64,000 nt of DNA, taken from Bacteroidota bacterium (lineage in GTDB: Bacteria > Bacteroidota > Bacteroidia > AKYH767-A > 2013-40CM-41-45). Each line of letters begins with the position of its first letter. The first letter of the stretch is position 1. Below are positions 1-64,000 of this stretch, piece after piece. Made by a program: the position numbers and the translations under genes. The DNA lies in the NCBI GenBank assembly GCA_003389385.1, contig QQVM01000002.1:1-64000 (forward strand), written 5' to 3'. The notes below the pieces were generated by a model. It was not told the DNA's origin. It did not search any database and saw nothing but the letters and a program-made list of their open reading frames with translations.

Positions 1-306
1 GTTAACTACAGCACGAGTTCTTCTGAATCAGCGACGGCATGTGATACTTATACCTGGGCGGTGAACGGACAGACTTATACCACGAGCGGTACTTACACAT
101 ATGTGGGCATGAATGCGGATAATTGCCCGCATACTTATACTCTGAACCTGACAGTTAACTACAGCAGCACATCAACACAGAATATTACAGCTTGTAATAG
201 TTATACCTGGCCTGTAAATGGTGTTACATACACTTCAGGAGGTACTTACACTCATTTCAATTCGAACAGTTCAGGTTGTCCGCAAACCAATACTTTAAAC
301 CTTGTG
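1..306 (+). repeat. Two tandem 153-bp coding repeats at the left edge
   Basis: Bases 1-12 and 154-165 both read GTTAACTACAGC, and the translated units align over 51 residues with the same Cys, Trp and Thr-Tyr-Thr pattern. Outside the first dozen bases the copies have diverged. The second copy runs directly into the PKD-like modules, so it looks like the last unit of an array that extends left of the window. Confidence 0.8.
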
Positions 307-2325
307 CTATCAGCTATCAATGTAAGTGTAAGTGTCAACTCGCCAATTCCATGTTTCATGGGATCTACTTGCGTTACAGTTTCTGCAACTGGTGGTATTC
401 AGCCTTATTCTGGAACCGGGGTAATTTGTGGAGTAACAGAAGGCTTGCAAACATTCACTGTCAGTGATAATGCCGGATGTGTGGCGTCTGCAAGTATCAC
501 TCTCAGTCAACCTTCTAAAATCGAGGTTAGTTTCAATACTATACCAGCATCATGCAACTTGGCTAATGGCAGTGTTACTGCAAATGTAAGCGGAGGAACG
601 CCGGCATATTCTTACTCCTGGTCAAGTGGGCATACCACAGCATCGGTGAGTGGGCTTGCTGCCGGTACATATTCAGTCACGATCACTGATGCAAATGGTT
701 GCGTTTGCGTTAAAAGTGTTACCGTCGGCAGTGGAGAAATAAGTCCCTATACACCTGGTGCGATTAGCGGACCGGTTGGGGTTTGTCGAAATACAAATAA
801 TCATGTATTCACAATTGATCCGGTTCCCAATGCGAGTTCATATATTTGGACTTTGCCTGTCGGGATGACGGGAAGTTCTACAGGGACTAGTATCACAGTG
901 AACATCAGTTCCACTTACTCAGGAGGATTTATCTGTGTGCAGTCGCAGAATATCTGCGGTATCAGTTCATCATCCTGTGCTAATGTTCCTGTTCTGACTG
1001 TGAAACCTTCCAAACCTTGTCCGATTTCAGGACCTACACAAGCATGTGGCGGAAATATCATCACATATTCCATTCCTAATACACCTAATGCTACTTCATA
1101 TACATGGGCCGTTACAGGCGGGCCAACTATAGTTGGAGGGCAAGGGACTAATACGGTGCAAATCAGTGTGCCATTGACATTTGGTCAGGGAATACTTTCC
1201 GTACGAGCCGAAAATTGCCGTGGAATTTCTGAGCCGTGTGCAATTTATATTACAGGAATACCACAGCACAGTAGCGCTTTATTCGGACCTACATATGTGT
1301 GTGCCGGTACAAATGGAGTTGGATATTCAATTTCGAATGTGATCGGAGTTGATTACACCATTTGGAGTGTCACAAGCGGAAATATGGTGATTGCTTCCCA
1401 AAACGGTTTTTCAGCAACGGTCAATTTCCTGTCGAATTTCACTACTGGTGTCCTGACAGTAACCACATACAACAGTTGCGGATCTTTTGCGAGGAATTAT
1501 ACAATTCGCAGCACACCAAGCCAGCCTGGATCGGTGAGCGGACCATTGTTTAATACTTGCGGACTTAAAGGTGTTGTTTATACACTTCCGCCTGTGGATG
1601 GAGCAACATCATATACATGGACTGTTCCTGCCGGTGTTACAATTGTTGCCAACAATGGAAATTCGATAACTGTTGATTTCAATGATCCGAATTTCTGGAA
1701 AGGAAACTTCTGTGTGACAGCGAATAATCATTGTGGGCCAAGTGTCGCAAGATGCTGGATAGTTTCAACCAGGCCACCGCAGTCGGATCCAATCCAGGGT
1801 CCAAATAGCGTTTGTAAATCAGCCAGCTCTGTGAGTTATTCCATTCCTCCGGTAACCGGAGCTACCGGTTATATGTGGAGTGTCAGCGGAGGTGCATCTC
1901 TTACATTCACAGGAACCAGCGCGCAGGTTAATTTTAATGGAGCAACCGGATCATCTGTCACCATCACCGTGAATACTTTCAACGCCTGCGGAGTTGGCAG
2001 TCCGACAAATTATACAGTATTGGTTAATCATTCTTGCAGAAGCGAGGAGGAAGCTAATTTAATTGAAAAATCCGACTGGATTGTAGTATCACCAAATCCG
2101 ACTAGAGATCATGTCCAGGTTACATTGTTCTCATACACTGACAAATCAGCCCAAGTTTCAATTAAGGATCTGACAGGCAGAACCATCATCAGAGAAGAAT
2201 TGAAATTGCACAAAGGACAAAGCAATCTCCAGTACGATTTATCAGGATTTGCAAAAGGAGTGTACATGATCATTTTGAAACATTCAGACGGAGTTTTGCA
2301 GACTGAAAAAGTCATTCTGGATTAG
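1..2325 (+). CDS. Large secreted repeat protein, T9SS type A sorting domain (5' truncated)
   Basis: The reading frame is open from base 1, so the N-terminus lies outside the window. At the left edge two units of about 51 residues (153 bp) repeat; each starts with VNYSS and contains a TYTWxVNGxTYT-GTYT core followed by CPxTxTLNL. Then comes a run of roughly 80-90-residue PKD/Ig-like modules, each with a 'GP...VC' opening and a 'YTWTVP'-type strand. The last 80 or so residues form a T9SS type A sorting domain: a SPNP start, a 'SIKDLTGRTI' strand, a 'GVYMIIL' strand and a basic-hydrophobic end. Such proteins are exported by the type IX system and attached to the surface or released. Adhesion is an inference from the architecture; no catalytic domain is visible in the part present. 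Confidence 0.9.
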   Translation, partial: VNYSTSSSESATACDTYTWAVNGQTYTTSGTYTYVGMNADNCPHTYTLNLTVNYSSTSTQNITACNSYTWPVNGVTYTSGGTYTHFNSNSSGCPQTNTLNLVLSAINVSVSVNSPIPCFMGSTCVTVSATGGIQPYSGTGVICGVTEGLQTFTVSDNAGCVASASITLSQPSKIEVSFNTIPASCNLANGSVTANVSGGTPAYSYSWSSGHTTASVSGLAAGTYSVTITDANGCVCVKSVTVGSGEISPYTPGAISGPVGVCRNTNNHVFTIDPVPNASSYIWTLPVGMTGSSTGTSITVNISSTYSGGFICVQSQNICGISSSSCANVPVLTVKPSKPCPISGPTQACGGNIITYSIPNTPNATSYTWAVTGGPTIVGGQGTNTVQISVPLTFGQGILSVRAENCRGISEPCAIYITGIPQHSSALFGPTYVCAGTNGVGYSISNVIGVDYTIWSVTSGNMVIASQNGFSATVNFLSNFTTGVLTVTTYNSCGSFARNYTIRSTPSQPGSVSGPLFNTCGLKGVVYTLPPVDGATSYTWTVPAGVTIVANNGNSITVDFNDPNFWKGNFCVTANNHCGPSVARCWIVSTRPPQSDPIQGPNSVCKSASSVSYSIPPVTGATGYMWSVSGGASLTFTGTSAQVNFNGATGSSVTITVNTFNACGVGSPTNYTVLVNHSCRSEEEANLIEKSDWIVVSPNPTRDHVQVTLFSYTDKSAQVSIKDLTGRTIIREELKLHKGQSNLQYDLSGFAKGVYMIILKHSDGVLQTEKVILD

Positions 2326-2349
2326 CATTTGATCAGACAATGAAAAATA

Positions 2350-2376
2350 GGCTGGAATTTTCCGGCCTTTTTTTTT
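2350..2376 (+). terminator. Rho-independent terminator after the surface-protein gene
   Basis: GGCTGGAA pairs with TTCCGGCC (one G-T wobble) across a very short loop and is followed by nine T residues. It begins 25 bases after the stop codon. Confidence 0.8.
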
Positions 2377-2496
2377 AGGTTATTCAGGGTTTGTAAATCA
2401 TAATTTGTTTTATGAATACCCATTATTTGGAAAAATCATGGAATAATCTTAAATTTAAATTTATATAAGTTAATTTTTACTCTAAAAACTAATTTT

Positions 2497-2973
2497 ATGG
2501 ACACAACCTTAAAGTTCAAAGATACTTCTGTTTTTATCAAGACTGCTTTGATTTGCGCTTTGGGAATGGCGGTGTATTTTCTGATCATGAAGGCAGCCGG
2601 ATTTGCAAATAGGGTGGAACTTCATTTCCTTAACATATTCATTATGTTTTGGGGAATTCGCTATGTATTGTTGCGTGCACGCAATGACAATAACGGTAGG
2701 CTTGACTATCTTCCTGGCCTAACTTCCGGCTTTTTAACCGCTTTGATGACAGCTATTTTTTTTGCTGTATTTATTTTTATTTACTTCTCTTATCTGGACA
2801 ATGCAATGTTGTTGAGTCTTCAAAGTGAGCTTTCATTCGGGCAGTATGTTACCCCTGGAGCACTTGTTTTAATGATTGTATTAGAGGGAGGAGCATCTGG
2901 TGCAATTCTTTCTTTTGCACTTATTCATTTACTTAACAGAGAAAAGATCAGGCGAAATAATCTGGCAGAATAA
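2497..2973 (+). CDS. DUF4199-like four-helix membrane protein
   Basis: A 158-residue inner-membrane protein with about four hydrophobic segments (roughly residues 13-32, 45-58, 70-98 and 118-143) and a charged tail (NREKIRRNN). Size, helix spacing and the loop with charged residues after helix 2 resemble the DUF4199 family, common in Bacteroidota and of unknown function. The 5' leader is A/T-rich without a Shine-Dalgarno site. The Nudix gene follows 42 bases later on the same strand, so the two may be co-transcribed. Family assignment is by eye; the function is unknown. Confidence 0.65.
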   Translation: MDTTLKFKDTSVFIKTALICALGMAVYFLIMKAAGFANRVELHFLNIFIMFWGIRYVLLRARNDNNGRLDYLPGLTSGFLTALMTAIFFAVFIFIYFSYLDNAMLLSLQSELSFGQYVTPGALVLMIVLEGGASGAILSFALIHLLNREKIRRNNLAE

Positions 2974-3015
2974 GTTATTTTTCATTCTAATTGTTTCTGT
3001 CTTTAAAGTTGGATT

Positions 3016-3486
3016 ATGAGTTCGGAATATTTTGCAATTGTCAGAGTTTACGGGATTTTTATCAACGATAGTAATGAGATTCTGTTGTCAGATGAGTTTT
3101 TATTTGACAGAGCAATGGTCAAATTTCCCGGAGGAGGGCTTAGATACGGCGAAGGCATCAAGGAGTGTCTTTATCGTGAATTATTGGAAGAGACTGGTCA
3201 ACAATTTGAAATCTTGGATCACATTTACACAAGCGATTTTTTCATTAGTTCTGCGTTTCATGCGGATAAACAGGTAATATCTGTCTATTATTTTGTCAAG
3301 CCTCAAAGTGAAATTGACTTTCGTGTCAGCAATACCAAATTTGACTTTCAAATAAAAGAAAACGGTGCACAATCTTTTCGCTTTGTCAGATTTTCGGACC
3401 TGAAAGAAGAGGAAATGACTTACCCGGCAGACAAATTTATTGTAGGCATGCTAAAAGAAAAATTACAGTTGGGGGCTATTTTATAA
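3016..3486 (+). CDS. Nudix hydrolase
   Basis: A 156-residue cytoplasmic Nudix protein. The Nudix box is complete at residues about 40-63: G-x5-E-x7-RELLEETGQ, matching GX5EX7REUXEEXGU except that the last hydrophobic position is Gln. The RE..EE residues bind Mg2+ for hydrolysis of nucleoside diphosphates linked to another group. The flanking sequence does not identify the substrate. The last 11 bases overlap the 3' end of the convergent RlpA-like gene, and no separate terminator is visible between them. Confidence 0.88.
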   Translation: MSSEYFAIVRVYGIFINDSNEILLSDEFLFDRAMVKFPGGGLRYGEGIKECLYRELLEETGQQFEILDHIYTSDFFISSAFHADKQVISVYYFVKPQSEIDFRVSNTKFDFQIKENGAQSFRFVRFSDLKEEEMTYPADKFIVGMLKEKLQLGAIL

Positions 3487-4153
3487 TTATTGCATCCAGA
3501 AAGCCTTCTGCATTCAAGGACTTTAAAATAAAGCTGCATTCATTTTCAGTGGATATTCCAGTAAGTATAACCGAATATTGCCTGTGTGGAAATCTGCCCT
3601 TAACCTGGATGATGAATTTTTCAGATTTTTTCTCAAGGTTAAGCTGACTGGCCATATAAAACGCATGTTTCCAGTGAGAGGTTTGCCATAATAGAATTGA
3701 GTAATCTTTGAGTTTTACGGGATTTCCAAAGCAATCCCATATGCTGTTATCAGGAATAGATTCTTCAGAGAATGACGAGTCATCCAGAGTTTTTAGTATG
3801 CTTATTCTGACCGGCACAACTCCGAATTTTACCATTCCGATTTTTTTTGCTGCAGCTTTGGATAAATCAATCAGTCTGCTTTTAATAAAAGGGCCTCTGT
3901 CATTGATTCTTACAATTACATTTTTTCCATTGATTTTATTATGGACATTGACATAAGTTCCGAAAGGGAGGTATTTGTGTGCCGCTGTGAAATCATGCTT
4001 ATTGTAATTTTCTCCGCTGCTAGTAGTTTCGCCGTGAAGAACATCATGATAAAAGGATGCTTTTCCGGATTGTTTCAGGCTGTCACCCGTTTCAGCAATG
4101 ATCGAGAGTGATACTTTCAGGAGAAAAAAAAGCAAAGTCAATAAGGACTTCAT
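3476..4153 (-). CDS. rlpA: RlpA-like double-psi beta-barrel protein with SPOR-like C-terminus
   Basis: A secreted protein of 225 residues with an N-terminal hydrophobic signal (about residues 1-20). Residues about 30-120 are an RlpA-type double-psi beta barrel: 'GKASFYHD', 'HKYLPFGT', and 'VRINDRGPF' containing the Asp required by lytic RlpA enzymes. In characterised members this domain cleaves naked glycan strands of peptidoglycan. The last 75 or so residues look like a SPOR domain, which binds denuded glycans. Its start codon overlaps the stop of the preceding gene (TGATG), so the two are probably translationally coupled. Periplasmic location is inferred from the signal. Confidence 0.85.
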   Translation of the reverse strand: MKSLLTLLFFLLKVSLSIIAETGDSLKQSGKASFYHDVLHGETTSSGENYNKHDFTAAHKYLPFGTYVNVHNKINGKNVIVRINDRGPFIKSRLIDLSKAAAKKIGMVKFGVVPVRISILKTLDDSSFSEESIPDNSIWDCFGNPVKLKDYSILLWQTSHWKHAFYMASQLNLEKKSEKFIIQVKGRFPHRQYSVILTGISTENECSFILKSLNAEGFLDAIIIK

Positions 4154-4719
4154 CAGTTGAGTCTGCGGCTAATCAAATTTTCAACAAGAATAAAAAGTTC
4201 TGCCGGATGAAAAGTTCTCCAGTTCAGGGTATCCAAATCACCGCCGGTGACCATATATGAGTCGATGTTGAATTTGTAGAATTCAGAAAGTACATGTTTC
4301 CTGAAATTCACGGCAGCAATCCATCCATCTTCGATGTCTTGAAACCATTCTTCGTAATAGCAATCGTCTGAGCCATGAAAATTCAATACATTTTCACCGA
4401 TCAGTATGAATTTGTTGATTCCGTTTTGAATCATTGGTTCAATCACTTCTCTCTTGAGAAACATGATGTCATTATAAAGAGCATCATTCCATTCGCCGAT
4501 GAATTCCATTATAGCGTATCCGATCTCATAATCAGCGAACAAAACTTTTGTGTACAGGGTGCTGGATCCGAATTGATCCCATTGGGGATGGATGAAGAAA
4601 TTGTAAACAGTGTTGCAAAATTCAAATTCGCTGTACTCCACGCCATGAAAGGGTGAGTATTCATCTTCTGCAGAAATGTAAAATTCCCTCCAGTGATAAT
4701 ATGGCTCTATGTCCTGCAC
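4153..4719 (-). CDS. Conserved-looking acidic cytoplasmic protein, unknown function
   Basis: A 188-residue protein rich in Glu, Asp, Tyr, Trp and Phe, without signal peptide or membrane segment. I do not recognise the family. The only in-frame start near the 5' end is GTG; an in-frame TAA lies five codons upstream, so the start is well bounded (GTG, or a rare ATT upstream). A reverse-strand TATTTTTG box lies 33 bases upstream at 4753-4760. The stop overlaps the start of the RlpA-like gene, suggesting co-expression, but no cell-wall function can be read from the sequence. Confidence 0.75.
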   Translation of the reverse strand: MQDIEPYYHWREFYISAEDEYSPFHGVEYSEFEFCNTVYNFFIHPQWDQFGSSTLYTKVLFADYEIGYAIMEFIGEWNDALYNDIMFLKREVIEPMIQNGINKFILIGENVLNFHGSDDCYYEEWFQDIEDGWIAAVNFRKHVLSEFYKFNIDSYMVTGGDLDTLNWRTFHPAELFILVENLISRRLN

Positions 4720-4752
4720 TTCAATATAGATTTAATCAGGAGTCGCATTATT

Positions 4753-4760
4753 CAAAAATA
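4753..4760 (-). promoter_or_regulatory. Possible -7 box (TATTTTTG) for the two-gene rlpA operon
   Basis: The reverse strand reads TATTTTTG, matching the Bacteroidota -7 consensus TAnnTTTG, at 33 bases from the GTG start. No clear TTG is present 19 bases upstream, so this is a one-box prediction. Confidence 0.4.
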
Positions 4761-4822
4761 GCAAATTATCGGCTTGAATGTTTATTAAGCCTTAACTGAG
4801 TTTAGCCTGAAAAATTGGATAA

Positions 4823-5632
4823 CTATTTCTGAACGCTGTCTAGCGCTTTTCTTACGCTTCCAAATTTATTCAGCAGTTCTCCGGCTTCAATTGCAGTGAT
4901 GTTTAGCTCTTTCATGAGCATTTTTGTTCCGCGAGTGATCAGCTTGTTGTTTGTCAGCTGCATGTCAATCATCTTGCTTCCTTTCACCCGTCCAAGCTGC
5001 ACCATTACGGAAGTGGAGATCATGTTGAGAACCAGTTTTTGTGCAGTTCCTGCTTTCATTCTTGTGCTGCCGGTGACAACTTCCGGACCAACAATCACTT
5101 CAATGGGATAGTGTACATTTTTAGCCAGCTCCGTGTTTATGTTGCAAGTAAGTCCTATGCAGAGAATATTGTTTTCTTTGCATTTGGCCATTGCACCCAC
5201 GACATATGGTGTAGAGCCCGAAGCTGCAATGCCAATTACAACATCCTTTTCAGAGACATTAAAACCTTGAAGATCTGTCCATCCTTGCTCTGGGTTGTCT
5301 TCAGCAAACTCGACTGCCTTTCTGATCGCATTGTCGCCCCCTGCTATCAAAGCAATTACTCTACCGTGTTCCAGGCCATAAGTAGGAGGGAGCTCAGAAG
5401 CATCGACTATCCCGAGTCTGCCACTCGTTCCTGCACCGAGATAAAAAAGCCTACCTCCCTGTTTCATTTTTTCAGATATTAAAATTACCACGGTCTCAAT
5501 TCGGTGCAGAACTTTCGAAACAGACATAGGCACACTCTTGTCTTCCTGGTTAATAGCGGACAGGAGGTCATATACTGACATTGTGTCAAGGTCATTGTAA
5601 TTTGATTCTCGCTCAGTAATGTGTTCAGTCAT
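4823..5632 (-). CDS. murQ: N-acetylmuramic acid 6-phosphate etherase
   Basis: A 269-residue MurQ. It cleaves the lactyl ether of MurNAc 6-phosphate to give GlcNAc 6-phosphate and D-lactate in peptidoglycan recycling. The SIS-fold signature 'GAGTSGRLGIVDASELPPTYG' is intact, with the catalytic-type Glu in 'DASELPPT', and the second sugar-phosphate loop 'IAASGSTPYV' is present. The TERES(N) N-terminus and the C-terminal helical region are typical, and the length is slightly short of the usual 295-305. It lies 33 bases downstream of the E1 fusion gene on the same strand and may be read from that transcript, although the two functions are unrelated. Confidence 0.95.
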   Translation of the reverse strand: MTEHITERESNYNDLDTMSVYDLLSAINQEDKSVPMSVSKVLHRIETVVILISEKMKQGGRLFYLGAGTSGRLGIVDASELPPTYGLEHGRVIALIAGGDNAIRKAVEFAEDNPEQGWTDLQGFNVSEKDVVIGIAASGSTPYVVGAMAKCKENNILCIGLTCNINTELAKNVHYPIEVIVGPEVVTGSTRMKAGTAQKLVLNMISTSVMVQLGRVKGSKMIDMQLTNNKLITRGTKMLMKELNITAIEAGELLNKFGSVRKALDSVQK

Positions 5633-5665
5633 AAAAAGATTATGCTCTCAATTGTTGTCAAGTTG

Positions 5666-8107
5666 TTATTTGTATCCGGGAAATTTATCCGGATTGTATT
5701 CATTCATTATACTATAAATCACTTCAATTACATCTTCAACTCCGGGTTTGGAATAATAATCTCCATCGGAGCCATATGCCGGCCTGTGTGCCTTTGCAGT
5801 AAGTGTTCTGGGAACTGAATCAAGGTATAAAAAACCATTCTGCCTTTCAAGTACCTGTTGGAGAATGAATGCACTCGCACCACCGGGAACATCTTCGTCA
5901 AGAACTAAAAGTTTGTTAGTTCTCTGTAATGATTCTACAATAGATTTATTAAGGTCAAATGGCAGGAGCGAGCGAATGTCTATCAATTCAACTGAAATAC
6001 CTATGCTGCCGAGCGTTTCGCATGCTTCCTGGGCAATGCGAACGCAGGAACCGTAGGTAACGAGAGTGACGTCATCACCACTTCTGATTATTTCGGTCGT
6101 ACCCAGTGGAATCCTGTATTCGCCGAGGTTAGAAGGCATTCTTTCCTTGAGACGATAACCATTCAGGCATTCAATGATCATTCCTGGTTCATCACCTGCG
6201 AGCAAGGTGTTATAGAATCCCGCTGCTGTTGTCATGTCGCGAGGTACTAGGACGTGAATACCCCTCAGCGCATTGATGATTACACCCATAGGAGATCCAC
6301 TGTGCCAGATTCCTTCAAGACGATGCCCTCTTGTGCGAATTATTAATGGAGCTTTTTGTCCTGCCTTGGTGCGGTAAGACAATGTGGCCAGATCATCACT
6401 CAATATCTGGAGAGCGTAGAGCATGTAATCAAGATATTGGATTTCAGCGATTGGCCTCAATCCTCTCAGCGCAAGTCCGATGCCTTGCCCGATTATTGTT
6501 GCTTCCCTGATACCTGTATCTGTGATTCTGATTTCTCCGAATTTCGACTGCAGACCCGCAAAACCCTGGTTCACGTCACCGATTTTTCCAAGGTCTTCTC
6601 CAAATGCGACAATGCGTGGATCTGTTTCAAAGAGCTTGTCAAAGTTCGCCTGAAGAATTTCTCTTCCGTCCACAAGCTGGGCATCTTCTCCATATTCAGG
6701 AGCAACGGCTGAAATTTTCAGTGGAGATTCTTCGGTGTCGGTAAATAAATATGTATTGTAATAACCTGCATTCACAGCATCAAATTCTTTTAGCCATGAA
6801 ATCAAATCGTCCTTCCCAGGAAGATTTTCATTTCTTACGAGAAGAAGGATTTTATTAATACAGACTGATATATCCCTTCTTGCAGGTTCTTGGATAGAAG
6901 ACAGACCCTTGGTCAATTCAAGAATTTCGCTTGTGTGATGACTTTCCTGGGCTATGTTCTGGATCAGGTTTAAGGTCTTATTAACTTCCTGCCTTACGGG
7001 ATTTATAAAATCATTCCAAGCAGCTTTTCTGGATTCGCTTGCATGTTTCTTTGCTGCTTCTTCAATGGCATCGCATTCCTGTGCAGAGGCAATGGAGGAG
7101 GCGATAATCCATTCTCTCATTTTTCTGATGCAATCATTATCGTCTTCCCACTTCAGTCTTTCCGGGCTCTTATAACGTTCATGCGAGCCTGAAGTACTAT
7201 GTCCTTGCGGCTGAGTCATTTCCATAACATGAAAAAGCACAGGCACATGCTCTTCGCGACAAATCCTGATTCCTTTTTCATACATTTTGCAAAGGCCTGG
7301 ATAATCCCATCCTTTGGCACGTAATATCACATATCCCTCTCCGTGTTCATTTCGTTCAAAGCCTTTCAGGATTTCTGAAATGTTTTGTTTGGTAGTTTGG
7401 TATTTTGATGGGACGGAAATTCCGTATCCATCATCCCATACAGAAATTGCCATTGGAATTTGCAAAACTCCTGCGGCGTTGATGGTTTCGAAGAAGAGTC
7501 CTTCTGATGTGCTGGCGTCGCCAATTGTTCCAAAAGCTACTTCATTTCCTTTGTTTGAGAACTGACTGAGAAAATGAAGTTCCGAATTTTTGCGATAAAG
7601 TTTTGAAGCCCATGCAAGTCCCAGTAATCTCGGCATTTGGCCTGCGGTTGGGGAAATGTCTGAAGATGAATTTCTGAGTTTGCTCAGTTCCTTCCATTTT
7701 CCTTTATCATCAATGAGACGGGTAGAGAAGTGGCCATTCATCGAGCGGCCAGCAGATGAAGGTTCTAATTCAACATCAGGATTTGCATACAGCTGAGCGA
7801 AAAACTTGCGGAGGTCCGACTCCCCAATGGCAAACATGAAAGTCTGATCACGATAGTAACCCGATCGGAAATCTCCAGGCATGAATTGTTTGGCCATTGC
7901 CACTTGAGCGAGCTCTTTTCCGTCTCCGAAAATTCCGAATTTCGCTTTTCCTGTTAAGACTTCTCTTCTGCCCAACAAACTTGCCTGACGGCTTTCGTTG
8001 ATCACTCTGTAATCATTCAACACTGATTTGCTGAATTCCTCAAAAGCAATTTCTTCTTTTCCTTTTTCTGTGACAAATTCTTTCATCAGTAAAAATAAAT
8101 CCTGCAA
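5666..8107 (-). CDS. 2-oxoacid dehydrogenase E1, fused alpha and beta subunits
   Basis: An 813-residue thiamine-diphosphate enzyme with both E1 halves in one chain. Residues about 30-370 are E1-alpha: the ThDP motif begins with GDAST at 196-200 and ends with DDGYGIS near 225-231. Residues about 470-805 are E1-beta: 'VAFGEDLGKIGDVNQGF', 'EATIIGQGIGLALRG', 'LRPIAEIQYLDY', 'VTYGSC' and 'VLDEDVPGGASAFI'. The enzyme decarboxylates a 2-oxoacid and acylates the lipoyl domain of E2. The halves look closest to branched-chain or pyruvate types, but substrate cannot be assigned by eye, and no E2 or E3 gene is in the window. The fused layout is known in Bacteroidota. A reverse-strand TAnnTTTG box precedes it. 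Confidence 0.9.
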   Translation of the reverse strand: MQDLFLLMKEFVTEKGKEEIAFEEFSKSVLNDYRVINESRQASLLGRREVLTGKAKFGIFGDGKELAQVAMAKQFMPGDFRSGYYRDQTFMFAIGESDLRKFFAQLYANPDVELEPSSAGRSMNGHFSTRLIDDKGKWKELSKLRNSSSDISPTAGQMPRLLGLAWASKLYRKNSELHFLSQFSNKGNEVAFGTIGDASTSEGLFFETINAAGVLQIPMAISVWDDGYGISVPSKYQTTKQNISEILKGFERNEHGEGYVILRAKGWDYPGLCKMYEKGIRICREEHVPVLFHVMEMTQPQGHSTSGSHERYKSPERLKWEDDNDCIRKMREWIIASSIASAQECDAIEEAAKKHASESRKAAWNDFINPVRQEVNKTLNLIQNIAQESHHTSEILELTKGLSSIQEPARRDISVCINKILLLVRNENLPGKDDLISWLKEFDAVNAGYYNTYLFTDTEESPLKISAVAPEYGEDAQLVDGREILQANFDKLFETDPRIVAFGEDLGKIGDVNQGFAGLQSKFGEIRITDTGIREATIIGQGIGLALRGLRPIAEIQYLDYMLYALQILSDDLATLSYRTKAGQKAPLIIRTRGHRLEGIWHSGSPMGVIINALRGIHVLVPRDMTTAAGFYNTLLAGDEPGMIIECLNGYRLKERMPSNLGEYRIPLGTTEIIRSGDDVTLVTYGSCVRIAQEACETLGSIGISVELIDIRSLLPFDLNKSIVESLQRTNKLLVLDEDVPGGASAFILQQVLERQNGFLYLDSVPRTLTAKAHRPAYGSDGDYYSKPGVEDVIEVIYSIMNEYNPDKFPGYK

Positions 8108-8126
8108 TTCAATCAGGTGATTTTAG

Positions 8127-8134
8127 CAAATGTA
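8127..8134 (-). promoter_or_regulatory. Possible -7 box (TACATTTG) for the E1-murQ unit
   Basis: The reverse strand reads TACATTTG, matching TAnnTTTG, 19 bases upstream of the E1 start codon. The -33 position lacks a good TTG. Confidence 0.4.
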
Positions 8135-8294
8135 ATAAATTACCGATTGAGCATAAAATTCGTAAAACACCTTCTTTTTAAAAAATAATATTGGATTTAA
8201 AGTTGAATTAGTTTCAGCACTAATATTTATGAAAAATTCAGAATCGATTGTGAATTTAAATGATCTTTGCATAAAATTCCAATAGATAGTTTTC

Positions 8295-8579
8295 ATGAGA
8301 TATCTACTAATAATACCGGCGCTTGCTACAGCGGCATTATTTTCCTGCACTAACTCTTCAAAGGAACCGGAGCACAGGGAAATGCCTGCGGAAATGATGC
8401 AAAAGGGAGATTATCTCCCCGGAATTGATTTAAATTCACTTGCTTCCCTGCATGATTCCATCTGCGGTATGTCCCTGAAAGACGGAGTAAAGGACACAAT
8501 GCAACTGGGAGACATGCTCATTGGTTTTTGCAGCAAAGGATGTAAAAAGGCATATGCAGCCAAACTTGAAAATAAATGA
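8295..8579 (+). CDS. Small lipoprotein with YHS/TRASH-like cysteine motif
   Basis: A 94-residue protein with a lipoprotein signal (hydrophobic residues 3-16, then LFSC with Cys18 as the likely lipidated residue). The mature part contains 'DSICGMSLKD', then 'IGFCSKGCKKAY'. This spacing strongly resembles YHS/TRASH metal-binding domains (xPVCGMxL...FCSxxCxxxF), here with Ser-Ile in place of Pro-Val. The gene ends in an ATGA overlap with the SCO-family gene, so the two are translationally coupled. Binding of copper at the cell envelope and delivery to or from SCO is an inference from motif and context. Confidence 0.8.
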   Translation: MRYLLIIPALATAALFSCTNSSKEPEHREMPAEMMQKGDYLPGIDLNSLASLHDSICGMSLKDGVKDTMQLGDMLIGFCSKGCKKAYAAKLENK

Positions 8580-9223
8580 GTTTATTCAAATCAGTGTTTT
8601 TCCGGTTCTTTGTAGTCGGATTGATCACCCTCGGTTTCATGTACTGGGGATACACAATTATTACTTCATCTCATCTGAGTACGAAGCCTTTGCCTGTTTA
8701 CGGGCCGAAAGCTGAGGATGGGACTTCTCATAAAATAGGCGGATTCTCTTTCATCAATCAGGAAGGTAAGACGGTGACTGAAAATGATTATCAAGGGAAG
8801 ATTCTGATCGCTGATTTTTTCTTTGTTAAATGCGAAGGCATTTGTCCGATTATGACTGACCAGATGGAGCGAGTCTATTCAGAGTACCGTAACAATGACC
8901 TGGTAAGATTTCTTTCACACACTGTGAAACCCGAGGAGGATTCTGTTGAAGTACTTTCCGAATATGCTGCCAAACATGGAGCTGAAGCCGGCAAATGGAA
9001 TTTTCTGACTGGAGACAAAAAACAACTTTATGAGATGGCCAGAAAGGATTACATGGTCAGCATTTCAGAAGGGGACGGCAGTCCGGATGATTTTGTGCAT
9101 ACACAGTTTTTTGCATTGGTGGATCCTGACCGCCGAATCAGAGGATACTATGATGGAACGGATTCGACTGAGGTAAGCAAACTGATTGAAGATCTGCAGC
9201 TTTTGATCAGAGAATATCGTTGA
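8576..9223 (+). CDS. SCO1/SenC/PrrC family copper-binding thioredoxin-fold protein
   Basis: A 215-residue membrane-anchored protein: one N-terminal hydrophobic segment (about residues 6-27), then a thioredoxin-like domain. The copper site is intact: 'KCEGICP' supplies the CxxxC pair near residue 86 and 'DFVHTQ' the distal His near residue 173. SCO proteins deliver copper to the CuA centre of cytochrome c oxidase or act as thiol reductases for it. The C-terminal half shows the usual 'FFALVDPDRRIRGYYDGT' strand. It overlaps the upstream YHS-like lipoprotein by ATGA. No cytochrome oxidase genes are in the window. Confidence 0.93.
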   Translation: MSLFKSVFFRFFVVGLITLGFMYWGYTIITSSHLSTKPLPVYGPKAEDGTSHKIGGFSFINQEGKTVTENDYQGKILIADFFFVKCEGICPIMTDQMERVYSEYRNNDLVRFLSHTVKPEEDSVEVLSEYAAKHGAEAGKWNFLTGDKKQLYEMARKDYMVSISEGDGSPDDFVHTQFFALVDPDRRIRGYYDGTDSTEVSKLIEDLQLLIREYR

Positions 9224-9533
9224 GCAGCGGGTTTAGACTCAGACAATTTCTCTCTTTTGCCGATTGTTTAGAGGATTTTACCAAAATAATCAGGTTTTAG
9301 CCAGTTTTTGGGGATATATTTATGCAATTCAAGCACTTATTAATTTAAATTTGTCCTGAGCGGGATTATTTCATTCAATGTTTTAGTATCTGCTTCAGGA
9401 GGAATTAAAGAGTTAAATCTATGTTTACAAATTTATCAGCGCCACATAAGTTTTGAAATGCATGGGAAAAGGATGCATACATAGATTAAACTAAAAGTGC
9501 AGATAATTGTAATTACCATGCATATCACATCAC
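9224..9533. other. 310-base non-coding stretch between SCO and subtilase genes
   Basis: No ORF or clear terminator hairpin. One TAAATTTG (9346-9353) matches the -7 consensus but has no TTG partner and lies 180 bases from the next start. ATGCAT occurs three times (9458, 9473 and 9518). Otherwise I see nothing in it. Confidence 0.5.
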
Positions 9534-12500
9534 ATGTTACGACCATTACCAATAAAACTGCAAAAAGTTAATTTTTCCGGATTTTTTTTCTGTCTGATGA
9601 TGTTTTGCATGATAGCAAGAGGTGTGTCAGCTCAGGAAAAATCAAAGTATCAGCTGGAGTTGAAGGGTGAAACATTTGTTCCCGAAGCCAACATTAACTC
9701 TGTGCTCTCAAATCCAGAAAGTTTTTTCAGTTCTGAATTCAATGGTGCCTATTATGTAGCAATTCAATTTAATGAGTTGCCTTCAGGCATTGTCAGAATG
9801 CAACTTGAAAGCAGAAAAGTCAAGTTGCTTGATTACATTACCGGCAACACTTATCTAGTAAAGCTGGAAAGTAAGGCAGACTTGCAAGTACTTGCTGAAA
9901 ACGGAGCTCGTGCGTTATTTTATCTTGATAAGCAACATAAAATTGAAAGGCAGTTGCTTGAAAAGAAATATCCATCCTGGGCATTATATTCCAAAAGTGT
10001 GATTGATTTAGTTGTTATACCTTATGAGTGGTTTGAAACAAGCCGGATACTTAGCTCACTTGAATCTCTTGATGCAGAAATATTGGAATCAGAAAAACTT
10101 TTCAGATCACACAAGATCAGAATTCCCATAAACAGGATTGATGATTTGGCCGGCCTAGCATGGGTTCAATGGATTGAAGCCATTCCTCCGGCACCTGTTG
10201 ATGACAATGTACCCGGCAAGACCTTGCATCGGTCGAATATTCTCAATGACGGATCAAGAAATCTTACAGGGGCCAATGTTAGAATGGGAATATGGGATGG
10301 TGGAACTGTAGGTCCGCACAAAGATTTTACGGGTAGGCTTACTAACGGAGAGGGATATTACCTTTCGAGTGATCACGGAACCCATGTAGCTGGAACCATG
10401 GCAGGTGCTGGTTTGCTAGATCCGGTTGCCAGAGGAATGGCACCGGGTGCGTTGATTTACTCTTACGATTACAATGGTAGTGTGAATGTGGAAGTAGCGG
10501 CTGCTATTGCTGCTTATAATATAACCATGACGCAGAATTCCTGGGGTTACGGTGACGGATTTGTGAACTGTACGCAGAGAGATCCTTACAATTCCAACAG
10601 TCGTGAGCAGGACATCAACATTTACAATAATCCTACTTTGATTCATTGCCACTCTGCCGGTAATTCACAAAGTGTTTGTTCGGGTGGCTGGGGAACTACG
10701 ACGGGAAAAGCTGCAAAGAACAAGTTAGTTGTTGCTAATGTGAATAGCAGCGATGCCATCAGTTCCAGCAGCAGTTTTGGGCCAGTTCAGGACGGCAGGC
10801 TTAAGCCTGAAATCAGTGGTCTGGGCACTAGCGTCTATTCAACATTGCCTAATGATGCATATACAGGAGGATACAGTGGTACCAGCATGGCTACACCCGG
10901 AGTTTCAGGTACGATTGCCCAACTTGTAGAAAGATACAGGCAATTAAATTCCGGCATAGATCCTCAGGCTTCACTGATGAAGGCAATTGCATGTAATACT
11001 GCAAGGGATCTTGGAAATGCAGGTCCTGACTACAGATTTGGATATGGAAGAATTAACGGACTTCACGCAGTGAGGGCGATTGAACAAAACCGATTTCGTG
11101 TTGACAGTGTTGCCACGGCTGACAGTAACCTGGTTTCCATAACAGTTCCATCAGGCACATCAAGAATGAAGGTGATGATTTGCTGGACTGATCCTCCTGC
11201 CAGTGCCAATGCGAATCCAGCATTGGTCAACGATCTGGATTTGACACTTTATGATCCCTCCAGCACTGCCTGGCTTCCCTGGGTATTGAATCCTGCTTCG
11301 CCTACAAGTACTGCGACAAGAAATGTTGACAGGCTCAACAATATCGAGCAAGTTACTCTCAATAATCCTGTTGCTGGCACTTACAACATTTCTGTAAAAG
11401 GTTTTTCGGTAAGCACTGGCCTGAAACAAATTTACTCTCTTACCTGGGAAATCGAGCCTGCTTCGATTGAAATTACCTATCCGAACGGAGGAGAAGTATT
11501 AGTGCCAGGAAGCACAGAAGTGATATACTGGGATAATCTTGGTGTAACAAGCAATCAAACTGTTCAGTACTCTCTAAATAATGGTTCATCCTGGATCACG
11601 CTTTCTTCAAGTGTAACTGCTGCAACTAACCGTTATAGTTGGACAGTTCCTTCCACAGTCAGTTCGCAGGTTCTTGTACGGGTTACAAGTGGTGCACTTT
11701 CAGATGTAAGCGATAATGTCTTCAATATTTTAGGAACACCCTCTAATCTTGCTGTCACAAACGGTTGTTCGGCAGGTGAAGTGCAGGTTAGTTGGAATGC
11801 TGTTAGCAGTGCAAGCGGTTACGATGTATTGCTTTTAGATGATACTATTGGGGTCTGGAATACAGTCGGCACTAACATATCAGGTACCAGTCATACAATA
11901 ACCGGACTAATGCCATATGCAACATATTGGGTTACTGTTCGAGCTCTCAATGCAGCAAATTCAATTACCGGCCGCAGGGCAATTGCCAAAAGCGTCAGCA
12001 CTACAATTCCCAGTTCAAATCCGATTATAAATGTGAGTGGGCAGACTACCATATGCGCTACCGGAGACACTGCACATTTCAGTGCAGGAAATGTTCCTGC
12101 TAATACATACAGCTTATCGGGAATACCATATGATCCATACACAATCACTACCGACACTCCGGTTACCTTGAGTGACGATGCTGTATCTGCCTCATTACCG
12201 ATTGGATTCACATTCAACTATTACGGAACTCCGTACACGAATTTCTTTATCGGTTCAAATGGAATTATAGGATTCAGCAGCACGTCAATGACTGCATACC
12301 AGCCACAGACCTTGCCTAACAGTGCTGCTCCCAATAATATAATTGCATTAGTATGGACAGATCTGAATCCCTCTACCGGTGGTACAATTGCATACAACAC
12401 TATAGGGCTTCCTCCTAACAGAAAATTGGTTGTTTCATTTGAAGCAGTAAGAAGATACAATTCGACTGCTACTGTTAGCGGCAGAATAGAATTGTATGAA

Positions 12501-13355
12501 GGAAGTGACATCATAGAAATTCATGTTTCGAGTATTTCAAGTGGTATAAATACTATGGGAATTGAAAACCAAAGTGGAAGCAGCGCAGTTCCAGTGCCCG
12601 GAAGGAACAATTCAACATGGAGTGTTGGTGCACCTGAAGCATTCAGATTTTCACCTTTCAATTCCACGATTACCTGGCAGCCGGGAGCGATTAATGCACC
12701 TGCTATTAGTGTAACAGTGCCGGGTAGTTATTCATACTCCTATGTGAGTGGTACATGCACCTTGTATTCTGATACAGTTGTAGTATCAGGATGTTCAAAC
12801 GCATCACTTAATCTTACCGTTTTAATTGACGGCTATTACAGAGGCGGTGGAAAGTTAGTGTCTCTGTTGTCGGCATCACAATGCGATACTCTTGTTGTAA
12901 GTTTAGCAAATGTCATTTCACCATATGAAATTACGCATACAGTAACAGGAATTATTGATACCAGTGGAAATGGAATATTTGACTTTCCCGGCTCAACAAT
13001 CGGTTCCGCCTATTATCTTGTCATTAATCACCGAAACAGTTTGGAAACATGGAGCGCTGTGCCTGTGACTTTCTTAGCCAGTCCGGTTACTTATGATTTC
13101 AGCAGCAATATCAGTTCTGCCTTTGCCGGGAATATGATTGATTTTGGAGATGGCCGCTATGGAATTTACAGCGGTGATGTGAATCAGGATGACATCATCG
13201 ATATGAATGATCATGCTTTATTGGAATCATTCATTCTAACTCAGGCAGCAGGATATCACAATGGAGATGTTACAGGTGACGATAATGTTGAATCTTCTGA
13301 TTATTCATTGTTGGAAAACAGGATTCCCATGAACCTGATTACCCAGCGGCCGTAA
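9534..13355 (+). CDS. Secreted multidomain subtilisin-like (S8) serine protease with dockerin-like C-terminus
   Basis: A 1273-residue exported protease. A long signal peptide ends near 'GVSAQ' (residue 34). A propeptide-like region follows, then the S8 catalytic domain with Asp255 in 'GIWDGG', His284 in 'HGTHVAG' and Ser451 in 'GTSMATPG'. After it come a beta-sandwich (about 520-650), an Ig-like module starting 'ITYPNGGEVL', a fibronectin type III module ('APxNLAV...GYDVLLL...YWVTVRA') and a further beta-rich module. The last 60 residues hold two Ca2+-loop repeats, 'GDVNQDDIIDMNDHALL' and 'GDVTGDDNVESSDYSLL', as in dockerin type I. No T9SS type A or B sorting signal is evident at the C-terminus. 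Extracellular proteolysis is inferred. Confidence 0.93.
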   Translation: MLRPLPIKLQKVNFSGFFFCLMMFCMIARGVSAQEKSKYQLELKGETFVPEANINSVLSNPESFFSSEFNGAYYVAIQFNELPSGIVRMQLESRKVKLLDYITGNTYLVKLESKADLQVLAENGARALFYLDKQHKIERQLLEKKYPSWALYSKSVIDLVVIPYEWFETSRILSSLESLDAEILESEKLFRSHKIRIPINRIDDLAGLAWVQWIEAIPPAPVDDNVPGKTLHRSNILNDGSRNLTGANVRMGIWDGGTVGPHKDFTGRLTNGEGYYLSSDHGTHVAGTMAGAGLLDPVARGMAPGALIYSYDYNGSVNVEVAAAIAAYNITMTQNSWGYGDGFVNCTQRDPYNSNSREQDINIYNNPTLIHCHSAGNSQSVCSGGWGTTTGKAAKNKLVVANVNSSDAISSSSSFGPVQDGRLKPEISGLGTSVYSTLPNDAYTGGYSGTSMATPGVSGTIAQLVERYRQLNSGIDPQASLMKAIACNTARDLGNAGPDYRFGYGRINGLHAVRAIEQNRFRVDSVATADSNLVSITVPSGTSRMKVMICWTDPPASANANPALVNDLDLTLYDPSSTAWLPWVLNPASPTSTATRNVDRLNNIEQVTLNNPVAGTYNISVKGFSVSTGLKQIYSLTWEIEPASIEITYPNGGEVLVPGSTEVIYWDNLGVTSNQTVQYSLNNGSSWITLSSSVTAATNRYSWTVPSTVSSQVLVRVTSGALSDVSDNVFNILGTPSNLAVTNGCSAGEVQVSWNAVSSASGYDVLLLDDTIGVWNTVGTNISGTSHTITGLMPYATYWVTVRALNAANSITGRRAIAKSVSTTIPSSNPIINVSGQTTICATGDTAHFSAGNVPANTYSLSGIPYDPYTITTDTPVTLSDDAVSASLPIGFTFNYYGTPYTNFFIGSNGIIGFSSTSMTAYQPQTLPNSAAPNNIIALVWTDLNPSTGGTIAYNTIGLPPNRKLVVSFEAVRRYNSTATVSGRIELYEGSDIIEIHVSSISSGINTMGIENQSGSSAVPVPGRNNSTWSVGAPEAFRFSPFNSTITWQPGAINAPAISVTVPGSYSYSYVSGTCTLYSDTVVVSGCSNASLNLTVLIDGYYRGGGKLVSLLSASQCDTLVVSLANVISPYEITHTVTGIIDTSGNGIFDFPGSTIGSAYYLVINHRNSLETWSAVPVTFLASPVTYDFSSNISSAFAGNMIDFGDGRYGIYSGDVNQDDIIDMNDHALLESFILTQAAGYHNGDVTGDDNVESSDYSLLENRIPMNLITQRP

Positions 13356-13388
13356 TGTATTTAGCTTGAAATTTTAGGTATGCAATTG

Positions 13389-14255
13389 TCACCACTTTAG
13401 TATTTCTTCAGTAATTACAAAAGCAGCGAAGACAATGCTGGCAATTCCATTGGTTGTAAAGAAGGCCATGTTCACTCTTTTCAGGTTGTCAGGTGAAATA
13501 ATTGAGTGCTGATAAATCAATAAAGCTGAAAAAATTGCCAGGCCTGCCCAGTAAATATTTCCTGAACCGGACTCCAGTCCTGCATAAAGCAGAAACAAGA
13601 AAGAGAGGGCGTGTAGCACTGATGATAAGATTAGAGCTCTCTTTTTTCCTATCAAAACCGGAATGGAGTGAAGCTTTCTGCTGCGGTCAAAATCTTCGTC
13701 CTGTAGTGCATAAATAATATCAAAGCCACCGACCCATGCCAATACTGCAAAAGAAAAAAGTAATGGAACAAGGTCAAAAACTCCTGTAACTGCAAGGTAT
13801 GCTCCGATAGGTGCAAGCGATAATCCTAAGCCCAGGATCAGATGGCAAAGCCAGGTAAATCGTTTTGTGTATGAATAACCCAAAATAATTAATAAAGCCG
13901 CCGGCGAAAGGTAGAAGCAGAGAGGGTTAATAAACCATGCAGTGACAATGAATGCTAAGGAAGAGAATGCCGTGAGAAGTAATGCCTCCTTTCCAGAGAC
14001 CACTCCGCTGGGAATTTCTCTCACTCGTGTCCGGTCATTTTGCGCGTCTATTTTTCGGTCTGCCCAACGGTTAAAACTCATGGCCGCAGTGCGTGCGAAG
14101 ACCATGCACAGGATCACTTTGATCAGCAAAGGCAGATGAAAACCAATGCCTGAACGGCTGATTCCATACACATAACCGATGAGTGCAAATGGCATCGCAA
14201 ATACAGTGTGGCTGAATTTTACCAGAGAGAGGTAGTTATTAATCTTGCTTCTCAT
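13389..14255 (-). CDS. UbiA-family polyprenyltransferase (MqnP/UbiA-like)
   Basis: A 288-residue integral membrane prenyltransferase with about eight to nine helices. Both Mg-diphosphate motifs are present: N62-x3-D66-x3-D70 in 'NRWADRKIDAQN', and 'YALQDEDFDRSRKLHS' in the second conserved loop. Such enzymes attach a polyprenyl chain to an aromatic acid in quinone synthesis. In Bacteroidota using the futalosine route, the UbiA-like member is the MqnP prenyltransferase; that is the likely role here, but no other menaquinone gene is in the window. A reverse TACTTTTG box lies 11 bases before the start. Confidence 0.88.
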   Translation of the reverse strand: MRSKINNYLSLVKFSHTVFAMPFALIGYVYGISRSGIGFHLPLLIKVILCMVFARTAAMSFNRWADRKIDAQNDRTRVREIPSGVVSGKEALLLTAFSSLAFIVTAWFINPLCFYLSPAALLIILGYSYTKRFTWLCHLILGLGLSLAPIGAYLAVTGVFDLVPLLFSFAVLAWVGGFDIIYALQDEDFDRSRKLHSIPVLIGKKRALILSSVLHALSFLFLLYAGLESGSGNIYWAGLAIFSALLIYQHSIISPDNLKRVNMAFFTTNGIASIVFAAFVITEEILKW

Positions 14256-14262
14256 GATTGAC

Positions 14263-14482
14263 TTTGCAAAAGTATCTTAAAAAAATAAAGTCTTGGGAGT
14301 CTTTGATCATTCAGTATAGAGCATTCAAAAATGTCCTTGCTTTTCATCTTTTATTCTTTGAAAATCAATCCCTTTTCGATAGAGGAAGTTTGAAGTATTT
14401 TAACGAAATTTGCAAACTAATAAAATCAAGCAATCTGCATTCACAAATTTGTGTTTGCTTTGCAAGGTGCTAGTTTGCAAAT
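14263..14482. promoter_or_regulatory. TTTGCAAA sites with nested inverted repeats before ettA
   Basis: The non-coding region between the divergent ubiA-like and ettA genes holds three exact TTTGCAAA sites (14263-14270, 14409-14416, 14474-14481) and one near copy (TTTGCAAG, 14459-14466). The second and third sit inside a perfect 12-base inverted repeat (14408-14419 against 14471-14482). A perfect 12-base palindrome CACAAATTTGTG (14442-14453) lies close to its centre. It could be an operator array or an RNA hairpin upstream of ettA; no known regulator is assigned. Confidence 0.55.
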
Positions 14483-14524
14483 AGTTGTATTTATCAGTTT
14501 AATCCAGAAATAAAAAAATTAAAG

Positions 14525-16201
14525 ATGTCAGACGATAAGAAAATAATTTTCTCGATGGTAGGTGTAAGTAAGATATACCCACCGAATAAGCAGGTGCTCA
14601 AGGACATTTACCTGTCTTTTTACTACGGGGCCAAAATCGGGATCCTTGGATTGAACGGATCAGGAAAATCAACTTTATTAAAAATTATAGCAGGACTTGA
14701 AAAGTCATTTAACGGAGATGTTGTGTTTTCTCCCGGATACACTGTCGGATATATTTCTCAGGAACCTGAGTTAGATCCAAATAAAACAGCCAGAGAAGTA
14801 GTGATGGAAGGAGCTCAAAAGGTGGTTGATCTTCTGAAAGAGTTTGAAGAGATCAATAATAAGTTTGCCGAGCCTATGAGTGATGATGAAATGAATAAGC
14901 TCATCGAACGCCAGGGGCAGGTACAGGACGCTATAGATGCTGCGGGAGGATGGGAAATTGACAATAAGATTGAAATTGCGATGGATGCACTTCGTTGCCC
15001 GGATCCTGAAACTAATGTTGCAAAACTTTCAGGAGGAGAGAAGAGAAGAATCGCCTTGTGTCGCCTCTTACTTCAAGAACCAGATATTCTGCTGTTGGAT
15101 GAGCCGACGAATCACCTTGACGCTGAATCCGTATTGTGGCTTGAGCAGCATCTGCAGCAATATAGAGGAACCGTAATTGCGGTTACGCACGACCGTTATT
15201 TCCTCGACAACGTAGCAGGTTGGATACTTGAACTTGACAGAGGAGAAGGTATTCCCTGGAAAGGTAATTACTCTTCATGGCTTGAGCAGAAATCAAACCG
15301 GCTTGCTCAGGAAGAGAAGCAGGAGAGTAAAAGGCAAAAGACTTTACAGAGAGAACTTGAATGGGTGCGAATGTCACCAAAAGGCAGGCATGCCAAGTCA
15401 AAGGCAAGGCTTTCATCTTACGACAAGCTACTCAGTGAAGATGTAAAGGAGAGAGAAGACAAGCTGGAGCTTTTCATTCCGCCGGGACCAAGGCTGGGAT
15501 CGGTTGTAATAGAGTTTGATAATGTAACAAAGACCTTCGGAGACAGAGTGTTGTTTGAAAACCTCAGTTTCTCGCTTCCACCAGCCGGAATTGTCGGTGT
15601 GATTGGTCCTAACGGTGCAGGTAAAACCACATTATTCCGATTGATCATGGGACAGGAGAGTCCGGATGCAGGCACAATAAAAATTGGAGATACAGTTAAG
15701 ACTGCATACGTTGATCAAAGTCATGATGACCTTGTTCCCGGCAAAACTGTCTATGAAATTATCTCCGGCGGAACAGACAGCATGATGGTGGGAGGCAAAG
15801 CTTTGAATTCACGTGCTTATGTATCCCGTTTCAATTTCAATGGAACTGATCAGAGCAAAAAACTTGAAGTATTGTCAGGAGGAGAACGCAACCGCGTACA
15901 CCTTGCAATTGCTTTGAGGGAAGGCTCTAATGTTTTGTTACTTGACGAGCCGACGAACGATATTGATGTTAATACACTGAGAGCGTTGGAAGAAGCCATT
16001 GAGAATTTTGCAGGATGCGCTGTAATTATATCGCACGACCGTTGGTTCCTCGACAGAGTGGCCACGCACATTCTTGCTTTCGAGGGAGATTCGCAAGTGT
16101 ATTTCTTTGACGGAAATTTCTCCGAGTACGAGGAAAACAAAAAGCAAAGACTGGGAGACACCCAGCCTCACAGAATTCGTTACAAGAGCCTTGTACGTTA
16201 A
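14525..16201 (+). CDS. ettA: Energy-dependent translational throttle protein EttA (ABC-F)
   Basis: A 558-residue soluble ABC-F ATPase with two nucleotide-binding domains and no membrane segment. Domain 1 has Walker A 'GLNGSGKST', signature 'LSGGEKRR' and Walker B '[11 protein letters not shown]'. Domain 2 has 'GPNGAGKTT', 'LSGGERNR' and '[11 protein letters not shown]'. The linker between them carries the basic '[14 protein letters not shown]' stretch typical of EttA. The family binds the ribosomal E site and gates the first elongation step according to ATP/ADP. hisS follows after 18 bases, so the two are probably co-transcribed. The long leader contains the TTTGCAAA array. Confidence 0.96.
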
Positions 16202-16219
16202 TACACCTTATTGCATTCT

Positions 16220-17572
16220 ATGAAACCAGGAATTCCCAAGGGCACCAGGGATTTTTCACCGGAAGAGATGATCCGGAGAAATCACGTTTTCCACACCATT
16301 CAAAATGTGTACAGAAAGTTCGGTTATGTCCAGATAGAAACTCCTGCCATGGAAAACCTGACCACACTTGAAGGAAAGTATGGTGATGAAGGAGACAAGC
16401 TTTTGTTCAGGATATTGAATAGCGGTGAACCATTTCAAAAACTTAGCAAGCCAGCACCGGAAGTTCGAACTTCAGAAGTATCTGAGAAGGGACTGCGTTA
16501 TGATCTAACGGTTCCTTTTGCACGCTATGTAGTAATGCACCAGAATGAAATCACTTTTCCTTTCAAAAGATTTCAGATTCAACCAGTGTGGAGAGCAGAT
16601 CGTCCGCAGAAAGGTCGCTATCGTGAGTTTTATCAATGCGATGCTGATGTGATTGGCAGCAATTCACTTCTGAATGAAGTGGAGCTTGTACGGATTATCA
16701 TAGAAGTTTTTAAATCGCTGGGAATCCAGATTTCAGTGAGACTCAACAACAGGAAAATACTGGCAGGTTTGGCAGAGCTAATAGGTGAGCCCGAAAAGAT
16801 TATTGACATTACTGTTGCAATTGATAAGCTGGAAAAAATCGGCAGAGAAAAAGTGGTAGAGGAATTGCTGAATAAAGGATTATCGAAGGATGCTGTTCAG
16901 AAGCTCCAGCCTGTGTTTGACATGGGCGGTGATAATGATACAATACTGGCTTCACTTGAAAGAATGCTGAAAGACAGTGAAACGGGAATGAAAGGAATCT
17001 TTGAGATGAATTTCATCCTTGACACATTGAAAGATGTTTATCCCAATGACATCGTGCCTGTCGTGGATGTTACTCTCGCTCGCGGACTCAATTACTATAC
17101 CGGATCAATCATTGAAGTGAAAGTGGATGATTCCAGATCGGAATTTTCAAGCAGCATTTGCGGCGGAGGACGCTATGATGACCTCACAGGAATTTTCGGA
17201 CTACCGGGCGTTTCCGGAGTTGGCATTTCATTCGGCGCTGACAGGATCTGCGATGTGCTTGAGGAAATAGGTGCTTTTCCGGATTTCAGCAACATCAGCA
17301 CCCGCATACTTTTTGTGAACTTCGGTCAAGCTGAAGCAAGGCATTGCTTGAAAATTGTTTCTGCACTCAGGGATAAAGGAATTTATGCCGAATTGTATCC
17401 TGACGAGGCAAAGATGAAAAAGCAGATGTCGTATGCAGATTCAAGAAAGATACCTTTTGTAGCCCTGGTAGGAACAGAAGAAATGAAAAGCAGAAAAATC
17501 ACTGTAAAGAATATGGAAGACGGAAGCCAGTCTTCACTGAGCATTGATGATCTTGTTGCTAAACTTGGCTGA
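16220..17572 (+). CDS. hisS: Histidyl-tRNA synthetase
   Basis: A 450-residue class II synthetase that charges tRNA-His. The start is placed at the ATG giving [14 protein letters not shown], the usual beginning of the family, rather than an upstream TTG. Class II motif 2 is present ('[24 protein letters not shown]'-like region), as are the histidine-specific loop '[10 protein letters not shown]' and motif 3 '[11 protein letters not shown]'. The C-terminal anticodon-binding domain begins near '[10 protein letters not shown]'. It lies directly downstream of ettA and upstream of hutH on the same strand. Confidence 0.97.
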
Positions 17573-17607
17573 AGCATTTTATAATTCAGAGTAAGAAAGG
17601 TCAACAT

Positions 17608-19089
17608 ATGAGTACATATAAAATTACATTAGCCGGAATCGAGTTTGACAAGCTTCCCGAGATTCTTGCGAAAGGAAATCAAATAAGTCTGGGCGATGAG
17701 GTAAAGAAGTCGGTAAAAAAAGGCAGAGATTATCTTGACAGGAAGTTGAAAGAAAATGCTGATCCTGTATACGGAATTAATACAGGTTTTGGCGCACTGT
17801 ACAACAGGATTATTTCAGAGAAGGATTTAGCAGAGCTTCAAAGAAATCTTGTCATGTCACATGCCTGCGGTACCGGAGAAATGCTCCCGGCTGATATTGT
17901 AAAACTTATGCTGCTCTTGAAAATTCAAAGTCTTGCAGCCGGCAATTCTGCGGTGCAGTTACCGACAATTCAACGACTTGTTGATATGTACAATCAGGAT
18001 GTACTTCCGGTTGTGTATACTCAGGGTTCGCTTGGTGCATCAGGAGATCTTGCACCCTTGGCGCATTTGTCGCTCCCTCTCATTGGAGAAGGTGAAGTGC
18101 TTTATGAAGGAAAGGCAGTGTTGTCAGCAAAAGTTTTGAAGAAGCTGGGATGGAAGCCGATAGAACTGCACTCGAAAGAAGGATTGGCATTATTAAACGG
18201 AACGCAGTTTATGTCTGCATGTGGTGTACACTCTCTGCTCGGCGCATACAGACTGTGTTCGCTTGCTGATAAAATTGCCGCTGTATCACTGGAAGCATTT
18301 GACGGCCGACCGGAACCATTCGACGCATTGATACACAAAGTTAGGCCTCACCAGGGTCAAATGGATGTGGCTGAAAATTTCCGAAACCTTCTCAAAGGCA
18401 GTGAGATTATTCGAAGGAAGAAACAGCATGTTCAGGATCCTTATTCCTTCCGTTGCATCCCTCAGGTTCACGGAGCAAGCCGTGATGCGGTGAATTATGC
18501 CGGCATGGTAATGCATACAGAGATAAATTCTGTAACAGATAATCCAACTGTTTTTCCTGACGAAGACAAAATCATTTCAGGAGGAAATTTTCACGGACAG
18601 CCACTGGCGCTTGCCATGGATTTTCTTGCGATAGCACTTTCAGAGCTTGGGAATATTTCTGAAAGAAGAACCTATCAGCTGATTTCGGGGCAGCGTGGCT
18701 TGCCACCATTCCTGGCCGATGATCCGGGTTTGCATTCCGGATTTATGATTCCACAGTATACTGCTGCCTCAGTCGTCAGCCAGAATAAGCAGCTTTGTAC
18801 TCCTGCTTCCGTGGATTCCATTGTATCTTCCAACGGACAGGAAGATCATGTAAGCATGGGTGCGAATTCTGCTGTGAAACTTTTAAAAGTTTGCGATAAT
18901 CTTGTAACAATCCTGGCAATTGAAATGATGACAGCGGTTCAGGCTTTTGAATACAGAAGGCCATTGAAAAGTTCATCAGTCCTGGAAAAATTCATTTCGG
19001 ATTACAGAAAAAAAGTTACACGACTGGATAAAGACAGGATTTTGCATAATGATATAGTAAAATCAAGGGAATTCCTCCTTACAAACTGA
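17608..19089 (+). CDS. hutH: Histidine ammonia-lyase
   Basis: A 493-residue enzyme of the aromatic amino acid lyase family that deaminates L-histidine to urocanate. The MIO cofactor triad Ala144-Ser145-Gly146 lies in 'GSLGASGDLAPLAHL'. 'VMSHACGTGE' keeps the Ser-His pair typical of histidine rather than tyrosine lyases, and 'TDNPTVF' and 'SNGQEDHVSMG' are present. No hutU, hutI or hutG gene is in the window, so a complete degradation pathway cannot be claimed. It follows hisS by 35 bases and may share its transcript. The length is close to the family norm (500-510). Confidence 0.93.
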   Translation: MSTYKITLAGIEFDKLPEILAKGNQISLGDEVKKSVKKGRDYLDRKLKENADPVYGINTGFGALYNRIISEKDLAELQRNLVMSHACGTGEMLPADIVKLMLLLKIQSLAAGNSAVQLPTIQRLVDMYNQDVLPVVYTQGSLGASGDLAPLAHLSLPLIGEGEVLYEGKAVLSAKVLKKLGWKPIELHSKEGLALLNGTQFMSACGVHSLLGAYRLCSLADKIAAVSLEAFDGRPEPFDALIHKVRPHQGQMDVAENFRNLLKGSEIIRRKKQHVQDPYSFRCIPQVHGASRDAVNYAGMVMHTEINSVTDNPTVFPDEDKIISGGNFHGQPLALAMDFLAIALSELGNISERRTYQLISGQRGLPPFLADDPGLHSGFMIPQYTAASVVSQNKQLCTPASVDSIVSSNGQEDHVSMGANSAVKLLKVCDNLVTILAIEMMTAVQAFEYRRPLKSSSVLEKFISDYRKKVTRLDKDRILHNDIVKSREFLLTN

Positions 19090-19165
19090 TTTCAGGGATT
19101 TCTGTATCAGCAAGACAGTGTTAGATATTTTCCGGTTTTTCGAGCCTGAACTAAGTTAATTCAGG

Positions 19166-19173
19166 TAATTTTG
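19166..19173 (+). promoter_or_regulatory. -7 box (TAATTTTG) just before the type B surface-protein gene
   Basis: TAATTTTG matches TAnnTTTG. It ends 5 bases before the first ATG and 17 bases before a second in-frame ATG at 19191. A TTG is not seen at the expected -33 spacing. A short inverted repeat CCTGAA/TTCAGG (19145-19165) lies directly upstream. Confidence 0.45.
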
Positions 19174-19178
19174 TTTAT

Positions 19179-22100
19179 ATGATTTTCAGCATGCTGAAGA
19201 ACCGATTTTTATTAACCTCAATTATTTGTTTAATACTACAGACATCCTCATTTGCAGGTCCAGAGTCTGTGTATCTGAGGAAACTTGGATTGAACAATGA
19301 TGACCTGAATAAATTTTCTCAACCCCGCCATTCTCAGGTTGAATACAACTTGATTCCGGAAGCATTCCGCAATCATCCGGAAATCGGATTGATCCCTTTG
19401 TACGAAGCGCCATGCGACAATTGTTTTGAGCTGATAGACAAGAGGACTGAAACTTCCAGAGTTTTTACAAAAAACGGCAGTGGCGCGAATCATGTCTTCG
19501 TTCAAAACTCCTCTTCAGCGCTGCACTATTTAGATGATAATGGCTGGTGGCGTGACAAAGATCACAGAGTACAGGTATTCGCTCCCGGAGTTTATGGAGC
19601 AATCAGGCAATCTGAAAAATTTATTCTCGACCTTAATCAAAAGAACGCTGAGGTTCATACAAGGATGGGGAAAATAACTTTCAACAGAAATATCAAATTG
19701 ATTCATCAGGATCAATACGGTACAATACGAGAATTGGGAAGCGCCGACTGGAGTAATTACACTGCAGGTGACCGGGGAGTTCGAATCATTAATTTTTATC
19801 CTGGTGTTGACTTGATTTTCAGTTTTAATCCTTCGGGAATGGAAACCAGTTTTATTCTCACTCGAAAGCCAGCAATGACAGGCGGAACTTTGATCATGGT
19901 GCAGGAATTTGATTTTCAGCATGGCATTGCATTTGAAAAAAGTAAAATCAATTCCGGAAAGAGACACGATGATTTCCGAATATTGGGAAATGACACAGCC
20001 TTACTCGCGATTGTTGAAAGAGCTTATGCATTTGACAATGATGAGTATTCTTCAAATTTATTGCTTGAGGCTGATCTGGAAAATGGGAATGTGTTTTCCG
20101 TGCATGTACCACTTGAATGGTTGAATGATAATTCAAGAAAGTACCCTGTTGTTATTGATCCGGTAGTGACGACCCAAAACACTTTGCCACTTGCATCCAT
20201 TGCAGGAACTCGTTTCAGCGCTATTTGCTGGACTAATAGTTGCGATTATTTTCTTACCGTGCCAACACCTGCAAATACTACCTTAACCAATGTATATTCT
20301 TCCTTTGAATACACCGCTTCAGGTTTGTGTTTAGCGCAGGACGGCGGCTTTAGTATTGAATTGTCGACATGCCGCTATCCTCAGGCAGCTCCGGGTGTTG
20401 TGACCTGTCCTTTAGCTATTACGAATTTCAGTTGCGGAATTTTAAATAATTCAATGCTGCCTGATTTGCAAAGTTGTCTCCCGGCACCACAGTGCGCGCA
20501 ACAAAATCTTGATTTTACTCTTCGCTTTTACCGCTGCAATAATGATCCTGATCCTTCATGCGGATCTGCATGCATCAGGGCCACACAGCCGTGGATTGTA
20601 ACTGTAGAAGGAAGAACACTCGAGCTGATTGCAATGAGCCCCACACAGCAGTTATGTGAGGGGTCTTCTGTGAATGTAATTGCACTGCCTATGTTCGGCG
20701 TGGAGCCTTATACTTTTGCCTGGTCTCCGGCTGGAGTTAATAATGACACAGTTTCTGTAAGTCCTTTAGTAAATACTACTTACACAGTAAACATCACAGA
20801 TGTCTGCGGAAACACAAGTGCAGGAAGCAGCGACGTAAATGTTACGCCAAGAAGCAATCCGGGGTTCATCGCAATACCTGCTTCACCATGTACAGGACAG
20901 CCTTTGAATTTGCAGGGCAACGGCTTTGCTCCCGTATCAAGTTATGACTGGACACTGCCCGGATCGAGTGCGAGTGGAGGAATTGTCCAGGATAATAAGT
21001 CTCCGACTGTTCAGTACAATGTTCCTGGCATTTATCCTGTCACTCTGAATTTCACTTCAGGTCTCTGCGTTTTTGATTCGACGATAAATCTGACTGTATT
21101 ACCTCAAGCTCCAGCACAGGTGAATTTGTCAGCCAACCCGGCCGGCGCAGTTTGTCCGGGTGACTTCATTCGTTTTTTAGCAAACACACCTAACGGAGGT
21201 ACTGCGCCAAATTATGACTGGTACATTGATGGTACACTGGTGCAGTCAGGTTCTACTGATTCGCTGGTTTCATCAGCATTCGTCAATGGTTCGCTTGTAC
21301 AAGTTGTTTTAACTTCGAATTCTTCCTGTACAAATCCGTCAATTGATACTGCCAGTTTTTTCGTAACGCTTAGCAATACTGTAACTCCTTTAGTATCCAT
21401 TAGTCCGGATACTGCAGTCTGCAGCGGGAGTAATATAGTCTTCACCGCCAACTATTCTAACAGCGGAGCTTCGCCTGCTTTGCAGTGGTTTGTAAACGGT
21501 TTTGCCGTTCCCGGTGCAAACGGAAACACATTCTCACACAATGTAGTCTCTCCTGACACCATTATTGGAATACAGTTGATACCTTCACTTACATGTGTCA
21601 CTATTCCTTTCGCTAGTGACAGTAGTTATGTGAATTTATTGCAGCCATTCGCTCCATCTGTAAATATCAGTTCGAATCCCTCAGGAGCAGTATGTACCGG
21701 AGATACGATAATATTCGATGTACAGGCAAATGTTTCTCTTTCTTCTGCCATGTTTGAGTGGTTTATCAATGGTGTCAGTCAGGGTGGACCATCAGGTAAT
21801 CCTACATTTACTTTGCTTAACCCGCAACACGGAGATTCAGTGAGTGTTGGGATGAGCTCTGCTCATCCATGCTTGCTTGCTCCGAATGCCTCAGACTACC
21901 AGTTACTCTCTGTTCTGAATGCTGTACAACCTCAAATAAGCCTCAATGCGACTCCATCGTTGAATATTTGTCAGGGTGACCCACTCACAATCAATGCGAC
22001 AACCAGCGGAGGTGGTAATAATCCTGCCGTCAACTGGTATTTAAACGGAGTTCTTGTCAGTCAGAACCAGTCATCCTTTTCAAGCAGCACATTCAACGAT

Positions 22101-23486
22101 CAGGATGTCTTGCAAGCAATTTTAATAAGCAGTCTCAGTTGTGCCACCCAGACTTCTGATTCAGACCTGGTAATTGTTAATGTGACTCCAGTAACAATTC
22201 CTTCAATCAGCATCAGCGCTCTCAATCCGGTCAACTGTGATGGAGACACGATTTCATTTTCTGCTGCAATTGTAAATGGCGGGAGTGGAGCAGCCTTTCA
22301 TTGGGAGGTGAATGGAATGCCCCTTGCCAACAATGCCCCGGTTTTCAGTTATCTGGCGCAATCTGGCGACGTGATTCAGGCTTTCCTGACACCGACATTA
22401 AATTGTTCAGGTGTAAGTCAGGTTTCATCAAATGTTATTAATGTGCTTACTCTTCCAAGTGTAACTCCCACTGCAAGTATCAATGTTTCACCTTCTGATT
22501 CGATCTGTCTGGGGCAGACAGTGAATGTAAACTCGAGTTATACTTTCGGAGGAAGCAATCCGCAACTTGCTTGGACGATTAACGGATTAACAGTTTCATC
22601 GAATACCACATCCTTCAGTACCGACACGCTCAGACAGGGAGATATTATTCAATTCAGTATGATTAGCAATCAGGCTTGCGCAACAGAAGATACAGTATTA
22701 TCGAACTACATAAGAATTATGGTTCATCCTCCTGTCAGCGGCAACATAGTAGGCGGAGGAAATTTATGCCCAGGTTCTCCTGTTCAGCTTTATGCACATG
22801 GCTTTTCCGGGAACGGAGGGCCATACAGTTTTTTGTGGAATCACAGCTTGGAAACAAGTGACCAAGTGACTGTATCGCCACGAACAAGCACTAATTACAG
22901 TGTACAGATATCAGATAATTGCAATATTCTGCCCTATGTGGCATCAGTGAATGTGCCGGTACTTCCCGGTCCTGTAAGTGGCTTTAACTATATTCCTTCT
23001 GAACCAAGCACTTTAAATAATGCAGTACAGTTTTACAATACATCACAATTAGCAGGAAGCTGGCAATGGCTAATTAACGATACAGTGATAGATTATTCCT
23101 GGGAGCCGAATTATATCTTTAATCAGCCCGGAGAACATGTGGTCAAGCTCATTACCACGAACAGCACGGGATGTGTAGATTCAGTTACTTATGTTATTGT
23201 AGTAAAGGAAGACTTGTCATACTTTTTTCCTACAGCATTTACTCCGAATGGAGATTTGATAAACGATTTCTGGTCACCACTTGGTCTAAGTCTGGCACAA
23301 TGCACTTTTCAAATCTTTGACAGATGGGGACAAGTTATTCATGAAGGAGATCTTTCAAAGCCATGGGATGGCAGGATCAAGGGCGGCACAAATGCTCCTG
23401 AAGGTGTTTATGTTTTTCGTGTAGACCTTGGTGAAAAGAAGTTTGATCCGAGGGAGGTAGTTGGCAGAGTGGTGCTGTTAAGGTAA
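19179..23486 (+). CDS. Giant T9SS type B (gliding motility-associated C-terminal domain) surface protein
   Basis: A 1435-residue secreted protein. The start may be this ATG or the ATG at 19191 (MLKNRF...), which gives a cleaner signal peptide ending near 'SSFAG'. Residues about 60-330 form an N-terminal domain ('YPGVDLIFSF', 'KYPVVIDPVVTT') often seen at the front of large Bacteroidota surface proteins. A Cys-rich region follows. Then come six tandem Ig-like units of about 90 residues (about 642-1186), each with 'xVCxGDxIxF', a 'WYxNG' strand and a second Cys. A PKD module precedes the C-terminal type B sorting domain ('FFPTAFTPNGDLINDFW', 'IFDRWGQVI', 'PWDGRIKGG', 'APEGVYVFRV'). A structural or adhesive role is inferred. 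Confidence 0.92.
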   Translation: MIFSMLKNRFLLTSIICLILQTSSFAGPESVYLRKLGLNNDDLNKFSQPRHSQVEYNLIPEAFRNHPEIGLIPLYEAPCDNCFELIDKRTETSRVFTKNGSGANHVFVQNSSSALHYLDDNGWWRDKDHRVQVFAPGVYGAIRQSEKFILDLNQKNAEVHTRMGKITFNRNIKLIHQDQYGTIRELGSADWSNYTAGDRGVRIINFYPGVDLIFSFNPSGMETSFILTRKPAMTGGTLIMVQEFDFQHGIAFEKSKINSGKRHDDFRILGNDTALLAIVERAYAFDNDEYSSNLLLEADLENGNVFSVHVPLEWLNDNSRKYPVVIDPVVTTQNTLPLASIAGTRFSAICWTNSCDYFLTVPTPANTTLTNVYSSFEYTASGLCLAQDGGFSIELSTCRYPQAAPGVVTCPLAITNFSCGILNNSMLPDLQSCLPAPQCAQQNLDFTLRFYRCNNDPDPSCGSACIRATQPWIVTVEGRTLELIAMSPTQQLCEGSSVNVIALPMFGVEPYTFAWSPAGVNNDTVSVSPLVNTTYTVNITDVCGNTSAGSSDVNVTPRSNPGFIAIPASPCTGQPLNLQGNGFAPVSSYDWTLPGSSASGGIVQDNKSPTVQYNVPGIYPVTLNFTSGLCVFDSTINLTVLPQAPAQVNLSANPAGAVCPGDFIRFLANTPNGGTAPNYDWYIDGTLVQSGSTDSLVSSAFVNGSLVQVVLTSNSSCTNPSIDTASFFVTLSNTVTPLVSISPDTAVCSGSNIVFTANYSNSGASPALQWFVNGFAVPGANGNTFSHNVVSPDTIIGIQLIPSLTCVTIPFASDSSYVNLLQPFAPSVNISSNPSGAVCTGDTIIFDVQANVSLSSAMFEWFINGVSQGGPSGNPTFTLLNPQHGDSVSVGMSSAHPCLLAPNASDYQLLSVLNAVQPQISLNATPSLNICQGDPLTINATTSGGGNNPAVNWYLNGVLVSQNQSSFSSSTFNDQDVLQAILISSLSCATQTSDSDLVIVNVTPVTIPSISISALNPVNCDGDTISFSAAIVNGGSGAAFHWEVNGMPLANNAPVFSYLAQSGDVIQAFLTPTLNCSGVSQVSSNVINVLTLPSVTPTASINVSPSDSICLGQTVNVNSSYTFGGSNPQLAWTINGLTVSSNTTSFSTDTLRQGDIIQFSMISNQACATEDTVLSNYIRIMVHPPVSGNIVGGGNLCPGSPVQLYAHGFSGNGGPYSFLWNHSLETSDQVTVSPRTSTNYSVQISDNCNILPYVASVNVPVLPGPVSGFNYIPSEPSTLNNAVQFYNTSQLAGSWQWLINDTVIDYSWEPNYIFNQPGEHVVKLITTNSTGCVDSVTYVIVVKEDLSYFFPTAFTPNGDLINDFWSPLGLSLAQCTFQIFDRWGQVIHEGDLSKPWDGRIKGGTNAPEGVYVFRVDLGEKKFDPREVVGRVVLLR

Positions 23487-23615
23487 ATACTTTACTTGTT
23501 CCATCACTCTTCTGCAAGTAAGGTGTAAATCTGATTGTTTCCAATAGCTAATTTCAATAATAATTAACTTTCCTTTTGAAGTTTTTCAGGCAGATGCCTT
23601 GACTCATTGTAACCG

Positions 23616-23637
23616 AAAAACCAAGATATTGGTTTTT
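23616..23637. terminator. Probable bidirectional terminator hairpin
   Basis: AAAAACCAA, loop GATA, TTGGTTTTT. The perfect 9-base stem has A-rich and T-rich flanks on both sides, which suits a convergent position between the type B protein gene and the DUF1801 gene. Confidence 0.55.
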
Positions 23638-23651
23638 ACATTTCCATAGCC

Positions 23652-24068
23652 TTAAGACTGCTTTTCCCTCAGCCATTTGCGGCTCTTTTTAATTAGCTTT
23701 TTGAGTACATCAAGATTTATATCGCTGAGTTTATTGATGTAAAGGCATCCTTTTCCTTTTTTGTGCGGCCCCAAACTTTTCAGCAATTGTGTTTCAGTGT
23801 TGATGTCATACATCACGTAAACAGAGAGCCGCGATTTTCCCGGTGAAAACCCTGCATTGAACCATCCAAATTCATCACCATTCTTTCTTTTGTATTTGTA
23901 TTTACCGTATGCTATGATGCTGTTGCCCCAGATCTTAGGAGTTTTTCCGGTAATTTCTTTGAAGAGTTTCAATAGAGTTTTTGAATCCGATCTTCTTCTG
24001 TCGCTTTCGATCGAGTCAATAAATTATTTTACGCTTTTATCGCTTTCAGTATTTACAAGAGTTTTCAT
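23652..24068 (-). pseudogene. DUF1801 (YdhG-like) gene interrupted by an in-frame TAA at codon 15
   Basis: Read from the ATG at 24068, the frame gives MKTLVNTESDKSVK, then TAA (24026-24024), then FIDSIESDRRRSDSK and a complete DUF1801 body ('LFKEITGKTPKIWGNSIIAYG', 'GFSPGKSRLSVYVM', 'GKGCLYINKLSDINLDVL'). The total of 138 codons matches the usual length of this small-protein family, and the codons on both sides of the TAA align with the conserved N-terminal helix. This is therefore a single nonsense change, a sequencing error, or readthrough. A shorter product starting at TTG (23972) would lack the first helix. A reverse -7 box TATATTTG (24095-24102) precedes the ATG. Confidence 0.8.
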
Positions 24069-24178
24069 TTTTACGGCAAACCAGAATGAATTTGCAAATA
24101 TAATGTCTTATTATTCCTTGTGTAATAAGTCTGAATCGGCAAGAGATTCAATGAATCCGGAATAAGCGATGGTGGATC

Positions 24179-24208
24179 TTGTCATTTTTTTCAGAATTGT
24201 TAATTTTG
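24179..24208 (+). promoter_or_regulatory. Two-box Bacteroidota promoter for the fatty-acid hydroxylase gene
   Basis: TTG (24179-24181), 19-base spacer, TAATTTTG (24201-24208): an exact fit to TTG-N19-TAnnTTTG. The ATG lies only 6 bases after the -7 box, so the predicted transcript would be leaderless or nearly so. Confidence 0.7.
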
Positions 24209-24214
24209 CAATAT

Positions 24215-24841
24215 ATGGCTAAGAATTTCATCAGCAATAAGGACGAAACCGTGAGAATGTTCAGGAGTAATTTTCTTGAATCATTGTCGCACATTCATTT
24301 TTCTGTGCCCTTGTTTATATTTGTTCCTGTGATCATTTACTTTTCCTATAAAGGGCTTGTCACCTACGGTATCGGACTAATCAGTTTTTTTCTATTTTTC
24401 ATGACAGGACTTGTTGTGTGGACATTAACGGAATACCTTCTGCACAGATTTGTTTTTCACTGGTTGCCTCCCGGAAAAATAGGAGAGAGGATGCATTTTA
24501 TTTTTCACGGAGTGCATCACGATTATCCAAACGACAGCAAGAGGTTAGTAATGGTGCCGACTGTGAGTATTCCATTGGCAGCATTGTTTTATTTTCTGTT
24601 CAGATGGCTGATCGGGCCACAACTTGTGGCGCCATTTTTTTCAGGATTCTTATGCGGCTATCTTTTCTATGATATGGTGCATTATGCCATTCATCACTAC
24701 AACTTCAAAAGTGCATTCTGGCTGAAGCTAAAGCAGCATCATATGCTGCATCACTACCAGGACAATCACAACGGTTTCGGTGTAAGCTCAAAATTCTGGG
24801 ACCTTGTTTTCCGGACTACATTCAGGAGGAAAACAGACTGA
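24215..24841 (+). CDS. Fatty-acid hydroxylase / sterol desaturase superfamily membrane protein
   Basis: A 208-residue di-iron membrane oxygenase. Start chosen at the ATG giving MAKNFISNKDE; the TTG further upstream forms part of the promoter. There are about four membrane helices. The histidine boxes are complete: 'HRFVFH', 'HFIFHGVHHDYP', 'HYAIHHY' and 'HHMLHHYQDNHNGFG'. The spacing resembles FA2H-type fatty acid 2-hydroxylases, which act on sphingolipid acyl chains. In Bacteroidota such a protein may hydroxylate sphingolipid or other lipid acyl groups; the substrate is inferred only. The nearest neighbours give no pathway context. Confidence 0.9.
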   Translation: MAKNFISNKDETVRMFRSNFLESLSHIHFSVPLFIFVPVIIYFSYKGLVTYGIGLISFFLFFMTGLVVWTLTEYLLHRFVFHWLPPGKIGERMHFIFHGVHHDYPNDSKRLVMVPTVSIPLAALFYFLFRWLIGPQLVAPFFSGFLCGYLFYDMVHYAIHHYNFKSAFWLKLKQHHMLHHYQDNHNGFGVSSKFWDLVFRTTFRRKTD

Positions 24842-24887
24842 TATTCAAAGGTTGAAAAAAGCCGATTGGATTTAATAGCGATACTGT

Positions 24888-24911
24888 GAAATTTATTTGT
24901 AAATAAATTTC
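24888..24911. terminator. AT-rich perfect hairpin between convergent genes
   Basis: GAAATTTATTT, GT, AAATAAATTTC: an 11-base perfect stem with a 2-base loop between the hydroxylase stop and the 3' end of the beta-helix gene. There is no separate U-run, so termination is a guess from position; it could also bind a protein. Confidence 0.4.
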
Positions 24912-24958
24912 GAGCTGATAATAATTGTGAGAGTGAGCGAACAGTGTCTTGTTAACTT

Positions 24959-26767
24959 TTATTCACTCTCAGCTATCATTACTTTAAATCGATTGCTGAA
25001 ATTCTTCGCATTCAAAGTCAGAATGTAAAATCCGGGAGTCAGATTTTTCAAGTTGCTTAACCTGATGATTCCGTTTTCAGGAATGATAGATTCATAACAA
25101 AGTTGTTTCCCATTTAATGAATGAATGCTCACATGATGTGCATTCCTTATTGAAACTGGAATGCGAATTGTGATCTCATTGAAAGCAGGATTTGGATAAA
25201 CGATATAATCTTGCAAACTGCTTGCTATTGAGATTCCTGTGTTAAAATCAGCCCGGCAAACAGTTTTCGTTCCTGCGTTTAGGTATCTGTCTCTTGCTGG
25301 TATGCTTCCATTTCCAGTCGGATTAGGCAGTCCGATGGATGGCCAAATCATTCCAGGTGTCCAGAAGTCGGGGGGAGAGCTAAGATAGTAGGATGTATCA
25401 TTCACTATTCCGGTTCCTGCAGGTGTTATTGTCCCACGCACCATATTGCCATGCTGGATGTGATTGGTGCCGGCGATTACGTAGTTCCCGAAAACAATTC
25501 CAAGATTGTTAACGTCATTGCCGACAAAATGCTGACTGTCGCTTTCTACAGTTCCTGAAGTCATCAATATGCCATAGAGTTCTGCTCGGTTTCTAAAGAA
25601 GGTGTTATATGGTCCGCTGGGTCCCCAGGTTTGATCCAGTTGAATATTCTGGACGATATTGCCTTCAAAAAGATTGAGAAAAGGATAGTGGCCATGCATG
25701 GAAATATCCGCTCCGAAATTGGCAGGAACTTCCGAGCGGTTTGGTTCGGTGCTGTAGTTATAACTGATTACATTGCCATTAGCGCCCGCCTGCAATGAAA
25801 ATGAATGCCTCAGAAAGCGCATGATGTTATTTTCAATTCTGCATTCACCTGCATGGTTGAAAAGCGTAACTCCGTATCCGTGCGTTGACACACCATCATA
25901 TGCGAATGCATGGTGGATGTAATTTCCCGATACATGAATGCCGCTCGATGCATCAATATAAATATGGCTTCCTACACTGCGGGAGCTTTCTATTCCTCGA
26001 ACCCAGCATCGGTTTGCAAAGCTAAAGTTGATATTGAATGCGACTCCGCTGGGAGCATTATCTTCACGTGATATTTGCAGGCATTCTATCCCGACCTCAT
26101 GACGCGGCACAATTTTTCGAACGCGAGGAAAAAGACCACTCAAACTATGATAATCATATCTCAAATAATTTTCTGTGATCAATCCTATGCCTGGAATTAC
26201 ATCTTTCACTCTGAGGATTTGTCCGACAGATCTGTCTGCCCATGAAACTGGTTGTGTGTCCCAACTTCCATTATCCTGGAGAAGTTCAATGAAATCTCCG
26301 GCCGAATATAAAGCAGTATTGTTTAGATGTATTGTGTCGCTTCCAAATGCTGCTTTTGAAATGGTGTCAAATACAGAGGTAATGCTTCCGGTAATGTTGA
26401 TGCAATTTAGAGCTATACCCTGAAGATCAAATTTGAGCCAGGTTGAATCGGAGCCGGCACCGCGAAGAATTACACTGTCAGGAAGGTTCAGGCTGGAAGC
26501 AATCAGGTATTCGCCTGGCGGAAAATAAACCACGCCCCTGTTGCCTGCCAATGACTGTATAGCTGAATTCACTGCGTTAAAATCATCGCTTATTCCGTTC
26601 GCGACTGCACCGAAATTCATAACACTGACTACGTGTTGAGGATCAGGGATACTGTCAGAATATCCGCTGATTTGCCAGTTTGCTGTCCTGCCCGAAGGAA
26701 TGATCTGTGCAAAGGAGTATAAATTGTAAAAGAGGAGTAATGGTAATAATAACAGAGGTCTGCGCAT
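24959..26767 (-). CDS. Secreted parallel beta-helix (pectate-lyase-3-like) protein, T9SS type A
   Basis: A 602-residue secreted protein with a signal peptide ending near 'SFAQ' (residue 21). 'VMNFGAVANGISDDFNAVNSAI' followed by 'GVVYFPPGEYLI' is the classic start of a pectate lyase/glycosyl hydrolase 28-type right-handed beta-helix. Helix coils follow ('ASSGIHVSGNYIHHAF', 'ENNIMRFLRHSFSLQ', 'GNVISYNYS'). The C-terminal 85 residues are a T9SS type A domain ('YIVYPNPAFNEITIRI', 'SIHSLNGKQL', 'PGFYILTLNA'). Polysaccharide binding or cleavage is likely, but I see no catalytic residues that identify a substrate. No SusC/SusD pair or other CAZyme adjoins it. Confidence 0.88.
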   Translation of the reverse strand: MRRPLLLLPLLLFYNLYSFAQIIPSGRTANWQISGYSDSIPDPQHVVSVMNFGAVANGISDDFNAVNSAIQSLAGNRGVVYFPPGEYLIASSLNLPDSVILRGAGSDSTWLKFDLQGIALNCINITGSITSVFDTISKAAFGSDTIHLNNTALYSAGDFIELLQDNGSWDTQPVSWADRSVGQILRVKDVIPGIGLITENYLRYDYHSLSGLFPRVRKIVPRHEVGIECLQISREDNAPSGVAFNINFSFANRCWVRGIESSRSVGSHIYIDASSGIHVSGNYIHHAFAYDGVSTHGYGVTLFNHAGECRIENNIMRFLRHSFSLQAGANGNVISYNYSTEPNRSEVPANFGADISMHGHYPFLNLFEGNIVQNIQLDQTWGPSGPYNTFFRNRAELYGILMTSGTVESDSQHFVGNDVNNLGIVFGNYVIAGTNHIQHGNMVRGTITPAGTGIVNDTSYYLSSPPDFWTPGMIWPSIGLPNPTGNGSIPARDRYLNAGTKTVCRADFNTGISIASSLQDYIVYPNPAFNEITIRIPVSIRNAHHVSIHSLNGKQLCYESIIPENGIIRLSNLKNLTPGFYILTLNAKNFSNRFKVMIAESE

Positions 26768-26896
26768 GTCAGAAAGTTATAAAAAATACTCTCAAAAATT
26801 AAGTAAAATATACCTGAATTTTATCCTTTGAATTCAATAACAGTAAGTGTAATGAAACAAGGATGGAAAATGGCAATAGAAACTGAAACTGGAAGC

Positions 26897-27460
26897 TCAG
26901 TCTGTAAAAAGGTAGGATTTTCGTGTTCTGTTTTTTCCCTTCTCGTCAATGAATTCTTCATTTCTTTCCACCACGCCGCTTAAGATTAGGTTTTCCAGAT
27001 TGATAGCCAAAATAGCAATAGGAATGAAAAGAGAAAAATAAACAATAAACCAAATGTTCATTGATTCAGGAGGAAATTCACCAATAATAAGCATTACTAT
27101 TATAACGAATGTCGACAATATTGCCCGGAAATATATCCAACTGTAGTATCGAGCTTTTTTAAAAATTATAAATGATAAAAGTGCCAGATCTACAATAATA
27201 ACTTGAATATTGAGATGGTTTATACCCTTTGTAACTGCATAAGCGATTTCAAATGCCAGAGCGAATGACATCAAACTTATAAGTAAAACATTTCTTGATT
27301 TGATTTTTTTCAGAGATTCCTGAGGTCTGCAAAAAAGCAGGATTTCAGCAATGGTTTCAGACCGCCCCTCAGTGTTATTATAGATACCTTGCCGTGATTC
27401 CCCTGCATTGTATCGGTTCAGGATATTGCTACGTTGTAATTTATAACTCCTGGAGCGCAT
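26897..27460 (-). CDS. Four-helix membrane protein, unknown function
   Basis: A 187-residue protein I do not recognise. A polar N-terminal stretch of about 55 residues, which includes 'ETIAEILLFCRPQESLKKIKSRNVLL', precedes four hydrophobic helices (about 60-75, 82-98, 108-127 and 135-155) and a charged tail rich in Glu, Lys and Arg. The two flanking regions are A/T-rich. It stands alone between two unrelated genes. Confidence 0.65.
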   Translation of the reverse strand: MRSRSYKLQRSNILNRYNAGESRQGIYNNTEGRSETIAEILLFCRPQESLKKIKSRNVLLISLMSFALAFEIAYAVTKGINHLNIQVIIVDLALLSFIIFKKARYYSWIYFRAILSTFVIIVMLIIGEFPPESMNIWFIVYFSLFIPIAILAINLENLILSGVVERNEEFIDEKGKNRTRKSYLFTD

Positions 27461-27661
27461 AGTTTTATGAATTCAAATTCGCGAAATGTAATCTGAATAA
27501 AACTTAATAAAGCCAATAATTTGTCTGTTTACTAATGGAGGAAACAATTATACTAAAGTATAAAATTATATAAATTTTCATAAAAAATTCTTTTATCAAA
27601 ATAAAATAACTATCTTCTTTGATTACAAAAATTTTATTTTTTAACCAAAAATCACATTCCC

Positions 27662-28096
27662 ATGACAACAATTTTAAAAATTCCAGCATTAATTTTAACA
27701 CTGCTTTTTGCTGTCGGATCGCAGGTTTTAGGACAGGATGAAGGGAGAGTATTCAACGTACAAACCTGGTTGCGCACAGCAGATCCCGGCTTCAACCATG
27801 AACTAGTCGATTCGATAGTGAAAGTGTACCAGAAAAATGTAACAGCGAAAAATGAAAAAGTAATCAGTGCGAGAATCATGAAGCATTACATGACAGAAGA
27901 CAGTAGGGAAATGGTTTTCATTTTCGAATACAAAAGCCTGGCTGATATGGAAGAAGCTTTTAAATTAGATCAGGAGCTTGCGAAAAAAGCATGGCCTGAC
28001 CAGAAGACAAAAGAAGCATTCGACAAGTTGTGGAAGACAGCATTTACGCATCATGAAGACCGTGTTTACGGCGAAGTGTTAGGAACGAGAAAGTGA
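27662..28096 (+). CDS. Small secreted protein, unknown function
   Basis: A 144-residue protein with a signal peptide (hydrophobic residues 5-20, likely cleavage near 'VLGQ'). The mature domain has alternating strands and helices ('FNVQTWLRTA', 'VISARIMKHYM', 'EMVFIFEYKSLADMEEAF'), which suggests a ferredoxin-like fold of the dimeric alpha-beta barrel type, as in antibiotic-biosynthesis monooxygenases. That fold call is tentative. About 200 A/T-rich bases precede it and probably carry its promoter, but I could not place both boxes. Confidence 0.7.
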   Translation: MTTILKIPALILTLLFAVGSQVLGQDEGRVFNVQTWLRTADPGFNHELVDSIVKVYQKNVTAKNEKVISARIMKHYMTEDSREMVFIFEYKSLADMEEAFKLDQELAKKAWPDQKTKEAFDKLWKTAFTHHEDRVYGEVLGTRK

Positions 28097-28102
28097 AATA
28101 GC

Positions 28103-28906
28103 TTAGTTACTTTGCAAGCTGAGCTCCCGGAATCTGTTCCATTGCTCTAAGGACATAAGTGCCTTGTATTCGTTCTTGTTCTTGCTCTGCATCTTCCTTA
28201 TTCGCTCAGCCCTGATTTTTGAATCGGGATGCGTGCTGATCCATTCCAGGCTTTTTGAATATTCATGATCATTTTCTGATTGCCTTTTCATAAAGTCGGA
28301 GAATGGAACAGGGTCTATCAAAGCTTTATTCAAATAGATTACAGCAATGGAGTCGGCCTCACTTTCCTGGGCTCTGTCAAAGGCTGTTGATGTGGCCAGT
28401 TTGGCTGCCTGCCTTATGATTTCGGTTCCGGCATTACCACCACCGGCTGAAAGTATTATTCCGAGTCCAATCTCACGCATGAGTCTTTGCATGATGTGAT
28501 CCATTTCAAGGTGTGCTAATTCATGACAAATCACTCCTGCCAGTTCTTCCGGGTTTTCGCAATCCCGGATCAGTCCCTGGAAAATTACAACCCTGTTTCC
28601 TGGCAGCGCAAAGGCATTTACTTCTGAAGATGAAAGTATATGAAGTTTTATGGAGTCGGAATCGATATCATTTGCAGTTCCAATACGTGTCATGAGATCA
28701 TCAAGCATAACACGAATAGAATCATTTTTAATTTCTTTTTCAGTCTGACGGAAAAAATCCCAGATTAATTCTCCTATTTTATTTTCCTGTTCTCTGCTGA
28801 ATTCTTTCAAATTGAAATGAGTTGTGAAAGAAATTCTGCTCAGTAAAAACCAGGTTGTGAAGAATAGTGCCAGCAGAACAATAAGGTGAAATAAGGCTTT
28901 CTTCAT
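28103..28906 (-). CDS. M48-family membrane-anchored metalloprotease
   Basis: A 267-residue zinc protease with an N-terminal hydrophobic anchor (about residues 5-22). The start at 28906 (MKKALFHL...) is preferred because it lies 2 bases after the preceding stop and directly precedes the hydrophobic stretch. The zinc site 'HELAHLEMDH' is the M48 HEXXH motif, and the downstream 'FDRAQESEADSIAV' supplies the third ligand Glu. 'AFALPGNRVVIFQGLI' and 'STHPDSKIRAERI' are typical of BepA/Oma1-like periplasmic members involved in envelope quality control. It is the last gene of a tight four-gene operon. Confidence 0.9.
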   Translation of the reverse strand: MKKALFHLIVLLALFFTTWFLLSRISFTTHFNLKEFSREQENKIGELIWDFFRQTEKEIKNDSIRVMLDDLMTRIGTANDIDSDSIKLHILSSSEVNAFALPGNRVVIFQGLIRDCENPEELAGVICHELAHLEMDHIMQRLMREIGLGIILSAGGGNAGTEIIRQAAKLATSTAFDRAQESEADSIAVIYLNKALIDPVPFSDFMKRQSENDHEYSKSLEWISTHPDSKIRAERIRKMQSKNKNEYKALMSLEQWNRFRELSLQSN

Positions 28907-28908
28907 TT

Positions 28909-29340
28909 TTACTTTCTGCAGATTAAGTTGGTAAGCGGTCCGAAAAACCACCATTGTACATGAATACCCTTTCGAACCTTTACGGAAGTAATCATAGTAA
29001 CGATAAATTCTGTAAGGTTAAAAATGATGATGCTAAGCATATAGGCAATGTAATGATTGCTCAGTGTTTTATCTCCAAAGATTATTGACATAGTCCATGC
29101 AAATCCCATGCTGTTTATCATGAGTACCGCAAGTTGAGAGAGTAATGCCTGTGTGCAGTGCCAACGGACAAAGTATGAGCTCTTTCTGTTCCCAAGATAA
29201 AAGCCCAGTGTGGCAATGAGATTGATGATAGGAAGCGGAAGTCCGACCATGATCGCGATCAGTGACATCAGGTAGCTGTTGGAAGCACGTTCGTTTTCGT
29301 GTTCCATTGGCTTGTATGCGAATCCTCCGGTTTGTATCAT
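28909..29340 (-). CDS. DUF4870-like four-helix membrane protein
   Basis: A 143-residue membrane protein. The start at 29340 overlaps the stop of the DUF2752 gene by ATGA and is preferred to an upstream in-frame ATG. 'GLPLPIINLIATLGFYLGNRKSSYFVRWHCTQALLSQ' is the conserved DUF4870-type core, in which the residues after helix 1 read like 'xxF..xH..QAL'. The C-terminus ends in helices and a short basic tail. Function unknown; membrane location certain from the hydrophobicity. Confidence 0.78.
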   Translation of the reverse strand: MIQTGGFAYKPMEHENERASNSYLMSLIAIMVGLPLPIINLIATLGFYLGNRKSSYFVRWHCTQALLSQLAVLMINSMGFAWTMSIIFGDKTLSNHYIAYMLSIIIFNLTEFIVTMITSVKVRKGIHVQWWFFGPLTNLICRK

Positions 29341-29756
29341 GATTGATTGATGATAACCCAAATCCAGTTTGATAATACCAGAATAATAAATGTCATGGCC
29401 ACAGACTTCTTGCGTAACAATCTTTCAGCCATTTTCCATGAGTGAAACAAGCTGCATTTACCGGATATGAAATCAATGATAAGCCAGGCAGAAAGCAGCG
29501 GCAGAGTAAGCCCTGCAATCATGCCCATCGGATTGTAGCTTAATGCAGAAATTACATTGCCCTCGAGCAGTGAAAGAATTGATCGCGTTGATCCGCAGGA
29601 AGGACAAGGTATGCTCCACATATTTCTGAATATGCAAAAATGAATTCCGGATACAGGATTAGAAAAAAAGAAAAAATGCCAGGCTATCCAAATCAGTCCG
29701 CTTGCAGCGATAAGGCTTGCGATGATGTAAAATTTCCTGGACGGATTCATTTTCAT
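29337..29756 (-). CDS. DUF2752 membrane protein
   Basis: A 139-residue protein with three membrane segments. The diagnostic DUF2752 motif 'CPSCGSTRS' lies near residues 48-56, followed by 'LLEGNVISALSYNPMG'. The function of the family is unknown; the two Cys could bind metal or form a disulphide. It starts directly after the stop of the TM2 gene and overlaps the next gene by ATGA, so the cluster is almost certainly one transcript. Confidence 0.88.
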   Translation of the reverse strand: MKMNPSRKFYIIASLIAASGLIWIAWHFFFFSNPVSGIHFCIFRNMWSIPCPSCGSTRSILSLLEGNVISALSYNPMGMIAGLTLPLLSAWLIIDFISGKCSLFHSWKMAERLLRKKSVAMTFIILVLSNWIWVIINQS

Positions 29757-30095
29757 TTAGCCGATTATGCTTTGCATATTTTGAAAGTTGATCTCCCTTG
29801 TGCGTCCCATGATCAGAAACCAGTCAACGATTGCCCATATTCCAAGTCCACCGCAGGTTAGTAATTTGCCAATGCCTAAGCCTGTGTCTCCGAGAATAAA
29901 TCTGTCGATGCCCAGACTTCCGCCAAGGAGGGAAATAATCAGGGAAGTTGTAGGGTCTTTTAAATTCATTGATTGGAGCAGAATGAATTTTGAGTCATCC
30001 AACAACAGAAGGCGTTCTCTAAGGTAAGGCACCTGATGGCCTTCGAAGTATTTTCCATTGGCCATTAGAAACATGTCAACTTTTTGTGTGTCCAT
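29757..30095 (-). CDS. TM2-domain protein
   Basis: A 112-residue protein. Start set at the ATG giving MDTQKVDMFLM; an upstream in-frame extension is hydrophobic and unlike the family. The C-terminal part is a TM2 domain: two helices around 'GGSLGIDRFILGDTGLGIGKLLTCGGLGIWAIVDWFLI', with the Gly-rich turn and Asp that define it. TM2 proteins with a partner DUF2752 gene are common in Bacteroidota; function unknown. It is the first gene of the four-gene unit that ends with the M48 protease. Confidence 0.88.
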   Translation of the reverse strand: MDTQKVDMFLMANGKYFEGHQVPYLRERLLLLDDSKFILLQSMNLKDPTTSLIISLLGGSLGIDRFILGDTGLGIGKLLTCGGLGIWAIVDWFLIMGRTREINFQNMQSIIG

Positions 30096-30321
30096 TTTGA
30101 TTTGTGTTTTTGTGAATAAAGAAGTGTATTCAGGAGTTTTGATATAAAATTTGTAATTAAGCAAACCTGAGTGCAATAATAGAAAAAGCATAGGATTGTA
30201 CAATTATTGGCTGAATTTGACTTTTTTCCGGTTCAGAGGGTAATTATTCCCGTTTGGAATGAAACTTTTTCTGTATTTCAAATGTGGTAGTATTATTAAG
30301 GAGAACTTAAAAATACATACC

Positions 30322-30942
30322 ATGAAGAATAAATACTTAAGCATTCTCGTAATTTTCTTGTTTTCACTATCATTCAACAGCTCCAATGCTACTACCCACA
30401 TCGTGGAAGTGGAAGATTTCGAATTCAATCCTCAGAACTTCAGTGTTCAGGTGGGTGATACTATAATATGGACCTGGCATGACGGATTCCATACCACTAC
30501 TTCCGATCTTGTGCCGACAGGTGCTAGTCATTGGGATGCTCCGATTGAGTCTTCAACTCCGACTTTTATGTATGTGGTCACCCATCCTGGCTTCTATAGT
30601 TATCATTGCACACCGCATCAGTCCATGGGAATGAACGGTACATTCACAGCAAGCGGCACTACTTCAATAATTCGCCCAACCCAGAATAATGTTCCTTTCA
30701 GGATTGCGGTCGACAATGAAAACAGCAAAGTGATTCTTCGATATACAGAAACACTTGCCGGAAGCAGTGAGATCAGGGTGATGAACATCAGCGGTAAAGT
30801 GGTATTCAGATCCACGCCGCATGTTTCGGTAAAGGACAGAGAAGAAGTCATCAATTTGACCGGTGCGAATCAGGGGATTTACCTGATCGAACTGATCAAC
30901 GAGAAGAGCCGGTTTGTAAAAAAGGTTATAATTGGCAGGTAA
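30322..30942 (+). CDS. Secreted plastocyanin-like cupredoxin, T9SS type A
   Basis: A 206-residue protein with a signal peptide ending near 'SSNAT' (residue 25). Start at 30322, where MKNKYLSIL begins a normal signal peptide. Residues about 25-120 are a blue-copper domain: 'FNPQNFSVQVGDTIIWTWHDGFHTTTSD' supplies the first His, and 'YSYHCTPHQSMGMNG' supplies Cys, His and Met. The remainder is a degenerate type A sorting domain ('EIRVMNISGKVVFRS', 'GIYLIELINEKSRFVKKVIIG') without the usual PNP start. It could carry electrons outside the outer membrane; the partner is unknown. Confidence 0.9.
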   Translation: MKNKYLSILVIFLFSLSFNSSNATTHIVEVEDFEFNPQNFSVQVGDTIIWTWHDGFHTTTSDLVPTGASHWDAPIESSTPTFMYVVTHPGFYSYHCTPHQSMGMNGTFTASGTTSIIRPTQNNVPFRIAVDNENSKVILRYTETLAGSSEIRVMNISGKVVFRSTPHVSVKDREEVINLTGANQGIYLIELINEKSRFVKKVIIGR

Positions 30943-30965
30943 AGAAAATTATTTTCTGAATTTCA

Positions 30966-30995
30966 AGGCTGTCCTCCGAGACAGCCTACTTTTTA
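30966..30995 (+). terminator. Rho-independent terminator after the cupredoxin gene
   Basis: AGGCTGTC, loop CTCCGA, GACAGCCT: a perfect 8-base stem followed by a short T-rich run (CTTTTTAT). Confidence 0.7.
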
Positions 30996-31024
30996 TATGT
31001 TAATACAGAAAATATTTTAATGCA

Positions 31025-31897
31025 TCAGGAAATTATCAGGGAAGTCATGGATATACTCCCTAAAATGGTTTTGTCATTGAAAAATCTGATGTTTTCTTTT
31101 TCTTTTTTCAGGGCAAGAATATATAGTAAAGGAAGGTAATGTTCTGCAGTTGGAATTGACAGACGAAATTCATTGCCTTGCTGGGAATAATTCATCAATG
31201 CAGGATGATTTCCATCTGCAATCAGATCCTTCATTTTACGATTGGCGGTTTCTGCCCATTCGAATCCGCCAGAACTCTTCCAGTTCATCATTGGAAGATT
31301 ATGAACCATGTTTCCGCTTCCGAGAATGAGAATGCCTTTTTTACGTAAGGGCTGAAGCTGTCGTGCAAGATTGTAATGATCGGCAGGCTTCATGTTATAG
31401 TCGAGGCTTAGTTGCACCACCGGAACATTCGCAAGAGGGTAGAGGTGCATGAGTACACTCCAGGATCCGTGGTCAAGCCCCCAGCTGAAATCAGTTTTTA
31501 CATCTTTAAGCTTTACAAACTTTTGGGTTTCCTGCGCAAGTTCCGGACTGCCTTTTGCTGGATATTGCACTTCAAAAAGTTCCTTTGGAAATCCGCCAAA
31601 ATCGTGAATGGTTTTTGGCTTGTCCATTGCCGTAACAAACACACCATTCGTTTCCCAGTGAGCAGAAATGCACAGAATAGCTTTGGGCAAGGGAATGTTC
31701 CTTGAAATTTGCCTCCAGCCATCTGAAAATTCGTTCTTCTCAAGTGCGTTCATTGGACTGCCGTGTCCGAGAAAAACTACAGGCATCGTAAAGGAGGTAT
31801 CAGGCAACTCAGAGAGAGCGTTGAGAGCGTTGGCTTTCATGACTGAAGTTGTTAAAGGTAGCAGAGATATGAATTTTAAAAATTCCTTGCGGTCCAT
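31025..31897 (-). CDS. LigB/YgiD-type class III extradiol dioxygenase
   Basis: A 290-residue protein of the DODA (4,5-DOPA dioxygenase, YgiD) family, which opens catechol rings using a metal. 'VFLGHGSPMNAL' (first His), 'CISAHWETNG' (second His), 'HDFGGFPKELFEVQYPAKGSPELA' and 'LDHGSWSVLMHLYP' match the metal site and conserved loops. The N-terminus 'MDRKEFLKFISLLPLTTSVMKANA' looks like a weak export signal, unusual for this cytoplasmic family, so it may be exported or may simply have a hydrophobic N-terminus. The substrate is not known. Confidence 0.88.
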   Translation of the reverse strand: MDRKEFLKFISLLPLTTSVMKANALNALSELPDTSFTMPVVFLGHGSPMNALEKNEFSDGWRQISRNIPLPKAILCISAHWETNGVFVTAMDKPKTIHDFGGFPKELFEVQYPAKGSPELAQETQKFVKLKDVKTDFSWGLDHGSWSVLMHLYPLANVPVVQLSLDYNMKPADHYNLARQLQPLRKKGILILGSGNMVHNLPMMNWKSSGGFEWAETANRKMKDLIADGNHPALMNYSQQGNEFRLSIPTAEHYLPLLYILALKKEKENIRFFNDKTILGSISMTSLIIS

Positions 31898-31932
31898 AAT
31901 TACATATTAAGAACAATGTTGAGCGGGGAAAG

Positions 31933-32427
31933 TTATTCTGCAGCATTCACCCTGATGAGCCTGAGTAAATTTCCGAGATTGATATTGAATGTATAAGTTG
32001 TGCTCTTGGTTGATTCTTTGTCTTTTCCAGTAATGTCTGGTTTGGCCGGAATAAAGTTGTACTGAATCTGATTTCCCTGTACCGGTTTAACTGAAGCTGA
32101 GTGGAGCCTGAAGTGGATATTGATTGAGCGATGAAAAACGACACGCATCCCTTGATATTTTTTCTTTTCAAACTTCAGTAGTTTAACGAGTCGCAAGGCC
32201 TCTTCATCGCAGCCATATCCTATGCCGTGCTTAATTTTAGCTTCGATGACATTACCAAACACATCAATGTCGAAATCCACGGCCACTGTACCTTCAACTT
32301 TGTTTTCAATTGCTTCTTCAGGGTAACGCAGGTTGCTGCTCACAAATTGGTCCATTGCCTTGTTTCCTCCTGGAAACTTGGGTTGTGTAATAAAACTTTC
32401 AGGCTTACGATCTTTCTTGCTTTTCAT
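31933..32427 (-). CDS. TonB C-terminal-domain protein without a membrane anchor
   Basis: A 164-residue protein. Residues about 15-105 form a TonB-C domain: 'PGGNKAMDQFVSSNLRYPEEAIENKVEGTVAVDFDIDVFGNVIEAKI', then 'CDEEALRLVKLL'. In the family this domain contacts the TonB box of outer-membrane receptors. No signal peptide or transmembrane segment precedes it, so this is a soluble variant or the 5' end has been lost. The tail of about 55 residues is not recognised. It lies 35 bases upstream of the dioxygenase gene on the same strand. Confidence 0.8.
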   Translation of the reverse strand: MKSKKDRKPESFITQPKFPGGNKAMDQFVSSNLRYPEEAIENKVEGTVAVDFDIDVFGNVIEAKIKHGIGYGCDEEALRLVKLLKFEKKKYQGMRVVFHRSINIHFRLHSASVKPVQGNQIQYNFIPAKPDITGKDKESTKSTTYTFNINLGNLLRLIRVNAAE

Positions 32428-32498
32428 GGCGATAATATACCGCAGGGGTTTTAACTATTGGTTCTAATTCGGTTTGAATCTTACCTGAATATAAAGAT

Positions 32499-32528
32499 AA
32501 AAAAAATCCACCCCGGGAGGTGGATTTA
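32499..32528 (-). terminator. Rho-independent terminator of efp
   Basis: On the minus strand the sequence reads AAATCCACC, loop, GGTGGATTT, then a run of six Ts. It is a perfect 9-base stem placed 20 bases after the efp stop. Confidence 0.85.
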
Positions 32529-32548
32529 TATTCTGTATGAGTCAGAGC

Positions 32549-33109
32549 TTACTTTACTTTACCGGCATAACTCCAGTCACGGGTGTCGATTTTGACTACT
32601 TCTCCTGTATTGACAAAAAGTGGAACGTTAACTGTCGCTCCAGTCTCAACCGTTGCAGGTTTGAGGGTGTTTGTTGCAGTATCTCCCTTTACTCCGGGTT
32701 CAGTATATGTGATTTCCAGCTCTACAAATGTTGGAGCTTCAGCAGTCAAGGGTTGCTCATTTTCAAATGCAACTTTTACAGTCATTCCTTCCTTCAATAG
32801 TTTTGCATTCTCACCGAACATTTCGGCAGGCACATATACCTGCTCAAAGGTTTCATTATCCATCACCACCATATTCTCGCCTTCCGGATAAATAAATTGC
32901 ATTTCCTTGAATTCCACTCTGGCAATGTCAACTGCTTCGCCTGCACGAAACCTGTTTTCGACGATTTTGCCGGTTTTGAGGTTCTTCATTTTAGCCTGAT
33001 AAAAGGCCCTGAGATTGCCGGGAGTACGGTGAACGATTTCTGTAACCTGACAAAGTTCTCCATTGTATTTTAAAATAGTACCGGTGCGTACATCTCCAAT
33101 ATCTGCCAT
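32549..33109 (-). CDS. efp: Elongation factor P, tip residue Asn
   Basis: A 186-residue EF-P that relieves ribosome stalling at polyproline. The start at 33109 (MADIGDVRTG) is the family start; an upstream in-frame extension crosses the promoter. All three domains are present ('FIYPEGENMVVMDNETFEQV', 'TFVELEITYTEPGVKGDTA', 'VPLFVNTGEVVKIDTR'). The decoding-centre loop reads HRTPGNLRAF: aligned with E. coli FVKPGKGQAF, the modified Lys34 is replaced by Asn32. No EpmA, EarP or DHS-type modification gene is seen nearby, so the protein is probably active unmodified or with a different chemistry. Confidence 0.96.
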   Translation of the reverse strand: MADIGDVRTGTILKYNGELCQVTEIVHRTPGNLRAFYQAKMKNLKTGKIVENRFRAGEAVDIARVEFKEMQFIYPEGENMVVMDNETFEQVYVPAEMFGENAKLLKEGMTVKVAFENEQPLTAEAPTFVELEITYTEPGVKGDTATNTLKPATVETGATVNVPLFVNTGEVVKIDTRDWSYAGKVK

Positions 33110-33148
33110 TTGCTTGAAATTTAAGTGTTTTCCGTGTTTTAAGGACTG

Positions 33149-33178
33149 CAAAGCTAAAAAAAATATATGTGTGGTCAA
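33149..33178 (-). promoter_or_regulatory. Two-box promoter of efp
   Basis: The minus strand reads TTG (33178-33176), a 19-base spacer, then TAGCTTTG (33156-33149). This fits the TTG-N19-TAnnTTTG consensus exactly and lies 39 bases before the start codon. Confidence 0.75.
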
Positions 33179-33269
33179 ATTTCAGGACTGACATGTAGTT
33201 ATCAATATTCCTGTTCATAGCTAAACCTAATATCATCCCCTTGTTTAAGCTGAAAAGGTATTTTTGGGC

Positions 33270-34001
33270 ATGACGAAAAACTGCGGTATTCTGATTCTCT
33301 TGATTTTAGTTTCGGTACAATATGCAACACATGCTTCAGACACTCTTCAGGTGAATGTAAGTGGAAGAGCCTTCGACAGTGAAGATCCCGGCAAAAGGTT
33401 GGATGACCTGATGATTATAAATCTTCGTACCGGCCAGGGGATTTTTGGGAAAGCAGACGGAACATTCAGCATCAGTATCCGAAAAAACGATACTATCATG
33501 ATTGCATCTACAGGTTATGAATATAAACGTATCAGTGTCACAGATTCTGTCTACAAATCACATTACGAATTGAAAGTGCCTTTGCTAAATCTCAAGATCA
33601 ACCTGCGTGAGGTCGTGATCTTTTCACCGAGAGATCTTGAGAATATTTACAAAGACATTGAAAAGCTGGGATACAACAGGAGAGAGCTGCAAATTGGCGG
33701 AGTTGATGCAATCAGTTCACCGATCACCTTTCTTTATCAGGAATTCAGTCGTCTCGAAAAATTGAAACGGCATAATGCGGAAAGAATCAATAATGACAAA
33801 CGCAGACAGCTATTGAAAGACCTTATGGTTAATTATGTGGCAAGTGATATTTTTTACTTGGACTCATCTGAATTTGACGACTTCATAGATTACTGCGATG
33901 TTCCGGAGGCATTTATGAAGCAGGCAAGCCAGTATGACTTTTGCGTTTTCATTAAAAGGAAATTCGAACTCTATAATCTGACTAAAGGGAAAAAATACTA
34001 A
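33270..34001 (+). CDS. Exported CarboxypepD_reg-like protein, unknown function
   Basis: A 243-residue protein with a signal peptide (hydrophobic residues 5-19, 'ATHAS' cleavage). Residues about 28-105 resemble a carboxypeptidase regulatory-like (beta-sandwich) domain: 'VSGRAFDSEDPGKRLDDLMIINLRTGQGIFGKADGTFSISIRKNDTIMIASTGYE'. This module is common in Bacteroidota TonB-linked and secreted proteins. The C-terminal part is alpha-helical and charged and I do not recognise it. The ATG at 33270 is chosen over an upstream TTG. A TATTTTTG box ends only 3 bases before it, too close for a normal leader. Confidence 0.8.
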   Translation: MTKNCGILILLILVSVQYATHASDTLQVNVSGRAFDSEDPGKRLDDLMIINLRTGQGIFGKADGTFSISIRKNDTIMIASTGYEYKRISVTDSVYKSHYELKVPLLNLKINLREVVIFSPRDLENIYKDIEKLGYNRRELQIGGVDAISSPITFLYQEFSRLEKLKRHNAERINNDKRRQLLKDLMVNYVASDIFYLDSSEFDDFIDYCDVPEAFMKQASQYDFCVFIKRKFELYNLTKGKKY

Positions 34002-34031
34002 GATTCGAATAAGAGAATCCGAAATAATTTG

Positions 34032-35357
34032 ATGAGCTATCCAAAAGAATTTTTAGACCGGATGAAGAATGAACTGAAAGATGAGTTCGACTTGTTTTTG
34101 TCAGCATTGGAAATGCCCGCGCCCGTTTCAGTTCGTCTGAATCCTTTCAAACAGACAGAATTTTTTTACGATTCTGAAATTATTCCCTGGTGCGAGAATG
34201 GCAGGTACCTTAGCGAACGTCCGTCCTTCACTCTTGATCCTCTTTTTCATGCAGGATGCTATTATGTGCAGGAAGCCAGTTCCATGAGTATTGAGCATGT
34301 AATCAAGGAGAACGTTTCAGCGGCTGGTCCAGTTGTTGCGCTGGATATGTGCGCGGCGCCAGGTGGTAAATCTACACATCTTTTGTCCTTACTGCCAGCA
34401 GACAGTTTGCTTGTCAGTAACGAAGTGATTCCTTCACGAAATAACATTCTCAGACAAAATATCGCTAAGTGGGGAAGTCATTCCTGCATTGTGACTCAAA
34501 GTAAAGCAGAGGATTTTTCATCCTTAAAAGGATTCTTCGATCTTGTGTTGGTGGATGCGCCATGCAGCGGAGAAGGATTGTTCAGAAAGGATCCTGATGC
34601 AATGGAAGAATGGAATCTGATGGCAGTAAGTAAGTGTTCTCAACGTCAGAGTGAAATACTACATCATGCAGGAGAGTTGCTCTCAGAGGGAGGATTGCTG
34701 ATTTATTCGACCTGCACATGGGAGAGAGAAGAAAATGAGGAACAGGTGAAAATACTCATTGAGAGAGGAGGCTATGAACTTATCCAACTTAAAAAAAATG
34801 ATGAAGGCATCGTTCAATCGGAATTCGGTTTGAGATTCTATCCTCATAAAGTAAAAGGCGAAGGATTTTTTCTGAGTGCGCTGAGAAAGACAAGAGGTGT
34901 AAGAATGATCGCATCCAAGAAAAAAAGTGCATATGCAGAGCAAAATCAGAAAGCTATTATTGCGAAATACCTTGAAGGCCCGGAACTTTTTCAACCTTTT
35001 GAAAAAAATGGATTAGTATATGCAATCCCTGCAAAAATTTATCCTGAATTCAATTTGATAAAAGACAAACTGTATATCAGGCATGCTGGAGTTCCGCTAG
35101 GTGAGATCAAAGGAAAGGATTTTATTCCTTCATATGAACTTGCTCTCTGTACCCACATCTCTGATAAGACACATTTCAAAGATCTTTCATTGGATGAGTC
35201 ATTGGAATACTTACGGGGTAAATGGCCTGGAGTAAAGCTGGAGGACAGAAGCTGGAGTCTGATTAAATACAAAGGATTCGCCCTGGGTTGGGCCAGGGAA
35301 GTCGGAGGAAGAGTTAACAATTATTACCCCAAAGAGTGCAGGATTAAAATGATGTAA
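34032..35357 (+). CDS. RsmF/Sun-type rRNA 5-methylcytosine methyltransferase
   Basis: A 441-residue methyltransferase of the NOL1/NOP2/Sun family, which forms m5C in rRNA. 'DMCAAPGGKSTHLL' is the SAM-binding motif I, 'DAPCSGEGLFRKDP' is motif IV with its Cys, and 'STCTWEREENEEQ' is motif VI with the second catalytic Cys. A C-terminal domain ('IRHAGVPLGEIKG', 'GFALGWAREVGGRVNNYYPKE') matches the RsmF-type PUA-like end. The ATG at 34032 is chosen over an upstream TTG. It is followed by an L,D-transpeptidase gene after 14 bases. Confidence 0.93.
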   Translation: MSYPKEFLDRMKNELKDEFDLFLSALEMPAPVSVRLNPFKQTEFFYDSEIIPWCENGRYLSERPSFTLDPLFHAGCYYVQEASSMSIEHVIKENVSAAGPVVALDMCAAPGGKSTHLLSLLPADSLLVSNEVIPSRNNILRQNIAKWGSHSCIVTQSKAEDFSSLKGFFDLVLVDAPCSGEGLFRKDPDAMEEWNLMAVSKCSQRQSEILHHAGELLSEGGLLIYSTCTWEREENEEQVKILIERGGYELIQLKKNDEGIVQSEFGLRFYPHKVKGEGFFLSALRKTRGVRMIASKKKSAYAEQNQKAIIAKYLEGPELFQPFEKNGLVYAIPAKIYPEFNLIKDKLYIRHAGVPLGEIKGKDFIPSYELALCTHISDKTHFKDLSLDESLEYLRGKWPGVKLEDRSWSLIKYKGFALGWAREVGGRVNNYYPKECRIKMM

Positions 35358-35371
35358 TATATTTTCACGAC

Positions 35372-37102
35372 ATGATTTTCCAAAACGGCCGGTGGTTTTC
35401 AGTTTTGTTTCTGTCAGTATTTCTGATTTTACATTCTTGTAAAACTGAAGTTGCAGAGGAGCTTTCGGATTCTGTTCCGGATACCACAGATCTGCATATT
35501 GAAAGATTTTCAGAGTTGTTTCTTGACAGTTCAGAGATTCAATTCTTCTTAAGAGGCAATCCGGATTTCGCTACCGACAGTGCCGGTGTTCTTGAATTTT
35601 ATCGCATGAGGAATTATCAGTTCGCATGGTTTAATAAGGATGGCATGAAAGAGCATGCATCACACTTCCTGAACATGCTCTTGAACCGTCTTGATGAAGC
35701 TCCTGATGGTTACAGGTTTCCTGTATCCCAGCTGCAGCAACTTCATGATACTGTGCATTCAGTATATTATCCATACCAGGGTGCAGACAGTTTAACCACA
35801 AGACTCGAACTGGCGCTCACTTCATCATACATGGAATTTGCCAGGCAGATTTATGTGGGAGTGGGTGATGAAGCATGGAAGTCACTCGAATGGTTTATTC
35901 CCAGAAAAAAAATCGCAGTAACAGGTTTGTTAGACACTCTTCTGAAAAATCCTCCGGGATACATTTCTGAAGCCGAACCAAATCATTACATGTATAATGA
36001 TTTGCGGGATTATCTCAATCTGTATTCCGACGTGCTGAATTCCGGAGAGTGGATGGTTCCGGAACAGAATTTCAAAAAACTTGTAAAGGGAGATTCATCA
36101 GCTGTGATTGCTCAGATTAAAAAATGCCTATTCCTGCTGGGAGATTTGACAGAGGATGATACGACATTAGTATTTGAAGAGAAGACGGAAGAAGCAGTCG
36201 TGAATTTTCAATACAGACACGGACTTGAAGCTGATGGAGTGATAGGTAAATCATTTATGGAGCAGCTATCTGTCCCGCTTGAAAGCAGAATTAATTCTAT
36301 CCTGATTAATATGGAAAGGTGCCGTTGGCTTCCTGAAAGACCAGAAGGGGAATTCATTCTTGTAAACCTTCCGGAATTCAAATTGCATGTATTTGACGGT
36401 AAAGAGCATCTCTGGCATTGTAATGTCATAGTGGGGACAACAAAAACCAATACCATTATCTTTACAGGAAATCTGAAATACGTTGTATTCAGTCCTTATT
36501 GGAATGTGACACGAAACATTGTTGTGAACGAGATTTTACCGGCAGCTAAAAAGAATCCTGCATACCTTCAAAAACACAACATGGAAGCCTTTCTTCCGGG
36601 ACCACCATTGAAGATCATCGATCCAACGACGATTGACTGGAAAAAATACAACTCCAGAACATTTCCTTATCACATCAGACAGAAGCCAGGAAAGAGCAAT
36701 TCACTCGGTCAGGTTAAGTTTCTTTTCCCAAATTCATATTCAATTTATTTGCATGACACTCCTACAAAAAATCTATTCAGGGAAAGCAAAAGATCATTCA
36801 GTCATGGTTGCATACGAGTGGAGGAGCCTTTCAGACTGGCTGAATTTCTTCTGCGCAATGATACTGCATGGACCCCCGAGAAGATAAGAAAAGCTATGGA
36901 CTCAGGAAAAGAAAAATTTGTTGTGCTGAAGAATGAAGTACCGGTATTTCTTCTGTATCTTACTTCATGGGTCGACGAATACGGCGAACTGAATTTCAGA
37001 AATGACCTTTACGGGCACGATGAAAAACTACAGAAGGTTTTATTTCGAATGCCCTTACCTCAAATTCAAACTGACAGCCTGATGACCCAGGAAGTATTAT
37101 GA
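35372..37102 (+). CDS. YcbB-type L,D-transpeptidase, lipoprotein
   Basis: A 576-residue envelope enzyme. The signal ends in 'LILHSC', a lipobox, so the mature protein is probably lipid-anchored. Residues about 200-310 hold a peptidoglycan-binding-like fold ('FEEKTEEAVVNFQYRHGLEADGVIG'), and residues about 325-490 hold the YkuD domain with 'SFSHGCIRVEEP' (His478, Cys480 nucleophile). It forms 3-3 cross-links in peptidoglycan or attaches proteins in characterised relatives. The 3' end overlaps the next gene by ATGA, so the membrane methyltransferase is translationally coupled. Confidence 0.92.
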   Translation: MIFQNGRWFSVLFLSVFLILHSCKTEVAEELSDSVPDTTDLHIERFSELFLDSSEIQFFLRGNPDFATDSAGVLEFYRMRNYQFAWFNKDGMKEHASHFLNMLLNRLDEAPDGYRFPVSQLQQLHDTVHSVYYPYQGADSLTTRLELALTSSYMEFARQIYVGVGDEAWKSLEWFIPRKKIAVTGLLDTLLKNPPGYISEAEPNHYMYNDLRDYLNLYSDVLNSGEWMVPEQNFKKLVKGDSSAVIAQIKKCLFLLGDLTEDDTTLVFEEKTEEAVVNFQYRHGLEADGVIGKSFMEQLSVPLESRINSILINMERCRWLPERPEGEFILVNLPEFKLHVFDGKEHLWHCNVIVGTTKTNTIIFTGNLKYVVFSPYWNVTRNIVVNEILPAAKKNPAYLQKHNMEAFLPGPPLKIIDPTTIDWKKYNSRTFPYHIRQKPGKSNSLGQVKFLFPNSYSIYLHDTPTKNLFRESKRSFSHGCIRVEEPFRLAEFLLRNDTAWTPEKIRKAMDSGKEKFVVLKNEVPVFLLYLTSWVDEYGELNFRNDLYGHDEKLQKVLFRMPLPQIQTDSLMTQEVL

Positions 37103-37533
37103 AAGCCAGAAATCTAATTGTCACTCTGCTGCAGTTCCTGCTTTTTTTCCTGCTTGCATTTTCGGGAGAACTGATTCCGAAAAATTATTTTCTTGTCTTT
37201 TTTCAGTTTATCTCAGTTGTATTTGCACTTTGGGCTTTCATGGTCATGAGAGGCGGTACTTTCAGTATTTTTCCTGAAGTGAGAAAAGGCGCCGCATTGA
37301 TACTCAGAGGTCCGTACAAATACATAAGGCATCCCATGTACACGGCTCTGCTGCTGATTTCGCTGTGCTGGCTTTTGGATGATTTCAGTTGGTTCAGAGT
37401 TATTGTCTTCATCTTACTATCTATCAACATGAGGTACAAAATTTATCTGGAAGAAGCTTATTTAAAGAGAAATTATCCCGAATACAGGGATTACATGAAG
37501 GAGAGCAGCATGCTGATTCCATTCATATACTGA
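37099..37533 (+). CDS. Isoprenylcysteine-methyltransferase-like (ICMT/PEMT) membrane protein
   Basis: A 144-residue membrane protein with about four helices. The C-terminal half has the ICMT/PEMT signature 'GPYKYIRHPMYTALLLI' and 'YPEYRDYMKESSMLIP'. Related enzymes methylate isoprenylcysteine or phosphatidylethanolamine using SAM, but most bacterial members have no known substrate. It overlaps the L,D-transpeptidase stop by ATGA. Whether it modifies a lipid of the envelope is unknown. Confidence 0.82.
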   Translation: MKARNLIVTLLQFLLFFLLAFSGELIPKNYFLVFFQFISVVFALWAFMVMRGGTFSIFPEVRKGAALILRGPYKYIRHPMYTALLLISLCWLLDDFSWFRVIVFILLSINMRYKIYLEEAYLKRNYPEYRDYMKESSMLIPFIY

Positions 37534-37603
37534 ATTCGTTTTTGTATGAAGTGATGGTTGGCAATGCTGGAACAACATTAAGCGGTTTTTTATCCGAATT
37601 TCG

Positions 37604-37611
37604 TACTTTCG
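37604..37611 (+). promoter_or_regulatory. Possible -7 box (TACTTTCG) close to the valS start
   Basis: TACTTTCG is one base from TAnnTTTG and ends 5 bases before the first valS ATG. No clear -33 TTG is present. If used, translation may start at the ATG 12 bases further on or on a leaderless transcript. Confidence 0.35.
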
Positions 37612-37616
37612 CAGCC

Positions 37617-40364
37617 ATGAACCGAGAAATGAAAGAAATCCCTAAAACATACGATCCTTCAGCAGTTGAAGACAAGTGGTACACCTATTGGCATGAACAC
37701 GGTTTTTTCAAAAGTGTACCTGATGAAAGGGAGCCCTATACCATTGTAATTCCGCCGCCAAACGTCACAGGTGTACTGCATATGGGACACATGCTGAACA
37801 ATACTATTCAGGATGTTCTGATACGTCGTGCACGTATGCTTGGAAAAAATGCATGTTGGGTACCCGGTACTGACCATGCCTCTATCGCTACTGAAGCAAA
37901 GGTAGTTGCCATGCTGAAAGATCAGGGCATCAATAAATCAGATCTTACAAGGGATGAATTTTTAAGGCATGCCTGGGAATGGAAGGAAAAATACGGCGGC
38001 ATTATTCTCGACCAGCTTAAGAAACTTGGCGCTTCCTGCGACTGGAGCCGTACGCGTTTCACCATGGAAGATGAACTGAGCGATGCCGTCATTTCAGTTT
38101 TCATAGATCTCTACAACAAAGGTTATATCTACCGCGGAGTGAGAATGGTGAACTGGGATCCTCAGGGCAAAACTGCTCTCAGCGATGAGGAAGTGATCTA
38201 CAAAGAAGTCAATTCACGCTTGTTCACTGTCCGTTATCCTTTGGTGGACGCCTCTGTAGCAGAGCAGTTAAAAAATGGAAAGGCTGAAGTTAAAATTGAG
38301 GAGGATACATGGTATGTGACTGCAGGAACAAATACGTTCAAAGGAAATGAGTTTATCAAGATTGCGACAGTCAGGCCTGAAACAATTCTCGGCGACACAG
38401 GCGTATGCGTTCATCCCGATGATGAGCGATATAAAAATCTCAAAGGAAAATTCGCGGTGATTCCCATGGTTAACCGTCCGGCTCCTGTTGTTTTCGATAA
38501 GTACATCGACATGGAATTCGGAACCGGTGCATTGAAAGTGACTCCTGCTCACGATATCAACGATTACAACATCGGGCAGAAATTCGGACTTGAAGTGATT
38601 GACACGATTGCCGATGATGGCAAAATGAGTCCGGCGGCGAAATTTTATATCGGTGAAGACAGGTTTGTAGTCCGCAAGAAAATCGTTAAAGACCTTGAGT
38701 TATCAGGTCATCTTGTAAATACTGAGGATTACAAAAATAAAGTAGGTTATTCTGAAAGGACAGATGCCGTAATTGAACCTAAGCTTTCACTTCAGTGGTT
38801 TTTAAAGATGGATGAAGTGTCCAAGCCTGCTTTGGATAATGTACTGAACGGTGAAATAAAATTAATTCCAGATAAGTTTATCAATACATACCGCCACTGG
38901 ATGGAGAATGTGCACGATTGGTGTATTTCCAGGCAGCTGTGGTGGGGTCAGCAGATTCCTGCATGGTATGCCCCTGATGGTTCATTTGTAGTTTGCAAGA
39001 CAGCGGAAGAAGCAGCGGACTTGTTTAAAGCAAAATATCCCGATAAGAAAGTTGAACTCTCAGCAATCAAGCAGGACGAAGATGTACTTGATACATGGTT
39101 TAGTTCCTGGCTGTGGCCCATCAGTGTGTTTGACGGATTCAAAGATCCGAACAACAAGGACATAAATTACTACTATCCTACGAACGATCTGATCACGGCT
39201 CCGGAGATTCTCTTTTTCTGGGTTGCACGTATGATTATAGCAGGTTACGAGTATCGTGGAGAGAAACCCTTCACCAATGTATATCTCACCGGAATAGTTC
39301 GCGACAAGCAGGGCAGAAAAATGTCAAAGTCACTCGGCAATTCTCCTGAGCCTCTTGAGCTGATTGAAAGGTACAGCGCTGACGGAGTGAGAGTGGGAAT
39401 GCTGCTGAGCTCACCTGCAGGTAATGATCTTTTGTTCGACGAATCGCTTTGTGAGCAGGGAAGAAATTTTGCCAATAAAGTTTGGAATGCATTTCGACTT
39501 GTAAAAGGTTGGCAGACAGATGCCGCTTTGAAACAAACTGATGAGTGTAAAGCTGCAGTCAAATGGTTTGAAGCAAGGTTTAACGAGCAACTGGATGTGA
39601 TCAATGATCATTATTCCAAATACAGGATAAGCGATGCGCTGATGGCCAGCTACAAGCTGGTTTGGGATGATTTCTGTTCCTGGTATCTTGAGATGGTAAA
39701 GCCAGAATTTGTGGATGGAAAATCACTTCCAACCGACAAGGAGACACAAAAGGCGACAATCAGGTTTTTTGAAAATATACTCAAGATCTTGCATCCTTTC
39801 ATGCCATTTATCAGCGAAGAATTATGGCATACATTATCTGATAGGGGAATGTCAGATTGCATAATAATCACTTCCTGGCCCGAATCGAAGAAAGCAGACA
39901 GCATTGTGCTTGAAGAGTTCAATCTTGCATCTGAAATTATCAGCCAGGTCAGAAATTTCAGAACTCTAAAAAACATTTCTCCGAAAGAAAAACTTCAGCT
40001 CTATATACGATCAGAAAACGAATTCAATAATAGTTTCAAAGGAGTTGTGATCAAACTCGCAAATTTAACCTCAGTAGAGCAGATCGCAGACAAACCTTCA
40101 AATTCGTTCGGGTTCATTGCTGCAAATAGGGAGTTTTTCGTTCCTGTCTCCGCCGGCTTTGATTTGAAATCAGAATTGGATCGATTGAAGAAAGAGCTTG
40201 ATTACAATAGAGGCTTTCTTAAGTCTGTTCAATCCAAACTTGCCAACGAAAGATTTGTGTCCAATGCCAAAGCCGAAGTTGTGGAGAACGAAAAGAAGAA
40301 GCAGGCAGATGCAGAAGCAAAGATCCGCGCAATAGAAGCACAGATTGAAGAGTTAAAATCCTGA
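37617..40364 (+). CDS. valS: Valyl-tRNA synthetase
   Basis: A 915-residue class I synthetase. Start placed at the ATG giving MNREMKEIPKTYDPSAVEDKWY; an upstream in-frame extension overlaps the previous gene and has no family similarity. A second ATG (MKEIPKTY) is also possible. The HIGH-type motif 'PNVTGVLHMGHM', the editing domain ('TVRPETILGDTGVCVHPDD'), the KMSKS motif 'GRKMSKSLGN', the anticodon domain and the C-terminal coiled-coil arm ('ELDRLKKELDYNRGFLKSVQSKLAN') are all present. It charges tRNA-Val and hydrolyses mischarged Thr-tRNA. Confidence 0.97.
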   Translation: MNREMKEIPKTYDPSAVEDKWYTYWHEHGFFKSVPDEREPYTIVIPPPNVTGVLHMGHMLNNTIQDVLIRRARMLGKNACWVPGTDHASIATEAKVVAMLKDQGINKSDLTRDEFLRHAWEWKEKYGGIILDQLKKLGASCDWSRTRFTMEDELSDAVISVFIDLYNKGYIYRGVRMVNWDPQGKTALSDEEVIYKEVNSRLFTVRYPLVDASVAEQLKNGKAEVKIEEDTWYVTAGTNTFKGNEFIKIATVRPETILGDTGVCVHPDDERYKNLKGKFAVIPMVNRPAPVVFDKYIDMEFGTGALKVTPAHDINDYNIGQKFGLEVIDTIADDGKMSPAAKFYIGEDRFVVRKKIVKDLELSGHLVNTEDYKNKVGYSERTDAVIEPKLSLQWFLKMDEVSKPALDNVLNGEIKLIPDKFINTYRHWMENVHDWCISRQLWWGQQIPAWYAPDGSFVVCKTAEEAADLFKAKYPDKKVELSAIKQDEDVLDTWFSSWLWPISVFDGFKDPNNKDINYYYPTNDLITAPEILFFWVARMIIAGYEYRGEKPFTNVYLTGIVRDKQGRKMSKSLGNSPEPLELIERYSADGVRVGMLLSSPAGNDLLFDESLCEQGRNFANKVWNAFRLVKGWQTDAALKQTDECKAAVKWFEARFNEQLDVINDHYSKYRISDALMASYKLVWDDFCSWYLEMVKPEFVDGKSLPTDKETQKATIRFFENILKILHPFMPFISEELWHTLSDRGMSDCIIITSWPESKKADSIVLEEFNLASEIISQVRNFRTLKNISPKEKLQLYIRSENEFNNSFKGVVIKLANLTSVEQIADKPSNSFGFIAANREFFVPVSAGFDLKSELDRLKKELDYNRGFLKSVQSKLANERFVSNAKAEVVENEKKKQADAEAKIRAIEAQIEELKS

Positions 40365-40386
40365 CAAAACCTGTAATCTTTCTATC

Positions 40387-41436
40387 ATGAGGTGGATTAA
40401 AATAGTATTTTATCTGCTTTTAACTTTCCTCGTGATTTGGTTTATTTTGAATTTCCAACTGGTGATTTACGGTTTCAATCAGTTGCGCAAGCAAGTTGAT
40501 ATAATTTATTCATCTCGTCCGATAACGGAAGTGCTTGAAGATTCTGCAACTCCGGATTCTGTGATTGCAAAATTGAAATTGGTGGAGAAGATTATCCTGT
40601 TTGCAAAGGATTCTCTCAAATTGGATGATGGAGGGAATTATCAAAAGTATTACGATCAGGGAGGAAAGCCGATTCTGTGGGTGCTTACAGCTTGTGAGCC
40701 ATACTCTTTCACTTCCTACAAATGGAATTTCCCTATTCTTGGCAAAGTCTCTTACAAGGGTTTTTTCAAATATGATACAGGTCTTAAAGAAAAGGAGGAG
40801 TTGAGTAAACTTGGTTATGACACCGAATATTCTGAAGTGAGTGCATGGAGCACCTTAGGATGGTTCAATGATCCTGTACTTTCCGGTATGCTCAGAAGGA
40901 GTGAAGGCATGCTCGCAGAATTGCTGATTCACGAACTTACGCATTCTACAGTGTACCTGAAAAGCAGTGTCGATTTCAATGAGAATCTTGCAAGTGCGAT
41001 TGGTGAAGCAGGGGCAGAGCGATATCTGCGTTTTCACTATGGTGACAGCTCATCTCAGATGATCAGCTATCTGAATAGAAAACACGACTACAGTATTTTC
41101 AGCAATCATCTTCTGAATGGCACAAAACTGCTTGAAAAAGAATACATCAAGTCGAAGTCAGACCATGACTCAGTTCGGTTTCGAAAAAAATCAGAATTGA
41201 TTTCTGAGATTATCGCTGGTTTGGATACAATTGAATTTAAACAAGCCGGACAATACAGGAATATTTTTAAAGAGAAGATGCCGAACAATGCCTACTTCAT
41301 GAACTTCATCCGCTATGATGCCCAAAAAGAAGAAATGAAGCATGAGCTGAATACGCGTTTCGGAGGAGATATAAGAGCTTATCTTGATTTTGTAAAAGAT
41401 GAATTTTCATCGAAACCGGTCAAGAAAACTCAATGA
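40387..41436 (+). CDS. Putative membrane-anchored zinc aminopeptidase (COG4324-like)
   Basis: A 349-residue protein with an N-terminal membrane segment (residues about 5-27). It resembles the predicted aminopeptidase family PF10023/COG4324: 'SAWSTLGWFNDPVLSGM', the zinc motif 'LLIHELTHSTVYL', and 'NENLASAIGEAGAERYL', whose Glu residues are candidates for the third ligand. The substrate is unknown. The last bases overlap the start of the next gene (ATGA). It begins 22 bases after valS and may be in the same transcript. Confidence 0.85.
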   Translation: MRWIKIVFYLLLTFLVIWFILNFQLVIYGFNQLRKQVDIIYSSRPITEVLEDSATPDSVIAKLKLVEKIILFAKDSLKLDDGGNYQKYYDQGGKPILWVLTACEPYSFTSYKWNFPILGKVSYKGFFKYDTGLKEKEELSKLGYDTEYSEVSAWSTLGWFNDPVLSGMLRRSEGMLAELLIHELTHSTVYLKSSVDFNENLASAIGEAGAERYLRFHYGDSSSQMISYLNRKHDYSIFSNHLLNGTKLLEKEYIKSKSDHDSVRFRKKSELISEIIAGLDTIEFKQAGQYRNIFKEKMPNNAYFMNFIRYDAQKEEMKHELNTRFGGDIRAYLDFVKDEFSSKPVKKTQ

Positions 41437-41963
41437 TGCGAGCAAAGAAAAGCACTATAGCTGATTTAAAGAAAGAGTTGTTATCAGATTATTCCGTCCT
41501 GAATAACAAGCGCGTCTGCAAGCTCATTTCCGGAAACAAGACTTTGTTCCCTGCGCTTGTCAGAATGCTGTCCGATAATGACACAAAGCTTGTAAAAAGA
41601 GCCGCATGGGTGTTTGGCACGCTGGTAAAAGAGTATCCTGAAATGATGCAACCACAGCTCGATCTTCTTTTGCATTTAATTTCTCAAGGAGGACACGTTT
41701 CCGTGAGGAGAAATGTGTTGAGAGGATTGCAGTTTATCAGCATACCCGAGAAGTACATTGTGAGAGTCATTGACATTTGTTTCGATTTCTTGAATCAACA
41801 TGAAGAGCCTCCTGCCGTAAAGGCATTTTCGGTCACCGTTTTGTCGAACATATCTTGTGAATATCCTGAAGTGAAAAACGAATTACGCGCCTGGTTTGAC
41901 CGGCAGGCAGAAGGCAGCAGCAAGGCCGTAATCAAGAGAATGGAAAAAGCAGGCTTGATATAA
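41433..41963 (+). CDS. HEAT-repeat-like helical protein
   Basis: A 176-residue cytoplasmic protein without signal or membrane segment. Its alternating amphipathic helices ('LFPALVRMLSDNDTKLVKRAAWVFGTLVKEYP', 'VSVRRNVLRGLQFISIPEKYIVRVIDICFDFL') have the length and hydrophobic spacing of about four HEAT repeats. Such scaffolds bind proteins or nucleic acid; no specific partner can be read. Its start overlaps the stop of the aminopeptidase gene, indicating coupling. Confidence 0.72.
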   Translation: MMRAKKSTIADLKKELLSDYSVLNNKRVCKLISGNKTLFPALVRMLSDNDTKLVKRAAWVFGTLVKEYPEMMQPQLDLLLHLISQGGHVSVRRNVLRGLQFISIPEKYIVRVIDICFDFLNQHEEPPAVKAFSVTVLSNISCEYPEVKNELRAWFDRQAEGSSKAVIKRMEKAGLI

Positions 41964-41969
41964 AAAAAA

Positions 41970-41990
41970 GGCCGGTTGTCCGGCCCTTTT
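41970..41990. terminator. Convergent terminator hairpin
   Basis: GGCCGG, loop TTGT, CCGGCC, followed by CTTTT on the plus strand and preceded by an A run that serves as T run on the minus strand. It lies between the HEAT-like gene and the convergent small exported protein gene. Confidence 0.7.
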
Positions 41991-41995
41991 ATATT

Positions 41996-42409
41996 TTACT
42001 TTTTATCTTTTGCAGGTTTATCTTTTTCAAAACCTTTTTCTTTGTCTTTGGATTTTTCATTGTTTCTTTTTTCAAGCTCACCCGGACTAACTCTGCTTAC
42101 TTTGACAATGTATGCGCTTTCATTCATTCCTGCCGGTAGCATTTCACGAATATTGTTTTCATCCTTTCCCGGGACAAAAGTATAACCTGAATGATCTCCC
42201 GAACTGCATGCAAACTGAAAGCGAGCCAACAGTCCTGGTTTGATGTTCAAGTCATTCATTGATTTCAGGCACTGGTCTTTGTCGTGAGTAATTTTAATGA
42301 AGTAGTTGCCTATTTCCTGTCTTGCTTCAGGTTTTTGGGAATCTCCCTGGGCAAAGAGAGATGTGCAGGAAATGAAAAGGGCAGCGGAGAGGATTGATAA
42401 TCTTTTCAT
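41996..42409 (-). CDS. Small exported protein with charged repeat-like tail
   Basis: A 137-residue protein with a signal peptide ('MKRLSILSAALFISCTSLFAQ', cleavage after 'LFAQ' likely; a Cys at position 15 may instead be a lipobox). The mature part contains two Cys ('DQCLKSMN', 'FACSSGDHSGY'), and the last 30 residues are almost all Lys, Glu, Asp and Asn ('EKRNNEKSKDKEKGFEKDKPAKDKK'). I do not recognise the family. Confidence 0.65.
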   Translation of the reverse strand: MKRLSILSAALFISCTSLFAQGDSQKPEARQEIGNYFIKITHDKDQCLKSMNDLNIKPGLLARFQFACSSGDHSGYTFVPGKDENNIREMLPAGMNESAYIVKVSRVSPGELEKRNNEKSKDKEKGFEKDKPAKDKK

Positions 42410-42480
42410 AAGAATGTTTGTTGAATTATTGATTGATACAGGTAAAAGTAAGTATTTTTTTTCGAGTCAAGGCCATGTCT

Positions 42481-42834
42481 TTAATATAATGGCTGATAAA
42501 GCTGAATGAGGAAGTTACCTGGAGCTTTCATCTGTGTGACAAGGCCATAACCATGATCTTCAATTCCTCCATGGAATTCCACGCCTTTCAGTTTCAGTTC
42601 CCTTACAGTTTGTTCAATGTCTTCACAGTAAAATGAAATGTTTGGAGTACCTGAAGGAGCGCCGTCAGCTGAATTCTCTGCTGAAGGATGAACTCCCATG
42701 TCTGCTTCCGGCAAATCGAAGATTAGCCAGCCTTCTCCTATGTCACGAGAGCTAAATCCGAGTTTGTCTTTTAGAAAATTTCTGAGTCCGACAGGGTCGG
42801 AGCTGTAAAACATGGTGTGGACGCCTTTGATCAT
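42481..42834 (-). CDS. VOC-family (glyoxalase-like) protein
   Basis: A 117-residue single-domain vicinal-oxygen-chelate protein. 'IKGVHTMFYSSDPVGLRNFLKDKLG' is the usual opening strand-helix with the first metal-ligand His, 'DMGVHPS' gives a second, and the closing strand is 'GNFLIQLYQP', where the usual Glu ligand is Gln. A changed ligand does not rule out metal binding, but the activity cannot be assigned. It lies 14 bases downstream of the TMTC-like gene on the same strand. Confidence 0.82.
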   Translation of the reverse strand: MIKGVHTMFYSSDPVGLRNFLKDKLGFSSRDIGEGWLIFDLPEADMGVHPSAENSADGAPSGTPNISFYCEDIEQTVRELKLKGVEFHGGIEDHGYGLVTQMKAPGNFLIQLYQPLY

Positions 42835-42848
42835 TTTTTATGAAATAT

Positions 42849-44762
42849 TTAATTGCAAAAACGAGAATCAATTTTGCATGCATTTTCTATATAGGTTCTG
42901 TACATAGTACTATCTCCTTTGTTCAAATAAACGCCTGCTAACTGAATATATGCCTGCGCGTCGTTTGGTTCGTACTCGAGATATTTTTTAAGTGCTTCAA
43001 TCGCTTTGTCAAATTCTTTCACTTCACTGTAAATGGTTCCAAGATTGTTGAGAGCATCCTTGTATTCAGGGTTGATTCTTACTGCATGCTTCAAGAGGGA
43101 AATTGCTGAGTCAGGTTTATTCTCTGAATAATATATGGCAGCTCTGTTGTTATAAATCTCTGCCAGAGAGGAATTGTATTTGATCGCCAGATCAAAACGC
43201 TCTTTTGCTTTTTCAGTCTGTCCGAATTTTTGATAGATGTTTCCGGTCATCCCCAGCGGGTCTGCATACTTAGGATACAATTCAATTGCGCGTTCAAAAT
43301 ACTTCAATGCCTTTTGAAGCAATTCGGCTTTAGCAGGCGAAGTCGGATCCGCCTTAGCTGCACGAAGCATGATTTCCACACCCATCTGGTAATTCAGTCT
43401 GGGACTGCGATCATCATTCTTTAAATCCGCAGCATACAAGGTATAGGAATTTTTCCAGTCATTGTTTCGCGTAATAGTGAGTCCGGAGTAAAAAATAAAT
43501 AGAATAAATGTAAAGATCGTGAGGACTGGCGATACCCCTTCATATCTATTTTTATTTTCTCCTGAAGAATATTTGTTTGTAATAAAAGTTACAGCGAAGA
43601 CAACTGCAATGCAAAAGCCCAGGCTTGGCATAAATAAAAACCTATCGGCAAATAGGGAGCCGATTAAAAAGAAAATATTTGATACAGGCGCGAGAAACAG
43701 CAAATAGACCAAGATGCCAAAAGCAACCGGACTTCTTCTTTTAATGCCTGTTACTGCATAGATCAGCAAGGCAGAATGCAGCAGAAAAGAAAAAATGAAA
43801 TTCAGATCGGATATTGTACTAAGCTGAAAGACACTGTAACTGTAATCGCTTGCTAGCGGATAGGGTATGAAAATAATTTTCAGATAATTAAAAAGTATGC
43901 TGACGGCAGTAGCAAATTGCACAGAGAGACTGCCAGCATTCACAAGCATGTTGTCGAGTTCATTAAACTTGCTCGCAGCAATATAGTCGCCCAGAACCTG
44001 TATGCGGATAAGCATATAAACTGCTGCTGGAATCAGAAAGATGGCTGACAATGCAGCGATTTTACCGGGTTTCAAGCTGCTGAAAAACCATAAAGCCAAA
44101 GGGTAAATTACTAATGCTGCCAGCATGCTTTCTTTGGATAACATTCCGAAGAAAAAGATCAGAACAGACAATCCCAATGTAAACGGATTATTATTTTCAG
44201 TGTATTTGAAGAGTAGCAACATCGAAAGTGAAAAGAACAACAGCATGAGTATCTCGTCAAGGCTCTTGATGTTTGCTACAACCTCAGTATGTACTGGATG
44301 CGCAAGAAAAAGCAGACAAATTAAAAAGGGAAAAAGAGGATATTTTCCGGAGAATAATTTTCTCAGCAAGAAATACAATATCAGAATGCAGAGGCAATAG
44401 AAAAGTACATTGATCAAATGAAAGAGTCCGGGATTATCAGGAGAAATTTCCCAGACAATGGCGAATACCGCGAGTGATAGAGGCCTGTATAAGTGATCCT
44501 GCGTTTGGGCATATCCGTAGCGGTAATTAGTACTGAAAATTTCTCCAATGCCCGCTGTTCCTTTCTTCACCACATCATTCGCCGTGATCACATTAGAATC
44601 GTCAAGGGCATATCCGTGATTCAGCGTGTTAGCGTAAAGCAGAAAGGCCAGTGCAATCAGAATGAAAGGGAAATAAGATAATAATCCTTTTACAGAATTT
44701 TCACCTTTCAGAGTACCATCAGATTTAGAATGTTTGTCTTTTCCTTGTTTTTTCTTTGACAT
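42849..44762 (-). CDS. Polytopic TMTC-like glycosyltransferase with C-terminal TPR repeats
   Basis: A 637-residue protein. A charged N-terminus precedes about ten membrane helices (roughly residues 30-430); the loop after the first has 'GYALDDSNVITAND', the acidic pair typical of GT-C transferases. Residues about 470-630 are four to five TPR units ('ALKYFERAIELYPKYADPLGMTGNIYQKFG', 'AISLLKHAVRINPEYKDALNNLGTIY'). This is the TMTC/O-mannosyltransferase layout in which TPRs follow the membrane part. Protein glycosylation is inferred. A reverse TATTTTTG box lies 8 bases before the start codon. Confidence 0.85.
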   Translation of the reverse strand: MSKKKQGKDKHSKSDGTLKGENSVKGLLSYFPFILIALAFLLYANTLNHGYALDDSNVITANDVVKKGTAGIGEIFSTNYRYGYAQTQDHLYRPLSLAVFAIVWEISPDNPGLFHLINVLFYCLCILILYFLLRKLFSGKYPLFPFLICLLFLAHPVHTEVVANIKSLDEILMLLFFSLSMLLLFKYTENNNPFTLGLSVLIFFFGMLSKESMLAALVIYPLALWFFSSLKPGKIAALSAIFLIPAAVYMLIRIQVLGDYIAASKFNELDNMLVNAGSLSVQFATAVSILFNYLKIIFIPYPLASDYSYSVFQLSTISDLNFIFSFLLHSALLIYAVTGIKRRSPVAFGILVYLLFLAPVSNIFFLIGSLFADRFLFMPSLGFCIAVVFAVTFITNKYSSGENKNRYEGVSPVLTIFTFILFIFYSGLTITRNNDWKNSYTLYAADLKNDDRSPRLNYQMGVEIMLRAAKADPTSPAKAELLQKALKYFERAIELYPKYADPLGMTGNIYQKFGQTEKAKERFDLAIKYNSSLAEIYNNRAAIYYSENKPDSAISLLKHAVRINPEYKDALNNLGTIYSEVKEFDKAIEALKKYLEYEPNDAQAYIQLAGVYLNKGDSTMYRTYIENACKIDSRFCN

Positions 44763-44836
44763 CTGTGCTTCAAAAATAGGATATTGATCGGGCCGATTCC
44801 ACTAATTCGGGGTTTTCCTAAGAGCAGGGAATAGAC

Positions 44837-44844
44837 TATCTTTG
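44837..44844 (+). promoter_or_regulatory. -7 box (TATCTTTG) of icmF
   Basis: TATCTTTG fits TAnnTTTG exactly, 18 bases before the ATG. The -33 region has TTTTCC rather than a clean TTG at the 19-base spacing. Confidence 0.55.
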
Positions 44845-44862
44845 TTTAATATTTCTGTAAAA

Positions 44863-47800
44863 ATGCAAAAAACCGAGGTATATACACCCAAAAATAAAAT
44901 CAGGATAGTAACAGCTGCTTCTCTTTTTGATGGACATGATGCAGCCATTAACATTATGCGGAGGATACTCCAGGCCAGCGGTGCTGAGGTGATACATCTT
45001 GGCCATGACCGGAGTGTGGAAGAAGTGGTGAATTGTGCAATCCAGGAAGATGCCCAGGCAATTGCCATGACCAGTTACCAGGGCGGTCACATGGAGTATT
45101 TTAAATACATGCATGACTTGTTGAAAGAGAAGGGGGCAGGTCATATTAAAATATTTGGAGGCGGAGGCGGAACCATTCTTCCTTCAGAAATTGAGGAATT
45201 GCACAAATACGGCATCACAAGAATTTATCACCCTGACGACGGACGCAGCATGGGCTTGCAGGGAATGATCAACGACCTCTTGCACAAATGTGATTTTCCG
45301 ACTGGTATCAATCTGAACGGCGAAGTCGGACATCTGCTCGAGAAAAACTGGAGATCCATTGCTTCACTGATCTCAGCAGCAGAAAATAATCCCGATGAGT
45401 CAGGAGCGGAAATGAAACGTGTTCACGAACTCGCAGATAAAAGCTCAACTCCCGTGCTTGGGATCACCGGCACAGGTGGTGCAGGGAAAAGCTCACTCAT
45501 TGATGAACTGGTAAGAAGATTTCTGATTGACTTTCCTGATAAATACATAGGAGTGATTTCTGTCGATCCTTCAAAAAGAAAAACCGGCGGAGCTTTGCTG
45601 GGTGATAGAATCCGCATGAACTCAATCCGAAACTCAAGAGTGTTTATGCGTTCGCTGGCAACAAGACAAAGCAATCTTGCATTGTCAAAGCATGTAAGCG
45701 AAGCGGTTTCAATCCTGAAAGCGGCCCAATACGATCTCATCATTCTTGAAACCTCCGGAATAGGGCAGAGCGATACGGAAATCCTGGATCATTCTGATGT
45801 TTCTCTTTATGTGATGACACCGGAGTACGGAGCGGCCACGCAACTGGAAAAAATTGACATGCTGGATTTCGCTGACCTGATCTCACTGAACAAGTTTGAC
45901 AAGCGTGGCGCAATGGACGCATTGAGAGATGTCAAGAAGCAGTTCAAACGCAATCATCAGCTATGGGACACCGATGATGAACAAATTCCAGTGTTTGGTA
46001 CGATTGCATCCCAGTTTAATGACCCTGGAATGAACAATCTTTACCGGGCCGTAATGGACAAGGTGCGTGAAAAAACCGGAGCTTCACTGGAATCGAAATA
46101 CCAGGTGACAAAGGAGATGTCTGAGAAGATATACATCATCCCTCCGAACCGGACCCGTTACCTCAGCGAGATTACAGAGTCGAACAGAAAATACGCTCTC
46201 TGGGTTCAGCAACAATCTGCTGTCGCGGAAACACTATACGGACTTCAAATAGCCATGGCTAATCTGAAGTCAGGCAAACTTGAAGATAAAGACCGATTGA
46301 TAAAAGTGCTCCAGGAAAGTTTTGAGCAGGAGAAGCTGAACCTGGATCCAAAAAATTGGCAGCTTATTCAGGATTGGAACAAGAGAAGACAGAGATACAA
46401 GGATGAATATTATGTCTTCAAAGTGCGTGAAAAAGAAATCAGGATCAAGACACATACTCAGTCGCTTTCTCGAACTGAAATCCCAAAAGTTGTTACACCT
46501 TCATTCAAAAGCTGGGGAGATATTTTAAAGTGGATACTGACAGAAAACGTACCGGGAGAGTTTCCTTATGCGGCGGGTATTTATCCATTCAAGAGAGAGA
46601 ATGAAGATCCCACCAGGATGTTTGCAGGGGAAGGTGGTCCTGAGAGAACGAACAGAAGATTTCATTACGTAAGCAAAGGAATGCCTGCAATACGACTGAG
46701 TACAGCATTCGATTCTGTCACGCTATACGGAAATGATCCGGCCTATCGTCCGGATATCTACGGTAAAATCGGAAACAGCGGTGTGAGCATTTGTTGTCTG
46801 GATGATGCGAAGAAACTATACTCCGGTTTCAATCTGGCTGCGCCTACCACTTCCGTATCCATGACAATCAATGGTCCTGCGCCGATGCTCCTGGCTTATT
46901 TCATGAACGCGGCGATTGACCAGCAATGTGAGCTGTATATACGGGAACACAATCTGAAAGATAAGATTGAGGCAAAGATAAAGGCTATATATAAAGAGAA
47001 AGGAGTGGAACGCCCTTCATACCAGGGTGAATTGCCGGAAGGCAATGACGGTCTCGGACTGATGTTGCTTGGTGTGACAGGTGATCAGGTTCTTCCTTCT
47101 GATGTGTACCAGAACATCAAAGCCAATACATTGCAAATGGTAAGAGGAACCGTACAGGCGGATATTCTCAAAGAAGACCAGGCGCAGAATACCTGCATAT
47201 TCAGCACAGAGTTCGCACTGCGCATGATGGGCGATATCCAGAAGTACTTTATCGATTGTAAAGTCAGAAATTTCTACAGCGTTTCAATCAGCGGTTATCA
47301 CATTGCGGAGGCAGGAGCCAATCCTATCTCCCAATTGGCCTTCACTCTCGCCAACGGATTTACTTACGTAGAATATTATCTGAGCCGCGGAATGCACATT
47401 GATGAATTCGCGCCAAACCTGAGTTTCTTCTTCAGCAATGGAGTGGATCCGGAATACGCGGTGATAGGAAGAGTGGCGAGGAGGATCTGGGCAAAAGCCA
47501 TGAAGTTAAAGTACGGTGCTAATGAGCGTTCGCAGATGCTCAAGTATCATATACAGACGAGCGGACGTTCCCTGCATGCACAAGAGATCGATTTCAATGA
47601 CATTCGCACTACGCTGCAGGCCTTGTATGCAATTTATGATAATTGTAATTCATTGCACACGAATGCATACGACGAAGCCATCACTACACCGACTGAGGAA
47701 AGCGTAAGGAGAGCCATGGCAATTCAGCTGATCATCAACAAGGAACTGGGGCTTGCCAAGAATGAAAATACCTTACAGGGTTCATTCATTATTGAAGAGC

Positions 47801-48243
47801 TTACTGATCTTGTAGAAGAAGCAGTGTATGCAGAGTTTGACCGCATCACTGAAAGGGGAGGAGTGCTTGGCGCCATGGAAACAATGTACCAGAGAGGAAA
47901 GATTCAGGAAGAATCTCTTTACTATGAAACTTTGAAGCATACAGGTGAATACCCAATCATAGGAGTGAACACTTTCCTGAGCTCTAAAGGTTCTCCGACG
48001 GTTTTGCCTCGTGAAGTGATCAGAGCGGAAAAGGAAGAAAAAGAGTATCAGATAGAGATGCTTAAAAACCTGCATGCATTTTACGCGCACAAGGAAGAAG
48101 AAACACTGAAGGGAATTCAGGATGCCGCCGTTCAGAATAAAAATATTTTTGAGAAGCTAATGGAAGCAGCCAAGTACTGCTCACTGGGACAAATCACCAA
48201 TGCTCTCTTTGAAGTTGGAGGAGAATACAGGAGAAATATGTGA
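44863..48243 (+). CDS. icmF: Fused B12-dependent isobutyryl-CoA mutase (IcmF)
   Basis: A 1126-residue protein with the IcmF domain order. The start is the ATG 18 bases after the promoter box. Residues about 12-150 are the cobalamin-binding domain with His25 in 'DGHDAA'. Residues about 190-430 are the MeaB-type G-domain chaperone, with P-loop 'GTGGAGKSS' near residue 200. Residues about 560-1110 form the mutase barrel. Phe587 ('MFAGEGG') and Gln775 ('QAQNTCIF') occupy the positions that are Tyr and Arg in methylmalonyl-CoA mutase, as expected for isobutyryl/butyryl-CoA interconversion. It is followed by a terminator in the next gene. Confidence 0.95.
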
Positions 48244-48251
48244 TTGATGAA

Positions 48252-50099
48252 TTATCGGATCAGACTTACTGATCCGTTTTTTTCTTCCACTCGTCCGTCA
48301 GGATGTGTGATTGAAATGATGTAAACATATACACCTTCAGCGGCTTCTTTTCCACCATCTGATTTTCCGTCCCATCCTTTAGAATTGGTTGATGAGTTCC
48401 AGGTGGCAATTTCTCTTCCCCAGCGGTTGAAGATTTTAGCGTCGACAGACAAATTGCTCTTGTTGGAAAAAATATTGAAATAGTCATTCTTTCCGTCTGC
48501 ATTTGGTGTAAACACGTTTGGAATTGTGATCTGTGTATCGTCTACCACTGTGATGGTGACTTGTGCAGTGTCGATGCACCCATTGCTGTCCTGACCGACC
48601 AATGTCACAATATAAGTTCCATTGCTCGTAAAAATGTGCTGTGGATCTGTATTGGTCGTGGTAGGGCTTCCGTCACCGAAATTCCAGGTATAAGGCGCAC
48701 CTCCGAAACTGTTATTGTTGAAGTTCACTGTTAGCGGAGCAGGGCCCGTAACAGAGTCCGCAACAAAAGTGACATTCAACAGGCTTGCTGTGACAGTCAC
48801 GCTGGCTATATCGCTTCCGCAGGAATTGCTCGCAGTTACCGAATAAGTACCGCCTGCGCTAATGGTAATTGAAACATTGGTAGAATTTCCGGGCGACCAG
48901 AGATAAGTGTCGCCACCGCTTGCAGTAAGAGTTGTACTCTGGCCTGGACAAAGTACTGTAGTCCCTCCGCTAATGCTCGCAACAGGAACAGGTTGCACAG
49001 TAATTGCCTGGGAAGCTGTTCCGCCACCGCATATATCAGTAACGTTGACAGTATATGTATCTGCAGTGTAGACTGTAATCGACTGAGTAGTTTCTCCTGT
49101 TGACCACATGTAGGCGCTACCGTTGGATGCAGTCAGAATTGCAGAGTCGCCCTGGCAGAAGCTTGAAGATCCGGTAACACTAATGCTTGGTGTTGTTCCG
49201 CTTCCGAAACTAATGCTAAGTGAATCATAAGTGGTGTCGTTACATAGCCCGATTATTCCGAAGAAAAGATTCTCAGAGCCAGATGAGGATGAAGCGGATT
49301 GATAAGTAGTATTCAGGGAACCAGGACTTCCATATACTCCCGCTCCTCCTGTCCAGAAATAAGAGAGGAAATTCGTTCCATTAATTACTGCGCTCAGGTT
49401 GATCAGGTCACCCGGACAAATGTTTGTATTGTCAGCGCTCAATGTGGCCCTGAGCTGATTCACCGGTGCCTGGCATCCGGGATTTGTATATGTGGCATTT
49501 CCTGCAAAGTCGAAAACAACAGTTGCTCCGTCACCTGCCGCATGATTACCATTCTGGTCTATCAGAGAATCCACGACATAAGTTACAGCATCAGTACAGA
49601 ATCCGGTAAAGGTCAGACTGAGTGTTCTTGCTCCGGCACCTGATGTATAATTTCTGAAATGGCCTGTTGAATTTCCTACACACTGGAAGATCATATAGAT
49701 GGTATCTGATAGTGCCGCAAAAGAATTAAAGGAAGGATTCATGTCAGCGCTTGTAACCAGGATCACGGTAGCTCCTGCAGGAATAATTCCTCCGGGAGGT
49801 TCGAGTATGTAACCGCATGCTTGTATTGTGCTGTTAAGTGCTGCTACATTCGCCGCCGTCTGCGCATCCTGACAAATTCCTCTCCAAGGGTTCGCAGGCC
49901 ATGTGCCTGTGAGATTGGATGCATTCATTGGATTTGGACCAACAATAAACCTCACCATTTCATTTTCACCTTCGGGCAATCCGCAGGCATCCACGAGAAT
50001 ACTTTGAATTTCAAAGCAGGTTGAAGGCGTCTGAGCTGAAATGTTTTTTTGGAAAAGGACAATGAACAGAACTGTAAGCAGATTTAATTTCAATCTCAT
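48252..50099 (-). CDS. Secreted PKD-domain protein with T9SS type B sorting domain
   Basis: A 615-residue secreted protein with a signal ending near 'ISAQ'. Residues about 25-210 form an N-terminal domain with conserved 'ILVDACGLPEGENEMVRFI' and a Cys pattern, seen in several Bacteroidota surface proteins but of unknown function. Then come Ig-like repeats ('SFCQGDSAILTASNG', 'LCPGQSTTLTASGG') and a PKD domain ('APLTVNFNNNSFGGAPYTWNFGDGSPTT'). The last 85 residues are the type B sorting domain ('IPNVFTPNADGKNDYF', 'IFNRWGREIATWN', 'GWDGKSDGGKEAAEGVYVYII'). A surface structural role is likely. Confidence 0.9.
   Translation of the reverse strand: MRLKLNLLTVLFIVLFQKNISAQTPSTCFEIQSILVDACGLPEGENEMVRFIVGPNPMNASNLTGTWPANPWRGICQDAQTAANVAALNSTIQACGYILEPPGGIIPAGATVILVTSADMNPSFNSFAALSDTIYMIFQCVGNSTGHFRNYTSGAGARTLSLTFTGFCTDAVTYVVDSLIDQNGNHAAGDGATVVFDFAGNATYTNPGCQAPVNQLRATLSADNTNICPGDLINLSAVINGTNFLSYFWTGGAGVYGSPGSLNTTYQSASSSSGSENLFFGIIGLCNDTTYDSLSISFGSGTTPSISVTGSSSFCQGDSAILTASNGSAYMWSTGETTQSITVYTADTYTVNVTDICGGGTASQAITVQPVPVASISGGTTVLCPGQSTTLTASGGDTYLWSPGNSTNVSITISAGGTYSVTASNSCGSDIASVTVTASLLNVTFVADSVTGPAPLTVNFNNNSFGGAPYTWNFGDGSPTTTNTDPQHIFTSNGTYIVTLVGQDSNGCIDTAQVTITVVDDTQITIPNVFTPNADGKNDYFNIFSNKSNLSVDAKIFNRWGREIATWNSSTNSKGWDGKSDGGKEAAEGVYVYIISITHPDGRVEEKNGSVSLIR
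48256..48283 (+). terminator. icmF terminator embedded in the convergent gene
   Basis: CGGATCAG, loop ACTTA, CTGATCCG, then seven Ts: a perfect 8-base stem starting 13 bases after the icmF stop. The hairpin lies within the last codons of the minus-strand type B protein gene. Confidence 0.85.
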
Positions 50100-50213
50100 G
50101 TGTTTGTGTATTTGCAGTCAGATTGCGAAGAATTTCGCCTGGCTACCGGCAGTTTTCAAGTATTGCAAAAATGCTGATTTTTTATGGATTTTAAAAGCGA
50201 ATCAGCCTTGAAA

Positions 50214-50924
50214 TCAGTCAATTTTTCTGGTGGCTTCTCTCTTGCTCAATGGTTTTAACTCATTGGTTTCCACGAATCGCCACACGAAGGATGGCTCTGT
50301 TTCCGAGTAAGCCCTCAATGCCCAACCGATGGCTTTCTGCAAAAAGAATTCATTTGAATTAATGTGCGGAAAAATTGCATGTAATAGGAGATCAGTATCA
50401 GTCTGTTTTCTGTACTTGATTTGAAAAATGATTGCAGTTCTGTTGAGCCACATGTTCTTATGCGATGACCATTTTTTTACGCAGGTGTGCATTTTTTCAG
50501 GATGCTTTAAAAAATAATTGCCAATGAGATTCGAGGCGATAAAATCTACAGTATCCCACCATGATTTTTCAATAACCAGAGATTCAAAATAATCCAGTGA
50601 ACTTTCATTCCATGACTTTTTGTTTTTAAAAAGAAGTTCCATGGCAATGTACTGGTATTCTCTTTCCTTTTTTTTCCAGAGGATTGCCGAAGCTTTTCTA
50701 GCATCTTCCCAATCCAGTTTTTTCATTTCTTCCATCCAGGGCTTTACAATCAGTTCCCTTTCCGGTTTTTTAATCCCGAGAAAGGGAAATTTTTTTTTCA
50801 TGTAAGCAGACATCGGTCCTGCGATCTCTTCGTTAGCCGCAGCAAGCATTGCTTTTTCGAGCGCGCTGATTTTATTTTTTATAAAGTCTTTTGAAGACAT
50901 AGCATTCAAGGGGAAGTTTTCCAA
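50214..50924 (-). CDS. AlkD-like DNA alkylation repair protein
   Basis: A 236-residue helical protein of the AlkD DNA glycosylase family, which removes alkylated bases such as N3- and N7-alkylpurines. 'VIEKSWWDTVDFIASNLIGNYFLKHPE' contains the Trp-Trp-Asp with the catalytic-type Asp, and 'NEFFLQKAIGWALRAYSETEP' is the second conserved repeat. The N-terminal 'MSSKDFIKNKISALEKAML' at codon 9 may be the real start. It stands 30 bases upstream of the monooxygenase gene on the same strand. Confidence 0.9.
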   Translation of the reverse strand: MENFPLNAMSSKDFIKNKISALEKAMLAAANEEIAGPMSAYMKKKFPFLGIKKPERELIVKPWMEEMKKLDWEDARKASAILWKKKEREYQYIAMELLFKNKKSWNESSLDYFESLVIEKSWWDTVDFIASNLIGNYFLKHPEKMHTCVKKWSSHKNMWLNRTAIIFQIKYRKQTDTDLLLHAIFPHINSNEFFLQKAIGWALRAYSETEPSFVWRFVETNELKPLSKREATRKID

Positions 50925-50954
50925 TAAAGTGTTTGAGTAAAAAATAAGACAGTC

Positions 50955-52508
50955 TTACTCGAGAATAAATGATTTGCTTCGGGAAATACCTCCTGATTCG
51001 GCGCGAATGATGTAATGACCTTTAGAAAGATTGTGAAGTGGGATGGTTTCCGTGTGCAAGCCTGACACAGACTTGTTCATGCCGGAATTCCAAATGATTT
51101 TTCCGAGCATATCAATTACGCTTATTCGAACATCAGCATGTTCAGGCAGCAGGTATTGAATTCTGATTTCAGCGCGTGCGGGATTAGGGTAAGGATCATA
51201 AAGCTGTATGGTATTGATGATTCCCTGCACATTCATTTCCTGTACGCCCGTGATGCTGCTGCTGTCCTGCACAATGAATTCATCACCATTCTGGTATAGC
51301 GTAGATGCGAAGTACACCAGCATCATTTCGTCTGTGGTGGCTTCTCCGAGAGAAACATTCTGAGGAGGATTATTCGGGTTGTGCGGATTCGCGCTGGTGT
51401 TATCATAGGTGGCGCTGGAATGCAAGGTAGTACCCGCTGGTAATTTCAGCAGTCGCGGAAATGCATAAGTGCCCTGCCAGTGAAAATCCCAATGCGGAAT
51501 ATGAATGAATGGAATGGTATCATTCGCCGGGGTGACACCATAGCTGGTAATGCTTTTGCCGATGAGGTGCATGTGTGGCCCAACGGCAAGCACCGTGTAA
51601 GTTGTCGGAAGAGTGAAGCGAGCAGTGAAAGTTCTGATTGTATTTGCCGGAATAAACAGCGGGCCATTGTCAAGCTGGTAATGATTGAGAGGAGGATTGA
51701 TGCTGATCTCCCTCAGTGGCGTGCTGCTCAGTTTAAATCGCACCTGTGTGCTGTCGGTCTGGTTAAAAGTTCCTCCCGGATAATGCACCTGAATAATAAT
51801 GTTTGTATTGGCTCCAAGCCTGATACCCATTCCGGGAGGCATTCTGTTCACGCTTTGTCCGGGCACCCAGATTCCAATCAGTTTAGAATTTAATGAACCC
51901 GTGCCGCCGAAGTTAGTATAACCCGGACCAGGATCTGCCGCGTCCAGTTGAGCAGGCCTGTTGGTGCTGTCTTCATAGACTAGTACGTGATGTACAATTT
52001 CCCTGTTGCCGGGGATGACTTCGATCTCGGTGATGTATTGTGCCGAAGCAAGTCCGGAAGGAATTACAAAACACCTGTACAGATCGTTGGCAGTGTTTAC
52101 TGAATATGTCTGCATCTGACTGAGGAGATCAGGATTTGTGATTTCAGCAATGCCGGTATAGACCGGTGGAGGAGGAGCGAGGGAAGTATCACCGATCGGA
52201 CCTCCGTCCTGCACCCATTGTATGATGGAATTTTTTTCCTGCTGACTCAAAACCCTCTCGTGCGCGAAGCGGGTATAGTTTGGATCCGGAGGCCAGGGCG
52301 GCATTTCCCCTGAGGACACTGCATCTTCAATATCAGCCATTTCATTGTAGGCATCTGCATAAGTAATCAGTGAGAAAGGTGCTATTCCCGAAGGATTATG
52401 ACAGCCTGTGCATTTTGAATATAAAATCGGAGCTACATCCACAGACCAGGTAACGCTCTGTGATTTAGAAAGCAATGGAATAAACAGAAGGAAGAGCAGT
52501 TTTTTCAT
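50955..52508 (-). CDS. Secreted cytochrome c / PHM-like copper monooxygenase, T9SS type A
   Basis: A 517-residue secreted protein. After the signal ('FIPLLSKSQ') the N-terminal domain has a haem motif Cys33-x2-Cys36-His37 in 'YSKCTGCHNPS', with Met69 ('GEMPPWPP') a possible second ligand. Residues about 140-400 have the ligand set of peptidylglycine-hydroxylating monooxygenase: His173-His174 ('EIVHHVLVY') and His242 ('QVHYPGG') for one copper, His312/His314 ('GPHMHLIGKS') and Met395/396 for the other. A type A sorting domain ('DPYPNPARAEIRIQYLL') ends the chain. It may pass electrons from haem to copper for substrate hydroxylation; substrate unknown. Confidence 0.92.
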   Translation of the reverse strand: MKKLLFLLFIPLLSKSQSVTWSVDVAPILYSKCTGCHNPSGIAPFSLITYADAYNEMADIEDAVSSGEMPPWPPDPNYTRFAHERVLSQQEKNSIIQWVQDGGPIGDTSLAPPPPVYTGIAEITNPDLLSQMQTYSVNTANDLYRCFVIPSGLASAQYITEIEVIPGNREIVHHVLVYEDSTNRPAQLDAADPGPGYTNFGGTGSLNSKLIGIWVPGQSVNRMPPGMGIRLGANTNIIIQVHYPGGTFNQTDSTQVRFKLSSTPLREISINPPLNHYQLDNGPLFIPANTIRTFTARFTLPTTYTVLAVGPHMHLIGKSITSYGVTPANDTIPFIHIPHWDFHWQGTYAFPRLLKLPAGTTLHSSATYDNTSANPHNPNNPPQNVSLGEATTDEMMLVYFASTLYQNGDEFIVQDSSSITGVQEMNVQGIINTIQLYDPYPNPARAEIRIQYLLPEHADVRISVIDMLGKIIWNSGMNKSVSGLHTETIPLHNLSKGHYIIRAESGGISRSKSFILE

Positions 52509-52572
52509 GGGGAATTAATATCTGATAAAGTTAATCAATCATCCAGTAAAATAAAACCTGATGTTTAGTCGA

Positions 52573-53466
52573 TCAGAAGAGCTCAGCGATCATGCAGCGT
52601 GCGCCGCCACCACCAAGCGTTTCAAAGGTGCTCAGTTCTGTATGGATTATCCTGCAATGTCTTTCCAGGATAATAATCTGCTCGCTGCTAAAGGCAGAAT
52701 GAGCTCGTGAAGACATGATAAGCAGTTTTTCTTTTTTATCATTTTCCAGCGCAAGACAATTTCCGCAAAAGTTTTTCATTTGCTCCATGCTGATTTCGAT
52801 GATTGTTCTGCCGGATTCAGTGATGGACTTTTTTACAAGACGTTTTTCGTCTGAATCGCGAATGCTATCGGTGCAAAGTATCGCGAAGCCAGGCCCAAGG
52901 CACATCATCACATTGGTATGATATATACTTCTTCTCTGCTCATCGTCGGAGCTGAAAAGTATCAGGGAATAATTCAGTTTCTTGCCCCATTCGTAGAGCA
53001 GGTTTGTGCTTGTTCGTTCGGAAAGCGCCGCCCAGGCGATTCGGGCATCATGATCCATCACAATACTTCCGGTGCCTTCCAGGTAAAGTCCACGGTCTTC
53101 ATTCCTTGAGAAATCATGCACTACACTGTATCTGCTTTTCAGGAAATCAATGATGTGTGAACGCCTTTCCAGTCTGCGGCTCGGCGCCTTCATGGGGTAG
53201 ATAACCAGTCTGCCATCAGGATGCGTGCTGAACCAGTTGTTCGGAAATACAGCATCAGGAGTATCAAGATTATCTTCGATTTTAAAGAGCGAAACACGCA
53301 TGCCATTTTCCTCCAGCAGATACTTCAGCCTGTCGAATTCTTCCCTGGCATACACAGAAATATCCGATCCCGCTTTGGCGCTCATGAAATAATTATCCTG
53401 TCCGGTTTCAGGATTAAATCTGAAACCGGCAGGATCCACCATCAGTACTTCCTTCGCGTAAGACAT
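52573..53466 (-). CDS. ctlX: CtlX-like citrulline/arginine deiminase-fold hydrolase
   Basis: A 297-residue guanidine-modifying-superfamily protein. 'DAVFPNNWFSTHPDGRLVIYPM' is the conserved substrate loop, 'GTGSIVMDHDARIAW' and 'YHTNVMMCLG' supply the acidic residue and His of the catalytic triad, and 'LGGGGARCMIAELF' the nucleophilic Cys (about residue 291). The layout agrees with CtlX-type citrulline utilisation hydrolases and DDAH-like relatives; which amidine it hydrolyses is inferred. No arginine deiminase operon genes adjoin it. Confidence 0.87.
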   Translation of the reverse strand: MSYAKEVLMVDPAGFRFNPETGQDNYFMSAKAGSDISVYAREEFDRLKYLLEENGMRVSLFKIEDNLDTPDAVFPNNWFSTHPDGRLVIYPMKAPSRRLERRSHIIDFLKSRYSVVHDFSRNEDRGLYLEGTGSIVMDHDARIAWAALSERTSTNLLYEWGKKLNYSLILFSSDDEQRRSIYHTNVMMCLGPGFAILCTDSIRDSDEKRLVKKSITESGRTIIEISMEQMKNFCGNCLALENDKKEKLLIMSSRAHSAFSSEQIIILERHCRIIHTELSTFETLGGGGARCMIAELF

Positions 53467-53667
53467 AGAGGTTATTCCTATTTGTTCAAAGATCGTATTT
53501 TCTTTGACTAAAGGAGAACATATTTAGGTAATTCATGTCTTGCTGATTAATTGGATTGGGCAGAGTCAATTTTCGCTCATGTGTCCGTGAACAAGATTCC
53601 TTCCCGCAAGTAAATTTGATCTCAATCAGATTTTCATTAACGTAAAATCAGATATATGTAACTCCCC

Positions 53668-53733
53668 GATCCCCGAAGGGGATCAACATCAATAGAAAGG
53701 CGTACAATTAAAAAAACCAAGCCCGAAGGGCTT
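53668..53733. repeat. REP-like pair of GAA-loop palindromes
   Basis: GATCCCC-GAA-GGGGATC (53668-53684) and AAGCCC-GAA-GGGCTT (53719-53733) share the core CCCGAAGGG and a GAA loop, with their centres about 50 bases apart. This resembles REP-like dispersed elements seen in other Bacteroidota genomes. No transposase lies next to it. Confidence 0.7.
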
Positions 53734-53806
53734 GAATGTGTTTTTCGTTTGTGATGGTTTGATAATGGTTATCATTCATGATGGTTAATCGTTTTTCAGC
53801 TGCATA

Positions 53807-53852
53807 GGGCGGAATCAGCTAACGCAACAATGCCTCGCACAAGATTCCGCCC
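53807..53852. repeat. 10-base inverted repeat with 26-base loop
   Basis: GGGCGGAATC (53807-53816) and GATTCCGCCC (53843-53852) are exact complements. Function unknown; it could be a degraded mobile-element end or a structured RNA. Confidence 0.5.
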
Positions 53853-54121
53853 AACAGGTGAGACTGCTTCCGATAATTATGCAATGTTTCTGTAGAAATA
53901 TGTTCCTGGGAATGCAATGCCAATATTCCATCAAATTCCATACGAATCTTACAGTCAGCGCTCGGCCAAACATCATGCTTATCAGGATTAATTCACCCCA
54001 AAGCCGTTACTGATCAATGTTTTAAACCTTTTTATCTTCCCCTTGTTACAAATGTAATCTGCGATGAATTTGTTGCGTTTATTTTTTTATTGCGGGATTA
54101 TCATTAAGGAAAAATACATCT

Positions 54122-54298
54122 ATGAAAAACGAGCCCGTCGTAACGTACAATCACATGGAAGAGGATGATGCGAGCGCAAACTCCGGTCATGCCGAAAGAG
54201 GATCCGATCACCTGCCCATCAGCCTGTACATGATTCTGGTGGTGGATGCCATTCTGGTTTCTCTCGTGGTCTTCTTCTCATTTAAAATCATTTACTGA
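54122..54298 (+). CDS. 58-residue single-span membrane protein
   Basis: ATG at 54122 to TGA at 54296-54298. The N-terminal 36 residues are polar and acidic ('MKNEPVVTYNHMEEDDASANS', 'HAERGSDHLP'), followed by one strongly hydrophobic helix ('ISLYMILVVDAILVSLVVFFSF'). It is followed within 22 bases by a strong terminator and lies in an otherwise non-coding region, which supports a real transcript. I do not recognise it. The acidic cytoplasmic or periplasmic tail with a single span is common in small membrane regulators. Confidence 0.65.
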   Translation: MKNEPVVTYNHMEEDDASANSGHAERGSDHLPISLYMILVVDAILVSLVVFFSFKIIY

Positions 54299-54320
54299 TT
54301 TTATCCGAAAGAAAATTGAG

Positions 54321-54354
54321 TGAGGCGGTTCAAAAGAATCGCCTCATTTTTTTT
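54321..54354 (+). terminator. Rho-independent terminator after the small membrane protein
   Basis: TGAGGCGGTTC, loop AAAA, GAATCGCCTCA (one G-T wobble) followed by eight Ts. It begins 22 bases after the stop codon. Confidence 0.85.
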
Positions 54355-54478
54355 ATCTTATTGTATCCTCACCTTTCTTCGCTTTTTTACATTTCGGTTG
54401 AATCAGGCTGATAGATTGGCCCAACTTCCATTTTCCCTGAATCAAAGGGAATTTGCCAAGGCACTTGCTTGTGCATGG

Positions 54479-54508
54479 TTGCTTATCTGTTTCGAAATGC
54501 TATTTTTG
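54479..54508 (+). promoter_or_regulatory. Two-box promoter of the sugar dehydrogenase gene
   Basis: TTG (54479-54481), 19-base spacer, TATTTTTG (54501-54508): an exact fit to the Bacteroidota consensus. The chosen ATG follows 23 bases after the -7 box, which confirms that the upstream in-frame starts lie in the promoter. Confidence 0.75.
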
Positions 54509-54531
54509 TTTCTCTTAAAATCCGAAACTAT

Positions 54532-56409
54532 ATGCAGCGTTTCCTACTCGTTTTATCACTGTGCTTTCTGCACAGTTTGAATTCTTACTCTCAGATCAGT
54601 CTTGTGCCTTTTGCCAGCGGATTCAATGATCCGGTGGATATCAAGCATTGCGGAGATGAACGTTTGTTTGTGGTGGAACAAAGAGGCTACATCTATATTG
54701 TTGACACAAACGGAGTCAGGCTCAACACTCCCTTCCTTAATATACAACCCAGTGTGAGATTTGGAAGCGAACAAGGATTGCTCGGCTTAGCCTTTCCTTC
54801 CGATTACAAAGAGAGCGGATATTTCTATGTGAATTACACAGCCCAGACCAGAGGGAATACAGTCATCTCCCGCTTCAGGGTGAGTCCTCTCGATTCCAAT
54901 GTCGCGGACCCACTTTCTGAAGAACGTTTGATGGAGATCTGGCAGCCTTACTCCAACCACAATGGCGGACATCTTGCTTTCGGTCCTGACGGTTACCTGT
55001 ATATCGGTACAGGCGACGGCGGGTCTGCGAATGATCCGGGTGACAGGTCACAGAACAGGGACTCATTGCTGGGAAAAATGCTGAGGATAAAAGTGGACCC
55101 ATTAAAACCAGGCTATGAAATTCCGAACGGCAATCCATTCGTTTGTCCTTCGCAGAGCGGAAGACATGAGATATGGGCTGTAGGACTCAGGAATCCCTGG
55201 CGTTTCAGCTTTGACAGATGCACCGGCGACATGTGGACAGGTGACGTAGGTCAGGGCTCACTGGAGGAAATAGATTTTCAGCCTGCATCCGACCGAGGCG
55301 GACTGAATTACGGCTGGCGTTGTTTTGAAGGAACCAATGTATTCAATACATCAGGAATTTGTCCACCTACACCGACACATACTCCGCCAGTGGCAGAGTA
55401 CAATCACAGCGGCGGACGTTGCTCTGTAACCGGAGGCTATGTTTACAGAGGTGCGCGCTACAACAACATGTTCGGGACTTATTTTTATACTGACTATTGT
55501 GTTCCGACCATGTACACCGTTACACGAAACAGTTCCGGCGGATTTATAAACAATACACTGGGGAATATCGGAGGATCTTCCTTTTCGTCTTTCGGTGAAG
55601 ACAAATGGGGCGAACTGTATGCGGCTTCCTTATCCGGGACTATATTCAGATTTTCATCGACTGATTGCACACCGGTTGCTTCTATAAACTGTGGAGCAGA
55701 TTCTGTTTCTGATTGCAATACAGGAATCACGAAACTTTCTGTTCCTGCCGGACGAGGGTTTACATATCAGTGGAGTCATGACGGAATTTTGCTTCCTGAC
55801 ACCATGAACGAAATTCTTGCCGCGCTTCCCGGGATTTACTCGGTGAATGTAACGGGTATCAGCGGATGCAGCAATACCGATTCAATTCTTGTTTACACTG
55901 CTTCTCCATTCTCTGTAACATTCAGCAACCTGGATACATTATACTGCCTCACAGACAATCCGGTTGCTCTGATGCCTTCAGTTCCGGGTGGAGTTTTTGA
56001 AGGAAATGGAATGAGTTGCATCACCTTTGATCCTGTAGCTGCGGGAGAAGGCACTCATGTCATCACATACGAATACCGCAACAGTGATGGCTGCGTTTAT
56101 ATGGCAAGTCAGTCGGTTCGAGTGGATGCATGCCTTGGCCTGCAAAAGAATTTATCATCAGAGCATCTTTCCATATACCCGAATCCGGGCAATGGCGTTT
56201 TCACACTTGAAATCAGATCGGAAAGCGCTTCTTCAATGAATCTTGAAATCACGGATATCAGAGGCCGCTCTGTGCAATCAATGAAGATGGATGTCTCCAA
56301 AGGACTGAATAAATTTCCGCTCGTCCTGAATAGCACAAGTGCCGGAATGTACTTTGCTGTGATCAGCGCAGATAGTGGGAAAGCCACACTTCGCTTTGTG
56401 AAGAATTAA
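54532..56409 (+). CDS. Secreted PQQ-type glucose/sorbosone-like dehydrogenase, T9SS type A
   Basis: A 625-residue secreted protein. The start is the ATG (MQRFLLVLSLCFLHSL, signal to 'SYSQ') 23 bases after a two-box promoter; upstream in-frame starts would lie before or within the promoter. Residues about 25-370 form a six-blade beta-propeller of the soluble aldose sugar dehydrogenase family: 'FVVEQRGYIYIV', 'GSEQGLLGLAFPSDY', 'HNGGHLAFGPDGYLYIGTGDGG', 'EIWAVGLRNPWRFSFD', 'GDVGQGSLEEIDF'. Then come Ig-like modules and a type A sorting domain ('HLSIYPNPGNGVFTLEI'). The enzyme may oxidise sugars with PQQ; cofactor use is inferred. Confidence 0.9.
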   Translation: MQRFLLVLSLCFLHSLNSYSQISLVPFASGFNDPVDIKHCGDERLFVVEQRGYIYIVDTNGVRLNTPFLNIQPSVRFGSEQGLLGLAFPSDYKESGYFYVNYTAQTRGNTVISRFRVSPLDSNVADPLSEERLMEIWQPYSNHNGGHLAFGPDGYLYIGTGDGGSANDPGDRSQNRDSLLGKMLRIKVDPLKPGYEIPNGNPFVCPSQSGRHEIWAVGLRNPWRFSFDRCTGDMWTGDVGQGSLEEIDFQPASDRGGLNYGWRCFEGTNVFNTSGICPPTPTHTPPVAEYNHSGGRCSVTGGYVYRGARYNNMFGTYFYTDYCVPTMYTVTRNSSGGFINNTLGNIGGSSFSSFGEDKWGELYAASLSGTIFRFSSTDCTPVASINCGADSVSDCNTGITKLSVPAGRGFTYQWSHDGILLPDTMNEILAALPGIYSVNVTGISGCSNTDSILVYTASPFSVTFSNLDTLYCLTDNPVALMPSVPGGVFEGNGMSCITFDPVAAGEGTHVITYEYRNSDGCVYMASQSVRVDACLGLQKNLSSEHLSIYPNPGNGVFTLEIRSESASSMNLEITDIRGRSVQSMKMDVSKGLNKFPLVLNSTSAGMYFAVISADSGKATLRFVKN

Positions 56410-56419
56410 AAGGCGGTAA

Positions 56420-57499
56420 TTATTTAGGCGCCACTTTCAGGAGGTACAGTGCGATTCCCGCAAACACGATGTTGGGAATCCAGACTGCTATCATCGGAGG
56501 TATGTTTCCGTTGATGGCAAAGGTATTGCTCACCTGCATGAACAGGATGTATGCAAAACTGATGGTTATACCCAAACCGAGTTGCGCTCCTATTCCACCG
56601 CGTGTTTTTCTGCTTGAGAGTGAAACACCGATGAGCATCAGGATGAAAGTTGAAAAGGGAATGGCAACTCGCCTGTATTTTTCTACGAGATAGGAATTGA
56701 TATTGGATGAGCCATGCAGCTTTTCTTCTTCAATGAAACTGCTGAGCGCAGGCGTATCCATTGCTTCAATGATATTGAGTCGTCTTTTGAAATCGGCGGG
56801 TTTCAGGTTCAGTGAGGTGTCAAGACGCATGCCGGTTCTGATGACTTCCTTGTAACCGTCGATTTCACGGATAAAATAATTTTCAATCTTCCATTGCGTG
56901 GTGGTGCTGTCCCATACAATCCGGTCTGAATTCAGGTACCAGATCCTTTGGCGGTTTTCAATTTGTTCGAGTGAGAATCTGTATCCAATGTTGTCTTTGT
57001 TATTATAGCTCTCCATGTATATGAAGTGACCCGGACTTATCTGCCTGTGGATATTTCTGTCTTTGAATTCCACAGGGTTCTTGATGTAAGTGTTTTCGAA
57101 CTGCAGTTTTATTTTATTTGAATGCGGTATCACCCAGCCATTGAAATAAAAGGAGAGCGCCGCGAGTATACCCGCGGAAAGAAAGTAAGGGTAGAGCATC
57201 CTGCGAAAGCTCACGCCGCTGTTCAGGATGGCAATGATTTCCGTGTTGGAGGCCATCTTGGCCGTGAAGAAGATTACGGATATGAAAATGAAGAGAGGAG
57301 CGAAGAGGTTGGCGAAGTAGGGGATGAAATTGAAGTAATAATCGAAAACGATCGCTGAGAGCGGAGCTTTTCTTTCAATGAAATCGTCGAGTTTTTCCGA
57401 GATGTCAAAAATTACCGCGATCAGCACTATCAGCGTGAGGGAGAAAAAGAAGGTTCCGAGGAACTTTCTGATGATGTATCGGTCGAGGATTTTCAGCAT
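56420..57499 (-). CDS. LptF/LptG-family LPS export permease
   Basis: A 359-residue YjgP/YjgQ permease with six membrane helices in two groups of three (about 12-110 and 275-355) around a large periplasmic beta-jellyroll domain. 'LKILDRYIIRKFLGTFFFSL' is the conserved N-terminus, and 'RRVAIPFSTFILMLIGVSLSSRK' is the conserved loop before helix 4. With LptB it forms the ABC exporter that extracts lipopolysaccharide from the inner membrane. It follows tgt after 71 bases on the same strand, and its 3' end faces the sugar dehydrogenase gene 10 bases away. Confidence 0.9.
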   Translation of the reverse strand: MLKILDRYIIRKFLGTFFFSLTLIVLIAVIFDISEKLDDFIERKAPLSAIVFDYYFNFIPYFANLFAPLFIFISVIFFTAKMASNTEIIAILNSGVSFRRMLYPYFLSAGILAALSFYFNGWVIPHSNKIKLQFENTYIKNPVEFKDRNIHRQISPGHFIYMESYNNKDNIGYRFSLEQIENRQRIWYLNSDRIVWDSTTTQWKIENYFIREIDGYKEVIRTGMRLDTSLNLKPADFKRRLNIIEAMDTPALSSFIEEEKLHGSSNINSYLVEKYRRVAIPFSTFILMLIGVSLSSRKTRGGIGAQLGLGITISFAYILFMQVSNTFAINGNIPPMIAVWIPNIVFAGIALYLLKVAPK

Positions 57500-57570
57500 G
57501 CATTCCGGATTAGAGGTTTAGCCTGATCCGTTTTAATCGTACAAATTTAATCAATTGAATCAGCTCCTTT

Positions 57571-58701
57571 TCAAATTCTTTGTCCGAGCTGTTTCACCAT
57601 TCTATCTTTCCATTCGGAGAATGTGCCCTCAAATATATTATTCCTGGCTTCGGTAACCAGCCAAAGGTAGAAGGCGATGTTGTGCAGAGTGGCGATTTGT
57701 GCTCCCAGGATTTCCCTGCTGATGATGAGGTGTCTGAGATAAGCTTTGGAATAGAAGGTGTCGACATAAGAAGTTCCTTCCGGGTCGAGCGGACTGAAGT
57801 CATCCTTCCATTTTTCATTGCGTATGTTGATGATTCCGTTTTTAGTGAACAACATTCCGTTCCGTGCATTGCGTGTGGGCATCACACAGTCGAACATGTC
57901 TACTCCGAGAGCTATGCTTTCCAGTATGTTTACAGGTGTTCCAACGCCCATCAGATAACGGGGTTTGTCTTCGGGAAGGATGCCACAAACGACTTCTGTC
58001 ATTTCATACATGAGTTCAGCGGGCTCTCCAACTGAAAGCCCACCGATTGCATTGCCTTCTCTTTCCATGGAAGCAATGAATTCAGCTGACCTCATACGTA
58101 AGTCTTTGTACACGCTACCTTGTACAATTGGGAAAAGTGTTTGTTCATCTCCATATAACGGAACTGTTTGGTCAAAATGCATACAGCAGCGCGTAAGCCA
58201 TCGGTGAGTCATTTCCATACTCTTGCGTGCGTACTTTTCATCGCAAGGATATGGTGTGCACTCATCAAATGCCATGATGATATCCGCGCCGATGAATCGC
58301 TGAATGTCCATGACATATTCAGGAGTGAACAAATGCCTGGATCCGTCGATATGAGATGAAAAGGCCACACCATCTTCCTTGATTTTTCTGGTTTCTGAAA
58401 GCGAATAAACCTGGTAGCCGCCGCTGTCGGTCAGAATGGGTTTCTCCCAGTTTATAAATTCGTGCAGCCCCCCGGCTCTTTTCAGGGTATCGATGCCGGG
58501 ACGCAAAAAAAGATGATAAGTGTTCCCCAGAATGATCTGGGCTTTTGTATCCTCAAGCAGTTCACGCTGATGCACCGCTTTCACAGTTCCGGCCGTGCCA
58601 ACTGGCATGAAGATCGGCGTTTCGATAACTCCATGCCCTGTGGTGATGCGGGTTGCCCTCGCCTTGGTTTTGCTGTCTTTATGCTCTATGCTGAATTCCA
58701 T
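57571..58701 (-). CDS. tgt: tRNA-guanine transglycosylase lacking the zinc cysteines
   Basis: A 376-residue Tgt that exchanges anticodon guanine for the queuosine precursor. 'TDSGGYQVYSL' and 'FMPVGTAGTVKAV' are canonical, as are 'GGLSVGEP' and the nucleophile loop 'VDMFDCVMPTRNARNGMLF'. In the zinc region, however, E. coli LDPECDCYTCRNYS corresponds here to LDPEGTSYVDTFYS (about residues 300-313), so all three zinc-binding Cys are replaced, while the fourth-ligand His in 'TLHNIAFY' remains. The fold may be held without zinc. Located upstream of the LptF/G gene on the same strand. Confidence 0.95.
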   Translation of the reverse strand: MEFSIEHKDSKTKARATRITTGHGVIETPIFMPVGTAGTVKAVHQRELLEDTKAQIILGNTYHLFLRPGIDTLKRAGGLHEFINWEKPILTDSGGYQVYSLSETRKIKEDGVAFSSHIDGSRHLFTPEYVMDIQRFIGADIIMAFDECTPYPCDEKYARKSMEMTHRWLTRCCMHFDQTVPLYGDEQTLFPIVQGSVYKDLRMRSAEFIASMEREGNAIGGLSVGEPAELMYEMTEVVCGILPEDKPRYLMGVGTPVNILESIALGVDMFDCVMPTRNARNGMLFTKNGIINIRNEKWKDDFSPLDPEGTSYVDTFYSKAYLRHLIISREILGAQIATLHNIAFYLWLVTEARNNIFEGTFSEWKDRMVKQLGQRI

Positions 58702-58886
58702 TAATCAGATTCTTTCGGTATGCTTTGTAAGCGAGTAGAAAGCAGGCAATTATCTATGTAATGCATTCGCTCTCATCAACAATCTTTCGTTAATATCTCG
58801 CCAAATGTACATACTTTGACATGAAGGGCTATTTTAAATTTGTCGAAAAGCGAAAACGTAGCGAGGAAAGCAATTGATTAAAATTC

Positions 58887-60011
58887 ATGATGGAATTTGC
58901 GGAGCCGTGGATGCAGTATATGTTCATTGTCTTGTTGCTGACTGTCTTAGTGCAGTTGCTCAATTATTACATGAGTTACAGGCGGCTCGCATTTTACAAA
59001 GCCAGTCCTGAGCCGGAAGGTGTCCAGGGAGTATCGATTGTGATATGCGCGAGGAATGAAAAGGTAAATCTGGAAAAGAACCTGCCTGCAATTCTGGACC
59101 AAGTGTATCCGGAGCTTGAGGTGATTGTGGTGAATGATTGTTCCTGGGACAGCAGCGGAGAATTGCTTGAGGAGTTTGCCAGGAATTATCCTCGACTCAA
59201 AGTAGTTACCCTGGTAGAGCAGGAAAAATACAAGCACGGTAAAAAGTTCGCGCTGACCATAGGAATCAAGGCAGCCAAGTATGATTTGCTGTTGCTGACA
59301 GATGCGGACTGCATGCCGCAGAGCAGGAACTGGTGTTCTTCATTTCAGCATCACTTCAGTGATGGAACAGAAATCGTACTGGGATACGGAGCATACAAAA
59401 AAGAGAGTGGATTATTAAACAAGCTGATTCGATTTGATACAATGATTATCGCAATGCAATATCTTTCTTCTGCCATCGCCGGCAATGCCTACATGGGCGT
59501 AGGAAGGAATATGGCATACAGGAAATCTTTGTTTTTTAGGAACAAGGGATTTGCGAGTCATAATCATCTTCTTTCAGGTGATGATGATTTGTTTGTGAAT
59601 CAGAATGCGAACAAAACAAATGTAAAGATCGAAATAAATCAGGATGCGTTTACACTTTCGGAGCCGAGAAAAACTTTTTCCGGATGGTTCGATCAGAAGG
59701 TAAGGCATATGAGCACGAGTTCTCACTACAAGTTTGCACACAAGTTGATGCTCTTCACAGCATCGTCATCTACATTGTTCTTTTATCTTCTTTCAGCCGC
59801 CCTCATTATTGCCGGTTATGACTGGAGAATAATACTATCTTTGTATGGATTGGTTTTATTGCTGAAACTGCCCGTACTCTGGAAAGTGTCACATAAGTTA
59901 AACGAGAAAGATTTGTTCTGGCTCTTCCCGCTCCTTGAGCCAGTCCTTTATATAATTCAGCCCTTCTTTTACATCACAAACCTGTTTACAAAACAAAAAG
60001 CATGGAAGTAA
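58887..60011 (+). CDS. Membrane-associated family 2 glycosyltransferase
   Basis: A 374-residue protein with an N-terminal membrane helix (about 8-28), a GT2 domain and two or three C-terminal helices. 'GVSIVICARNEKVNLEKNLPAIL' is the nucleotide-sugar-binding start, 'LLLLTDADCMPQS' holds the DxD-type metal motif and 'HLLSGDDDLFVNQNAN' the conserved acidic loop. It adds a sugar to a lipid or polysaccharide precursor; substrate unknown. Its last 10 bases overlap the start of the sigma factor gene, so the two are coupled. Confidence 0.87.
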   Translation: MMEFAEPWMQYMFIVLLLTVLVQLLNYYMSYRRLAFYKASPEPEGVQGVSIVICARNEKVNLEKNLPAILDQVYPELEVIVVNDCSWDSSGELLEEFARNYPRLKVVTLVEQEKYKHGKKFALTIGIKAAKYDLLLLTDADCMPQSRNWCSSFQHHFSDGTEIVLGYGAYKKESGLLNKLIRFDTMIIAMQYLSSAIAGNAYMGVGRNMAYRKSLFFRNKGFASHNHLLSGDDDLFVNQNANKTNVKIEINQDAFTLSEPRKTFSGWFDQKVRHMSTSSHYKFAHKLMLFTASSSTLFFYLLSAALIIAGYDWRIILSLYGLVLLLKLPVLWKVSHKLNEKDLFWLFPLLEPVLYIIQPFFYITNLFTKQKAWK

Positions 60012-60607
60012 ACCCCAACCTATCCGAAAAAGCACAAGTTGATTATAAGCTTGTGCAGTCCGCTGTCAAGGGCGACCAGAAATCCTATGCAGAGTTGATG
60101 GCGAGGTATAAGGATTCAATTTACTTCATGCTTCTGAAGATGGTCAACAACAGGGATGATGCAGATGATCTGACCATTGAAGCGTTCGGCAAGGCTTTCA
60201 AGAACCTTCACCAGTATACACCTGATTTCGCTTTCAGTACATGGTTGTTCAAGATTGCAACAAATAACTGTATTGATTTCATCAGGAGGAAACGCAAGTA
60301 CACTTTTTCCATTGACAAGAATTTTGAGAATGACAATGGGCAGGAGATGCAGTTTGAGATCAGGGCCAATGTGCTGGATCCGGAAGAGAAAATGATCAAG
60401 AAGCAAAAGGCCATTCTCATGCGTGAAGTTGTAGAGAAGCTGAAGCCTAGATACAAGCGACTGGTCGAGTTGCGTTACTTCCAGGAACGTTCTTATGAAG
60501 AAATCGCTGACGAATTAAAGCTGCCGCTGGGAACTGTGAAAGCCCAGTTGTTCAGGGCAAGGGAGTTTCTGTATCAGATCCTGAAAAAGCAGGAGGAGCA
60601 GATATAA
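60002..60607 (+). CDS. ECF-type RNA polymerase sigma factor
   Basis: A 201-residue sigma-70 family factor. Region 2 is 'DADDLTIEAFGKAFKNLHQY' to 'FSTWLFKIATNNCIDFIRRKRK', and region 4 is 'LVELRYFQERSYEEIADELKLPLGTVKAQLFRAREFL', the -35-recognising helix-turn-helix. No region 1 or 3 is present. Its ATG lies inside the 3' end of the glycosyltransferase gene. No anti-sigma gene follows; a repeat-bearing non-coding stretch does. The regulated genes are unknown. Confidence 0.92.
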   Translation: MEVNPNLSEKAQVDYKLVQSAVKGDQKSYAELMARYKDSIYFMLLKMVNNRDDADDLTIEAFGKAFKNLHQYTPDFAFSTWLFKIATNNCIDFIRRKRKYTFSIDKNFENDNGQEMQFEIRANVLDPEEKMIKKQKAILMREVVEKLKPRYKRLVELRYFQERSYEEIADELKLPLGTVKAQLFRAREFLYQILKKQEEQI

Positions 60608-60777
60608 TCATTCGATTATTCAACATCTATTTTCATAAGATTTGCAAGATCAGAATTAGAATATTGATTAAAATAATTAGCAATAAACCTTTCGAGATTT
60701 TATACTGAGTGATTTTTATATTACGCATTGCTCAATTCTACTTCCGCGATGCGTTTTGGCACAAATTGTTTTTTACC

Positions 60778-60896
60778 CCACTTTCTTTTGCTTGATCAAA
60801 AGAAAGTGGCAAACCTGCCTGCCGGCAGGCAAGGAAAAAATCAAGACCAAAATATGCTGCCCACCGCACATGCCGGACGCTTCCCGCATTTTGGTC
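60778..60896. repeat. Structured palindromic repeat element (three nested/adjacent inverted repeats)
   Basis: CCACTTTCTTTTG / CAAAAGAAAGTGG (13-base perfect arms, 60778-60790 and 60797-60809, loop CTTGAT), then the perfect 16-base palindrome TGCCTGCCGGCAGGCA (60816-60831), then GACCAAAAT / ATTTTGGTC (60845-60853 and 60888-60896). The order and GC-rich core suggest a dispersed REP/MITE-like element of Bacteroidota. No transposase is present. Confidence 0.75.
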
Positions 60897-61057
60897 GGCC
60901 AGCCCGCCTAAGAAACTAACTTCTTTTTCCATAAGGAAAAATTAATAATTCATTCTGAATCATCTAGTTTTCTTTTGTAAATTTTAATAATAATGAAGTT
61001 TATTTATTGTTAAAAATGCATTGAATTGTCCTTACTTGTAATGAACTTCGGAACAAC

Positions 61058-61086
61058 TTGGATAATCCTAAAAGAGTTTAAATTTG
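61058..61086 (+). promoter_or_regulatory. Two-box promoter of rsmG ending 3 bases before the ATG
   Basis: TTG (61058-61060), 18-base spacer, TAAATTTG (61079-61086). The ATG is at 61090, so a transcript from this promoter would be leaderless. Confidence 0.6.
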
Positions 61087-61089
61087 CAT

Positions 61090-61734
61090 ATGACCGGTGC
61101 CGGAATTATCGAACATTACTTTCCTAATCTTAACTCTCTTCAAAAGTCTCGCTTTGATGCTTTGTTACCTCTTTATAAAGAGTGGAACGAAAAGATCAAT
61201 GTAATTTCACGGAAAGACATTGAGTCATTGTATGTGCATCATGTCCTGCATTCCCTGAGCATTTTAAAAGTAATATCATTCATGCCGGGAACCAAGATTC
61301 TGGACGCAGGAACCGGAGGCGGTTTTCCGGGTATTCCGCTTGCCATCATGCAGGAAGAATGCGAGTTTCATCTGGTGGATTCTATCGGTAAAAAAATCAC
61401 CGTCGTGAATGAAATCAGCAAAGCATTGAATCTGGAAAATGTAAAAGCCGAGAAAGCCAGGATGGAAACACTTTCTCCCGGTTACGATTTTGTTGTGAGC
61501 AGGGCCGTGAGCAGATTGAAAGAAATTTATTCATGGACATCCGGACTCATAAGAAAGAAAGGGTTCAATGAAAAGTCAAACGGTATAATTTGTCTGAAAG
61601 GAGGAGATCTCAGTGAAGAGATCAGTGAACTCGGAAGGAAGAAGGTGGAAGTGACAGAGCTAAAACAATTTTTTTCCGAAGACTTTTTGGACACAAAGAA
61701 GATTGTATATGTACCTTTGACTGATAAATCATGA
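61090..61734 (+). CDS. rsmG: 16S rRNA m7G527 methyltransferase RsmG
   Basis: A 214-residue SAM-dependent enzyme that methylates G527 of 16S rRNA. 'DAGTGGGFPGIPLAIM' is the SAM-binding loop, 'LVDSIGKKITVVNEI' the next strand with its acidic residue, and 'VVSRAVSRLKEIYSW' the conserved substrate-binding motif. The ATG at 61090 (MTGAGIIEHYF) is chosen; a TTG six bases upstream lies inside the promoter. It overlaps the SdpI-like gene by ATGA. Confidence 0.95.
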   Translation: MTGAGIIEHYFPNLNSLQKSRFDALLPLYKEWNEKINVISRKDIESLYVHHVLHSLSILKVISFMPGTKILDAGTGGGFPGIPLAIMQEECEFHLVDSIGKKITVVNEISKALNLENVKAEKARMETLSPGYDFVVSRAVSRLKEIYSWTSGLIRKKGFNEKSNGIICLKGGDLSEEISELGRKKVEVTELKQFFSEDFLDTKKIVYVPLTDKS

Positions 61735-62084
61735 GTACGATACAGATCAATTCAGCTGTCATCGTTTTACCCTTGGTCGGGCTGATTTTCCTGTTGGCCG
61801 GTCTAATCATGAGAAAGTCTCCTCCTCCGAAAGTAAATTACATCTACGGTTACCGCACACGGAGATCCATGCGCGACCAGCAAAGCTGGGAAGAAGGCAA
61901 CCGCGTTTCTGCCATCCTGATGATTCGTTACGGAATGTGCATGATTGTTTTCGGACTTGTTGCTACCATCGTTCCATTGACCGAAATAAGCTCAATAATT
62001 GCAGCGCTTTTTATAGTGCTGGTCTTTACTTTCATGGTCTTTGTTAAAACAGAAAGACATCTGAAAAGGAAATTTGGGAAATAG
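61731..62084 (+). CDS. SdpI-family-like membrane protein
   Basis: A 117-residue protein with three hydrophobic helices (about 8-27, 62-80 and 85-107). 'NYIYGYRTRRSMRDQQSWEEGNRVSA' between helix 1 and 2 is the SdpI signature (YGYRTxxSM...W..AN). SdpI proteins are immunity or signalling proteins against a toxic peptide in Bacillus, but most members have no known role. Coupled to rsmG through an ATGA overlap; no toxin gene is adjacent. Confidence 0.82.
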   Translation: MSTIQINSAVIVLPLVGLIFLLAGLIMRKSPPPKVNYIYGYRTRRSMRDQQSWEEGNRVSAILMIRYGMCMIVFGLVATIVPLTEISSIIAALFIVLVFTFMVFVKTERHLKRKFGK

Positions 62085-62182
62085 AGGAGGCACTTAGTTA
62101 TCATTCTGATTATTAGTGATTTAATGCCAATGGAAGGCAAGGCAAATTTTCAGGAAAAATAAAAAAAATGCAATATTTGCTT

Positions 62183-62211
62183 TTGTAAAAAGGAAAATAA
62201 GTATACCTTTG
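62183..62211 (+). promoter_or_regulatory. Two-box promoter of rpmH
   Basis: TTG (62183-62185), 18-base spacer, TACCTTTG (62204-62211), 35 bases before the rpmH ATG. Confidence 0.7.
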
Positions 62212-62246
62212 CCGTCCCGATTTTGAGATAAAATACTTAAATTACA

Positions 62247-62402
62247 ATGAAAAGGACATTTCAGCCATCAAACAGGAGAAGAAAGAACAAGCATGGTTTT
62301 CGTGAGCGCATGAGCACTGCCAACGGAAGAAGGGTTCTGGCAGCCCGTCGCAAACGCGGACGTAAAGTGCTGACCGTGTCCGACGCCATGAAAGGAAAAT
62401 AA
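62247..62402 (+). CDS. rpmH: 50S ribosomal protein L34
   Basis: A 51-residue very basic protein beginning [18 protein letters not shown], followed by '[19 protein letters not shown]' and a tail '[12 protein letters not shown]'. This is the full L34 signature. The leader is A/T-rich with no Shine-Dalgarno sequence. A two-box promoter lies upstream and a strong hairpin terminator downstream, so it forms a single-gene transcript. rnpA, usually next to rpmH, does not follow it. Confidence 0.98.
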
Positions 62403-62423
62403 TTGAATCATATCAATTTAATA

Positions 62424-62451
62424 TGCCTGCTCAAAGCAGGCATTTTTTTTA
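62424..62451. terminator. Terminator hairpin shared by rpmH and the convergent hydrolase gene
   Basis: TGCCTGCT, loop CAA, AGCAGGCA, then nine Ts on the plus strand. It overlaps the stop codon region of the minus-strand gene. On the minus strand the trailing sequence has only a short T run. Confidence 0.9.
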
Positions 62452-63291
62452 TCCCTCATCGAGCCACTGTACATATTCACCTGCCAGACTTGCTTTCATG
62501 AGATTATGTCCAGTATTTAATTCTTTGACCCTTATCTCAGCTTTGGTTTTTTTTCTGAACTGATCGGCGAAAGAAGCAGGAATGATTGTGTCGAATTTTC
62601 CGAAAAATATTGTAATCTGGATATTGTGCCTGCTTAAGACAGATTTAATTTCCGGGTAAACCGGCAGAATGTTCCTGAATATCATCCAGACATTATACAC
62701 CTTCCTGCGCTTTTCGGGAGTGTCGAAATTGGCCAGCGCGAACTTGTATTGTTTTTCTTTTAGCAGTCCTGTGGCTCTGATAAACCGCGCGATTCTGAAA
62801 AACCTGTTTGGTTTTTTAATCACTCTTTTGAACAAGTATTTTCCGAAATAGGTGTGAGTGATGAACAAATACCATTTGCTTATGACCAGTCCGTCTGGTG
62901 CCAGCAATAGAATTCTGTCAATTCGCTCCGCAAACTTTGGCAGAAGATCAAGAATAATTCTTCCTCCGAGGCTGAATCCAAGCATGGAAAATCTTTCGCA
63001 TTTTATTTCCTCTAAAAGTTTCTTAAAAAAAATGATGAGATCCTCAGAGTTGAAATTCAATGCGGCGCCGTCATTCAAAGGTTTGCTTTTGCCATGATAG
63101 AAAAGGTTCAGTGCTATGATTGTGTACCTGTTTCCGAATGCATTTTCAAATATCCTGAAATCATCAGCGTCATTATCGAAGCCATGCCATGCGAAGAGCA
63201 CTTCGGGTCCATTCCCGAATTTGAAATACTCCCATTCGTAATCTCCGCTTCTTAATATCATTCCATGTTCAAATAAAGGGCAAATAAACAC
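62449..63291 (-). CDS. Alpha/beta hydrolase
   Basis: A 280-residue alpha/beta-hydrolase-fold protein. The nucleophile elbow is 'GFSLGG' (Ser), the acid is in 'FFGKFDTIIP', and the His in 'ELNTGHNLMKA'; the oxyanion region is 'LFAWHGFDNDADDF'. A later start, MILRSGDYEWEYFKFG at codon 11, is equally possible and fits the fold better. The substrate (ester, lactone or other) cannot be assigned. It is convergent with rpmH and divergent from carB. Confidence 0.85.
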   Translation of the reverse strand: MFICPLFEHGMILRSGDYEWEYFKFGNGPEVLFAWHGFDNDADDFRIFENAFGNRYTIIALNLFYHGKSKPLNDGAALNFNSEDLIIFFKKLLEEIKCERFSMLGFSLGGRIILDLLPKFAERIDRILLLAPDGLVISKWYLFITHTYFGKYLFKRVIKKPNRFFRIARFIRATGLLKEKQYKFALANFDTPEKRRKVYNVWMIFRNILPVYPEIKSVLSRHNIQITIFFGKFDTIIPASFADQFRKKTKAEIRVKELNTGHNLMKASLAGEYVQWLDEG

Positions 63292-63365
63292 TTAAATGAC
63301 CGATTTTTTAACAAGATTCTTCCTCCTTGTTCATGATTTTTTCCTGTCAGAAAGATGAAAAGCCC

Positions 63366-63373
63366 TAACTTTG
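63366..63373 (+). promoter_or_regulatory. -7 box (TAACTTTG) of carB
   Basis: TAACTTTG fits TAnnTTTG, 29 bases before the ATG. The -33 region reads TTCCTG, a weak match. Confidence 0.5.
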
Positions 63374-63402
63374 CGCCGGCTTTCAACTCTAACATATTCC
63401 TT

Positions 63403-64000
63403 ATGCCTCGTGATAATTCCATCAAGTCAGTACTTATAATAGGATCCGGTCCAATTGTCATCGGGCAGGCATGCGAATTCGATTATTCCGGTTCGCAGGC
63501 ATCCAGAAGCCTGAAAGAAGAAGGCATTGAAGTCACGCTGATCAATTCGAATCCTGCCACCATCATGACGGATTCGGTGACGGCTGATAATATCTATCTG
63601 AAGCCACTGACCAAAAAATCCATCATCAGCATATTGGAGAAGCATAAGATTGACGCGGTGTTGCCGACGATGGGAGGGCAGACTGCGCTCAATCTCGCCA
63701 TCGATTGTCAGAAGGCAGGGATTTGGGACAAATACGGAGTGAAGATTATCGGTGTTGACATCAATGCAATTCACACCACTGAAGACCGTGAGAAATTCCG
63801 GCTTCGCATGCTGGAACTTGGCGCCGGAGTTTGCAAAGGCAGGACCGCTACTTCATTTCTCGAAGGAAAAGAGATTGCGCAGGAGATCGGCTTTCCGTTG
63901 GTGATCAGGCCTTCCTTTACACTTGGCGGTAGTGGAGGCGGGTTTGTTTATACGCGTGATGAATTTGATGCTGCATTAAACCGCGGGCTTCACGCCTCTC
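63403..64000 (+). CDS. carB: Carbamoyl-phosphate synthase large subunit (N-terminal part)
   Basis: The reading frame begins at the ATG and runs to the window edge (199 complete codons). 'KSVLIIGSGPIVIGQACEFDYSGSQA' is the ATP-grasp opening of CarB, followed by 'TLINSNPATIMTD', 'PTMGGQTALNLA', 'TEDREKF' and 'PLVIRPSFTLGGSGGGF'. CarB with the small subunit makes carbamoyl phosphate from glutamine, bicarbonate and 2 ATP for arginine and pyrimidine synthesis. The C-terminal 80 percent lies outside the window; no carA gene precedes it here. Confidence 0.96.
   Translation, partial: MPRDNSIKSVLIIGSGPIVIGQACEFDYSGSQASRSLKEEGIEVTLINSNPATIMTDSVTADNIYLKPLTKKSIISILEKHKIDAVLPTMGGQTALNLAIDCQKAGIWDKYGVKIIGVDINAIHTTEDREKFRLRMLELGAGVCKGRTATSFLEGKEIAQEIGFPLVIRPSFTLGGSGGGFVYTRDEFDAALNRGLHAS

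Follow-up and report, generated by a model that had tools for sequence, protein, structure and literature searches.

It has long been asked how electrons reach the two widely separated copper sites of PHM and DBH and pass from one to the other, and a gene in the window (the whole 64,000-nucleotide stretch of Bacteroidota DNA analysed here) raises a related one: does a haem domain joined to a copper core of this type act as its electron donor? Related cores in animals make peptide hormones and noradrenaline. The first-pass annotation had described the product as a haem domain fused to a PHM-like copper monooxygenase and exported by T9SS; it placed the open reading frame exactly and left its strand, minus, unstated.

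Domain layout and cofactor residues

The layout of the protein is given in Table 1. When the whole sequence was searched against Pfam, Por_Secre_tail (residues 440–515, 42.8 bits) and Cu2_monooxygen (132–243, 33.3 bits) scored above cut-off, and Cu2_monoox_C (304–400, 22.3 of 23) and Haem_bd (53–100, 23.2 of 27) fell slightly under it; scanned by itself, the haem domain cleared the cut-off (29.1 of 27). The type A sorting domain reported at the C-terminus exceeded the cut-off in two libraries (PF18962, 42.8 bits; TIGR04183 of NCBIfam, 39.2 bits). Across 65 family members scanned with Pfam, Cu2_monoox_C was matched in 62, Cu2_monooxygen in 51 and the sorting tail in 59. A 137-aa ORF antisense to the gene (window 51480–51893, plus strand) appears to be a chance ORF.

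Table 1. Features of the haem–copper gene, in window coordinates.
Feature	Position	Strand	Basis
Complete gene (517 aa), encoding in order a signal-like N-terminus, a cytochrome c domain, a PHM-type copper core and a T9SS type A sorting domain	50955..52508	-	ORF, Pfam, alignment, AlphaFold2
Signal-like N-terminus, residues 1-17 (MKKLLFLLFIPLLSKSQ)	52458..52508	-	Read from sequence
Haem c domain, residues 18-106; CxxCH 33-37, M69 in MPP, C-terminal helix 89-100	52191..52457	-	Pfam, alignment, model
Proline-rich linker, conserved, with invariant P115 and nearly invariant P112; residues 107-118	52155..52190	-	Alignments
Copper core, N-terminal (CuH) half, residues ~125-259; ligands H173, H174, H242	51732..52136	-	Pfam, alignment, profile, fold
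Copper core, C-terminal (CuM) half, residues ~260-409; ligands H312, H314, M395	51282..51731	-	Pfam, alignment, profile, fold
T9SS type A sorting domain, residues 440-516	50961..51191	-	Pfam, NCBIfam, fold comparison

A scan of bacterial genomes yielded 80 homologous loci, nearly all from Bacteroidota; the few with other titles cluster with Bacteroidota sequences in the tree. In an alignment of 81 sequences, which takes in the window gene and its paralogue, ten cofactor residues are conserved in every row (C33, C36, H37, M69, H173, H174, H242, H312, H314 and M395), and the same ten are invariant in a smaller alignment of 65 rows, so the motifs do not arise by chance. They comprise the complete CxxCH motif (CTGCH at 33–37) and the complete copper ligand set (HH, H, HxH, M), both of which the annotation had recognized, and M69 in the MPP at 69–71, which is probably the distal haem ligand and extends the residue list of the annotation. 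Further positions without variation are concentrated in the CuM half (W340, F342, W344, Q345, Y348, N370, T371, N374, T391 and E394). Of the three cysteines in the protein, two lie within CxxCH; the third, C146 (codon 52071–52073), is 90% conserved and aligns with a disulfide cysteine of PHM, and is partnerless in the family.

The haem domain resembles class I cytochromes c (Cytochrome_CBB3, Haem_bd, cytochrome c6, CcoP) in having CxxCH after an N-terminal helix, a candidate distal Met in a loop and a C-terminal helix; CxxCH and Met are both invariant, their spacing is constant, and the helix pattern of the model fits the cytochrome c fold. It differs in its fixed CxxCH-36-MPP form and WVxxGxP end, and the sequence match is weak, both to the families Haem_bd and Cytochrome_CBB3 and to cytochromes of known structure (best E 0.002).

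For the copper core, a family profile searched against the PDB matched human DBH (2.3e-10) and rat PHM (8.9e-8). In the printed profile alignments the CuH and HxH ligands are in register with DBH and PHM, and the Met of the DEM motif with PHM; thus the three-His CuH site aligns to ligands of both enzymes and the two-His-one-Met CuM site to those of PHM. An AlphaFold2 model of the whole protein, run on the 65-row alignment, has a mean pLDDT of 90.2 and superposes on PHM with Z 23.4 (rmsd 3.0 over 257 residues of 3mic, 18% identity) and on DBH with Z 22.2; Foldseek matched it to the PHM/DBH-type two-domain core with E 1.7e-13. A two-domain construct without the tail gave pLDDT 92.5 and pTM 0.88, and superposed on 5wja with Z 23.6 (rmsd 2.4 over 253 residues). 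Domain search and structure prediction thus both recovered a PHM/DBH-type core for the proposed copper sites (Z ~23), and by its ligands and modelled two-domain fold the window protein belongs to the copper type II (PHM/DBH) superfamily. By analogy with that superfamily, we infer that it would bind copper and carry out O2-dependent hydroxylation. A pTM of 0.88 for a protein with a separate 90-residue domain suggests that the model positions the haem and copper domains against one another with some reliability, and it favours a fixed mutual arrangement.

Distribution and export of the haem–copper unit

Surveys with PF01082 alone were too insensitive (3/198 genomes). The family was found in 21 of 296 sampled Bacteroidota genomes, and the survey bore out the proposed fusion: the haem domain is present in all 24 complete genes, with CxxCH and MPP always 36 residues apart. 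Complete here means that the whole 5′ part is available; the 24 take in the window gene and its paralogue, and two contig-end pieces (L106 and L117) were set aside. A one-off fusion or an assembly artefact was rejected, as the same domain order recurs in the 81 aligned sequences and the 24 complete survey genes. A tail of T9SS length occurs in ~14 of the 24, and the rest end no more than ~26 residues past the CuM Met. With the haem domain constant and the tail variable, it is the cytochrome–PHM unit that is held constant and the export route that varies; judged by this distribution, the joining of a cytochrome to the PHM core is old.

These patterns also bear on whether the two domains work together. 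If the haem were mainly structural, or the domains independent and joined only by common export, the exchangeable tail would fit, with its varying export route. However, no complete haem-less member occurs among the 24 survey genes or the 81 aligned sequences, the spacing is fixed and the linker conserved, and we consider this explanation very unlikely. The constant presence of the haem domain and its 36-residue spacing to the Met point instead to joint selection on haem and copper core, and a functional link between the two is supported by the haem domain never being absent from complete Bacteroidota members. Outside the phylum, an actinobacterial plasmid of Nonomuraea encodes a protein, unannotated in its record, with the full copper ligand set and no haem domain (L118:2066–3427); it was the only relative in a survey of plasmids, and none was found in viral contigs. 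Sequences from two loci titled Thermoanaerobaculia (L046) and Sphingomonadales (L071) are nested within Bacteroidota branches of the tree, and the title of the former looks wrong, since a survey starting from its genome drew the Bacteroidota sample once more.

The genome itself has export and maturation genes that such a protein would use. SprA_N, a component of the T9SS translocon, was matched with E 1.5e-161, and more than 20 other loci match a T9SS-type tail. T9SS export, as the annotation had proposed, is therefore predicted for the window protein, and a surface location would follow; as a defining trait of the family the tail does not hold, many relatives being tail-less. CcmF-, CcmC- and CcmB-like genes lie in one cluster; this Ccm-type set is present instead of the System II maturation gene ResB, which was not found in the genome. 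Elsewhere in the window (54469–56409, plus strand), a protein of the glucose/sorbosone-dehydrogenase type is encoded that bears a T9SS sorting tail of its own; it is another putative redox enzyme for export near the gene.

Gene neighbours and the redoxin side branch

The window gene is flanked upstream by an amidinotransferase-like gene (52573–53466, minus strand) and downstream by a DNA-alkylation-repair-like gene (50214–50924, minus strand), both read from sequence. Among relatives, only the nearest (L009) preserves this order, no family of neighbours accompanies the window gene in at least four loci, and its branch has no conserved neighbour that names a substrate or an electron source; an operon-based guess at the substrate was discarded for the first two of these reasons. 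In one Saprospiraceae branch (L024, L027, L029, L036, L046 and L049) a fatty-acid-hydroxylase-family gene precedes on the same strand, and several of these loci also have genes for a histidine kinase and a LytTR response regulator downstream, again on that strand; this neighbourhood looks like lineage synteny.

The new element is a redoxin (thioredoxin-fold) gene beside members of a side branch, including the paralogue in this genome. The paralogue (contig C5, L147:8611–10618) is 36% identical to the window protein; its signal is lipoprotein-like and it lacks a T9SS tail. It is preceded, at a distance of 10 bases and in the same orientation, by a gene whose 202-aa product is a secreted redoxin of the AhpC/TSA type that has CPAC and, C-terminally, a GCII motif. 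In L108, L109 and L111 the gene immediately before the PHM gene encodes a related redoxin; in L104, L106 and L113 such a gene lies downstream, in L105 the two stand head-to-head, and in L112 (1456–3261) a single protein joins an N-terminal redoxin to haem c and PHM core. All redoxin-associated genes group in a single branch of the tree (21 rows, support 99) that does not include the window gene. The varied arrangements, together with the L112 fusion, point to a functional link of redoxin, haem c and PHM core in this branch, where the redoxin may remove peroxide, deliver copper or reduce thiols. On the other strand, ~3 kb from the paralogue, a multihaem cytochrome with TPR repeats is encoded (L147:3601–5646).

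Electron flow and comparison with known systems

In PHM and DBH, electron transfer involves CuH, O2 binding and hydroxylation take place at CuM, and the electrons come from two ascorbates (PMC4846438). We favour the reading, with a probability of about 0.58, that the window protein is a copper hydroxylase of the PHM/DBH superfamily that is exported and carries a one-electron relay of its own. The protein would be exported across the inner membrane and receive its haem covalently from a Ccm-type system, be loaded with copper at its three-His CuH and its two-His-one-Met CuM site, and be carried across the outer membrane by T9SS via its C-terminal domain. Outside, the His/Met haem would take single electrons from a reductant and deliver them to the copper core, with CuH as the most likely point of entry, and CuM would bind O2 and hydroxylate a C-H bond of a substrate other than peptidylglycine. 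Parts for both export steps, haem attachment and copper binding are present as sequence features; cofactor loading, the events outside the cell and the direction of electron flow are modelled on the known PHM/DBH mechanism. The N-terminal His/Met haem, always present, is a natural candidate for electron entry, and a donor role, as the annotation had suggested, is plausible, the more so given the obligate haem–copper pairing. The reading as a whole is favoured by this pairing, the invariance of all haem and copper ligands, the PHM/DBH homology in profile and fold, the short conserved linker, the pTM of 0.88 and the presence of maturation and export genes. Against a relay, one haem gives one electron at a time and the reaction needs two, the actinobacterial protein has a copper core without haem and so the core is not haem-dependent everywhere, the haem domain matches known cytochromes weakly in sequence, and neighbours in the branch name no substrate or electron source.

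Two other roles for the haem were weighed. Electrons could flow in reverse, the copper core oxidising a substrate (or a metal or thiol) and the haem passing electrons to a cell-surface acceptor; the Cytochrome_CBB3-like haem type also occurs in terminal electron-transfer proteins, and a redoxin accompanies the side branch. Yet the ligands of an O2-activating hydroxylase, CuM His2Met and CuH His3, are complete and invariant here and known superfamily members consume electrons (PMC4846438), which makes this improbable. Alternatively, the haem could be a regulatory or sensing module (for redox state, O2 or NO), gating the copper core without supplying its electrons. Gas-sensing haems usually keep an open site, whereas M69 is invariant, as in His/Met electron-transfer cytochromes. 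We judge a sensing haem unlikely, even though the DOMON domain of DBH, which sits in the same N-terminal place with a cytochrome fold and no haem, has a suggested allosteric role (PMC4846438).

Returning to the relay, we put forward tentatively, and with some doubt, that these proteins form a self-sufficient, ascorbate-free PHM/DBH branch in which electrons reach the two-copper site from a covalently bound haem c at the surface and a thioredoxin-fold partner acts in the side branch. If this is true, extracellular or outer-membrane electrons can drive hydroxylation, and a prokaryotic route of copper hydroxylation without ascorbate would be established. A natural PHM/DBH version with a built-in, spectroscopically visible relay would allow electron transfer to be watched directly, and it would add a conserved extracellular oxygenase to the list for Bacteroidota physiology.

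No characterised or bacterial haem-PHM enzyme was found in the literature searched. In other bacterial phyla the databases show two unnamed architectures, cytochrome plus Cu2_monoox and redoxin plus cytochrome plus Cu2_monoox, with the domain order of the window protein and of L112; we know of no function for either. With T9SS type A cargo the window protein shares a C-terminal sorting domain above cut-off; it differs in that the cargo is a haem–copper enzyme, and to our knowledge no characterised cargo of this type is one.

Rat PHM (PDB 1phm, 1sdw) has the same two-domain copper core, with CuH His3 and CuM His2Met in register, and the motifs HxH, DEM and QVHY are common to both; Y318 of PHM corresponds to Y399. 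The position of R240, which in PHM holds the peptide carboxylate, is occupied by G310 in the window protein and by Ala in most of the family, N316 is replaced by L397, and the PHM disulfides are absent. Since R240 and the disulfides are missing, peptidylglycine is not an expected substrate, and peptidylglycine amidation was rejected as the function, R240 not being kept and nothing pointing to a lyase partner. "PHM-like" thus holds for fold and ligands and fails for specificity. PHM also differs in having no haem, in its eukaryotic secretory pathway and in its ascorbate donor.

Human DBH (PDB 4zel) shares the core and likewise lacks R240 (Gln or a neighbour in that column). It too has an extra N-terminal domain, a DOMON domain whose fold equals that of the cellobiose dehydrogenase haem domain with the haem ligands absent (PMC4846438). 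Unlike the window protein, DBH carries no haem in this domain, ends in a dimerisation domain and has no T9SS tail; the window protein has no Pfam match to a DOMON domain of the DBH/MOXD type, its N-terminal part being the haem c domain. The parallel is suggestive: two lineages have put a cytochrome or cytochrome-fold domain at the N-terminus of a PHM/DBH core.
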